Of a stretch of DNA of 34,354 bases, positions 1 to 34,354 are shown one piece after another. Position numbers and translations under genes: made by a program. The notes beneath the pieces were generated by a model. That model was not told the DNA's origin. It did not search any database and saw only the letters and a program-made list of their open reading frames with translations. The DNA comes from Gemmatimonadota bacterium (GTDB lineage Bacteria > Gemmatimonadota > Gemmatimonadetes > Gemmatimonadales > GWC2-71-9): positions 1-34,354 of the forward strand of contig QHTP01000035.1 of assembly GCA_003220855.1 (NCBI GenBank), written 5' to 3'. Positions within the stretch are counted from its first letter, which is position 1. The number at the start of each line of letters is the position of its first letter.

Positions 1-171
1 ATTCTGCACGACCAGTCGGGAGCGATGAAGGGGACGTACCAGGCCACGGGCGTCCCCGAGAGCTGGATGATCAGCCCCGACGGCGTGATCATCAAGAAAG
101 TGATCGGGGCCTCCGAGTGGGACGGCCCCGTCAACGAAACGTTGGTCCGGCGGCTCCTTGATGAGAGATGA
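1..171 (+). CDS. TlpA/ResA-like thioredoxin-fold protein, 3' end only
   Basis: The window opens inside a reading frame (frame 1) that runs to TGA at 169-171 and is missing from the ORF track because it has no start here. The visible 56 residues include TGVPESWMISPDG, the cis-proline loop and following strand typical of TlpA/ResA/redoxin thioredoxins, and end in LVRRLLDER. Such proteins are membrane-anchored or periplasmic thiol-disulfide reductases, often serving cytochrome c maturation. The CxxC active site would lie upstream of the window and cannot be checked. The stop codon falls inside the ATGAGAG tandem repeat, so the last residues (DER) are encoded by the repeat. The call rests on the fold signature of the C-terminal third only. 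Confidence 0.7.
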   Translation: MLHDQSGAMKGTYQATGVPESWMISPDGVIIKKVIGASEWDGPVNETLVRRLLDER

Positions 172-193
172 GAGATGAGAGATGAGAGATGAG
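161..193 (+). repeat. Heptamer tandem repeat (ATGAGAG)x4.7 at a stop/start junction
   Basis: Four perfect copies of ATGAGAG plus ATGAG occupy 161-193. The array supplies the stop codon of the upstream thioredoxin-like gene (169-171) and the ATG of the downstream cdaR-like gene (189). Each unit contains both ATG and TGA. Because 7 is coprime with 3, every frame meets a stop within 21 bases, so a change in copy number would alter intergenic spacing but not readthrough. Confidence 0.9.
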
Positions 194-1124
194 CGTCCGC
201 GCTAACCTCGCGCAGCTGCTCGTGCGCAACTGGCCGATCAAGCTCGCGGCCGGTTTCTTCGCCATCATGTTGTACGTGGCGGTCGCGGCTCAGCAGCCGT
301 TGACGCAGAGCTTCGCCATGCGGCTCGCCGTCGTCGTCCCACCCGGACGCACCCTACGCCAGCAACCGGCGGGTGTGGCGGTCGTCATCACCGGCAAGGG
401 GAGTGAGATCATCAAGCTCCGCTCCTTCCCGCGCGTGATCCGGAAGGTCATTCCCGACACCTTCTCGGCGTCGGCGTGGCACGTGCAGCTGCAGCCGACC
501 GATATCGAGCTCCCCAAGGGCAGCGACGTGCAGGTCGCCGACATCCGCCCGCGCGACATCGAGGTCGTGCTGGATTCAGTCGTGCACAAGGACGTACGGA
601 TCGTGCCGCTCGTGCGCGTCGAGGCCGAGTCGGGGTACGTGATGCGCGGGCTGTCCATCACGCCGAGCATGGCGCGCGTCATCGGCCCGGCCAAGAGCGT
701 CGCCCAGATCGACTCGGTGACCACGCTGCCCACGGTCATCTCCAGTGTGAACGGCCCGTTCTTCCGTACCGTCCCGCTCGATACGGCTCCGCTCGGCATC
801 GTCCGCATCGCCCCCAAGGAGGTGCGCATGGCGGGCGAGGTTACGGCGATCATCGAGCGCTCGCTCTCGGGCGTCCCGATCACGACCGCGGCGTCGGGCT
901 TCACGGGGTTCCTGCTCTCGGTCGAGCGCGTGGGGGTGACGGTGCGGGGCCCCGAATCGCGGGTGAACGCCCTGACACGCGACAGCGTGCGGGTGGTGGC
1001 GCACCTCGTCGGCAAGGCGGGACCGGGCGGCTACGCGCGCCTCACGGTGAGCGCGCCTCCCGGCATCGTTGCGCACGCCGTGCCCGATTCCGTCTCGCTG
1101 AGGCGCAAGACCGGACGTGGCTGA
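189..1124 (+). CDS. CdaR/YbbR-like domain membrane protein
   Basis: This 311-residue protein has a short cytoplasmic N-terminus and one membrane segment at about residues 17-34 (IKLAAGFFAIMLYVAVAA), preceded by the NWPIK pattern usual in YbbR/CdaR proteins. An extracytoplasmic region follows, with YbbR-type strands such as VRIVPLVRV...SGYVMRGLSITPSMARVIGP and a second set near 225-300. In Firmicutes CdaR regulates the diadenylate cyclase CdaA and is usually encoded with cdaA and glmM; neither is visible here. Its ATG is the last unit of the heptamer repeat, with no classical Shine-Dalgarno site. It overlaps tsaD by 8 bases. The family call is good, but a role in c-di-AMP control is only inferred. 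Confidence 0.75.
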   Translation: MSVRANLAQLLVRNWPIKLAAGFFAIMLYVAVAAQQPLTQSFAMRLAVVVPPGRTLRQQPAGVAVVITGKGSEIIKLRSFPRVIRKVIPDTFSASAWHVQLQPTDIELPKGSDVQVADIRPRDIEVVLDSVVHKDVRIVPLVRVEAESGYVMRGLSITPSMARVIGPAKSVAQIDSVTTLPTVISSVNGPFFRTVPLDTAPLGIVRIAPKEVRMAGEVTAIIERSLSGVPITTAASGFTGFLLSVERVGVTVRGPESRVNALTRDSVRVVAHLVGKAGPGGYARLTVSAPPGIVAHAVPDSVSLRRKTGRG

Positions 1125-2169
1125 CGTCGTCCTCGGGATCGAGACCTCGTGCGACGAGACCTCGGCCGCCGTGCTGGTGGGCGAGGGCCGCCGTCCCGAG
1201 CTCGCCGGGCTCGTGATCTTGTCCCAGGACGTGCACCAGGTGTTCGGGGGCGTGGTGCCGGAGCTCGCGAGCCGGGCGCATTTGGCGGCGCTGCCGGCGG
1301 TGGTCGACCGCGCGCTCGCGGAGGCCGGTCTCAGCTGGAGCGCCGTGGACGCCGTCGCGGTGACCCAGGGCCCGGGACTCGTCGGCGCGCTCCTGGTCGG
1401 GGTGGCCTACGCCAAGGCGCTGGCCTATGCCGGCGACCGCGAGCTGATCGGCGTTCATCATATGGAGGGGCATCTCTTCGCCCCGCTCGTAGAGGACCCG
1501 GACCTGGCACCGCCGTTCGTCGCGCTGCTCGTGTCGGGAGGTCACACGCTGCTGCTCGACGTTCCCGCCTGGGGGCGCTACCGCCTGCTGGGCGCGACCC
1601 GCGACGACGCGGCCGGCGAGGCGTTCGACAAGGTCGCGACGCTTCTGGGCCTGGGGTATCCGGGCGGCCCGGCGATCGAGCGGCTCGCGGCCCAGGGAGA
1701 TCCGAGCCGCTTCTCGTTCCCGCGTCCGATGCGGGACGAGGGCTTCGAGTTCTCCTTCTCCGGTCTCAAGACCGCGGTGCTGCGAGCCGTGCGCTCGAGC
1801 GACGATCTCGACCGCGACCGGCCGCATCTGGCGCGCGCGTTCCAGGACGCCGTGCTCGACGTGCTGGTCACCAAACTCGAGCGAGCGGTCCGCGCCACGG
1901 GCCACCGGACCGCCGTGCTGGGTGGCGGCGTGGCGTGCAGCCGGGCGCTCGCCGGGCTCGCCGCCCGGCGCCTCTCCGACGGAGGACTCGCCCGCGTCGC
2001 CGTCGCGAGCCCGCGCTTGAACGCCGACAACGCCGCCATGATCGCCCGTGCCGGGTGGTACCGTCTCGGCCTGGGCGAGCGCAGTGACTGGACGCTGGAT
2101 GCCCGGGCGGACCTGCCGCTGCCCGGCCTGGAGCCGGTACCCACCACACTCGACGCGGCCCGCCCATGA
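1117..2169 (+). CDS. tsaD: tRNA N6-adenosine threonylcarbamoyltransferase TsaD
   Basis: TsaD transfers the threonylcarbamoyl group from threonylcarbamoyl-AMP to A37 of ANN-decoding tRNAs, working with TsaB and TsaE in the cytoplasm. The 350-residue product has the usual length and the ASKHA/Kae1 features. It starts LGIETSCDETS, carries the metal-binding pair H115 and H119 in HHMEGH, a glycine-rich VSGGHT loop, FSFSGLKTAV, and NADNAAMIA with metal ligand D304. The start is GTG at 1117, inside the 3' end of the cdaR-like gene, which suggests translational coupling. Its stop overlaps the lgt start by 4 bases. TsaB and TsaE are not in the window. Confidence 0.97.
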   Translation: MADVVLGIETSCDETSAAVLVGEGRRPELAGLVILSQDVHQVFGGVVPELASRAHLAALPAVVDRALAEAGLSWSAVDAVAVTQGPGLVGALLVGVAYAKALAYAGDRELIGVHHMEGHLFAPLVEDPDLAPPFVALLVSGGHTLLLDVPAWGRYRLLGATRDDAAGEAFDKVATLLGLGYPGGPAIERLAAQGDPSRFSFPRPMRDEGFEFSFSGLKTAVLRAVRSSDDLDRDRPHLARAFQDAVLDVLVTKLERAVRATGHRTAVLGGGVACSRALAGLAARRLSDGGLARVAVASPRLNADNAAMIARAGWYRLGLGERSDWTLDARADLPLPGLEPVPTTLDAARP

Positions 2170-3053
2170 CGATTTATCCCTTCGGGTTCACGATCCCGCT
2201 GCCCCGGATCGACATCCTGTTCATCCATCTGGGTCCCCTGCAGGTCACGGGATACGGGCTGATGATGATGGTCGCCTTCCTCATGGCGGGGTGGGCGATC
2301 CAGGTCGATCTGCGGCGCCGAGGGATGGCCGAGGAGTACGCAGCCGACATCGTGTTCGCCGCCGTGCTCGGCGGCATCGTGGGGGCCAAGATCTGGTATG
2401 TGCTGCTGACGGGCGAATGGGAAGCGCTGTTGCGGCGCGGCGGGTTCGTTTGGTACGGGGGCTTTCTCGGGGGCGTGGCGGCCGTGCTCGCAACCGGGTG
2501 GTGGAAGCGCGTGCCCGCCCGCTGGACGATGGAGCTCACCGCCGCCCCTCTCGCCCTCGGCTACGCGCTGGGACGCGTCGGGTGCTTCCTGGTCAACGAC
2601 GACTACGGCATCCCGTCGACCCTGCCCTGGGCGATGAAGTTCCCGCGCGGACTTCCACCCACCACGGTGGCCGAGCTGAGCAACATGCACGTGCGCTTCC
2701 CGCCCGGCACCGACCCCATGCAGGTCGTGGCGGTGCACCCGACGCAGATCTACGAGACGGCGCTGATGCTGTCGGCGTTCGCGTTGTTGTGGCGGCTGCG
2801 GGACCACCGGCACGGCACGGGTTGGCGGTTCGGCGTCTATCTCGTGCTGGCCGGGACGGAGCGCTTCCTGGTCGAGATCGTGCGCGCGAAGGACGATCGA
2901 CTGCTGGGACCGTTCACCCTAGCGCAGGTGACCAGCGTGCTGTTGGTGCTCGCGGGTGTATGGCTGATGCAGCGACTGCGCGCCCCCGAGCCCGCGACCG
3001 TGGCCGTGCCCGCCGCACTCAAGCCGCAACCCCAGGCGCAGCCGACACGGTAG
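2166..3053 (+). CDS. lgt: Prolipoprotein diacylglyceryl transferase Lgt
   Basis: Lgt moves a diacylglyceryl group from phosphatidylglycerol to the lipobox cysteine of prolipoproteins in the inner membrane. The 295-residue protein has multiple hydrophobic segments and the Lgt signature GRVGCFLVNDDYG (residues 136-148), matching the family GRxGxFxN pattern. It also has HPTQIYE near 193 and a C-terminal ERFLVEIVRAKDDR block. The start ATG overlaps the tsaD stop in an ATGA arrangement. The C-terminal tail is Ala/Pro/Gln-rich. The window itself contains at least one probable client, the Met-rich lipoprotein at its right edge. It converges with the FTR1 fusion gene with only 7 bases between stops and no visible terminator hairpin. 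Confidence 0.96.
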   Translation: MTIYPFGFTIPLPRIDILFIHLGPLQVTGYGLMMMVAFLMAGWAIQVDLRRRGMAEEYAADIVFAAVLGGIVGAKIWYVLLTGEWEALLRRGGFVWYGGFLGGVAAVLATGWWKRVPARWTMELTAAPLALGYALGRVGCFLVNDDYGIPSTLPWAMKFPRGLPPTTVAELSNMHVRFPPGTDPMQVVAVHPTQIYETALMLSAFALLWRLRDHRHGTGWRFGVYLVLAGTERFLVEIVRAKDDRLLGPFTLAQVTSVLLVLAGVWLMQRLRAPEPATVAVPAALKPQPQAQPTR

Positions 3054-3060
3054 ACGCGGG

Positions 3061-5157
3061 CTACGGGAACGACGGCCGGCGGCGGTCCGCCCCCGTGCCG
3101 CCGAAACGGTTCCGCTGCAGCCACACCACGGCCACGAGCAGCAGGACGAGGAGCAGCAGCTGGAGTGCCAGCGATTGCACGGTGGGATAGATACCCAGGA
3201 CGGGGATGCGGGGCGCCCACCGAACCACGCTCACCCGCACCAGTCCCGACTCCTGCAGGTCCGCGATCCCCTTCCCCGCGAACACGAACGCCATGTAGTA
3301 GAGCATCGCGCTCGTCACCGCGAAGAAGGGCTTGAGCGGGACCTTCATCCCGAAGCGGCTGACTGCCACGTAGACGATCACCAACGCCAACCCAGCCGCC
3401 GCGATCCCTGCCATGACTCCCGCCACTCCCGCCGCGCTGGTCGATCCCGCCGAGGAGAGCAGCGCCTTGTAGAACAGGATGGTCTCGAAGCCCTCGCGAT
3501 AGACCGCGAGGAAGGCCACCGACGAGAGCGCGAACCCGGAGCCGGTCGACAGCGCGTCCTCCATCCGGCCCTGGACGAAGGCGTTCCACTTGGCCACCTC
3601 GATCTTGGAGAGCAGCCAATAGCTGACGTAGAACAGCACGGCGGTGGCGAGGAGCATGGTCCCGCCCTCGAGCGCTTCCCGCTGGCCCGGCGTGATCTCG
3701 AACAGCAGCTCGATCACCACCGCGGTGGCGGCGCTCGCGGCGACTGCGGCCCAGGCCCCTCGCGCCACGTGACGCCGGCGCTCGACGGCGCCGGCTTTCG
3801 AGAGAAACGCCATCAGCGCCGCCACGATCAGGATCGCCTCGAACCCTTCCCGCAGCAGCAGCACGAACGACTGCACGAACAGGCTGGCGCCCGAACTCCG
3901 GTCGGCGACCAGCCGCTCGGCGCGCTCCAGATCGGCGAGCAGCCGGGCGTGGATCGCACCGAGCTCGTCCGGGCCGGCGCCCGCCGCCGTCCGCGCGCGC
4001 AGCAGGGTGAACGCCTGCTCGAGCTCGCTCGCCAGGCCGGAGTTCCTCAGCCGCACGTCCGTCTCCACCTGTTCGAACGTGAGGTAGGCGTCAAACGCGA
4101 TCTTGTCGGACCGGAGTGCCATTGCCGAGTCGAGCTGGCGCCGCACCACGGAGAACGTGGCGGCCGCCGGGGACGCCTCGTACTTCTGCCGCTCGGCCGT
4201 GGGCAGCACCCGCAGGAACGCCACGATCTTGGCGGCGTCCCCGGGGTCCAACGTACGCGCAAACCCGGGCATCGCCGTCCCCGGACGGCCCCGCAGAATG
4301 AGCTCCTCGAGCTCGCGGTCGGTGAACCGGCCTTGGACGGCGAGGTCCCGCAGCGCGGGCGGCCGGACCGAGAGCGTGGCGGCAAGCGGACCGTCGCCGC
4401 CGCCGGTGGCGCCGTGGCACGAAGCGCACGTCGTCGCGTACCGCCCCTCGCCCTCGCGGACGAGCCCCTCGTCGGCGCGCAGTGTGGCCACGTACGTGGC
4501 TACGGCCCAGCGGTCCTCGGGGGACAGCGTCTCCTCGAACTGTGGCATCGCCGTGCCGGCCACGCCGAGCGTGAGCTTGCGATACACGTCCAGCGGGGAG
4601 ACGGCGCTCATCGCTTGGCGATCGGCGAGGCTCGCGGGCGGGGGGCCCTGCAACTGCTTCGCTTTCGGTCCGTCACCGCGCCCGGTCGCACCGTGGCACT
4701 GCGCGCACTGCTCCTGGTAGACGGCCGCACCGCGCACCAGCGACGGCGGGCGCGAAGGGAAGGTTTCGAGCGCATCTCCAACAGCGGTCGCGATGTGCTG
4801 CACGAGCAGTCCGGCCCGCGCCGCGACCGAGTCCGGGGGTGCGGCCCGGTCGAGCAGTGCGTGCAGGGCCACGAGGTCGGAGTCGGCGGTCGCCCGCACC
4901 GCCCGAGGGAGCGAGCCGACGTCGAGCCGGGCCTGGTCGAGAAACTGCTTGGCCTCCGAGACTTCCTCGGGATTCGTCACCCGGCCCCCGCGGGGCGCAA
5001 CCCCGATGGCGTACTCCTTGGCGGCGAGCGAGGCGGCAGCCACGATGCGTCGGGCCACGGCCAGCGAGTCCATCGCCTGCGCCCCTGCCGGCGCCGTGAT
5101 GCACGTGCCCAACAGCAAGCCGACCAGTGACTTACAGTAGATGGGAGCGGTTCTCAA
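3061..5157 (-). CDS. Di-haem cytochrome c / FTR1-family iron permease fusion
   Basis: I place the start at TTG 5157, giving 698 residues with a signal peptide ending near AGAQA; TTG 5172 is an alternative. The 810-residue track ORF runs back through acpS and is too long. Two cytochrome c domains follow, with haem motifs CAQCH (151-155) and CASCH (244-248), each with a downstream Met-containing AMPxF segment as a possible axial ligand. After a helical linker comes an FTR1 membrane domain with the two characteristic REGFE motifs at 436-440 and 554-558 and several hydrophobic segments. FTR1/EfeU permeases carry oxidised iron across the inner membrane, coupled to ferrous oxidation. Here the fused cytochrome domains probably take those electrons on the periplasmic side. 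A promoter lies between acpS and this gene. No EfeO or EfeB is seen. Confidence 0.9.
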   Translation of the reverse strand: MRTAPIYCKSLVGLLLGTCITAPAGAQAMDSLAVARRIVAAASLAAKEYAIGVAPRGGRVTNPEEVSEAKQFLDQARLDVGSLPRAVRATADSDLVALHALLDRAAPPDSVAARAGLLVQHIATAVGDALETFPSRPPSLVRGAAVYQEQCAQCHGATGRGDGPKAKQLQGPPPASLADRQAMSAVSPLDVYRKLTLGVAGTAMPQFEETLSPEDRWAVATYVATLRADEGLVREGEGRYATTCASCHGATGGGDGPLAATLSVRPPALRDLAVQGRFTDRELEELILRGRPGTAMPGFARTLDPGDAAKIVAFLRVLPTAERQKYEASPAAATFSVVRRQLDSAMALRSDKIAFDAYLTFEQVETDVRLRNSGLASELEQAFTLLRARTAAGAGPDELGAIHARLLADLERAERLVADRSSGASLFVQSFVLLLREGFEAILIVAALMAFLSKAGAVERRRHVARGAWAAVAASAATAVVIELLFEITPGQREALEGGTMLLATAVLFYVSYWLLSKIEVAKWNAFVQGRMEDALSTGSGFALSSVAFLAVYREGFETILFYKALLSSAGSTSAAGVAGVMAGIAAAGLALVIVYVAVSRFGMKVPLKPFFAVTSAMLYYMAFVFAGKGIADLQESGLVRVSVVRWAPRIPVLGIYPTVQSLALQLLLLVLLLVAVVWLQRNRFGGTGADRRRPSFP

Positions 5158-5171
5158 GAGGGGGATTTTCA

Positions 5172-5200
5172 ATACTAGAGTAATTCTGTCGGGAATGCAA
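5172..5200 (-). promoter_or_regulatory. Sigma-70-type promoter for the cytochrome c/FTR1 gene
   Basis: On the minus strand TTGCAT (5200-5195) is followed after exactly 17 bases by TAGTAT (5177-5172). Each matches 4 of 6 consensus bases, in a small AT-rich patch between the acpS stop and the fusion gene. Transcription would begin near 5165, which favours TTG 5157 over TTG 5172 as the start codon. Inferred from spacing and composition only. Confidence 0.5.
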
Positions 5201-5209
5201 GGCGACCCA

Positions 5210-5608
5210 TCACACGCGCTCCAACACGACCACCGCCACGGCCGCGAGGTGGGTGTGGGAAAGCGACAGCAGCACGCGCCCCACTCCCAGCTCGCGCGCC
5301 CGCTCGGCCGCCGTGCCGCTGAGACGCACATCGGGCCGGCCGTCGGGCGCTCGCGTGATCTCGATCTCGCGCCAGCCGATGCCGCGCGCCACGGCCGTGC
5401 CCTGCAGCGCCTTGTAGACCGCTTCCTTGGCCGCGAGCCGGACGGCCACGTGGGTCGCCGGGTCGGGTCGGCTCTCGCAATACGCGCGCTCATCGCGTGT
5501 GAGCAAGCGCTCGAAGACTCGAGCGCCCTTGTCGGCGATGATCGCGGCGACGCGCGACACCTCCACGAGGTCGACGCCGACGCCGATCGCGCTCAGAAGC
5601 CCAACCAT
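5210..5608 (-). CDS. acpS: Holo-[acyl-carrier-protein] synthase AcpS
   Basis: AcpS transfers 4'-phosphopantetheine from coenzyme A to a serine of acyl carrier protein. With ATG 5608 the product is 132 residues, close to the usual length of about 125. It shows IGVGVDLVEVSR (metal ligand D13), the helix VRLAAKEAVYKALQG (E62 as second metal ligand), and SLSHTHLAAVAVVVLE near the C-terminus, all typical of AcpS. The 209-residue track ORF begins inside the neighbouring gene and lacks conserved sequence before MVGLLS. ATG 5620 is an alternative start. It overlaps the 3' end of the upstream hypothetical gene by 16 bases. Confidence 0.95.
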   Translation of the reverse strand: MVGLLSAIGVGVDLVEVSRVAAIIADKGARVFERLLTRDERAYCESRPDPATHVAVRLAAKEAVYKALQGTAVARGIGWREIEITRAPDGRPDVRLSGTAAERARELGVGRVLLSLSHTHLAAVAVVVLERV

Positions 5609-6327
5609 GCCGCGAGCCATGCCGGGGCGCGAAGGTAGCCGCCGAGCACCAGCCCCAGCCAGATGAGCCCGGCCGCGAGCGGCGTCCACAGAACGATCAC
5701 GGGCCACAGGGATGGTCGCCACCGCGCGATGGCATCCGTCTCGACCGCCCAGCGTCGCCGTTCCTCGGCCACCGCCGTCTCGAGTGCGAGCCATGCCGCC
5801 TCCAGCCGCCGGGCCGCCGCCCGCAGCGCGTCCTGCCACTCGGCGTGCGTCGTCTTGTCGAGCACGCCGGCGTCGCGGGCCCCGAGCGCCGCGCCGTCGA
5901 GCACGTCGAGGGCGGCCACGAACGATTCACCGCCGGCGGCGAGTCGGGCGGCGATCGCGCGTTTTTCAGGCCCCGTGAGCAGCCGCCGGCGGCGCTGCCG
6001 GCCGGGCATCCGGACGCGCCGGGCCGCGCGCTCGATTTCCCCGTCCAGCGCGGCCGTCACGCGCTCGGCCGCCTGCCGCACCGCGACTTCCCACGCCTCC
6101 AACCACGCGCGGCGGCCCACGGCCTCGACCACCCGGGCACGCTCCTCGCGCGCCGCGGCGACCCGTGCCTGGCCTCCCAGCTCCATCACGCGCGTCGCCA
6201 GGTCTTCGCGGAGGTCGTCGAGCGGCACCCACGGCTCTTCCAGGCGGCGCGGCACCAGCAGCCGTCCGAGCGAGGACGCGAGTTCCGGCACGCGCAGCGG
6301 CATCGGGATCTTCACTCCGGGGCTCAT
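5593..6327 (-). CDS. Hypothetical protein with charged helical body and C-terminal membrane segments
   Basis: I do not recognise a family. Starting at ATG 6327 the product is 244 residues. Most of it is Arg/Ala/Glu-rich and predicted helical, possibly coiled coil (for example EERARVVEAVGRRAWLEAWE). It ends with one long or two short hydrophobic segments, roughly residues 208-240 (SLWPVIVLWTPLAAGLIWLGLVLGG). A PWVPLDDLREDLA segment near the start looks conserved-domain-like but I cannot name it. The start overlaps the CYTH gene stop (ATGA) and the 3' end overlaps acpS, so it is translated as part of this operon. The upstream 240 codons of the track ORF are an off-frame shadow of the CYTH and HAD genes. 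The likely location is the inner membrane with the helical part in the cytoplasm. Confidence 0.7.
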   Translation of the reverse strand: MSPGVKIPMPLRVPELASSLGRLLVPRRLEEPWVPLDDLREDLATRVMELGGQARVAAAREERARVVEAVGRRAWLEAWEVAVRQAAERVTAALDGEIERAARRVRMPGRQRRRRLLTGPEKRAIAARLAAGGESFVAALDVLDGAALGARDAGVLDKTTHAEWQDALRAAARRLEAAWLALETAVAEERRRWAVETDAIARWRPSLWPVIVLWTPLAAGLIWLGLVLGGYLRAPAWLAAWLGF

Positions 6328-6902
6328 CGTGCCAGCAGGGCGGCGCGGCCGGTGCGCCGCTCGAAGGCGGCGACGAAGTACGGCAGCGACTCCGCGAGGA
6401 AGCTGGCGCGCCCGAGGCCGGTCGCCGCGATCGCCCGCTCGATGCCGGCCGGCTCCCCCTCGACCTCGATGAGAACGTCCATGTCGGGATACCACTCGAG
6501 GCGCAGCACGGCCTTCCCCAAACGATAGACCTCGACCCGCCGATCGATGCGCAGCGACACGGCGAAGCCGAGCCGCTCGAGGATGGTCGCCACGCCCTCC
6601 GGATCTCCCACGCGCGCCTCTGCTTCGGCGCGGCGACGGTATGGCCCCTGTTTCGAGTGCGGGCCCTTCCACGCGAGCACCCCGTACGCCGGCGCGCCGT
6701 CGGCCTGCCGGAACACCCGCAGCCGCAGTACCTCGTCGCGATCCGCCAGTCTGGCGCCGCGGTCGAAGCGCCGGTCGACCATGTCGCCCTGGAACTCGAG
6801 GCGTGCGCCGGCGCGCAGCAGCGCGGCGCGCAGCGCGTCGGGATCCTCGACCCGCGCCTTGACCTCGAGCTCGTCGACGGGAGCGACGGCGGACCGGCTC
6901 AC
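6324..6902 (-). CDS. CYTH-domain protein (class IV adenylate cyclase / triphosphatase-like)
   Basis: CYTH enzymes form a triphosphate tunnel that binds nucleoside triphosphates, thiamine triphosphate or inorganic triphosphate with divalent metal. From GTG 6902 the product is 192 residues. It starts with ELEVKARV (residues 11-18), matching the ExExK signature. It continues with alternating charged strands typical of the tunnel: DRRFD, EVLRLRVFR, LAWKGP, RRRAEAEARV, DRRVEVYRLG, VLRLEWYPDMDVLIEVEG. The start overlaps the HAD gene stop as GTGA, and its own stop overlaps the next gene start. Database names for this group are often 'class IV adenylate cyclase', but cyclase, thiamine-triphosphatase and tripolyphosphatase activities cannot be told apart from sequence alone. 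Confidence 0.85.
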   Translation of the reverse strand: MSRSAVAPVDELEVKARVEDPDALRAALLRAGARLEFQGDMVDRRFDRGARLADRDEVLRLRVFRQADGAPAYGVLAWKGPHSKQGPYRRRAEAEARVGDPEGVATILERLGFAVSLRIDRRVEVYRLGKAVLRLEWYPDMDVLIEVEGEPAGIERAIAATGLGRASFLAESLPYFVAAFERRTGRAALLAR

Positions 6903-7600
6903 GCGAAGATCGCGTCGAGCACCGCGGCCGTGTCGGCGAGCGTGGCGAACACGTAGGCGGCGCCCGCCGCGCGCAGGGCCGCGACGTCGTAGGAGCCGGT
7001 GGCGACGGCGACGCTGCGCGCGCCGATCGGTCGGCCGCACGCGACGTCATCGGGCGTGTCCCCGATCACGATCACGTCCGCACCCGCGAAGCGGCGGCGG
7101 GTGAGCGCCGCCGCGCGCTGTGCGGCGACCGCCGGCAGGTCCGCCCGCCGCGCCGAGTCCGAGCCGTAGGCTCCGACTCGGAAGCGCGCCGGGTCGAGCC
7201 CCGCCGAGCGCAGCTTCAGCGCCGCGCCGGCCGCCACGTTTCCGGTCAACAGTCCCACCAGCGCGCGCTGCCCCGTTTCGTGCGGCTCGAGCGCGGCGAG
7301 CAGCTCCCGCGTCCCGGGCATGAGCTTGGTCGTCTGGGCGGGGGCGGCGAGCTCGGCGCGCAGGTGGTCCACGTAGCGGCGGCACACGGCGTCGATGCGA
7401 CCGGCATCCTCGGCCGCCGGGTGGCCCGCGAGCGAGAGGAGGTCACGCACGATCTGCGGGTCGGTCTTGCCGTCGAACCGGTAGCGCTCGATCGGCCCCG
7501 CGGTCCCCGCCTCGTCGAGCAGCGCGCGGTGAATCGCCCGCCGACCGGCGCCGTCGGTCCAGAGCAGGGTACCGTCAATGTCGAAGAGGACGAGCTTCAT
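6899..7600 (-). CDS. HAD-superfamily hydrolase (phosphoglycolate phosphatase-like)
   Basis: This is a 233-residue HAD phosphatase with intact catalytic motifs. Motif I is LFDIDGTLL with nucleophile D7 and acid/base D9. A helical cap follows at about residues 18-90 (FDGKTDPQIVRDLL). Motif II is LLTGN, and motif IV is VIGDTPDDVACG. The cap type and length fit the Gph/PGMB group, which removes phosphate from small metabolites such as phosphoglycolate; the true substrate is unknown. Sequence just upstream on the minus strand has a TATTTT -10-like word 6 bases before the ATG, after an octamer GC array, so initiation may be nearly leaderless. It is translationally coupled to the CYTH gene downstream. 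Confidence 0.88.
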   Translation of the reverse strand: MKLVLFDIDGTLLWTDGAGRRAIHRALLDEAGTAGPIERYRFDGKTDPQIVRDLLSLAGHPAAEDAGRIDAVCRRYVDHLRAELAAPAQTTKLMPGTRELLAALEPHETGQRALVGLLTGNVAAGAALKLRSAGLDPARFRVGAYGSDSARRADLPAVAAQRAAALTRRRFAGADVIVIGDTPDDVACGRPIGARSVAVATGSYDVAALRAAGAAYVFATLADTAAVLDAIFA

Positions 7601-7612
7601 GCGAGAAAAATA

Positions 7613-7636
7613 GGCGGTCGGGCGGGCAGGCGGTCA
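7613..7636. repeat. Three-unit octamer array GGCGGTCG/GGCGGGCA/GGCGGTCA
   Basis: Three 8-bp units in tandem fill most of the 33-bp gap between the HAD start and the NlpC/P60 stop, and contain that stop codon. The reverse complement (GACCGCC words) sits just upstream of the HAD start and its AT-rich -10-like word. No function is assigned. Confidence 0.6.
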
Positions 7637-8647
7637 GCCCCGCGGAGTCTCTGGGCGCCGCACGGCCACGAGCATGCCTCGGAGCCGCTCCGCGGTGGGC
7701 GTGTCGGCGAACAGGTCGTCCGATGCCACGCCCCCGCGCGCCAGCGCCGAGTGCACGATGTGACCGGTCCCCGCCCACAGCGCCACGTGAGAAATGCGCC
7801 GGCCGTCGGCGAAGCAGAGGACGTCCCCGGCGGCATATCCAGCGCCGGCCGCATCAACCGCGACCGCCCGGCCCGCCAGGGCTTGCTGATCGCTGTCGCG
7901 CGGGAGGCCGATGCCTCGCGCCGCGTACGTGGCCTGGACCAACCCCGAGCAATCGACGCCCCATTCGGTGCGTCCCCCCCACAGATACGGGGCGCCCGAG
8001 AACCAGCGCAGCGCCCACTCCGGGGCGGCGAGCAACCGCGCCTCGGCCCGGTACTCCACTTCGGGCCGCACCAGGCCCCACGCGACGTTCCACACGAGCC
8101 CATCGGCGGTCTCCACGAGCCCGTCCCGGCGGAGCACGACGCGCGCCCCCACGGCCAGCCGGAAGCGCCGATCTTCGAACTTGAGCTCCGCGCCAAGCGA
8201 TCGTGCCGTGGCGCGTGTCGTCCAGTCTTCCGCCCAGTCGTCCGGCCCGGTGGTCACGTAGCCCGCGTGCAGCCAGCCGTGGTAGCCGTCCGGCGCTCGC
8301 ACCCGCAGCCATGTCCCGTCGCGTCGCTCGAGCAGCAGCAACGGCTCGCCGTGCACGACTTCGCTCACGCGGTCGGCCGCGATCCGCGACTCGCGCAACA
8401 GCGGCGCGACGGCGGCGGTGGTGACCGCGGCGGGCTCGCCACGCACCGATGTGTCGGGGAGGAGGCGGATGTCGGCTGCGCGGTGCGCGGCGGCGGCGAT
8501 GCGACGCAGATCTTCCAGGGCGTCGCGACTCGTGGTACAGCCGGTGAGCGCGGCGGGCTGCACGGCGACCTCGAGCACGCCGAGCCGCGGGTCGGGCACC
8601 CATTTGCGCTCGACGTCCCCGACGTCGCGCTCCACATGGCCGGTCAT
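7634..8647 (-). CDS. SH3-domain NlpC/P60 cell-wall peptidase
   Basis: The 337-residue protein has an N-terminal part of uncertain fold, then bacterial SH3-like strands at about residues 80-125 (LLLLERRDGTWLRVRAPDGYHGWLHAGYV). A second SH3-like segment follows, then a C-terminal NlpC/P60 domain with catalytic C233 in VDCSGL, H287 in SHVALW, and a likely third residue H299 in GHIVHS. This architecture is that of gamma-D-glutamyl-diamino-acid endopeptidases that trim muropeptides, with the YkfC group as the nearest analogue. No signal peptide is visible, so it may act on recycled peptides in the cytoplasm, as YkfC does. Its ATG overlaps the stop of the P1 peptidase gene (ATGA). Pairing with an aminopeptidase supports a peptide-recycling role; that is inference. 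Confidence 0.88.
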   Translation of the reverse strand: MTGHVERDVGDVERKWVPDPRLGVLEVAVQPAALTGCTTSRDALEDLRRIAAAAHRAADIRLLPDTSVRGEPAAVTTAAVAPLLRESRIAADRVSEVVHGEPLLLLERRDGTWLRVRAPDGYHGWLHAGYVTTGPDDWAEDWTTRATARSLGAELKFEDRRFRLAVGARVVLRRDGLVETADGLVWNVAWGLVRPEVEYRAEARLLAAPEWALRWFSGAPYLWGGRTEWGVDCSGLVQATYAARGIGLPRDSDQQALAGRAVAVDAAGAGYAAGDVLCFADGRRISHVALWAGTGHIVHSALARGGVASDDLFADTPTAERLRGMLVAVRRPETPRG

Positions 8648-9621
8648 GGTTTGACACCGTCGGCCAAGCCGGGCACGTCCCCGAGACCGCGTGCCAGCCG
8701 CACCGCGCGCTCCACGGCCACGGGGACCGCCAGCGCGGCCAGGGCCTCCGCCTGGAGCGGCGAGGCGGGCGCGGTCGCGGCGGTGCTCACGGCAAAGACG
8801 ACGTCACCGTCGAACAGGGTGCCGTAGGGCACGATGCGGCGGGCGAGCGCGTCTCCCGCCGCATGGGCCAGGCTCTCGAGCGCCGGCCGATCCAGGGTCG
8901 CGTTGGTGGCGACCACGGCGAGCGTCGTGTTGGCGCGGCCGAATGGGGCGCCGCCCGCGGCGAAATGCTCGAGGGCATCCACGAACCGGCCGTCCGGGCC
9001 GCGCGCGCCCGCGACGATCGATCCCGCGCCATCCAGGACGTTGCCTACCGCATTCAGGACCACGAGCGCCCCCACCACGACGTCGCCACCGCGTGCCGCC
9101 CACGTGCCGACGCCGCCTTTCATGGCGCGGCGGGGCCCCAGCGCCTTCCCCACGGTCGCGCCCGTGCCCGCCCCGACCGTCCCCTCCGCCACGTCGGCGG
9201 ACGCCGCGTCGCACGCCCGATAGGCGTCGGCGGCGATCGGCCATCGGTCGGCCTTCCCGCCGGGTGCCAGATCGAAGTCGAAGATCACGGCGGTCGGCAC
9301 GATCGGGACGACCCCGGCCAGCCCGAGCGGCAGGCCGCGGCGGCGCTCGCCCAGCCAGCGCATCACGCCGTCGGCGGCGCCGAGCCCGTACGCCGAGCCA
9401 CCGGTGAGGAGAATCGCGTCGACATGGCTGACCAGGTGGCGGGGACTGAGGGCGTCGATCTCGCGGGTGCCGGTGGCGCGACCGCGCACGGCGCCGGCGG
9501 CGCGCATCCCGCCCTCGGGCGCGAGCACGACAGTGCACCCGGTCGCCCGCGGTAGGTCGGTCCAGTGACCCACGGTGAGTCCCGGGACGGCGGTGATGCT
9601 GGTGGGAGCGGACGACGTCAT
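8644..9621 (-). CDS. P1-family (DmpA-type) autoprocessing aminopeptidase
   Basis: P1 peptidases are N-terminal nucleophile hydrolases that cleave themselves into two chains and release N-terminal residues, including D- or beta-amino acids. From ATG 9621 the product is 325 residues. It opens with ITAVPGLTVGHWTD, the usual start of the family, and has LLTGGSAYGLGAADGV near 90-110. The autoprocessing motif NTTLAVVATNA begins at residue 231, making T232 the probable nucleophile. The extra 24 residues in the track ORF run into the divergent regulator gene and are not family-like. It is the first gene of the long minus-strand operon and is coupled to the NlpC/P60 gene. No signal peptide is seen. 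Confidence 0.93.
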   Translation of the reverse strand: MTSSAPTSITAVPGLTVGHWTDLPRATGCTVVLAPEGGMRAAGAVRGRATGTREIDALSPRHLVSHVDAILLTGGSAYGLGAADGVMRWLGERRRGLPLGLAGVVPIVPTAVIFDFDLAPGGKADRWPIAADAYRACDAASADVAEGTVGAGTGATVGKALGPRRAMKGGVGTWAARGGDVVVGALVVLNAVGNVLDGAGSIVAGARGPDGRFVDALEHFAAGGAPFGRANTTLAVVATNATLDRPALESLAHAAGDALARRIVPYGTLFDGDVVFAVSTAATAPASPLQAEALAALAVPVAVERAVRLARGLGDVPGLADGVKP

Positions 9622-9678
9622 CGGAGCGCGGAAGTTAGCTCCGCTTGCTGGCCTTGTGGAGGGTACATACGTTAGCGC

Positions 9679-10299
9679 ATGCCCAACCCCCAACCGCAGG
9701 ACCAGCCCACCACCGTGCTGGTGGTCGACGACGAAGACGGCATCCGCCAGGCGCTGGACCGGTTTCTCACCCGGCTCGGCTACCGCGTGCTGCAGGCGTC
9801 GAGCGGTGCGGAGGCGCTCGACCGCCAGGCGGCCGAGCAGCCGCAGGTGATGCTGTCCGACATTCGCATGCCGAACATGAGCGGGGTGGAGCTCGTCCCC
9901 AAGGCGCTGGCCGCCGACTCCGATCTCGCCATCATAATGCTGACCGCGATCGACGAGCCCCGCACCGCCATCGAGTGTCTGAAGCTCGGCGCCTACGATT
10001 ACCTCATCAAGCCCGTCGACCTGGACGAGCTGGAGCTGTCGTTGCAGGGCGGGCTGCGGCAGCGGCAGCTCGAGGTCGACCGGCGCGAGCTGGAGCAGTG
10101 GCTGGCGCGCGAAGTCGCCGTGCGGACGCGCGACTTGGAGGAGCGGACGACCGTCGTGGAAGACATCGCCCTGGCCGCACTAGCGGCCGCGGGGGACTGG
10201 GCGGGGGTGGGGGACGCGGTGCAGAAGCTGGCGAAGGAGCTCGGGACCTCGCCCGACGACGTGCAGCGGGAGATCCGCAAGCGGCGTGGCGGCGGTTAA
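9679..10299 (+). CDS. Response regulator: receiver domain plus helical C-terminus, no recognised output domain
   Basis: The 206-residue protein has a full receiver domain: acidic pair D17/D18, phospho-acceptor D61 in LSDIRMPN, conserved T in LTAID, and K111 in LIKPVD. Residues from about 125 to 165 are charged and probably coiled coil (RRELEQWLAREVAVRTRDLEERTTVVED). A small Ala-rich helical tail follows. I see no DNA-binding, HD, GGDEF or ATPase domain, so it may act through protein contacts or as a phosphate-relay partner. No histidine kinase is in the window. It is divergent from the P1 peptidase gene. GGAGGG lies 15 bases before the ATG, farther than usual, and TACATA lies nearer. Its stop overlaps the convergent zinc-ribbon gene by 4 bases. 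Confidence 0.88.
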   Translation: MPNPQPQDQPTTVLVVDDEDGIRQALDRFLTRLGYRVLQASSGAEALDRQAAEQPQVMLSDIRMPNMSGVELVPKALAADSDLAIIMLTAIDEPRTAIECLKLGAYDYLIKPVDLDELELSLQGGLRQRQLEVDRRELEQWLAREVAVRTRDLEERTTVVEDIALAALAAAGDWAGVGDAVQKLAKELGTSPDDVQREIRKRRGGG

Positions 10300-10484
10300 G
10301 CCTGTTTCGAGGCCTTCGCCTTCTCCTCGCACGCCTTGCACAGGGTGATCCCGCGGAACGAGCAGATGAGACAGAGGAAGGTCCCGCAGTCCGCGCACGG
10401 GTACCCCTCCGAAGCGCGCTCTTCGTTACCGCAGTAGCGGCACACCATCGCGTCGTGCTCCATCAGTTTCGGCTTGTCGGTCAT
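10296..10484 (-). CDS. Small four-CxxC zinc-ribbon protein
   Basis: This 62-residue protein has four CxxC pairs: C15/C18, C30/C33, C38/C41 and C49/C52, enough for two zinc sites. The tail is Lys/Ala-rich (EEKAKASKQA). I do not recognise a named family; the arrangement resembles small B-box or double zinc-ribbon proteins. It begins 7 bases after the stop of the sigma-54 activator gene and is most likely co-transcribed as the last gene of the Omp85-TamB-kinase-activator operon. Even cysteine spacing and the tight operon position support a real gene despite its size. A role as a partner of the activator is possible but not shown. Its 3' end overlaps the response-regulator gene by 4 bases. Confidence 0.82.
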   Translation of the reverse strand: MTDKPKLMEHDAMVCRYCGNEERASEGYPCADCGTFLCLICSFRGITLCKACEEKAKASKQA

Positions 10485-10491
10485 GGTCGCC

Positions 10492-11832
10492 TCAGAGGTC
10501 GAGCCCGTACACCTTAATCTTATTGATCAGCGTCGCGCGCGAAATGCCGAGCTCCAGGGCGGACCGGGTGCGGTTGCCGCCATGGAACTTGAGGGTCTTC
10601 TCGATGTGCACCCGCTCCACGTCCGCGAGTGCCTGCGGCTGGTGGCGCCTGTCCCCACCCCCCTTGCGCAGGTCCGCCGGAAGGTGCTCCACGCCGAGCT
10701 GCGTCGCGCCGCGGGCCAGGATCATCGCGCGCTCGACCACGTTGCGCATCTCGCGCACGTTGCCGGGCCAGGGAGCGGAGAGCAGGCGGTCCAGCGCCTC
10801 CGCGCTGCAGGCGCTGGGGCACCCCGGCATCTGTGGGGCGAAATCGGCGAGGATGCGGGTCAGGAGGGCGAGCCGGTCGTCGCGCGAGCGCTCGCGCACC
10901 GCCGGCAGACGCAGCGGCATGACGCTCAAACGGTAGTACAAGTCCTCGCGGAAGCGACCGGCGCCCACGTCCGCGACGAGATCGCGATTGGTCGCCGCGA
11001 CGAGGCGCACGTCCACCGTGATCTCGCGGCTGCCGCCCAGCCGCCGGAACGTCTTGGTCTCGAGCACCTTCAGGAGCTTGGGCTGCAGCTCGGGCGCCAA
11101 GTCTCCGATCTCGTCGAGGAACATGGTGCCGCGGTCGGCGAGCTCGAACAGCCCCTGGCGGCGCTGCTTCGCGTCGGTAAAGGCGCCCTTTTCGTGCCCG
11201 AACAGCTCCGACTCGAGGAACGTCGCCGAGAGGCCGCCGCAGTTGACCTCGACGAACGGGCCGCTCGCCCGGGGCGAAAGGTGATGGATGATGCGCGCCA
11301 CCCAACCCTTGCCCGTGCCGCTCTCGCCCGTGAGCAGCACGGTAGAGCGCTCGCTCGCCGCGAGCAGCTCGATCTGACGCCCCAGCTCGCGGATCGCCGG
11401 CGACGCGCCCAGCGATTCGAGCCCCTCGTGCTCGTGCTCACGCGCGCGCAGCATCGCGTTCTGGCGCACCAGACGGATCTTCTCCGCCACCCGCGCCGTA
11501 GCGGCCGCGAGGTGGTTCAGATCCACGGGCTTGGTCAGGAAATGCTCGGCCCCCAGCTGCATCGCCCGCACGGCGGTTTCGATGTCTCCTTGACCCGTGA
11601 GCAAGATGACCGAGCCGCCCTGCGAGCGCAGCCGCTCGAGCACCTCGAGGCCGCCCACGTCGGGCAGATGCAGATCGAGGATCACCACGTCAGGGCGAAG
11701 CCGGTCGAACGCCTCGAGCCCCGCTTGTGCGGTCTCGGCCCGCCCCACCTCGTAGCCGATCCGGTCGAAGTAATCCCCGACCGCGCGCAGCACGTCGGCG
11801 TCGTCATCGATCAGGAGCACGCTGTCAGACAT
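10492..11832 (-). CDS. NtrC-family sigma-54-dependent response regulator
   Basis: The 446 residues divide into three parts. A receiver domain (1-120) has D9-D11 acidic residues, phospho-acceptor D53 and K101. An AAA+ domain (about 140-370) has Walker A GESGTGKG (169-176), the sigma-54 contact loop GAFTDA (216-221) and Walker B FLDE (238-241). A Fis-type helix-turn-helix (about 405-446, ELGISRATLINKIKVYGL) closes it. Two family positions differ from the commonest form: GAFTDA instead of GAFTGA, and G176 where Walker A usually has E. When phosphorylated it should activate sigma-54 promoters. Neither a kinase nor rpoN is in the window. It overlaps the lipid-kinase gene by 8 bases, so it sits within an envelope operon. 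Confidence 0.95.
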   Translation of the reverse strand: MSDSVLLIDDDADVLRAVGDYFDRIGYEVGRAETAQAGLEAFDRLRPDVVILDLHLPDVGGLEVLERLRSQGGSVILLTGQGDIETAVRAMQLGAEHFLTKPVDLNHLAAATARVAEKIRLVRQNAMLRAREHEHEGLESLGASPAIRELGRQIELLAASERSTVLLTGESGTGKGWVARIIHHLSPRASGPFVEVNCGGLSATFLESELFGHEKGAFTDAKQRRQGLFELADRGTMFLDEIGDLAPELQPKLLKVLETKTFRRLGGSREITVDVRLVAATNRDLVADVGAGRFREDLYYRLSVMPLRLPAVRERSRDDRLALLTRILADFAPQMPGCPSACSAEALDRLLSAPWPGNVREMRNVVERAMILARGATQLGVEHLPADLRKGGGDRRHQPQALADVERVHIEKTLKFHGGNRTRSALELGISRATLINKIKVYGLDL

Positions 11833-12751
11833 GACCCTTCCCGAGCGGCGCGGTGCGGGGATCCACGATCACCCGCAGGGCGCCCGGCAAGAGCCGGGCC
11901 TCGAACGGCGCGTTGCCCGCAGGCTCGCCGTCGAGTTGCATCGGCCGCGGCGGGCCCTCGAGCACTTCCACGCGCACCGTGCGGCCGCGACCGAACCACA
12001 GCCGCCGCGCGCCATTGCGCGGTCGCCGCAACAGCTCGAAGAACGCGCTGAGACTCTCCAGCGCGCCGTCCGCCCGAAGCACCAGGACGTCGAGCCAGCC
12101 GTCGTCGGGGGCGACGTTGTCGCGCAGCCGGAGGAAGGGGGGCACCAGCTCGCCGCAGTTCGCCACCAGCACCATCGCCGCCGGCAGCTCGTGCGCCACA
12201 CCGTCCACCGTCACGCGATGGAGCGGGCTCGTCACGTCGGCGAGCGTGGCGAAGGCGTGCATCACATAGGCGGCCATTTTCCAGCGGCGCTTCTCGGCCG
12301 CCCCCGTCCGGGCCATGAGACGGGCGTCGAAGCCGGTGCCGCTGCACACCGCGAAGTAGTGCGTGCCATCGGGACGCTGCACGGTGCCCAGGTCGATCGT
12401 CGCCGTCCGGCCGGCGAGGATCACGCGCGCGGCCGCCGCCGGGTCCCGCGGCAGCCGCAGGTTGCCGGCCAGCAGGTTTCCCGTCCCGCCTGGGACGAGG
12501 CCGAGCGGAATTCTACCGTCCACCGCCCCGGCGGCGATCTCCATCGCCGTGCCGTCGCCGCCGTAGCATACGAGGGCGTCGAAGCCCTGCTCGGTCGCCT
12601 CGCGCGCGAAGCGGCGCGCGTCCCCCGCCTGGGCCGTGGCGCGGACCTCGACCGTCCAGCCGCCGCGCCGCAGCGTGTCGCGGATCGCTGTCACCGCCCG
12701 GGCATCGGTACGCGCCGCCGCCGGGTTGGCGATGAGCAGGGCCCGCGTCAT
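11825..12751 (-). CDS. Diacylglycerol kinase-family lipid kinase (YegS/DgkB-like)
   Basis: From ATG 12751 the product is 308 residues. It has the DAGK catalytic features: ALLIANPAAA at the N-terminus, the nucleotide loop YGGDGTAMEIAAG (GGDGT at 64-68), GLVPGGTGNLLA (86-95), and a beta-rich C-terminal half containing FAVCSGTGFDARLM, DDGWLDVLV and MQLDGEPAG. These soluble, membrane-associated enzymes phosphorylate diacylglycerol or related lipids using ATP. The 371-residue track ORF extends 63 codons into tamB out of frame and is rejected. The start lies two bases after the tamB stop, and the stop overlaps the sigma-54 activator gene. It may return diacylglycerol released by envelope reactions to phospholipid synthesis. 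Confidence 0.93.
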   Translation of the reverse strand: MTRALLIANPAAARTDARAVTAIRDTLRRGGWTVEVRATAQAGDARRFAREATEQGFDALVCYGGDGTAMEIAAGAVDGRIPLGLVPGGTGNLLAGNLRLPRDPAAAARVILAGRTATIDLGTVQRPDGTHYFAVCSGTGFDARLMARTGAAEKRRWKMAAYVMHAFATLADVTSPLHRVTVDGVAHELPAAMVLVANCGELVPPFLRLRDNVAPDDGWLDVLVLRADGALESLSAFFELLRRPRNGARRLWFGRGRTVRVEVLEGPPRPMQLDGEPAGNAPFEARLLPGALRVIVDPRTAPLGKGHV

Positions 12752-12753
12752 GG

Positions 12754-15700
12754 CTAGTAGCGCCGCTCCCAGAACAGGTCCAGACCGAGCTGCCGCGCGG
12801 GCGCCGCCTGCGTGCCGGACAGATCGCACGCCTGCACCGGCTCGAAGCTCGCCTCGGTACGCCACTCCGGGCTGATGCGGAATTGGAGCGAGAGGCCCAG
12901 CGTGTTGGTGACCCCCGCCTGCTGCTGCGGCGCCTGGCACACCTCGGAGTTGAACCCGGCGTTCACGACCAGGAACGTCTTGGGGCCGAGCTGGCGCCCC
13001 ACCGCGACTTGCCAGCCGAGCAGCGGGGTGCCCGCCCCCCCGCCGCTGGGCCGGATCTCCACGTAGTCCACCGGCACGCCGCCGGACACGATCGTTTGCT
13101 CGATCTCGCCCGACAGCACCGAGAGCGCGCTCTGCAGGACGGCGCGCTGGTCCGCGATCCCGCCCTGATCGCCCGCCAGGTCTACGCTGCGCTTACCGAA
13201 GAGCAGCAGGGAGATCAGCTCTGTCTGCGACAGGTCCTGCTTCTCGGCCGCCAGCGTCACCTTCGGGACGATCAGCGTGCCGGTGATGTGCGCCACCACG
13301 GTGATGTCATCGTTGGGGAAGCCCGGCGTCGGCACGGGATGGACCACGTGCTTCGCCTCGATATCGAGACCGGCGTCCTGGTCCGGCGTCCCGAAATACC
13401 GCACCGTTCCCTGCGACACGACGAACTCGCGCGACACCGGCCCCACCTTGAGCCGGTACGTGCCGCGCACGGCCTGCAACGTGCCGCTCACGAGGTACAG
13501 GTTGCGCCGCTTGGTGAGCCGCACCGAGCCCCCGAGCTGAATGTTGGCCTCGTTCGAGCGCAGCCAGACGTCGTTCCCCATGTCGAGCCCTAGGTCGTCG
13601 ATCCGCAGGCTGTCGAGGAACACGTTTTGAAACTCGGCGCCGAGGCGCTGCTGCTCGACGAGCGAGGCGAGCGAGGTGTCGGCGAGCTCGTCCAGGTTCA
13701 CGATGCGCTTCTGCACCAGGTCCGCGAAGTACAAGACGCCCGACGTCACGTTGACCTGGCCGGTGAGCGTGGAGCCGAAGACGGGCCCCTGGAGCGTGAG
13801 CCGCCCGCTGGCCGTGATCGACACGTTGTTCTTCAGGTCCAGCGCCTTGAACTGGTCGGCCGCGATCCGCAGGTCGAGCACGGGGTGGGTGAGCCGCTCG
13901 AGCCGCACGACACCGGATACGTCGGCCCGGCCTCGCTCGCTCGACGCCGAGAGCGATTGCACGGCGATCGTGTCCCCCGAGAGCGCCAGCCGGCCGTTCA
14001 CGTTTTCGTAGCGGACGTTCAGTGCCGGGATGGTCGCGGCGGCGGCGGCGATCTGCAGTGCGCCCCGCAGCCTGGGGGCGTCCCACGTCCCGGCGATTCC
14101 CAGGTCGGTCGAAAACACGCCGGTCACCTGCTGCACCGCTGGCGTGAGGGCTTCGAGCACCGCGAGGTCGACGCTGTCGGCCGTCGCCCGCACCGATAAC
14201 GTATCCGGAAGCTGGCGACGCTCCACCGGCATGATGGCGAGGTCCAGCGGCAGAAACGCTTGCACGGCGAGGATCTGCTGACCGGAGCGCCACAGGTGCA
14301 GGGCCGCGCCGAGCCGGCGATCACGGTACTCGAACGTGCCGTCGACGAACGGGGCGCGGAACTCTCCGAACCTCCCGTTCGAGAGCGAGAAGGCGCCGCT
14401 CGACACCGGACTGGCCCGGCTCCCCGAAAGGCCGGCGGTCGCGGTGACCGTCCCACCTACGCCGGCCGTATCCTGCTCCAGCAGCGCGTACATCCCGGCC
14501 AGCGGGAAGGCTTCGAGCTGCAGGTGCGCATCGGCCCGGCCGCGCGTAGGGAGATCACCCTCGAGAGTGAGCTTGCCCGACCCGTACACGCTCCCGAGCG
14601 CCAGCCGGCTCACGCGGGCGGCTGAATCGGTCACGGTGAGCTCCGTCGGCCGGTCCAGCACCCAGACGTCGCCAGGAAGCTGCACGGCAAGCGAGTCCAG
14701 ACCCACGGCGAGCACCGCGCCGCCGGGACCGGGCCGGCGGGCGAGGCGCCCCCCGGCCAGAAAGGCTCCGCCCCCGCCCATGCGCGAGCGGACGAACCAC
14801 GTGAGCGAGTCGAGCGTCCCGCGCCCCGCCGCCGCAGCCCCCGAGAAGCCGAGCGTGCCGTAGGCGAGGGAATCGAGCGTCACGTCGAGCGCGAAGGTGG
14901 GCGTGGGCCCGGGATGCCATCCGAGCCGCGCGCGACCGGCGGGGAGCTGCCAGCCGTGCCACGAGACGCGGTCGACGCTGGCGCGCACGTCGACCCCGAG
15001 CGAGTCGAGCGAGCCCCCGAGCGTCGCGACTACGCGCGCCGAGCCGGCGAGCGGCCGGTTCGGCCCGGGGTCTGGATCGGTGCGCGCCGTGGTGTCGCGC
15101 TGCACGAGCCAGGTCACCAGGGAATCGATGGCGCTCAGGCTGTCGGCGGCGACATCGAGCGCCAGCTGCCCGCTCGTGCCGCGCGTCCAGCCGAGCGAGC
15201 CCGACCCGGTGGTGACGAGCCCGGATTGCGCCAGGCGGAGCGAGTCGACGTACAATCGGCGATCGGCGAGCCGCAGCCGCAGGGCGCCCGAGTCGAGCCC
15301 CACGCCCGCGAACAGCGACGGCCCGAGCAGGGCGGTCACGGCGCCGCTGGGCGCGACGCCGCTGTCACCCGTGACGGCACCGCGGAGGGTGAAGCCGAGG
15401 CGCGAGGGGGGGGCGCCGCTGAGCCAGTGCCCCAGGTCCACGTCCCGCGTGGCCAGCGCGAACCCGCGCGCACCATAGTGCGGCAGATCGAGCTCCAACA
15501 CGCCGTCGGCGCGAACGTCGCCCGCCTCCCCGGCGTGCAGCTCGGCGTGCGTTTCCAGCGCGTCCAGCGGGCCCGCCAGTTTCACCGGCCCGGACACGGC
15601 GCCTCGCAACGGGAGTGTGGGGAAGCTGCCCTTGAGCCCGTCGAACGAGAGCGAGTCCGCCGTCACGTCGGTGTAAATGCCGAGCACGCGGCCGCGGGTG

Positions 15701-17175
15701 TCGAGGCGAACCGCGCCCACGAGGCGGCTGGGCGGCCGGTCGCCGTCCCGGTGCTCGAGCGTACCCGTGAACTCGGCGTTCTTGAGCGGCCCGTTGAGCG
15801 TGCCGCGGGCCAGGAGCGCGCCGTGCAGTCGCACCGCGGGCACGAGCCGCGCCACGGTGCCCAGGTCTACGCTTGCCGCCTCGACGGTGAACGGCTGGAA
15901 CCGGGGGCCGTCGGCCGCCTTGAGGTTCACCTCGCCGTTGCCGCGTAGCCGCGTCTCCGGCCACCCCGCTACGAGCGCGTCGCGGAACGACCAGTCGGCA
16001 TGGAGGGCGAGGGCGGTGAGCGGCCCCGTGGCGACGGTGCGCCCGCTGAGCCGTCCGGCAAAGGGGAGGGTGTCGAGAAAGGGCCGGGCCAACTCGAGGT
16101 CGAAATCGCGCGCCTCCAGATCGGCGTCGCGCAGCGCCACCAGCCCCGAGTCCGCGACGCTCAACGCGGTCACCCGGCCCGCGACGCCGCCGCCGCGGTA
16201 GGCCAGGCGCAGCGAATCGATCCCCACCTCCAGCACCCGGCTGCCGTGCGAGCGCACGCGCACGTCCCCCCACAGCACCCCCGGCGCGGGCGGCCCCGTG
16301 AAGCGACGATCGATAAACGGGAAATCGCCGAGCGTCGCCGAGTCCGCCCGCAGTCGCAGATCGAACAGCAGGGCGCCATGGGGCCAGCGGACGGCGCCAC
16401 GGGCGTCCCGCAGCGCGGACCCCGGCAGCCGCACGCGCGTGAGTCGGACCTCCATCGAGTCGCCGATCACCCGCAGCCGACCCGCGACGTCGACCAGCCG
16501 CACCCCAGGGTCGGAGCCCTCGAACGCGAGGCTCGACACGTCGATCCGGATGCCACGCTCGCCCGGCGAGGACACCTGCAGGGCCGCGAGGTGCGCGTCG
16601 AGATGTTCGAACCGGCGCACCCGCATCCGTCCGTTCGGGCCGCTGCTGGCGATCTCCAGCGCCGAATCGCCGGGCTCGGGGTGGCGCGCCTGGAGCCGCA
16701 GCGTGACGCTGCCGTCGCTGACGTGGACGTTGCGCAGCAGGATGAGCGCCGGTGGCCCATGCTTGCCCGTGTCCGGTCCACCCAACCGCAGGAGCTCCTC
16801 GATGTTCAGCCGCCCGCTCGGGTGCTGCACGATGTTGATCACCGGGCGGCGCAGGTCGAACTCGAACAGCACCACCCGCCCCGCCGCGAAATCGAACGGG
16901 TTGTAGCTCACGTCCGCCCGGGGCAGCCAGGCGACGAGCGTGGAGTCTGCGTCGAACAGGCGAACCTGAGAGAGGGTGAGACCGGTGAGCAGGGAGCCCC
17001 CCACGTCGCCGATCTCGATCGTGCCCGTGAACACCTGGTGTAGGGCCCCCGCCGTCGCGCGCGTGAGCAGCGCGCGTCCCGCGTCCGTGCCCACGAGTGA
17101 CGCGAGCGCTCCCAGGAAGGAGGCGAGCAACCCGGCGAGCATCCAGAGCGCGACCCCGAGCGAGCGGCGGACCAT
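12754..17175 (-). CDS. tamB: TamB-like AsmA-superfamily translocation/lipid-transfer protein
   Basis: From ATG 17175 this is a 1473-residue protein with an N-terminal membrane anchor (about residues 4-28, SLGVALWMLAGLLASFLGALASL). Long stretches of short amphipathic beta strands follow (for example LTGLTLSQVRLFDADSTLVAWL). The C-terminus is a TamB/DUF490 domain containing GRLTLQGPVFGSTLTGQVNVTSG, GSVRLTKRRNLYLVSGTLQAVRGTYRL and LSQTELISLLLFG. TamB spans the periplasm; the family is now linked to phospholipid transport and, with TamA, to outer-membrane protein assembly. The track ORF of 1841 residues runs on into the Omp85 gene and is too long. The ATG shares its A with the Omp85 stop (TGATG), so the two are coupled, as tamA and tamB are in other bacteria. 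Confidence 0.93.
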   Translation of the reverse strand: MVRRSLGVALWMLAGLLASFLGALASLVGTDAGRALLTRATAGALHQVFTGTIEIGDVGGSLLTGLTLSQVRLFDADSTLVAWLPRADVSYNPFDFAAGRVVLFEFDLRRPVINIVQHPSGRLNIEELLRLGGPDTGKHGPPALILLRNVHVSDGSVTLRLQARHPEPGDSALEIASSGPNGRMRVRRFEHLDAHLAALQVSSPGERGIRIDVSSLAFEGSDPGVRLVDVAGRLRVIGDSMEVRLTRVRLPGSALRDARGAVRWPHGALLFDLRLRADSATLGDFPFIDRRFTGPPAPGVLWGDVRVRSHGSRVLEVGIDSLRLAYRGGGVAGRVTALSVADSGLVALRDADLEARDFDLELARPFLDTLPFAGRLSGRTVATGPLTALALHADWSFRDALVAGWPETRLRGNGEVNLKAADGPRFQPFTVEAASVDLGTVARLVPAVRLHGALLARGTLNGPLKNAEFTGTLEHRDGDRPPSRLVGAVRLDTRGRVLGIYTDVTADSLSFDGLKGSFPTLPLRGAVSGPVKLAGPLDALETHAELHAGEAGDVRADGVLELDLPHYGARGFALATRDVDLGHWLSGAPPSRLGFTLRGAVTGDSGVAPSGAVTALLGPSLFAGVGLDSGALRLRLADRRLYVDSLRLAQSGLVTTGSGSLGWTRGTSGQLALDVAADSLSAIDSLVTWLVQRDTTARTDPDPGPNRPLAGSARVVATLGGSLDSLGVDVRASVDRVSWHGWQLPAGRARLGWHPGPTPTFALDVTLDSLAYGTLGFSGAAAAGRGTLDSLTWFVRSRMGGGGAFLAGGRLARRPGPGGAVLAVGLDSLAVQLPGDVWVLDRPTELTVTDSAARVSRLALGSVYGSGKLTLEGDLPTRGRADAHLQLEAFPLAGMYALLEQDTAGVGGTVTATAGLSGSRASPVSSGAFSLSNGRFGEFRAPFVDGTFEYRDRRLGAALHLWRSGQQILAVQAFLPLDLAIMPVERRQLPDTLSVRATADSVDLAVLEALTPAVQQVTGVFSTDLGIAGTWDAPRLRGALQIAAAAATIPALNVRYENVNGRLALSGDTIAVQSLSASSERGRADVSGVVRLERLTHPVLDLRIAADQFKALDLKNNVSITASGRLTLQGPVFGSTLTGQVNVTSGVLYFADLVQKRIVNLDELADTSLASLVEQQRLGAEFQNVFLDSLRIDDLGLDMGNDVWLRSNEANIQLGGSVRLTKRRNLYLVSGTLQAVRGTYRLKVGPVSREFVVSQGTVRYFGTPDQDAGLDIEAKHVVHPVPTPGFPNDDITVVAHITGTLIVPKVTLAAEKQDLSQTELISLLLFGKRSVDLAGDQGGIADQRAVLQSALSVLSGEIEQTIVSGGVPVDYVEIRPSGGGAGTPLLGWQVAVGRQLGPKTFLVVNAGFNSEVCQAPQQQAGVTNTLGLSLQFRISPEWRTEASFEPVQACDLSGTQAAPARQLGLDLFWERRY

Positions 17176-19295
17176 CAGAACGCCTGGCCCACCGCGAACT
17201 GTACCACCACGCGGCGCCAGAACCCCGGCGGCAAGCCGGGACGCACCAGCACCTGGTTCCCGGTCGAATCGGTCACCGCCGTCAGGCCCTTGGTCTTCGT
17301 ATTGAGCAGGTACAGCGCTCCAGGTTCGGAAGGATAGCCGTTGTAGGCGGCGTCCAGCCGTACCGGCCCGAGCGGGGTCACGAACCGAACACCCACACCC
17401 GGCGTGAATCGCACGCCTCCCACGGTCGCGACGTCCCGCTCCCACACCTGCCCCACATCCGCGAACACGGCCACCCGCATACGGTCGGGGAACAGCGGCG
17501 TCGGGAATCGGAACTCGGCATTGGCCACGAAGATCGCATTGCCGCCGGTGGCCGACGCCTGAAGGTTGTGGTAGGTCGTGTCGGTACCGCTGACTTCGAT
17601 GGAGTCCGTGACGTACACGCGCGGACCCAGATCGTTGCGGGCGTAGCCGCGCACCGAGTTGGGACCTCCGCCATAGAATCGCTGATCCGGCGGTACGAAC
17701 CTGACGCTCTGGCGGGCGAAGCTGATCTGGCGCGCCGGGAGGATCGTCCCGCTCAGCACGCGCCACGCGAATGCCCCGCGCCGCCCGATGGGATAGTAGT
17801 GCGACACCTCGAGCTGCCCGCGGTTGAATTCGTACAACGTGTCGGAGCCGACCAGCCGGGAAGAGTGCGTCAGCGACGCGGTGACGACACCGCCCCCCGT
17901 AGGGTCGAGCACCGAGTTCGTCTGGTTCCGCACGGCGGACACCGTCACCGCCCCGAACCGCCGCCGGTTCGAGAGGAACGCTTGCTCGGACGAGTCGCAC
18001 AGCCGGAACAGCTGGCAGTAAACGGCCGGGGCCGCGGCCGTCCGCCCCACGGAATAACTGTAGCCCAGCGTGACCGGAATGTTGCGCCGGGCATTGAACG
18101 TCACAGCCAGGTTCGCGCCCACCGCCTGGCGCGTGTACGCGTTGAACTCCGAGCGCCGCTCGGTGAACAGCGCAATGCTCGCGGCGTGCCGGGGCGACAG
18201 GAACGCCGGCTGGCGCACCGTGATGGTGGCGTTGTAGTTGACGGTATCGGATGTGGCATCGTCGTGGAGCGGATGACACACATTCTTCCTGAGCCCGGCA
18301 TCAACGGGAATGCCGACGCCGAGCTTGGAGAGCTGCCCGCTGAGATCGAGCGAGCGGGCGCCGCCGAGGAAGTCGTACGCCGTCCACCCGCTTTGCACTC
18401 GGAAGCAGTCGAGTGAGCCGTACCCCGCGCCGATCCTGATACGGTGCAGCGGTGCTTCCGCCACGCGCACGATCACCTGCACGGTCGAGTCGCCGCCGGG
18501 CCGGGGCACACTGTCGGCCAGCACCACGTTGACCGAACGGAACATCCCCAAGCCGTACAGGTCGCGCTGCGTCACATACAACTGATCCTGCCGAAACCAG
18601 TCCCCTGGCCGCACCGAGAGCATGCGCCGCACGCTTCCCGTGTCCACCTGGCCGGCACCCGCGATGATCACCTCGCCCACCCGCATCCGCCGCCCCGGCA
18701 CGCCCTCCAGCGCCGCGACCGCCTGGAGCGCCGCAGCGTCCACGTCGTAGCTCCGCAGCACGTCGGCGTACGGATACCCGCGATTCTTGAGCCGGCCCAC
18801 GATCGTGTCGGCGGACGCCTGGAACAGCGCCCGGTTGAACGGGTCCCCGACCTGCAGCGGCAGCGCCCGCTTCAAGGCCGGCACGTCCAGGATCGAGTCG
18901 ACGCCCAGCACGTCGAGCCTGGTGAGCCGCACCGGGTCGCCCTCGTAGATCCGGAACGTCACGTACACGTCCCTCGCATCGCGCCGCACCAGGGTGTCGA
19001 TCACGGCGTTCATGTACCCGCTCTGGCGATACAGCAGCAGCAGGCGAACGACGTCACGACGAAACTCGAGCTCGTTGAAGGACCGCTTCTCCCCGAGCCC
19101 GAGCCATCGGAGAAAGGGGCTGGTCGCGAAGGCGCTCGAATTGGTGGTGGCGATTGCGGCGCTCAGCGTGTAGCGGTCGATCGCGTGGTTCCCCTCGAAG
19201 GAAAGGCCGCGGACTACCCGCTGCGGCTCCTGCTGCGCGGCGAGGCGAGCCGCCGCGAGGACGGCGACGACGAGGACCGGAAGAGACGCACGCAA
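17175..19295 (-). CDS. Omp85/BamA-TamA family outer-membrane protein
   Basis: I start this gene at TTG 19295, giving 706 residues with a clean signal peptide (MRASLPVLVVAVLAAARLAAQ). The track start at 19430 lies inside the divergent gene. POTRA-like repeats follow at about residues 28-270 (VVRGLSFEGNHAID, LTRLDVLGVDSI, RVGEVIIAGAGQVDTGSVRRML). A 16-strand-type barrel then follows with FYGGGPNSVRGYARNDLG, the conserved Omp85 loop-6 VRGY/VRGF motif, and a C-terminal phenylalanine usual in outer-membrane proteins. Direct coupling to tamB makes a TamA-like role more likely than the essential BamA role, but sequence alone does not settle it. A promoter with a perfect TTGACA lies just upstream. 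Confidence 0.92.
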   Translation of the reverse strand: MRASLPVLVVAVLAAARLAAQQEPQRVVRGLSFEGNHAIDRYTLSAAIATTNSSAFATSPFLRWLGLGEKRSFNELEFRRDVVRLLLLYRQSGYMNAVIDTLVRRDARDVYVTFRIYEGDPVRLTRLDVLGVDSILDVPALKRALPLQVGDPFNRALFQASADTIVGRLKNRGYPYADVLRSYDVDAAALQAVAALEGVPGRRMRVGEVIIAGAGQVDTGSVRRMLSVRPGDWFRQDQLYVTQRDLYGLGMFRSVNVVLADSVPRPGGDSTVQVIVRVAEAPLHRIRIGAGYGSLDCFRVQSGWTAYDFLGGARSLDLSGQLSKLGVGIPVDAGLRKNVCHPLHDDATSDTVNYNATITVRQPAFLSPRHAASIALFTERRSEFNAYTRQAVGANLAVTFNARRNIPVTLGYSYSVGRTAAAPAVYCQLFRLCDSSEQAFLSNRRRFGAVTVSAVRNQTNSVLDPTGGGVVTASLTHSSRLVGSDTLYEFNRGQLEVSHYYPIGRRGAFAWRVLSGTILPARQISFARQSVRFVPPDQRFYGGGPNSVRGYARNDLGPRVYVTDSIEVSGTDTTYHNLQASATGGNAIFVANAEFRFPTPLFPDRMRVAVFADVGQVWERDVATVGGVRFTPGVGVRFVTPLGPVRLDAAYNGYPSEPGALYLLNTKTKGLTAVTDSTGNQVLVRPGLPPGFWRRVVVQFAVGQAF

Positions 19296-19324
19296 TTGAC
19301 GCGGTCGGGCTGCCTCCCTATGTT
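19296..19324 (+). promoter_or_regulatory. Promoter for the ABC binding-protein gene
   Basis: TTGACG (19296-19301) and TATGTT (19319-19324) are separated by 17 bases. They match 5 of 6 and 4 of 6 of the sigma-70 consensus, with a predicted start near 19331 and a leader of about 38 bases. The -10 word overlaps the -10 word of the opposite-strand promoter. Confidence 0.5.
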
Positions 19325-19348
19325 GGCTCGCTCCCCCCACACTGTCAA
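19320..19348 (-). promoter_or_regulatory. Promoter for the Omp85-tamB operon
   Basis: On the minus strand a perfect TTGACA (19348-19343) is followed after 17 bases by CAACAT (19325-19320), a weak -10. The predicted start near 19313 is about 18 bases before TTG 19295. GGGAGG at 19318-19313 is too far (17 bases) to be a normal ribosome site and may lie at or before the transcript start. Confidence 0.45.
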
Positions 19349-19368
19349 CCTTTTCGACACTCGACCCC

Positions 19369-20919
19369 ATGCGCGCGCGCTCCATCCTCCTGCACACGAC
19401 CCTCGTTGCCACGATCGCATGTGGTCGCACGGCCCCCGGGCGCGCCGGGCTCGTCTACTACGAGTCGTACGACCCGCGCTCGCTCGATCCCGCGCTGTCG
19501 ACCGACGTGCCCACCGGGGAGATGGTCACGCTCGCGTTCGACGGGTTGACGCAGTTCGATCCCGATGGCCGGCTCGAGCCGGCGCTGGCCGATCGCTGGA
19601 CCGCGTCGCCGGACGGTCGACGCTACGTGTTTCACCTGCGAGCGGGCGTCAAGTTCCACAACGGGACGCCACTCACCGCCGCGGCGGTGCGCGCGAGCTT
19701 CCTGCGGGTGCTCGCCCCAGGGACCCGGGGCGGTCGCCCCTGGCCGCTGTACCCCATCGCCGGGGCCGAGGAGTACGCGGCCGGCCGCGCCGCGGGCGTG
19801 CGCGGCATGACGCTGCGCGACGACTCGGGGCTGGCGTTCACGCTGACGGAGCCGCTCGCCATCTTCCCGAAGTTTCTCGCCATGCCGGTCGCGAGCGTGA
19901 CGCCCGCGCCCGCGCCGCCGGAGCTGGGGCAGCGACCGATCGGGACGGGCCCGTGGCGGTTCGTGGCGTGGCAGCACGACGACGCGCTCACGTTCGCGCG
20001 CAATCCCGACTACTGGGGTGGCGCCCCGCTCGCCGACACGCTCATCGTGCGCATCGTCCCCGAGCCGCTCACCCGGGCCGCCGAGTTCGAGGCAGGCCGG
20101 TTGAGCGTGATCGAGGTGCCGTTCGGCGAGACGGCGCGGTGGCGCGCGCAGCACCCCGGCTGGCTGGCCGAGAAACCGGCGCTGCGCGTGGTCTACGTCG
20201 CGCTCAACAACCGGCGTGGGCCGCTCTCCGACACGCGCGTGCGCCGGGCCATCAACCAGGCGGTGAACGTGCCGGAGATCCTGGCGACCGTGTACGGCGG
20301 GCGCGGCATCCTGGCACGCGGCGCGATCCCGCCCGCCCTCGCCGGGAGCGACACCACGCGTCGGGCATACGGCTACGATCCCGCCGCCGCGCGGCGGCTG
20401 CTCGCCGAAGCGGGGTACGCCGGTGGCATCGACGTGCAGCTGTGGCGCACGGCGTCGAACGTCGAGTTGTCGCGCGCGGCCCAAGCGATTCAATCCCAGC
20501 TCGCCGCGGCGGGGGTACGGGTGGAGCTGGTCGAGCGCGACGCCTCGAGTCAGCGCGAGGCGGCCCGCAAGGGCCAGGCCGACATGGTGATTCTCGACTG
20601 GTGGGCCGACTATCCCGACGCCGACAACTTCCTCTATCCACTGTTCTACTCGGGGAGCTTCGGGGCGGGCGGGAACTATGCGTTCTACTCGGACGCCGTC
20701 ACGGACTCGCTCATTCTCGCCGCCCGGCGAACCACGGACGACGCCGGCCGCACGGCGCTGTACCGGCGGATCGACGACCGTGTCTACGCCGCGGCGCCGT
20801 GGCTCTACCTCTGGTTCCCAAAGGACCTGTGGGCCCACCGGCCCGACCTGGGCGGGTGGGATCTGCCGGTCATCTTCAACGGACAGCGCTGGACCCACGC
20901 GCGCGTCGGGGGCCGGTGA
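19369..20919 (+). CDS. Family-5 (DppA/OppA-type) ABC transporter substrate-binding lipoprotein
   Basis: The 516-residue product has an N-terminal signal with a possible lipobox ending at C18 (LVATIACGR). It then shows the SBP_bac_5 hallmarks: YYESYDPRSLDPALSTDVPTGEM, LTQFDPDGRLEPALADRW, YVFHLRAGVKFHNGTPLTA, GTGPWRFVAW, RNPDYWGG, and ALNNRRGPLSDTRVRRAINQAVN. Family members bind peptides, nickel, haem or sugars outside the inner membrane and deliver them to a two-permease, two-ATPase importer. The start ATG is supported by the signal peptide; there is no obvious Shine-Dalgarno site. The stop shares a base with the permease ATG (TGATG). Only one permease and no ATPase follow, so the transporter is incomplete here. 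Confidence 0.93.
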   Translation: MRARSILLHTTLVATIACGRTAPGRAGLVYYESYDPRSLDPALSTDVPTGEMVTLAFDGLTQFDPDGRLEPALADRWTASPDGRRYVFHLRAGVKFHNGTPLTAAAVRASFLRVLAPGTRGGRPWPLYPIAGAEEYAAGRAAGVRGMTLRDDSGLAFTLTEPLAIFPKFLAMPVASVTPAPAPPELGQRPIGTGPWRFVAWQHDDALTFARNPDYWGGAPLADTLIVRIVPEPLTRAAEFEAGRLSVIEVPFGETARWRAQHPGWLAEKPALRVVYVALNNRRGPLSDTRVRRAINQAVNVPEILATVYGGRGILARGAIPPALAGSDTTRRAYGYDPAAARRLLAEAGYAGGIDVQLWRTASNVELSRAAQAIQSQLAAAGVRVELVERDASSQREAARKGQADMVILDWWADYPDADNFLYPLFYSGSFGAGGNYAFYSDAVTDSLILAARRTTDDAGRTALYRRIDDRVYAAAPWLYLWFPKDLWAHRPDLGGWDLPVIFNGQRWTHARVGGR

Positions 20920-21836
20920 TGCGGCTCGTCGGGCGGCGCCTGCTCATGACGCTGCCGACGCTGTTCGGGGTGCTGGTGGTTGCCTTTCTGCTGCTGAACG
21001 TCGCCCCGGGCGATCCCGTCGCCGCGATGGTGGGCGAGCGCGCCGACTCGGCCACGATCGCGCGGCTGCGGGCCGAGCTGCATCTCGACGATCCGCTCCC
21101 GGCACGGTTCGGGCACTACGTGTGGGGCGTGGTGCGGGGCGATTTGGGGCGCTCCTACATCACCCAGCGACCGATCGTCCAGGACCTGGAGGAGCGCTTC
21201 CCCAAGACGGTGCAGCTCGCCCTGGCGGCGATGCTCCTCGCCGCGCTGTGCGGCATCACGCTGGGGGCGGTGTCGGCGGTCCAGCCGGGGGGCGTGTTCG
21301 ACCGGCTCGCCATGCTCGTGTCGTATCTGGGAGTGTCGTTCCCCGTGTACTGGGTGGGGCTGCTCCTGATCCTCGTGTTCGCGCTGGGCCTCCACTGGCT
21401 GCCGCCGTCGGGCTCGGGCGGCCTCGCGTATCTCGTCTTGCCCGCGCTGACGCTCGGGATGCGCTCGATCGCGTTCCTGTCGCGCATCACCCGCGCGGCC
21501 ATGCTCGACGTGCTGTCGAGCGATTTCGTGCGCACGGCGCGGGCGAAGGGCTTGAGCGAGGCGACGGTGGTGCTGCGTCATGGGCTCCGCAACGCGCTGG
21601 TCCCGGTGATCACCGTACTGGGACTCGACACCGGGAGCTATCTGACCGGCAGTATTCTCACGGAGACGATCTTCGGCTGGCCGGGCCTAGGCCGCTACGT
21701 GCTCACCGCGATCGAGAAACGCGACCTGCCGGCGATCCAGGGAGGTATTCTGTTCATGTCCCTCGTGTTCGTGCTGGTGAACCTCGTGACGGACTTGCTC
21801 TATGCGAAAGCTGATCCTCGCATCGCTTACGATTAG
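20919..21836 (+). CDS. DppB-type ABC transporter permease
   Basis: The 305-residue inner-membrane permease has the DppB-family layout. The first membrane helix is LLMTLPTLFGVLVVAFLLLNVAPGDP. A periplasmic segment with LRAELHLDDPLPARFGHYVWGVVRGDLG follows, then about five more helices, the ATPase-coupling EAA-type loop DFVRTARAKGLSEATVVLRHGLRNAL, and the usual ending LLYAKADPRI. The 1130-residue track ORF fuses it to unrelated upstream sequence and is rejected. A second permease (DppC) and the ATPases DppD/DppF would be expected next; instead a carboxypeptidase gene starts 35 bases before this gene ends. The missing subunits may be encoded elsewhere. Confidence 0.95.
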   Translation: MRLVGRRLLMTLPTLFGVLVVAFLLLNVAPGDPVAAMVGERADSATIARLRAELHLDDPLPARFGHYVWGVVRGDLGRSYITQRPIVQDLEERFPKTVQLALAAMLLAALCGITLGAVSAVQPGGVFDRLAMLVSYLGVSFPVYWVGLLLILVFALGLHWLPPSGSGGLAYLVLPALTLGMRSIAFLSRITRAAMLDVLSSDFVRTARAKGLSEATVVLRHGLRNALVPVITVLGLDTGSYLTGSILTETIFGWPGLGRYVLTAIEKRDLPAIQGGILFMSLVFVLVNLVTDLLYAKADPRIAYD

Positions 21837-23319
21837 CTCGGGCCTCGCGGCGCAATCATCCGTCCCGCGGCCGCGCACCGCGGCGCTGCGCGGCTCCCTG
21901 GAGCACCGGCTGGCGCAGCTGGTCGACGCGCCGCCGTTCGACCGCGCCACGTGGGGGATGTACGTGGTGGACGACCGCGGCCGCGTGGTGTACCAGCGCA
22001 ACGCCGATCATTTTTCCGTGCCGGCGAGCAACACCAAGCTCGTCGTCACCGCGGCCGCGGCCGTGCTGCTGCCGGTGGATTACCGCGTGACGACGAGTCT
22101 GTACGTGAACGGGCGGGTGGAGGGCGGCGTGCTGTACGGCGACCTGATCCTCTACGGGCGGGGCGATCCCACGTGGTCGGAGCGGTGCTTCTCCGTCGAC
22201 ACGCTCGCGCCCGGCGCCTGTGACTCGGTGTCCACGGCCATCGACGCCATCGCGGACTCCGTACGCGCCCGCGGCATCCGGCGCATCACGGGAAAGCTGG
22301 TGGGCGACGGGTCGTATTTCGAGCCGACCCTGATTCACTACGGCTGGAACGCGTGGGACCTGACGTGGTGGTACGCGGCCCCGGTTTCGGGCCTCGGGTT
22401 CCACGACAACAGCCTGGACTTCCACATCGCCCCCGGGCCCGCCGTGGACGCACCGCCGGTGATCACGTGGTCACCCGACCTGGGGCTCATCACGTTCGAA
22501 AACCGCGCCCGCACTGTGCCCGCGGACTCAACATCGACCATCGGCGACAACTTCTTCCGGAGCGGCGCGGGGTGGAACGTGCGGGCGGAGGGGACGGTCG
22601 CACTCGGCAAGAAGCCATGGGTGGAGAGCGTGGCGCTTCCGGACCCGAACCTCTACGCCGCGCGGGCCCTGGCGACGTCGCTCGGACGCAAGGGCGTGGC
22701 GGTAGCGGGGGGCGCGCTGAGCACCACCGATTCGCTCGCCTACCGAGCCGCCCGGTGCTGCGGGTCGCCCCTCGTCGAATACCGCGGGCGCCCGCTGCCC
22801 GACGTCATCTTCCCGATCCTCAACACCAGCCAGAACTGGTTCGCCGAAATGCTGCTGAAGGTGCTGGGTCGCGAGATCAAAGGAGAGGGCAGCTGGGCGG
22901 CGGGGCTCGACGTGGAGCGCCGTTTCTTGATCGATTCGGTGAAGATCGACTCCACCGCCTTCGCGCTCGAGGACGGGTCGGGGCTCGCGGCCGGCAACCT
23001 GGTCACGCCGCACGCGTTCGCCCAGCTCCTGGCGTACATGCACCGCCATCCCAAAGGAGCGGCGTTCGTGGCCGCCCTGCCGCACGCGGGACAACCGGGG
23101 TCGCTCCTCAAGCGCTTCGTCGGCACGCCGCTCGAAGGCCGCGTGATCGCGAAGACCGGCAGCATCGATCGCGTCAACAGCCTGTCGGGCTACATCGAGC
23201 AGCCGAATGGCCGGACCGTCACGTTCAGCGTCCAGGCGAACGGGCATGCGGTTCCCTACCAACAAATGTTGGCGCAGATCGACTCGGTAGTGGTTGAAAT
23301 AGGAAAGACGTCACGGTAA
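21802..23319 (+). CDS. dacB: PBP4-type D-Ala-D-Ala carboxypeptidase/endopeptidase (peptidase S13)
   Basis: The 505-residue protein begins with a convincing signal peptide (MRKLILASLTISSGLAAQS) and has the three penicillin-binding motifs of family S13: SxxK as S76-N-T-K79, SxN as S343-Q-N345, and KTG at 451-453. S13 enzymes remove the terminal D-Ala from peptidoglycan stem peptides or cut cross-links in the periplasm. The long segment between SxxK and SxN matches the extra domains of PBP4. The signal peptide fixes the start at 21802, so the gene overlaps the permease by 35 bases in another frame. With a peptide-type binding protein and permease upstream, a role in recovering wall peptides is plausible; this is inference. 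Confidence 0.94.
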   Translation: MRKLILASLTISSGLAAQSSVPRPRTAALRGSLEHRLAQLVDAPPFDRATWGMYVVDDRGRVVYQRNADHFSVPASNTKLVVTAAAAVLLPVDYRVTTSLYVNGRVEGGVLYGDLILYGRGDPTWSERCFSVDTLAPGACDSVSTAIDAIADSVRARGIRRITGKLVGDGSYFEPTLIHYGWNAWDLTWWYAAPVSGLGFHDNSLDFHIAPGPAVDAPPVITWSPDLGLITFENRARTVPADSTSTIGDNFFRSGAGWNVRAEGTVALGKKPWVESVALPDPNLYAARALATSLGRKGVAVAGGALSTTDSLAYRAARCCGSPLVEYRGRPLPDVIFPILNTSQNWFAEMLLKVLGREIKGEGSWAAGLDVERRFLIDSVKIDSTAFALEDGSGLAAGNLVTPHAFAQLLAYMHRHPKGAAFVAALPHAGQPGSLLKRFVGTPLEGRVIAKTGSIDRVNSLSGYIEQPNGRTVTFSVQANGHAVPYQQMLAQIDSVVVEIGKTSR

Positions 23320-23377
23320 GACGTCACGGGAACGACGTCGTCCCGTGACGCCTCTCCGCGGCGGTTCTCCGTGACGT
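23308..23377. terminator. Nested CGTCACGG inverted repeats between convergent genes (likely bidirectional terminator)
   Basis: The word CGTCACGG occurs at the dacB 3' end and again at 23322-23329; its complement CCGTGACG occurs at 23343-23350 and 23369-23376. The central pair forms a hairpin with 9-bp arms CGTCACGGG (23322-23330) and CCCGTGACG (23342-23350), around a loop that is itself palindromic (ACGACGTCGT). It lies between converging genes, which suits a terminator, although no strong T-run follows directly. Confidence 0.6.
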
Positions 23378-23394
23378 AGTTCCCTTGACGCCTT

Positions 23395-24417
23395 TTAGTC
23401 TTCTGTCTGCCCGAATAACGCCATGTTGCTCGAATGCCCCGGCTCGACCTTCGCCGCGGGATTGATGAAGTGCACCGCATGGTTGACGGCGATGGCCGCC
23501 TCGGCCGCGCCCGTCGCGATCAGCTTGAGCTTGCCCGGATAGGTGGTGATGTCCCCGGCGGCGAACACGCCCGGCAGGTTGGTGGCCATCGTCTGCGAGA
23601 CCTTGATCTCGCCCTTCTCGATGTCGAGCCCCCACTGCGCGATCGCGCCGAGTGAGGAGATGAAGCCGAGCTGCGGGATCACACTGTCGACCGCGAGACG
23701 CTCCTCGAGCTTGGTCTTGCTGTTGTAGATGGTCACGGCGTCTATGCGCTCGTCGCCGTGGATCATCCTCAGCTCCCAGAACGTGCGGAGCTCCATTTTG
23801 CCCGCCGCGGACAGCTCCTGCACCTGACGCACCGTCGCGGCGTGCGCGCGGAAGCCGTCGCGGCGGTGGATCATCACGATGGACCGGGCGATCCCCTGCA
23901 GGTTCACGGCCCAGTCGAACGCCGAATCACCGCCGCCGACCAGCAGGACGCGTTTGCCGCTGAACAGCTTCGGATCGAGCACGCGGTCGTGCAGCCCTTT
24001 CCCGTACCAGCGGTCCACGTCCTTGAGGGGCAACTTGCGGGGCGTGAACGCGCCGATGCCGCCCGCGATCAGCACCGTGCGCGACGGGTACTCGTCCCTT
24101 TCCGTCACGACCGTGAACGCCGGCTGCCCGTTCTCCGAGTCGCGCTTCAGGCCCGTCACGTTCTCCCCGAGGTGGACCGGCGGCTTGAACTGGAACGCCT
24201 GCTCGGCCATGCCCTTCACGAGGTCTTTGGAGAGGACCTTCGGGAAGCCCGCCACGTCGAAGATGTACTTCTCGGGATATAGCGCGGTCAGCTGCCCGCC
24301 GACCTGGTCGAGGTTGTCGATCAGGCGGCAGGATGCCCCGCGCATCCCGGCGTAAAACGCGCCGAACAACCCGGTCGGACCGGCGCCGATTATGGTGATA
24401 TCTTTGACGTCCTGCAT
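23395..24417 (-). CDS. Ferredoxin/flavodoxin-NADP reductase, thioredoxin-reductase-like (YumC type)
   Basis: From ATG 24417 the product is 340 residues. It has an FAD-binding loop IIGAGPTGLFGAFYAG (G11, G13, G16), GGQLTALYPEKYIFDVAG near 42-60, a second dinucleotide loop RVLLVGGGDSAFDWAV, and a C-terminal FAD contact GVFAAGDITTYPGKLKLIATGAAEAAIAVNHA. The CxxC pair of true thioredoxin reductases is absent, which points to the FNR type found in Bacillus YumC and green sulfur bacteria. Those enzymes exchange electrons between NADPH and ferredoxin or flavodoxin. The 484-residue track ORF runs into the divergent cobalamin gene and is rejected. It is transcribed alone, divergent from the adenosyltransferase gene across 48 bases. 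Confidence 0.93.
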   Translation of the reverse strand: MQDVKDITIIGAGPTGLFGAFYAGMRGASCRLIDNLDQVGGQLTALYPEKYIFDVAGFPKVLSKDLVKGMAEQAFQFKPPVHLGENVTGLKRDSENGQPAFTVVTERDEYPSRTVLIAGGIGAFTPRKLPLKDVDRWYGKGLHDRVLDPKLFSGKRVLLVGGGDSAFDWAVNLQGIARSIVMIHRRDGFRAHAATVRQVQELSAAGKMELRTFWELRMIHGDERIDAVTIYNSKTKLEERLAVDSVIPQLGFISSLGAIAQWGLDIEKGEIKVSQTMATNLPGVFAAGDITTYPGKLKLIATGAAEAAIAVNHAVHFINPAAKVEPGHSSNMALFGQTED

Positions 24418-24465
24418 GGGCTTCAATCGTAACGGAAGCCCCGGAGAGAAGGGAGAGGGGAGCGG

Positions 24466-25017
24466 TTGAAGATCTATACCAAGACGGGGGACGGTGGAGA
24501 AACAGGGCTGTTTGGCGGCGGCCGGACGCCCAAGGACAGTCCCCGCGTGGCGGCGTACGGCGAAGTGGACGAGTTGAACGCGGCGCTCGGGCTGGCGCAC
24601 GCGCTCGCACCCGAGCAGTTCGCTGATGCCCTGCTGCAGAGCATCCAGCGCGATCTGTTCACCATCGGGGCGGAGCTCGCGACGCCGGACCCCGACAAGC
24701 TGCACAAGGCGCTCTCCCGCAGCGGCGCGGCCATCGGCCAATCGGACATCGCCGCGCTCGAGGACGCCATCGATGGACACGAGTCGCGGCTCGAGCCGCT
24801 CAAGAACTTCATTGTGCCGGGCGGAACGCCCAAAGCCGCGGCGTTGCACCTAGGGCGCACGGTGTGTCGCCGGGCCGAGCGCGCCGTCGTCGCCCTGGCG
24901 CGCCACGAGCAAACCAACCCCGCGATCCTCCGGTACCTGAACCGCCTGTCGGATCTCCTGTTCGTCCTGGCGCGCGCCGCCAACGCGCACGCCGGACGCC
25001 CCGACGTCAAGTGGTGA
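24466..25017 (+). CDS. PduO-type cob(I)alamin adenosyltransferase
   Basis: This enzyme moves the adenosyl group of ATP to cob(I)alamin to make coenzyme B12. The 183-residue product begins KIYTKTGDGGETGLFGGGR, the ATP-binding N-terminal signature of the PduO/MMAB family. It continues with the helical bundle features VDELNAALGLA, FTIGAELATP, FIVPGGTPKAAALHLGRTVCRRAER and NRLSDLLFVLAR, all conserved in the family. The start is TTG at 24466, preceded by a purine-rich GGGAGAGGGGAG tract. The stop overlaps the aroB GTG start (GTGA). No other cobalamin gene is nearby. Confidence 0.95.
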   Translation: MKIYTKTGDGGETGLFGGGRTPKDSPRVAAYGEVDELNAALGLAHALAPEQFADALLQSIQRDLFTIGAELATPDPDKLHKALSRSGAAIGQSDIAALEDAIDGHESRLEPLKNFIVPGGTPKAAALHLGRTVCRRAERAVVALARHEQTNPAILRYLNRLSDLLFVLARAANAHAGRPDVKW

Positions 25018-26114
25018 CGATCCGCGTCGCCACCGCGGAGCAGCGCCACACCTCGTACGACATTCTGATCGACCGCGGACTGCTCGCGGATCTGCCCGCC
25101 CTGGTGAAAGCCGCCTGCCCAGCCGCGCGCTATGCCGTGATCACCGACTCGCACGTCGCGACGCTGTGCGGGGCGAAGATCGTTACACGACTCCACGACG
25201 CCACGTTGCAGGCCCAACTCTTCGAGTTCCCGGCGGGCGAGTGGAACAAGACGCGAGAAACGTGGGCGATGCTCTCCGACAAGATGCTCGTGGCGCAGTT
25301 CGGCCGCGACAGCGCCGTGCTGGCGCTCGGCGGAGGCGTCGTGGGCGACGTCGCGGGGTTCGTCGCGGCCACGTACCTGCGGGGCGTCCCGTACATCCAG
25401 GTACCCACCACGCTGCTCGCGATGATCGACTCGTCGATCGGCGGCAAGACGGGTGTCGACGTCCCGGCCGGCAAGAACCTGCTGGGCGCCTTTCACCAAC
25501 CTCGTCTCGTCGTCGCCGACCTGGACCTGCTCGGCACCCTGCCGCCGCCGCAGCTCGCCGCGGGGATCGCCGAAGCGGTCAAGCACGGGGTGATCGCCGA
25601 CGCCGACTACTTCGCATTCCTGGAGCGCGAGCACCACGCCGTCACGACCAAGCAGCCCGCCGCACTCGAGCAACTGGTGCGGCGCTCCGTGGAGATCAAG
25701 GCGGGCGTCGTCGCTGCGGACGAGCGTGAGACCGGCCGTCGCGCGATCCTCAACTTCGGGCACACGGTGGCGCACGCGGTCGAGGCGACGGCGCAGTTCG
25801 CCGTGCTGCACGGCGAGGCCGTCGCGATCGGCATGACGTACGAAGCGCGGCTCGCAGAAGTGCTGGGGATCGCCGAACCGGGAACCGCCAATCGCATCGC
25901 GCGGCTGCTCGAGCGCTGCGGTCTCCCGCTCGAGCTCCCCGAGAGCGCCACGGCGGACCGCCTGCTCGCGACGATGCAGCTCGACAAAAAGGCGCGCGCC
26001 GGAACGGTGCGGTTCGCGCTGCCGGAGGCGGTTGGACGCATGCACGCCGACGGCAGTAGCTGGACGGTGGCGGCCCCCGAGCGCGCGGTACGGGACGTGC
26101 TCGCGGGGCGGTAG
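25014..26114 (+). CDS. aroB: 3-Dehydroquinate synthase AroB
   Basis: AroB converts DAHP to 3-dehydroquinate in the second step of the shikimate pathway, using NAD and a divalent metal. From GTG 25014 the product is 366 residues, the normal length. It shows the NAD-binding GGGVVGDVAGFVAATYLRGV, the substrate loop DSSIGGKTGVDVPAGKNLLGAFHQP, and metal ligands in AEAVKHG, LNFGHTVAHAVE and LHGEAVAIGM. GTG 25011, one codon earlier, is an alternative start; the 416-residue track ORF begins inside the adenosyltransferase gene. The 4-base overlap indicates translational coupling to that gene. A weak bulged hairpin follows the stop. Confidence 0.97.
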   Translation: MTIRVATAEQRHTSYDILIDRGLLADLPALVKAACPAARYAVITDSHVATLCGAKIVTRLHDATLQAQLFEFPAGEWNKTRETWAMLSDKMLVAQFGRDSAVLALGGGVVGDVAGFVAATYLRGVPYIQVPTTLLAMIDSSIGGKTGVDVPAGKNLLGAFHQPRLVVADLDLLGTLPPPQLAAGIAEAVKHGVIADADYFAFLEREHHAVTTKQPAALEQLVRRSVEIKAGVVAADERETGRRAILNFGHTVAHAVEATAQFAVLHGEAVAIGMTYEARLAEVLGIAEPGTANRIARLLERCGLPLELPESATADRLLATMQLDKKARAGTVRFALPEAVGRMHADGSSWTVAAPERAVRDVLAGR

Positions 26115-26115
26115 T

Positions 26116-26142
26116 CGCAGCTTGGTACTAATTGCAAGTGCG
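26116..26142 (+). terminator. Weak bulged hairpin after aroB
   Basis: CGCAGCTTG (26116-26124) can pair with CAAGTGCG (26135-26142) with one bulged G, giving an 8-bp stem and a 10-base loop. No T-run follows, so it is at best a weak terminator. Confidence 0.25.
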
Positions 26143-26149
26143 TCAACAA

Positions 26150-26356
26150 CTTCCCACATGATTCTGCACCTCTCCACATGCCGCGCAACTCGCAGTCAAC
26201 GCGGCATCAACATCCATTTCTCCACACGCGATGTGGATAGTGGACAAACGCGGGAGTGGTGCTACGCACTAATAATTTGTGATGTGGAAAAATGGATAGA
26301 TTTGCACCATTCGCCGGCGATTCCTATATTGGGCGCCGGTCGTAGAGTTTTCCACT
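26150..26356. promoter_or_regulatory. Cluster of DnaA-box-like TCCACA/TGTGGA words upstream of the sigma factor
   Basis: In the 278-bp spacer between aroB and the sigma-factor gene I find TTCTCCACA (26218-26226), TGTGGATAG (26232-26240) and TGTGGAAAA (26283-26291). Each differs by one base from the DnaA box TTATCCACA or its complement. Weaker versions lie at 26150-26158, 26170-26178 and 26348-26356. The second and third strongest words flank the AT-rich stretch ACTAATAATTTGTGATG. TCCACA-CGCGA-TGTGGA is also a perfect short inverted repeat. Whether DnaA or another regulator binds is unknown. Confidence 0.5.
26302..26330 (+). promoter_or_regulatory. Promoter of the primary-type sigma factor gene
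   Basis: TTGCAC (26302-26307) and TATATT (26325-26330) are separated by exactly 17 bases and match 4 of 6 and 5 of 6 consensus bases. The start would fall near 26337, leaving a leader of about 56 bases with GGAG eight bases before the ATG. Confidence 0.65.
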
Positions 26357-26392
26357 GGCTCAACATACGTCTCCACCGTCGGAGCCCTAGCT

Positions 26393-27286
26393 ATGGAGCG
26401 GTCGAACGGAGGCAAGGCCAAGGCGTTCTTTCGAGCCAATCCTTCCGGCGCCTTCGACCAGTACCTGCAGGACATTCAGAAGCTCCCCCTCATCAAAGAT
26501 CCAGCTGAAGAACGCAGACTCGCGCGGCGCGTGCAACGGGGCGACGAAAAGGCCGCCGAGCGGCTCGTCACCGCCAACCTCCGCTTCGTCATCTCCTACG
26601 TCAAGAAATACCAGGGGCACGGGCTGGACCTGTCCGAGCTGGTAGCGATCGGGAACGAGGGGCTCCTCAAGGCGGTCAAGAAGTTCGATCCGGATCAGGG
26701 CGTGAAGTTCATCTCGTACGCGGTGTGGTGGGTGCGACAGGCCGTGTTGAAAGCCCTGGCCGAGCAGACCCGCAGCGTGCGGATCCCGTTGAATCAGAAC
26801 TCGCAGCTGATCCGCATGAGCCGCACCGAGACCTATCTGTCGCAGGAGCTCGGGCGCGAGCCGACCGACGACGAGATCGCGATGGCGCTCCAGGACACCG
26901 TCGAGAACGTCCGCACCGCGCGTCGCATGACGGCGGCGGAGCTGTCGCTCGACGCTCCGGTGGACCGGAGCGACAAGGACGCGGCCACGCTGGGCGAGCG
27001 GTTCGCCGGCCAGGAAGGCGGCGAAATCGAGGAGAAGACCGACGGCAAGCTGATGCGTGAGTTCATCGACCGCATCTTCCAGAAGTATCTCACCCCCCGC
27101 GAGCGCAAGATTCTCTATCTCTATTACGGCCTCGAAGAAGGTAGTGAGGCCATGACGCTGGAGAAAATCGGAGCGCTGATGGGCGTGACGCGAGAACGCA
27201 TCAGGCAGATACGCGAACGGGCGTTCGAGAAGCTGCGGGAGTCGCCCGATGGACGGGCGCTCAAGGGGTTCTGGCGAGCCGCTTAG
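26393..27286 (+). CDS. rpoD: Primary-type sigma-70 factor (RpoD/SigA), short form
   Basis: The 297-residue protein has sigma regions 1.2 (FDQYLQDIQKLPLI, about 21-34), 2 (LVTANLRFVISYVKKYQGHGLDLSELV through YAVWWVRQAVLKALAEQ), 3, and 4 (from about 233, LTPRERKILYLYYGLE, then the helix-turn-helix TLEKIGALMGVTRERIRQIRERAFEKLR). Region 1.1 and the non-conserved insert are missing, as in the short housekeeping sigma factors of Bacteroidota and relatives. It directs RNA polymerase to -35/-10 promoters. The segment between regions 3 and 4 is acidic (GQEGGEIEEKTDGK). GGAG sits 8 bases before the ATG. The gene stands alone with its own promoter and is followed by a strong hairpin. Whether it is the only primary sigma factor cannot be seen here. 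Confidence 0.93.
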   Translation: MERSNGGKAKAFFRANPSGAFDQYLQDIQKLPLIKDPAEERRLARRVQRGDEKAAERLVTANLRFVISYVKKYQGHGLDLSELVAIGNEGLLKAVKKFDPDQGVKFISYAVWWVRQAVLKALAEQTRSVRIPLNQNSQLIRMSRTETYLSQELGREPTDDEIAMALQDTVENVRTARRMTAAELSLDAPVDRSDKDAATLGERFAGQEGGEIEEKTDGKLMREFIDRIFQKYLTPRERKILYLYYGLEEGSEAMTLEKIGALMGVTRERIRQIRERAFEKLRESPDGRALKGFWRAA

Positions 27287-27394
27287 ACGGCGAGACGTCG
27301 AGACGGGTGGCGGGCTTCAGCGAGAGGGGTCAGGAACGGCATTCCTGACCCCTCTTCCCTAACCGCCGCTCGCCGTCTGACCGTCTCGCCGTCT
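27285..27394. terminator. Nested inverted repeat and terminator hairpin after the sigma factor
   Basis: An inner stem of 14 perfect base pairs, AGAGGGGTCAGGAA (27323-27336) with TTCCTGACCCCTCT (27342-27355), closes a 5-base loop. An outer pair of 13-base arms, AGACGGCGAGACG (27285-27297) and CGTCTCGCCGTCT (27382-27394), encloses it. The outer arms are built from 8-bp units (AGACGGCG; CGCCGTCT). The structure begins in the sigma-factor stop codon and ends in the glcD promoter. Confidence 0.8.
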
Positions 27395-27405
27395 GTCTGT
27401 ATACT
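27377..27405 (+). promoter_or_regulatory. Promoter of the glcDEF operon, probably leaderless
   Basis: CTGACC (27377-27382), 17 bases, then TATACT (27400-27405; 5 of 6 matches). The glcD ATG at 27413 begins 7 bases after the -10 word, which places it at or next to the expected transcript start. No Shine-Dalgarno site fits in between. Confidence 0.6.
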
Positions 27406-27412
27406 ATTACCC

Positions 27413-28912
27413 ATGTCCCGAGACGTCGCGTCGTTGGTCGATACGCTCGCCGAGATCGTCGGCCCGGGTCACGTGCGCACGGCGCTCCCGGAGCGCGTGA
27501 CCTACGCGAAGGACGGGCTGCCCACGCACCGGCGCGTGCCCGGGGTCGTCGTGCTGCCGGGGAGTCGGGACGAGGTGATCGCGGTCGTGCGGCTGCTCGG
27601 CGCGCTCGGCATGCCGTTCGTGCCACGCGGCGCGGGCACCGGGCTCTCGGGCGGCGCCCTCGCCGACGGCGACGCCGTGCTCATCGTGCTGACCCGGCTG
27701 AATCGCATCCTCAAGATCGACGCCCGCAACCGGCTGGCCGTGGTCGAGCCCGGCGTCGTGAACATCCGTCTCTCCGCCGCGGCCGCACCGCACGGGTTGC
27801 AGTATACGCCCGACCCGTCGAGTCAGACCGCCTGCACGATCGGCGGCAACGTTGCCGAAAATGCGGGCGGCCCGCACTGCCTCAAGTACGGGGTGACGGC
27901 GACGCATGTGCTGGCGCTGGAGGTGGCGCTGGCGGACGGGCGCGTCGTCGAGCTGGGCAGTCCCGGCGGCGAGCCGTGGGGCCCCGACCTGGTCGGGCTG
28001 TTCGTCGGCTCGGAGGGCAACTTCGGCGTCGCGACGCGCATCACCGTGCGGCTGCTGCCCGTCGCACGGGCGGTTCGCACGCTGCTCGCCGACTTCACCT
28101 CGCTGCGCACCGCCGGGGAGGCGGTGTCCGCGGTGATCGCCAGCGGGATCGTGCCCGCCGCGCTCGAGATGATGGACCAGTCGTGCATCCGCGCGGTGGA
28201 GGACTCGGTGTACGCGGCCGGCTACCCGCGCGATGCGGCGGCGGTGCTGCTCGCCGAACTCGACGGCGGGCACGAAGTGGCGGTGGCGGCGGATGCCGAG
28301 ACCATCGAATCCGTGCTGCGCGCGCACGGGGCACGGTCGGTGCGCGTGGCCGCGGACGCGCAGGAGCGCGAGCGGCTCTGGCTCGGCCGCAAGAAGGCCT
28401 TCGGCGCGATGGGCCGGCTGTCGCGCGACCTGGTGGTGCAGGATGCCGTGGTTCCCCGCTCCACGCTTCCCGACGTGCTCGAGACGATCGCCCGGATCGC
28501 CGCCGAGTACGGGCTCACGGTCAGCAACGTGTTCCACGCCGGCGATGGCAACCTGCACCCCAACATCTCGTTCGACGGCCGCACGCCCGGCCTGCGCGAG
28601 CGGGTGGAGGCGGCCAGCGCGGAGATCATGGCCACCTGCATCGCCGCCGGCGGCACCATCACGGGAGAGCACGGCATCGGACTCGACAAGCTCCGCTACA
28701 TGCCGCTCCTGTTCGACGGTGATTCGCTCGCCGCCATGCGCGCGGTGCGCCGCGTGTGGGACCCGGACGAGCGGGTGAACCCGGGCAAGGTGGTTCCGGT
28801 GCACGCGTGTCGGGAGTGGGCGGGAACTCGAAACGCGGAACGCGGAACGCGGAACGCGAGAGGGAACGCTCGTTCCGACTTCCGCGTTGCGACTTCCGGG
28901 TTGGACACATGA
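27413..28912 (+). CDS. glcD: Glycolate oxidase FAD-linked subunit GlcD, with palindromic-element tail
   Basis: GlcD is the FAD subunit that oxidises glycolate (or D-lactate) to the 2-oxoacid and passes electrons through GlcE/GlcF. The 499-residue product has the PCMH FAD domain (VVLPGSRDEVIAVVRLL; PFVPRGAGTGLSGGALADGD; NVAENAGGPHCLKYGVT; GLFVGSEGNFGVATRITVRLLP). The C-terminal oxidase domain has FHAGDGNLHPN and GEHGIGLDKLRYMPLLF. The conserved family sequence ends near VNPGKVVPVHACREW. The last 28 or so residues (TRNAERGTRNARGNARS and onward) come from a 78-bp palindromic heptamer element that carries the frame to a stop overlapping the glcE start. D-lactate dehydrogenase is an alternative; the glcDEF order favours glycolate. 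Confidence 0.94.
   Translation: MSRDVASLVDTLAEIVGPGHVRTALPERVTYAKDGLPTHRRVPGVVVLPGSRDEVIAVVRLLGALGMPFVPRGAGTGLSGGALADGDAVLIVLTRLNRILKIDARNRLAVVEPGVVNIRLSAAAAPHGLQYTPDPSSQTACTIGGNVAENAGGPHCLKYGVTATHVLALEVALADGRVVELGSPGGEPWGPDLVGLFVGSEGNFGVATRITVRLLPVARAVRTLLADFTSLRTAGEAVSAVIASGIVPAALEMMDQSCIRAVEDSVYAAGYPRDAAAVLLAELDGGHEVAVAADAETIESVLRAHGARSVRVAADAQERERLWLGRKKAFGAMGRLSRDLVVQDAVVPRSTLPDVLETIARIAAEYGLTVSNVFHAGDGNLHPNISFDGRTPGLRERVEAASAEIMATCIAAGGTITGEHGIGLDKLRYMPLLFDGDSLAAMRAVRRVWDPDERVNPGKVVPVHACREWAGTRNAERGTRNARGNARSDFRVATSGLDT
28825..28902. repeat. Palindromic heptamer element in the 3' end of glcD
   Basis: The left arm (28825-28856) holds tandem GCGGAAC units; the right arm (28871-28902) is its imperfect complement, 25 of 32 positions pairing, around a 14-base loop. 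It encodes a stop-free peptide in the glcD frame (RNAERGTRN...SDFRVATSGL). A partner element of the same layout lies in glcF. Confidence 0.85.
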
Positions 28913-30120
28913 GCCTCCTGGATCGCGTCCGCGCCCTGCTGGGCGACGAAGCCGTGGAGGTCGCGGCGACTCCGGACGGCGTGCCGCGCGTCGCACCCGC
29001 CTCCCCCGACGCCGTGGCGCTGCTGCTCGGCACCGCCCGCGAAGAGGGGTGGCGGGTACGCATCGAGGGCGCCGGCAGCTGGCTCCCCGCCGACGCGCCG
29101 GCCGACCTGGCCCTCACGACCCGCCGGCTCGACAAGATCCCCGCCATCGAGCCCCAGGACCTCTCCGCGACGGCCGAGGCGGGGATCGGGTGCGACCTGC
29201 TGCGCCAACAGCTCGCCGACCGGGGCACCTGGCTCGCGCTCGACCCCCCGGGCCTCGCGGGCCGCACCGTCGGGTCCATCGTCGCGACGGCGACGGCCGG
29301 TCCCCTGCGACAGGGATTCGGACCCGTGCGCGACCATCTGCTCGGCGTCACGTTCGTCACGGGGGACGGCCGGCTGGTGCACAGCGGTGGCCGCGTGGTG
29401 AAGAACGTCGCGGGGTACGATCTCACCCGCCTCGAGGCGGGCGCGTTCGGGGCGTTCGGGGTGATCGTGCTGGTCCATCTGCGGCTGCGCGCCCTGCCCC
29501 GCGCCGACCAGACGCTCGCGCTCGAGGGGTCGCGCGAGGACCTGACGCAGGTGGCCGAAGACATCGCCGCGGCCGGCATCCAGCCTGCGGCGCACGAACT
29601 CATGTCGCCCGCGCTGGCACGGCGCGAACGCTGGTTGCTCGCTGTCCGGTTCGCGGGCTCGGCGGCCCTCGTGGCCGCGGAGGAAGCCGGGCTGCGCGCC
29701 GCCACGGGGGGACGGTTTGCGGCACTCCGGGCCGACGAGGGCCATAGCCTGTGGATGCGCGCCGCCGAGAGCTTCGCCACCCGGCCCGTGGCATTCCGCA
29801 TCGGCGGCCTCCCCGACTCGAGCGACGAGCTGCTCGACCTGCTGCAGCACCAGGTAGGGGACGAGTGGATCTCCGCGAGCCCCGCCATCGGGGCGATCCG
29901 GTGGGGGGGCGACGCCACGATCGATCGGCTCAAGCGCGTGCGCCGCACGCTCGCCGGTCTGGAAGTGCCGCTCACCCTGGAGCGCGCTCCCTGGCCCGTG
30001 CGCTCCGCCGTCGGCCATTTCGGTGCCTACCGCGAGGGGGTGGGCCCCCTCGTCGCCGGGCTGCGGCGGACCTTCGATCCCGGGGAAGCGTTTGTCGTAG
30101 CGGCCGAAGCAGCTGAATGA
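28909..30120 (+). CDS. glcE: Glycolate oxidase FAD-binding subunit GlcE
   Basis: From ATG 28909 the product is 403 residues. It has a shortened PCMH FAD domain as in GlcE: VEVAATPDGVPRVAPASPDAVALLL, WRVRIEGAGSWLP, DLSATAEAGIGCDLLRQQLADRGTWLALDPPG, GRTVGSIVATATAGPLRQGFGPVRDHLLGV and KNVAGYDLTRLEAGAFGAFGVIV. The last of these is especially typical of the subunit. The ATG overlaps the glcD stop (ATGA), and the stop overlaps the glcF start in the same way, so the three subunits are translationally coupled. The track ORF begins at 28756 inside glcD because the heptamer element is open in this frame too; the added residues are not family sequence. Confidence 0.92.
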   Translation: MSLLDRVRALLGDEAVEVAATPDGVPRVAPASPDAVALLLGTAREEGWRVRIEGAGSWLPADAPADLALTTRRLDKIPAIEPQDLSATAEAGIGCDLLRQQLADRGTWLALDPPGLAGRTVGSIVATATAGPLRQGFGPVRDHLLGVTFVTGDGRLVHSGGRVVKNVAGYDLTRLEAGAFGAFGVIVLVHLRLRALPRADQTLALEGSREDLTQVAEDIAAAGIQPAAHELMSPALARRERWLLAVRFAGSAALVAAEEAGLRAATGGRFAALRADEGHSLWMRAAESFATRPVAFRIGGLPDSSDELLDLLQHQVGDEWISASPAIGAIRWGGDATIDRLKRVRRTLAGLEVPLTLERAPWPVRSAVGHFGAYREGVGPLVAGLRRTFDPGEAFVVAAEAAE

Positions 30121-31370
30121 CGGATCGCGGGGGGTTCGCCGCGCTGGACCCCTGCGTGCATTGCGGTTTTTGCCTCCAGGCGTGCCCCACCTTTCTCGCG
30201 ACGGGCGACGAAGCCGACAGCCCGCGCGGTCGCATCGAGCTGATGCGCGCGCTCGAGGCGGGCGAGCTCGCCCCGGACGACCCCACCCTCGCGCTGCATC
30301 TCGATCGTTGCCTCGGGTGCCGGGGCTGCGAGCCCGTCTGTCCCTCGGGCGTGGGCTACGGCCGTGGGCTCGCGACAGCCCGGGCGCTGATCACGGCTCG
30401 CCGGGGCGTACCGCCGCTCGCGCGCCTCGCCCTCGGGGCGATGACGGGCGCAGGCGTGTCGCGGGTGGTGTACGCCCTGGCGCGGGCGCTGCGAACGACG
30501 GGCATCCCCCGCTGGCTCGCGGGTTGGGGGCGGTTCCGGTTCGCGATGGGGATGCTCGCGGCGACAAAGCCAGTGCGGAATGCAAAATCCGCAATGCGGA
30601 ATCGAGGCTCGCCCGTCAATTCCGCATTCCGCACTCCGCATTCCGCATTGACCCCCGTCAGTCTGTTCCGCGGATGCGTCATGGACGGCCTCTTCTCCCA
30701 CGTGCACGACGCCACCATCCGCACGCTCGAGGTGAACGGGTACTCGGTGCGTGAAGTGCCGGAGCAGGTGTGCTGCGGCGCGCTGCACGAGCACGCCGGG
30801 CTCGAGCCGGACGCGCGCCGCCTCGCCCGGCTCAACATCGCCGTCTTCGGGGACGGGGACGAGCCGATCGTCGTGAACAGCGCCGGTTGCGGCGCGATGC
30901 TCAAGGAGTACGGCCACCTGCTCGACGGGGACGGCGCCCCGTTCGCCGCCCGCGTCAGAGACGTCACCGAGCTGCTCGCCGCGCGGGGGCCGCGGCCGGG
31001 CGCGCCGATCGACGCCACCGTCGCCTACGATCCCCCCTGCCACTTGCTGCACGCGCAGCGCATCGCCGAGCCTCCCGAGCGGGTGCTGGGGGCCATTCCG
31101 GTGCTGCGGCTCGTCAAGACGCCGGACGCCGCGCAATGCTGTGGCAGCGCGGGGCTGTTCACGCTGCTCGAGCCCGCGATGTCTCGCGCGGTGCTGGCGC
31201 CCAAGCTCGAGACGCTCGCCGAGGCCAGGCCGCAGGTGGTCGCGACCGGCAATCCCGGGTGCCTGATGCAGCTCGGCGCCGGGCTCGCGGCCGCCGGCAT
31301 TCGCGCGGTCGCGCGTCATCCCGTGGAGCTGCTCGACGAGTCGTACGCCGCCGCGGGGTATTATGCTTGA
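30117..31370 (+). CDS. glcF: Glycolate oxidase iron-sulfur subunit GlcF, with in-frame palindromic element
   Basis: GlcF passes electrons from the flavin subunits to the membrane quinone pool. The 417-residue product has two [4Fe-4S] motifs, C13-x2-C16-x2-C19-x3-C23 and C65-x2-C68-x2-C71-x3-C75. Two CCG domains follow: LFRGCVMDGLF...VCCGALHEHAGL, and YDPPCHLLHAQRI...QCCGSAGLF. Between the ferredoxin part and the first CCG domain, residues about 152-178 (PVRNAKSAMRNRGSPVNSAF and onward) are encoded by an 80-bp palindromic heptamer element that keeps the frame. This is a linker region in the family, so activity is probably kept. The start overlaps glcE. Confidence 0.94.
   Translation: MTDRGGFAALDPCVHCGFCLQACPTFLATGDEADSPRGRIELMRALEAGELAPDDPTLALHLDRCLGCRGCEPVCPSGVGYGRGLATARALITARRGVPPLARLALGAMTGAGVSRVVYALARALRTTGIPRWLAGWGRFRFAMGMLAATKPVRNAKSAMRNRGSPVNSAFRTPHSALTPVSLFRGCVMDGLFSHVHDATIRTLEVNGYSVREVPEQVCCGALHEHAGLEPDARRLARLNIAVFGDGDEPIVVNSAGCGAMLKEYGHLLDGDGAPFAARVRDVTELLAARGPRPGAPIDATVAYDPPCHLLHAQRIAEPPERVLGAIPVLRLVKTPDAAQCCGSAGLFTLLEPAMSRAVLAPKLETLAEARPQVVATGNPGCLMQLGAGLAAAGIRAVARHPVELLDESYAAAGYYA
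30571..30650. repeat. Palindromic heptamer element inside glcF
   Basis: Arms 30571-30602 and 30619-30650 (32 bases each) pair at 26 of 32 positions around a 16-base loop. The right arm is tandem ATTCCGC/ACTCCGC units, period 7. It is in frame and stop-free within glcF, and its peptide aligns without gaps to that of the glcD element. Confidence 0.88.
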
Positions 31371-31376
31371 AGGACG

Positions 31377-32051
31377 ATGACGGAAGCACTGCTGTTCGAC
31401 TACAACGGCGTGATCACTGACGATGAAGAGCAGCACCGGGCGACGTTCGCCGAGCTGCTCGCCGAGGCGGGGATCGCGCTCAGCCGCGACCAGTACTACG
31501 CCGATTATCTGGGGTGCGACGACCGCACCTCGTTCCTGCACGCGTTCCGCCGCGCCGGCAAGCCGCTCGACTCCGTCATGTTGGAAACGCTCGTCGCCCG
31601 GAAATCCCAGGCCTACGCACGGCTGACCGGGACGGCCCCCGCGCTGGTGCCGGGGGCGGCCGCGTTCGTGCGTGCGGCGAGCGGCCGGTTTCGCATCGGG
31701 CTCGTGTCGGGAGCCCAGCGGCGTGAAATCGAGCCGGCGCTCGCCGCCGCGGGGCTGGCCGACTGTTTCGAGGTGATCGTCGCCGGCGAGGACGTTCCCC
31801 GCTGCAAGCCCGACCCGGCCGGTTATCTGGCCGCCCGTACGGCCCTCGCCCGGGACCGGCCGCTCGAGCGGCGCCGCTGCGTGGTGATCGAAGACTCGCT
31901 CGCCGGCCTGCGCGCCGCGCGCGCCGCCGGGATGCGCTGCGTGATGCTCACGACCAGCCATTCCGCCGCTGCGCTCGCCGCCGCCGATCTGGTGTGGTCC
32001 TCGTTCGCCGGACATGATCCGGCGGAGCTGGCCACGCTGGGGGACGCATGA
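31377..32051 (+). CDS. HAD-like protein with Asp-to-Asn change in motif I
   Basis: The 224-residue protein has the fold and cap of the beta-phosphoglucomutase/phosphoglycolate phosphatase group of HAD hydrolases. Motif I is LFDYNGVITD, so the nucleophile D8 is present but the general acid/base Asp two residues later is N10. Motif II (LVSGAQ), the lysine of motif III (RCKPDPAGYL) and motif IV (VVIEDSLAGLRAA) look intact. It follows glcF by 6 bases, with AAGGA overlapping the glcF stop as ribosome site, and overlaps the next gene by 4. Next to glycolate oxidase a phosphoglycolate phosphatase would make sense as the source of glycolate. The N10 change leaves catalysis and substrate uncertain. 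Confidence 0.85.
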   Translation: MTEALLFDYNGVITDDEEQHRATFAELLAEAGIALSRDQYYADYLGCDDRTSFLHAFRRAGKPLDSVMLETLVARKSQAYARLTGTAPALVPGAAAFVRAASGRFRIGLVSGAQRREIEPALAAAGLADCFEVIVAGEDVPRCKPDPAGYLAARTALARDRPLERRRCVVIEDSLAGLRAARAAGMRCVMLTTSHSAAALAAADLVWSSFAGHDPAELATLGDA

Positions 32052-33097
32052 CGGGACCGGCCGCCCCCACTCCGCCCCCCGTCGCCCGCCTCGAGCCCGG
32101 CAGCGTCTCGCCCGCGCTCGTCACGGCGCTCTACACCGGCACCGTGCTGTCGCGCGCCGACGCCGCGCTGCTCACGCTCACGGGGCCCGGAGCCGTGACG
32201 TGCGCTCAGGGGCTCCTGACCAACGACCTGGAGCAGGCGGGGGACGGCGCGTTCGTGTACGGCGCGCTCCTCACCCCGAAGGGGATGATCGTCGTGGATG
32301 CCTGGGCGGCGCGACTAGGCGCCACGGTCGGCTTCACGGTGCCGGGCGACGGGCGCGATCGCGCCGTGGCGATCTTCACACGCTCCGTACCTCCCCGCCT
32401 GGCCCGACTGCACGATCACGTGGCGGAAATGGCCATCTACCGGCTGGCGGGCCCGCGCGCGTTCGCGGCCGCCGTGGCGGCCGGCCTCGAGGTGCCGCCT
32501 GCGCCCGGACGCGTCCTCCAGAACGCGGGCGACATCCTCACGGCCCGCGCCACCGATCCGGCGCCCTTCGCCCTCCAGCTCACGGTGCCCGTGGAGCAAG
32601 GCGAGCTGCTCGCCGGTCGGCTCGCGGCTGCGGGAGCGGTCGAGGCCGACCCTGCCATGCTCGAGCTGGCGCGCATCCTGGCGGGATGGCCGCGCCTCGG
32701 CGCCGAAGTGGACGAGAAAACGATCCCGCAGGAAGTCCGCTTCGATGAAATCGGGGGCGTCTCTTACACGAAAGGCTGCTACACCGGGCAGGAGACGGTG
32801 GCGCGGCTGCATTTTCGCGGGCACGCGAATCGCCAGCTGCGGGGCCTCTTGTTCGATCCGGAACCCCCGGCGGCTCCGGCCCAGGGGTGGACCGCCGTCG
32901 TGCATCTCGACCACGACGTGGGCCGGGTGACGAGCCTGGCCTTCGTGCCGGAGGCGGGCGTGTCGGGCGCGGGACGCTGGATCGGGTTGGCGGTCATCCG
33001 CCGCGAGGTCGCGCCGGGCGCGATGGTGCGTGCGGCGGGCCGCGACGCTCGCGTCGTCGACCTCCCCTTCGCCTTCCCCGTCTCCGCGCCGGCATGA
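32048..33097 (+). CDS. ygfZ: YgfZ/GcvT-like folate-binding protein (iron-sulfur cluster maturation)
   Basis: YgfZ proteins bind tetrahydrofolate and help assemble or repair certain [4Fe-4S] proteins. The 349-residue product has a GcvT-type body (LLTLTGPGAVTCAQGLLTNDL; GALLTPKGMIVVDAW). The defining YgfZ motif is KGCYTGQE at 242-249, with C244 the conserved cysteine, followed by a C-terminal barrel (RQLRGLLFD...). It lacks the full length and substrate motifs of the aminomethyltransferase GcvT. The start overlaps the HAD gene and the stop overlaps the SDR gene (ATGA in both). Placement in the same operon as GlcF, which carries iron-sulfur clusters, fits a maturation role; that link is inference. 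Confidence 0.92.
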   Translation: MTGPAAPTPPPVARLEPGSVSPALVTALYTGTVLSRADAALLTLTGPGAVTCAQGLLTNDLEQAGDGAFVYGALLTPKGMIVVDAWAARLGATVGFTVPGDGRDRAVAIFTRSVPPRLARLHDHVAEMAIYRLAGPRAFAAAVAAGLEVPPAPGRVLQNAGDILTARATDPAPFALQLTVPVEQGELLAGRLAAAGAVEADPAMLELARILAGWPRLGAEVDEKTIPQEVRFDEIGGVSYTKGCYTGQETVARLHFRGHANRQLRGLLFDPEPPAAPAQGWTAVVHLDHDVGRVTSLAFVPEAGVSGAGRWIGLAVIRREVAPGAMVRAAGRDARVVDLPFAFPVSAPA

Positions 33098-34080
33098 CCG
33101 TGCTCGTCACCGGCGCCAGCGGCCTCGTGGGCAGCCACGTGGTCGAGGCGCTGGTGCGCGGGGGTGAGCAGGTGCGTGCGCTGGTGCGGCCCGCCAGCCG
33201 GGACGCGGTCGTGCGCCTCGGCGCCGAGCCGGTCGCGGGAGACGTGACCGATGCCGCAGCGTGGGAGGCCGCGGCGCGCGGTGCGCGCGCCATCGTGCAC
33301 GCCGCCGCGATCGTCCAGCGGCGGGCGTCGTGGGATCAGTACGTGGCGGCGAACGTCGACGCCACCCGGCTCGCTGTCGCCGCCGCGCGAGCCGCCGGCG
33401 CGCGATTGGTCCACATCTCGTCCGTCGCCGTGTACGGCGGCACCGCGGCCTATCCCATCACGCGTGAGCGCCGCGGCGAAGACTATCCGTTCCAGCCCAT
33501 CCCCGATCACGACTTCTACGGTCGCACCAAGCGTATGGCGGAAGCCGTCGTATCCGACGCGGCAGAGCGGCGGGAGGTCGACGCCGTGGCGTTGCGCCCG
33601 ACGGTGATCTACGGAGAGCGGGACCGGATGTTCACGCCGCGTGTGATCCGGGTCCTCCGGCTGCCGGTGGTGCCGCGGATCGGGGCCGGCACGAACCGCC
33701 TGGCGTGCGTGTACGCGGGCAACGTGGCCGCGGCCGTGCTCGCGGCGCTGGCCGCAGGGAATCGCGGATTCCGCGCCTACAACGTGACGAGCGACGGGCC
33801 CCCCGCGCTGTCGCAACGTGAGTTTTTCGCCGCCTTCGCGGCGGCGCTGGGCCGCCCCTACCGGCCGCTGCCGATCCCCGCGGCGCTCGCGGCAACCGTG
33901 GCCGCACTCCTCACCGCCCGCCGGCTCGCCGGCGCGGCCGTGTCGTTCCTGAGCGGCGACAATCCGTACAGCGACTCGGCGGTCCGCGCCGACCTGGGCT
34001 GGCGTCCCGCCACATCCGCTCCGGCCGCGATCGCGCGCACCGTGGCCTGGTTCGTCGCAAACGAAAAGCCCGGGCGCTAG
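33094..34080 (+). CDS. NAD(P)-dependent epimerase/dehydratase (extended SDR)
   Basis: From ATG 33094 the product is 328 residues. It has a Rossmann start VLVTGASGLVGSHV (G7, G10, G13), DVTD near 50 for adenine contact, IVHAAA, and the catalytic set S109/S110 in HISSVAVYG with Y142 and K146 in YGRTK. RPTVIYGERD and a C-terminal DLGWRP block are typical of extended SDRs. The closest general type is the sugar-nucleotide epimerase / 3-beta-hydroxysteroid dehydrogenase-like group; the substrate cannot be named. The track ORF starts inside ygfZ and is too long. It is the last gene of the glc operon. Its stop lies within a hairpin that serves the opposite strand. Confidence 0.9.
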   Translation: MTVLVTGASGLVGSHVVEALVRGGEQVRALVRPASRDAVVRLGAEPVAGDVTDAAAWEAAARGARAIVHAAAIVQRRASWDQYVAANVDATRLAVAAARAAGARLVHISSVAVYGGTAAYPITRERRGEDYPFQPIPDHDFYGRTKRMAEAVVSDAAERREVDAVALRPTVIYGERDRMFTPRVIRVLRLPVVPRIGAGTNRLACVYAGNVAAAVLAALAAGNRGFRAYNVTSDGPPALSQREFFAAFAAALGRPYRPLPIPAALAATVAALLTARRLAGAAVSFLSGDNPYSDSAVRADLGWRPATSAPAAIARTVAWFVANEKPGR

Positions 34081-34088
34081 TCCCGGGC
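34068..34088 (-). terminator. Hairpin terminator for the minus-strand lipoprotein gene
   Basis: GCCCGGG (34068-34074) and CCCGGGC (34082-34088) form a perfect 7-bp stem with a 7-base loop. On the minus strand it is followed by TTTTCGTTT, as in a rho-independent terminator. On the plus strand no T-run follows. The hairpin spans the SDR stop codon. Confidence 0.65.
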
Positions 34089-34114
34089 ATCGTCACTGAT
34101 CGGAGCGGAGCCGC

Positions 34115-34354
34115 TTACGGCTTCTTCTTCGCGGCCGGCTTCGCTGCGGGCTTGGCAGCGGGGGCCGCCATCTTCTTCGCCGTGTCGGCCATCATCATGT
34201 GCTTGGACGTGTCGGCCATCGGCATCTGCATTTTCGACGTGTCGCTGCTCATCTGCATCATGTTGTGGGACGTGTCTGCGGCGGCCGCGGCGGGCTTCTG
34301 CTCGGCCTTCTGACACGCGCCCATCGCCACCACGGCGAGGACCATTGCGAGACG
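34115..34354 (-). CDS. Met-rich repeat lipoprotein, start outside or near the window edge
   Basis: The frame ends at TAA 34115-34117 and is open to the window edge; ATG 34345 gives 76 residues but the true start may lie beyond 34354. A hydrophobic segment ends at a lipobox-like MGAC followed by QKAEQKP, so it is probably lipidated and exported. The mature part contains degenerate repeats of 9-11 residues beginning DTSK/DTSH/DTAK and rich in Met and His (DTSHNMMQMSS, DTSKMQMPMA, DTSKHMMMA). It ends in an Ala/Lys/Pro tail (AAKPAAKPAAKKKP). Met/His-rich exported proteins often bind copper, but no known family is recognised. A terminator hairpin follows. Confidence 0.6.
   Translation of the reverse strand, partial: RLAMVLAVVAMGACQKAEQKPAAAAADTSHNMMQMSSDTSKMQMPMADTSKHMMMADTAKKMAAPAAKPAAKPAAKKKP

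Follow-up and report, generated by a model that had tools for sequence, protein, structure and literature searches.

The window analysed here, 34,354 nucleotides in length, is contig C192 of a draft genome of 2.96 Mb in 365 contigs. Within it, aroB ends at position 26114 and is followed by a spacer of 278 bp (26115–26392), which adjoins on its other side a gene of the sigma-70 family (26393–27286, forward strand; 297 aa, with regions 1.2, 2, 3, and 4). The GC content of the spacer is 52%, versus mostly 65–75% across the window, and the spacer contains the whole array of sites described below, for which the sigma gene is the proposed target. The genome has three sigma-70 paralogues, and the one in the window is the most conserved of them (91% between genomes G000 and G027, versus 88% and 80% for the others). 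The earlier note had named it rpoD. We rejected its identification as the housekeeping factor RpoD/SigA because the C1 paralogue is clearly closer to that protein, scoring 301 bits against NF004208 and 265 bits against the SigA chain 7l7b, where the protein in the window scores 208 and 195 bits, respectively. The gene is thus better described as a sigma-70 paralogue. In G000 and G027, the 330 bp preceding each of the other two paralogues contain no such box.

A series of words resembling the DnaA box runs through the spacer. Two weak boxes on the forward strand, CTTCCCACA (26150–26158) and CTCTCCACA (26170–26178), recur at a similar position in close relatives only. Next come TTCTCCACA (26218–26226, forward strand), found in the genus and the nearest genera, and its inverted partner CTATCCACA (26232–26240, reverse strand; TGTGGATAG on the forward strand), whose final bases overlap the element that we call site A. 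The word AGTGGACAA occupies 26239–26247, and TGTGGAAAA (26283–26291; TTTTCCACA on the reverse strand) is a DnaA-type box within what we call site B. The last, the box-like TTTTCCACT (26348–26356, forward strand), lies 3′ of the predicted −10 element and is common to the closest relatives only. As the earlier note had claimed, the best of these words are one mismatch from the strict box TTATCCACA; with TTWTNCACA as the reference, there is one perfect word and another three that deviate at a single position. Such matches (one mismatch or fewer) number four in the spacer, versus a mean of 0.46 expected from dinucleotide shuffles of the spacer (n = 3000), and only three of the shuffles reach four. 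TGTGG/CCACA words number five versus 0.81 expected (2 of 3000 shuffles). The total of six TTWTNCACA-type matches in the whole window is not unusual (shuffle mean 4.2); what is unusual is the clustering, as four of the six are packed into 139 bp. The words therefore lie where they had been placed, in a comparatively AT-rich spacer, and are clustered beyond shuffled expectation.

Two of these elements stand in a fixed relation to a promoter. A consensus scan gives a promoter-like match at 26302–26330 on the forward strand, with a predicted −35 element TTGCAC (26302–26307), 17 bp, and a −10 element TATATT (26325–26330), the −35/−10 spacing being kept in relatives. Site B, TTTGTGATGTGGAAAA (26276–26291, forward strand; also written TTWGTGATGTKGANAA), ends 10 bp 5′ of the −35 element and joins an invariant TTTGTGA half to the box TGTGGAAAA, whose reverse-strand form TTTTCCACA at 26283–26291 is the 9-mer near the sigma promoter that matches TTDTCCACA (TTATNCACA). 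Site A, GTGGACAAA (26240–26248, forward strand; TTTGTCCAC on the reverse strand), is held at a conserved spacing from site B. Site B precedes the sigma gene, as TTWGTGATGTKGANA(A), in 63 relatives, and its box is TGTKGAHAA-like in most of them. The gap from the end of the 9-mer to the −35 element is 10 bp in 52 of these 63 anchored upstream regions, the −35/−10 spacing is 17 in 55 of the 63, and 39 of 40 site A matches lie 38–39 bp 5′ of the GTGATGT in site B. The core GTGATGT..GA was identical in 35 of 35 and then in 63 of 63 anchored sequences, where the invariance of the GTGATGT bases is conditional on the presence of the site because anchoring demands them, and where all conservation counts come from related species and hence are not independent. 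This core is more conserved than the −35 element (TTGAC or TTGCAC) and the −10 element (TATATT or TATTAT), and nothing else in the spacer is conserved to a similar degree beyond the nearest genera.

The bases that are kept do not coincide with a DnaA box alone. Conservation in site B covers TTWGTGATGTKGA, which reaches well past the 9-mer and is strictest at its TTWGTGATGT side. Within the box, one base varies on the strand of the site (A in 39, T in 16, and C in 8 sequences), and several genera of the window's family have altered last bases of the 9-mer (AAAG, ATTA) or TGTTGA. At site A (26240–26255 and relatives), an A that is invariant in 40 of 40 sequences lies 15 bp past the first G and is preceded by G or C; because of this A, the recognized sequence probably extends beyond GTGGACAAA.

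The same geometry bears on the suggestion that the cluster titrates DnaA. In this datA-like reading, the boxes would soak up DnaA and the sigma gene would not be regulated, which agrees with the presence of several boxes within 200 bp in the window's genus. Titration needs number, however, not geometry, and here the distances from site B to the −35 element and between the two sites vary by no more than a base or two. Moreover, just two to four boxes are present in most genera other than that of the window. We consider pure titration improbable because the arrangement is tied to a single promoter. With one site 10 bp 5′ of a suboptimal −35 element and a second about four turns upstream, both at fixed positions, the layout is that of a promoter operator and not of a sink.

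The comparison of upstream regions of the orthologous sigma gene covered three families, that of the window (f1) and two others (f2 and f3), and site B was found in f1 and f3; across f1, site A and its spacing from site B are kept as well. Allowing one mismatch, the 15-mer TTGTGATGTGGAWAA was found in 39 of 61 relatives, usually as a single copy and nearly always at the sigma gene, and its reversed control is almost absent from the same 61. Of 395 genomes of the phylum, 36, all from f1 or f3, have a single match to a stricter pattern that combines site B with the promoter; the reversed version had no match in the 395. Wherever checked, the matches adjoin this sigma gene: automatic detection placed its start next to the match in 27 of 29 loci, G031 and G013 were confirmed by coordinates, and five further matches (f3 and G339) lie, by coordinates, just 5′ of the sigma match. 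When a looser pattern was run over all bacterial genomes, the matches listed included many scattered through other phyla in addition to those in Gemmatimonadota; the former are as expected by chance given so much sequence. The conservation of the words in front of the sigma gene, which the earlier note had proposed to look for in relatives, thus extends to dozens of genera. Site B is absent at the sigma gene in f2, although the box is kept at dnaA there, and two genomes of genus g45 are without it. In genus g28 (G036, G076, G139, G159, G191, and G378), TTTGTGA is lost, the distance from TGTTGA to the −35 element is kept, and there are extra CCTAACG repeats. As a separate matter, the sigma mRNA leader of several f1 genera has a conserved TCGGTCATTTTGGCGGG-like stretch with a possible CCCGC...GCGGG stem, which was not seen in the window's genus.

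With conservation in many genera at fixed spacing, it is very improbable that the words arose by chance or that they mark an RNA element instead of a protein-binding site. For the latter, there is an overlap of the Rfam model Ms_IGR-5 with part of the spacer (15.5 bits, E 0.31, below the gathering score), but the predicted transcription start is 3′ of the sites, and no Rfam family scored above threshold in the spacer.

The link to DnaA comes from the dnaA promoter. In this assembly, dnaA is split, its N-terminal part lying on C254 beside rpmH and its C-terminal part on C203, followed by dnaN. In the divergent spacer between rpmH and dnaA, TTTTCCACA directly follows the TTGAC of the presumed dnaA −35 element, which it overlaps; read on the other strand, the same box lies 7 bp 5′ of the presumed rpmH −35 element. 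Among the genomes examined, TGTGGAAAA is present at the rpmH–dnaA promoter in nearly all of f1 and f3 and in most of f2, and the variants TTATCCACA and TTGTCCACA likewise occur there; the exact 9-mer is absent from this spacer in G043, G058, and G052 (f2) and in G027 (f1). At one base, the dnaA promoter box varies among three forms (TTTTCCACA, TTATCCACA, and TTGTCCACA), as does the box in site B. When 9-mers common to the two regions were sought genome by genome, TGTGGAAAA ranked first (11 of 15 genomes), followed by the overlapping ATGTGGAAA (6 of 15). The TTWGTGA half is absent from the dnaA promoter box.

The DnaA protein itself has a standard domain IV, as seen from a PF08299 match and an alignment to 1j1v, in which R399, R407, Q408, D433, H434, and T436 are kept. 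Most of the positions through which DnaA contacts its box in the E. coli structure are thereby retained. We considered whether a protein of 846 aa with two DnaA-ATPase domains might be a second DnaA but discarded the idea because the only domain IV (PF08299) of the genome lies elsewhere. We note a long open frame on G000:C281 of the same genome (about 1489–3459 of locus L001), with PF00308 twice and without DnaA domain IV, just behind MglB/MglA-like genes.

The shared words raise the question of whether the sigma spacer is itself an origin or a second origin away from dnaA, as the earlier note had allowed. Such a reading would draw on the grouping of its box words within a stretch of comparatively high AT content. 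The dnaA–dnaN spacers, however, have both TGTGG boxes and CTACTACTACTACTAG / CTACTACTACTAC runs resembling DnaA-trios, which belong to a described unwinding system (PMC8287927), and there is no DnaA-trio-like run in the sigma spacer. Relative to composition-matched control windows, both kinds of spacer are enriched in box words: TGTGG occurs at 17.3 per kb in dnaA–dnaN spacers, 11.9 in sigma spacers, and 2.1 in controls, and TGTTG at 8.0, 5.1, and 2.6, respectively. TGTKG is the main box word of the dnaA–dnaN spacers, where the TGTGG core is held in common with the sigma spacer and the full 9-mer is rare. The distance from the sigma gene to dnaA also varies, from 0.47 Mb in G027 to about 2.5 Mb in G029. 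GC skew is weak in both genomes; in G027, it turns at dnaA and not at the sigma gene. In G029, a single contig, the sampled skew shows no switch at dnaA (2.01 Mb) and turns positive near 4.9 Mb, a sign change not far from the sigma gene that would favor an origin there, but that may reflect rearrangement, assembly, or weak skew. From genes and motifs, the oriC of this lineage is the dnaA–dnaN spacer, far from the sigma gene, and we regard an origin at the sigma gene as hardly credible. The earlier note had named two findings that would count against its own proposal, a skew minimum elsewhere and words not conserved in related genomes. On the first, gene and motif evidence does place the origin elsewhere, with GC skew weak; the second clearly does not apply, as the words are conserved.

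These observations lead us to favor, modestly, a reading of the spacer as the promoter region of the sigma-70 paralogue with two conserved operators, for which DnaA is the candidate binder. The fixed pair of sites, one of which contains the 9-mer of the dnaA promoter, suggests that the cell probably ties production of the sigma factor to the replication initiator. For site B, we infer that DnaA is the likeliest binder because of the shared 9-mer, the enrichment of TGTGG in the dnaA–dnaN spacers, and the box-reading residues kept in domain IV. The comparison further suggests a DnaA-box consensus of TTDTCCACA for this Gemmatimonadota group. DnaA would recognize TGTGGAHAA (TTDTCCACA on the opposite strand) at both the sigma and dnaA promoters, possibly with opposite outcomes. 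At dnaA, where the box overlaps the −35 element and the −35/−10 spacer, it would be expected to repress. At the sigma gene, it would sit upstream of a suboptimal −35 element (TTGCAC), a position that suggests activation, perhaps through contact with RNA polymerase from a fixed position. DnaA at site A may cooperate with DnaA at site B, and the window's genus would add several weaker boxes to these two. Sigma output would then track the level of active DnaA and, with it, replication initiation and growth.

Several features do not fit DnaA alone. First, the TTWGTGA half of site B and the invariant A past site A lie outside the DnaA box, and both are missing from the box at the dnaA promoter. Second, DnaA of E. 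coli prefers tandem pairs 2–3 bp apart in vivo (PMC11317965), an arrangement not seen at the sigma gene, where neither the window nor the alignment of relatives has a second 9-mer 2–3 bp from the site B box. Third, f2 has the box at dnaA but not at the sigma gene, and several genera of f1 have the altered 9-mer ends or TGTTGA noted above. The first two make a second or different factor a serious rival. A different transcription factor might bind the full 16-bp site B together with site A, with the box between dnaA and rpmH reflecting co-regulation of growth genes. This would account for a conserved TTWGTGATGTKGA longer than the DnaA 9-mer and strictest toward TTWGTGATGT, for the further fixed positions in site A, and for the occurrence of the same word before rpmH as well as dnaA. 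On the other hand, TTTTCCACA, TTATCCACA, and TTGTCCACA are exactly of the DnaA type and stand in the dnaA promoter, TGTKG is the main box word at the dnaA–dnaN spacers, and genus g28 loses the TTTGTGA half yet keeps TGTTGA in place. On this balance, a different factor is a tentative possibility, one that we hold somewhat doubtful. A composite operator, in which DnaA sits next to a second factor on TTWGTGA and another DnaA site lies about four turns upstream, and through which transcription of a core-type sigma factor would depend directly on the initiator in two Gemmatimonadota families, appears rather unlikely. Of the regulatory suggestions in the earlier note, the DnaA-regulated promoter is supported by the conserved words, their rigid −35 spacing, and the 9-mer shared with the dnaA promoter, with DnaA as the probable binder; another TGTGGA-binding regulator is the less likely of the two, favored by the TTWGTGA half, which is foreign to DnaA boxes, against box variants that are exactly of the DnaA type.

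DnaA is known to regulate a small set of genes, and several known systems resemble the proposed one. Wang and Kaguni reportedly described DnaA control of rpoH in E. coli in 1989. This heat-shock sigma gene has DnaA boxes in its promoter region (PMC8203912; ChIP-seq study PMC11317965) and is repressed by DnaA (PMC8203912). The likeness is that of a sigma-factor gene with DnaA-type boxes in its promoter region; in contrast, the gene here encodes an RpoD/RpoS-like sigma-70 paralogue, belongs to another phylum, and has a rigid two-site geometry suggesting activation. The dnaA autoregulatory promoter of E. coli, B. subtilis, and others (PMC8203912) similarly has a DnaA-type 9-mer, but the sigma-gene box lies 5′ of the −35 element and carries the invariant TTWGTGA, whereas the dnaA box overlaps the −35. 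Clusters of the datA/DARS type share the presence of several boxes in a short intergenic stretch and differ from the sigma-gene boxes, which lie at a fixed promoter distance and are few in most genera. Finally, in the sigma–primase operon, a sigma gene is likewise coupled to functions in replication; the sigma gene studied here lies behind aroB, and its coupling would instead run through operator sites. In the open-access literature, we found no report that DnaA controls rpoD or sigA, and the search returned nothing on replication control in this Gemmatimonadota group. If a core-type sigma factor is indeed under DnaA, the initiator would set the transcription program of the whole cell. With its bases and spacing known and kept in dozens of genera, the element is directly open to binding and transcription assays.

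Beyond these promoters, TGTGGAAAA sites common to at least two genomes were seen near apt, a gene for DNA polymerase III delta′, a SIR2-family gene, and glnA. On thin evidence, they might fit a regulon under DnaA that comprises replication and nucleotide genes; weak support for such a wider set comes from a motif of paired boxes at apt, present in only 4 of 61 genomes.

Follow-up and report, generated by a model that had tools for sequence, protein, structure and literature searches.

In-frame palindromic heptamer arrays in glcD and glcF belong to a dispersed family with genome dialects

Two palindromes in the glycolate oxidase genes

The window, the whole stretch of 34,354 nucleotides that was analysed, contains a glycolate oxidase gene cluster downstream of a sigma factor gene, and two of the cluster's genes carry a palindromic element within their coding sequence (Table 1). 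The genes were called with a small purpose-written codon-usage caller, and Pfam matches confirm the identities of GlcD, GlcE and GlcF.

Table 1. Genes and palindromic elements of the window
Feature	Position	Strand	Remarks
Palindrome between convergent genes	23302..23395	.	GACGTCACGG-type arms
Sigma-70 family factor gene	26393..27286	+	Pfam
Octamer-armed palindrome upstream of glcD, after the sigma factor gene	27285..27394	.	AGACGGCG arms flanking a strong inner hairpin
glcD, FAD-linked glycolate oxidase subunit	27413..28912	+	Pfam, translation
glcD palindromic heptamer element	28825..28902	.	unit GCGGAAC, 3' end of the gene
glcE, FAD-binding subunit	28909..30120	+	Pfam
glcF, Fe-S subunit	30117..31370	+	Pfam, translation; Fer4 and two CCG domains, element between them
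glcF palindromic heptamer element	30571..30650	.	unit GCGGAAT, in the GlcF interdomain linker

A palindrome scan of the window recovers both imperfect palindromes that were described in the initial annotation. The glcD element has arms of 32 nt with 78% complementarity and a loop of 14 nt, and the glcF element has arms of 35 nt with 80% complementarity and a loop of 10 nt; the earlier division of the latter into 32-nt arms and a 16-nt loop describes one and the same element. Within the 34-kb window alone, neither palindrome exceeds a first-order Markov control by more than a modest margin. Both are predicted to fold into a long hairpin as RNA, with z values against dinucleotide shuffles of -6.5 for the glcF element and -2.5 for the glcD element, and a local inverted unit, AAAATCCGCA, is present within an arm of the glcF element. 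Both palindromes lie in frame, as had been stated, and translation yields exactly the peptides that were quoted for the end of GlcD and the linker of GlcF: the C-terminus of GlcD reads ...EWAGTRNAERGTRNARGNARSDFRVATSGLDT, and GlcF internally contains ...RNAKSAMRNRGSPVNSAFRTPHSAL.... The glcD element lengthens GlcD by approximately 25 residues beyond EWxG, and the stop codon follows directly after the element.

Two further members of the window, at 27285-27394 and 23302-23395, had been missed by the earlier reading. The former has a predicted RNA minimum free energy of -77.6 kcal/mol (z -8.7), and its inner hairpin is terminator-like; at this site in the relatives, the arms are AGACGCAC, AGACGGGT or AGACGCCG, and the inner hairpin is kept. 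The site of the latter contains the decamer palindrome GGACGGTAGA in G002. No Rfam family is found above the gathering threshold between positions 23000 and 31500 of the window.

The peptides encoded by the two coding elements match in orientation and phase, which the initial annotation had taken as meaningful. However, the length of the tandem unit is not a multiple of three, so that every frame passes through all of its codons, and a 7-nt unit therefore yields the identical cyclic peptide in three of three frames. Whichever frame is read, the array (GCGGAAT)n gives ...RNAECGM..., and the complementary array gives ...IPHSAFR.... Because the element is palindromic, the same cyclic peptides are obtained in either orientation. 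The match between GlcD and GlcF is thus forced by the 7-nt period, the shared phase is uninformative on common descent or peptide function, and the idea that the two inserts are homologous or functional at the level of the peptide is rejected on the same ground. Approximately 70% of the 7-mers with four or five G/C are free of stop codons on both strands and in every frame. A duplication of the two elements from each other is also not supported, since their units differ (GCGGAAC and GCGGAAT).

A dispersed family at shared sites

Surveys of the genome under study were run on its contigs, and the genomes that were compared with it are draft, MAG-like assemblies. The arm pattern TTCCGCRTTSCGNNTTCCG has 40 matches in the genome under study and none for a reversed-pattern control, which indicates a family far beyond chance. 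Of the element family that was initially proposed, a dispersed palindromic family that tolerates coding sites is thus upheld, with many further copies in the genome, whereas the mutual duplication of the glcD and glcF pair is not. The pattern is present in all 10 genomes of the genus (1-137 matches) and is patchy among other genera of the same family; the 16 genomes sampled from the remaining families of the order have no match. In 153 kb from two congeners, a de novo scan reveals 12 strong palindromes, compared with none in a Markov-3 control. The genus has approximately 7-9 strong copies per 100 kb; other genera and other families, with the exception of G019, have 0-5 over the same length. 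Matching heptamer palindromes are also found by a strict two-arm pattern in Acidobacteriota, Planctomycetota, Gemmatimonadota, Bacteroidia and Microbulbifer.

An element consists of a G-rich array of approximately four to five heptamers, a loop and an inverted C-rich partner, with arms of approximately 27-42 nt and a best period of 7, periods of 8 and 10 being found as well. The units include the heptamers GCGGAAC, GCGGAAT, GCGGATT, GCGGAGT, GGGAAAC and GGGACTC, the octamers AGACGGGT and GGACGGGC, and decamers of the GGTGGAGGTT kind. Both unit and loop vary among copies and genomes, and there is no conserved sequence family across copies. The polarity is fixed, with the G-rich array on the left, the C-rich partner on the right and a spacing of approximately 10 to more than 400 nt: a C-rich partner within 1 kb lies on the right side for 27 of 61 G-rich arrays and on the left for two.

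The elements are located between genes, at gene ends and inside genes, and several run 1-5 nt into the stop codon of the preceding gene. The host genes include those for HflX, NAD synthetase, an asparaginase-like protein, a radical-SAM/DUF512 protein, a ComF-like phosphoribosyltransferase and a RarA-like ATPase. At sites in called genes, the length differences are multiples of three in 15 of 15 cases (7 of 7 when non-zero), and the non-zero differences at sites 2, 3 and 8, which lie in or at coding sequence, are multiples of three in 7 of 7; at the remaining intergenic sites, the proportion is the chance third (9 of 28). This constraint on the frame at coding sites suggests that the arms inside genes are read through and translated, and not removed, during the change of dialect.

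An element in the GlcF linker is present in every member of the genus for which glcF was recovered and in two further genera. Its unit is GCGGAAT in the genome under study and in G006, of the GGTGGAGGTT type in G001, G009, G005 and G007, GGCGGTGGAA in G002, GGTTAGGC in G008, GGGAGCG in G003 and GCGGAAC in G024. The GlcF elements of the genome under study and of G006 are nearly identical, yet the closest relatives of each carry another type, and the flanks of this shared element are at background identity (approximately 77-85%). The site after EWxG in GlcD contains GCGGATT or GCGGAGT/AAT elements in the relatives. Alignment of the orthologues reveals that exactly these segments are absent outside the element-bearing clade, where GlcD stops soon after EWxx and the GlcF linker is short; the residues are not conserved, and more distant relatives mostly have no palindrome at the two sites.

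Twenty sites, picked for the presence of an element in the genome under study, were compared with the syntenic positions in G001, G009, G006 and G007. A palindrome scoring above all 60 shuffles is retained in 49 of 55 usable segments of the relatives, at a mean flank identity of 86%. Empty sites also occur, as at site 14 in G006 and at the window site near 23300 in G009 and G005. In the alignments, the coding inserts lie in variable linkers and loops. The sites are old, being occupied throughout the genus and in two further genera, and the element sequence at each site is replaced in a dialect particular to each genome.

Genome dialects and their possible origin

Units are homogeneous within genomes. 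With units called by a simple script, 181 pairs of elements within genomes share a unit; 5,000 permutations gave a mean of 107.7 such pairs (sd 8.2) and a maximum of 149. The dominant unit is GCGGATT in G001, GCGGAAC in its sister G009 and GCGGAAT/GCGGAGT in G006. The exact triple-unit counts of GCGGATT/GCGGAAC/GCGGAAT are 32/3/9 in G001, 2/35/1 in G009, 1/0/19 in G006, 9/16/0 in G007 and 2/8/6 in the genome under study, which is mixed and not of a single dialect. The sisters G001 and G009, with an identity of 95% in glcF and 91-93% across the region, carry different units at all 11 heptamer sites that can be compared, and at 10 of these the former has GCGGATT and the latter GCGGAAC.

The arms of a pair change in a coordinated manner, and at sites 8 and 9 (RarA and HflX) they switch jointly across 105-122 nt of conserved coding sequence. 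Several elements of G001 share a 16-nt loop resembling CGAnGnnCGnnnnTCC, and the orthologous loops in the genome under study and in G009 are often 23-41 nt long; the loops of G001 have changed along with the arms, which indicates replacement of the whole short element. A half-switched element is observed at site 15 in G009 and G007, where the left arm consists of five perfect GCGGATT units and the right arm is still TTTCCC. The 8-mers at sites 3 and 11 resist switching.

The most probable explanation, to which we assign a probability of approximately 0.58, is that the palindromic elements are recopied from one another at fixed sites by ectopic conversion or replacement, which would result in genome-wide concerted evolution. 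An existing palindrome would probably be opened at its hairpin by a nuclease or by fork stalling, and it would then be restored, by repair or by template switching, from a second copy elsewhere in that genome via the shared GCGGA/GGGA core. Such recopying would replace the arms, and often the short loop as well, and would leave the flanks unmoved. Slippage may keep the units tandem, and template switching within the element may keep the arms complementary. In genes, the survivors would be the frame-preserving and stop-free outcomes at loops, linkers and termini, and intergenic hairpins may additionally act on mRNA ends. The elements themselves are most likely selfish or neutral passengers.

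We infer copying in trans from the homogeneity within genomes. RecA-type conversion would be unusual for arms that are approximately 71% alike and for tracts of 30-90 nt, which speaks against such copying. Additionally, the long-loop elements (RarA, HflX and site 17) retain their loop while both arms switch, so that the arms would need separate conversion. It is only tentatively proposed that a dedicated trans-acting process, be it an enzyme or a recombination pathway, rewrites hundreds of dispersed arrays to one genome-wide dialect at fixed positions, essential genes included, with like arrays in Gemmatimonadota, Acidobacteriota, Planctomycetota and Bacteroidota.

The main rival of recopying is a lineage-wide mutational or selective bias that acts in cis only, which we consider unlikely. 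In this case, the hairpins would be kept by selection for an mRNA stem or by template switching, and slippage combined with the bias would drift the arrays to one unit without any exchange between loci. Template switching is a known process that creates and mends stems (PMC8794818). The arms here remain complementary despite a complete change of sequence, and the inverted unit in the glcF arm of the genome under study, set against GCGGAATTCGG in G006, resembles the product of a template switch. However, sisters at 91-95% identity would need approximately 16 directed changes per element at at least 10 elements, the loops and loop lengths of G001 are homogenised too, and the switch of one arm to a perfect five-unit array of another unit is not stepwise.

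Mobilisation of REPIN-like elements in trans by RAYT, a Y1 transposase, is improbable. REPIN populations likewise consist of spacer-separated inverted pairs with many copies and lineage-specific sequence types (PMC3116915). However, REPINs are extragenic, non-tandem and tied to RAYT, whereas the elements described here are tandem arrays that often lie in genes. The absence of the transposase from several element-rich genomes weakens this explanation further: PF01797 has no match in G002, G006 and G007, of which G002 and G007 are 93-94% complete, and it is present in the element-poor G013, G015 and G022.

A mosaic of units could also be made by interspecies horizontal exchange of short element alleles by homologous recombination, with no process inside the genome, which is about as improbable an origin. 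The near-identical glcF element of the genome under study and G006, with another type in closer sisters, is what such exchange would produce, but the background identity of its flanks would confine the tracts to the element, and the occurrence of one unit at nearly every site of a genome is left unexplained. There is still less reason to expect an uptake-like drive, in which the heptamer would be a DNA uptake signal whose dialect follows the receptor. The species dialects of a short word resemble the genome-specific dialects of the DNA uptake sequences of Neisseriaceae (PMC3630211), but isolated GCGGAAC outside the arrays occurs 23 times in G009 against 25.8 expected, and this lack of an excess of the isolated word, with the sequence confined to paired arrays, largely refutes an uptake signal. 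Synthesis of the arrays on an RNA template by a telomerase-like or retron-like reverse transcriptase would fit the perfect recent arrays and the G-rich strand that runs toward the centre from either side, as it does where telomeres are fused head to head, but it can practically be dismissed, as RVT_1 (PF00078) has no match in 25 genomes while control genomes do match, which refutes RVT_1-type enzymes as the makers of the arrays.

A loss of SbcCD that would permit palindromes was also rejected. An SbcD/Mre11-like match, nearly always below the curated cut-off, is found in every genome, in element-rich and element-poor ones alike, and thus provides no contrast.

Comparison with known repeats and implications

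The closest known kind of repeat occurs in Xanthomonas and Nostoc, as heptamer arrays and their inverted pairs. The arrays consist of approximately four tandem G-rich heptamers (GGGAATC in Xanthomonas and GGGGA(T/C)T in Nostoc), with approximately 185 dispersed arrays per genome and 70-75 convergent inverted pairs (Rehm et al. 2015, PMC4692102). They lie near or across stop codons, 83% share the same gene context between two species, and one unit type per genome and a strong bias against coding sequence were described (PMC4692102). The elements in this study share with them the tandem G-rich heptamers, the dispersed convergent pairs, the adjacency to stop codons and the conserved gene context, here in four congeners. 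In contrast, the arms of the present elements are usually paired and lie in frame inside housekeeping enzymes, and several unit types exist that switch genome-wide between sister species, a switch that is not described for Xanthomonas and Nostoc.

Rickettsia palindromic elements occur in coding and non-coding DNA, are inserted in frame and translated, and form families with their own consensus. The in-frame palindromes within genes are common to both, translation being deduced from the frame in the present case, whereas tandem heptamer arrays, free loops, changing units and an occurrence in unrelated phyla distinguish the elements described here. Mitochondrial genes of nematomorphs also carry coding palindromes, both arms of which encode conserved protein (PMC6649704). 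Inverted repeats in translated genes are thus common to the two systems, but the arms here occupy variable parts of the proteins (linkers, loops and termini) and come from one dispersed family. A search of the open-access literature found no paper on the heptamer words and peptides. It is new that the unit switches between sister genomes while the sites are conserved, that the arms are tightly paired and that elements lie in frame in housekeeping proteins, and genome-wide rewriting of a dialect in such a form is not reported for known bacterial repeat families.

These arrays explain the low-complexity peptides, such as RNAECGM...IPHSAFR and ADCGLRI...NPQSAIR, that recur among the predicted proteins of soil bacteria. 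A 7-nt array without stop codons simply gives such peptides whichever frame is read, and caution is needed before they are interpreted as conserved motifs. When dispersed, unlinked sites evolve in concert, mobile copies or gene conversion are usually required. In this family, the sites remain in place over long periods and their content is replaced genome-wide, sometimes between species that are more than 90% identical, with the frames of the enzymes intact. It thereby becomes possible to test where the puzzling excess of heptamers in bacterial genomes comes from, by looking for donor loci, for half-switched elements and for the enzyme responsible.

Arms and enclosed hairpin upstream of glcD

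In the octamer-armed palindrome between the sigma-factor gene and glcD, the arm unit differs by genome, with AGACGGCG, AGACGCAC, AGACGGGT and AGACGCCG found across the window and seven syntenic segments, whereas the inner hairpin that these arms enclose (GAGGGGTCAGGAA..TTCCTGACCCCTC) is conserved in the window and at the syntenic sites, which indicates that the arms evolve much faster than the enclosed terminator. The same interval also carries an additional, LON-domain-like gene (...RELPIFPLPIVLFPGAPQPLHIFEPRYR...) in the congeners G002, G006, G008, G005 and G007 (segments L054, L055, L057, L059 and L060); the gene is absent there from our genome, G001 and G009.

Palindromes and syntenic or compared segments
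Feature	Position	Compared with
Octamer-armed palindrome with inner hairpin	window 27285-27394	L051, L052, L054, L055, L057, L059, L060
GCGGATT palindrome (own genome)	L007:1971-2072	L077, L097, L114, L125
Arms flanking conserved coding sequence (HflX, RarA-like, PDH E2 genes)	L007:7189-7374, L007:5021-5187, L009:8815-9074, L070:937-1199	

Other repeats at the glc sites

The glcD element site of G005 (L059) is taken by a perfect hairpin of a distinct type, ACCCCGGGCGnnnGCCCGGGG, which recurs at L068:3215-3286 and L200:14619. The GlcF linker of the element-poor genome G022 (L032) contains a hairpin of yet another, apparently widespread type, GTCATCCCGAG...CTCGGGATGAC, which indicates that this linker takes several repeat families.

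Loop classes, a candidate junction and split pairs

Elements with 36-48 nt loops in our genome and G009 (for example L007:1192, L218 and L121) have a common inner hairpin core like GAGCGTCG...CGAGCGACC; because this core is common to long loops across the genome-specific repeat units, the loop size classes (about 16, 24 and 40 nt) may be homologous.

At the position of the GCGGATT palindrome of our genome, G001, G009, G006 and G007 have approximately 290 bp more, resembling a holo-ACP synthase gene (acpS), and the palindrome may mark a deletion junction.

In the HflX, RarA-like and PDH E2 genes, 100-200 nt of conserved coding sequence lie between the two arms, such that a single inverted pair constitutes two separate in-frame inserts per protein.
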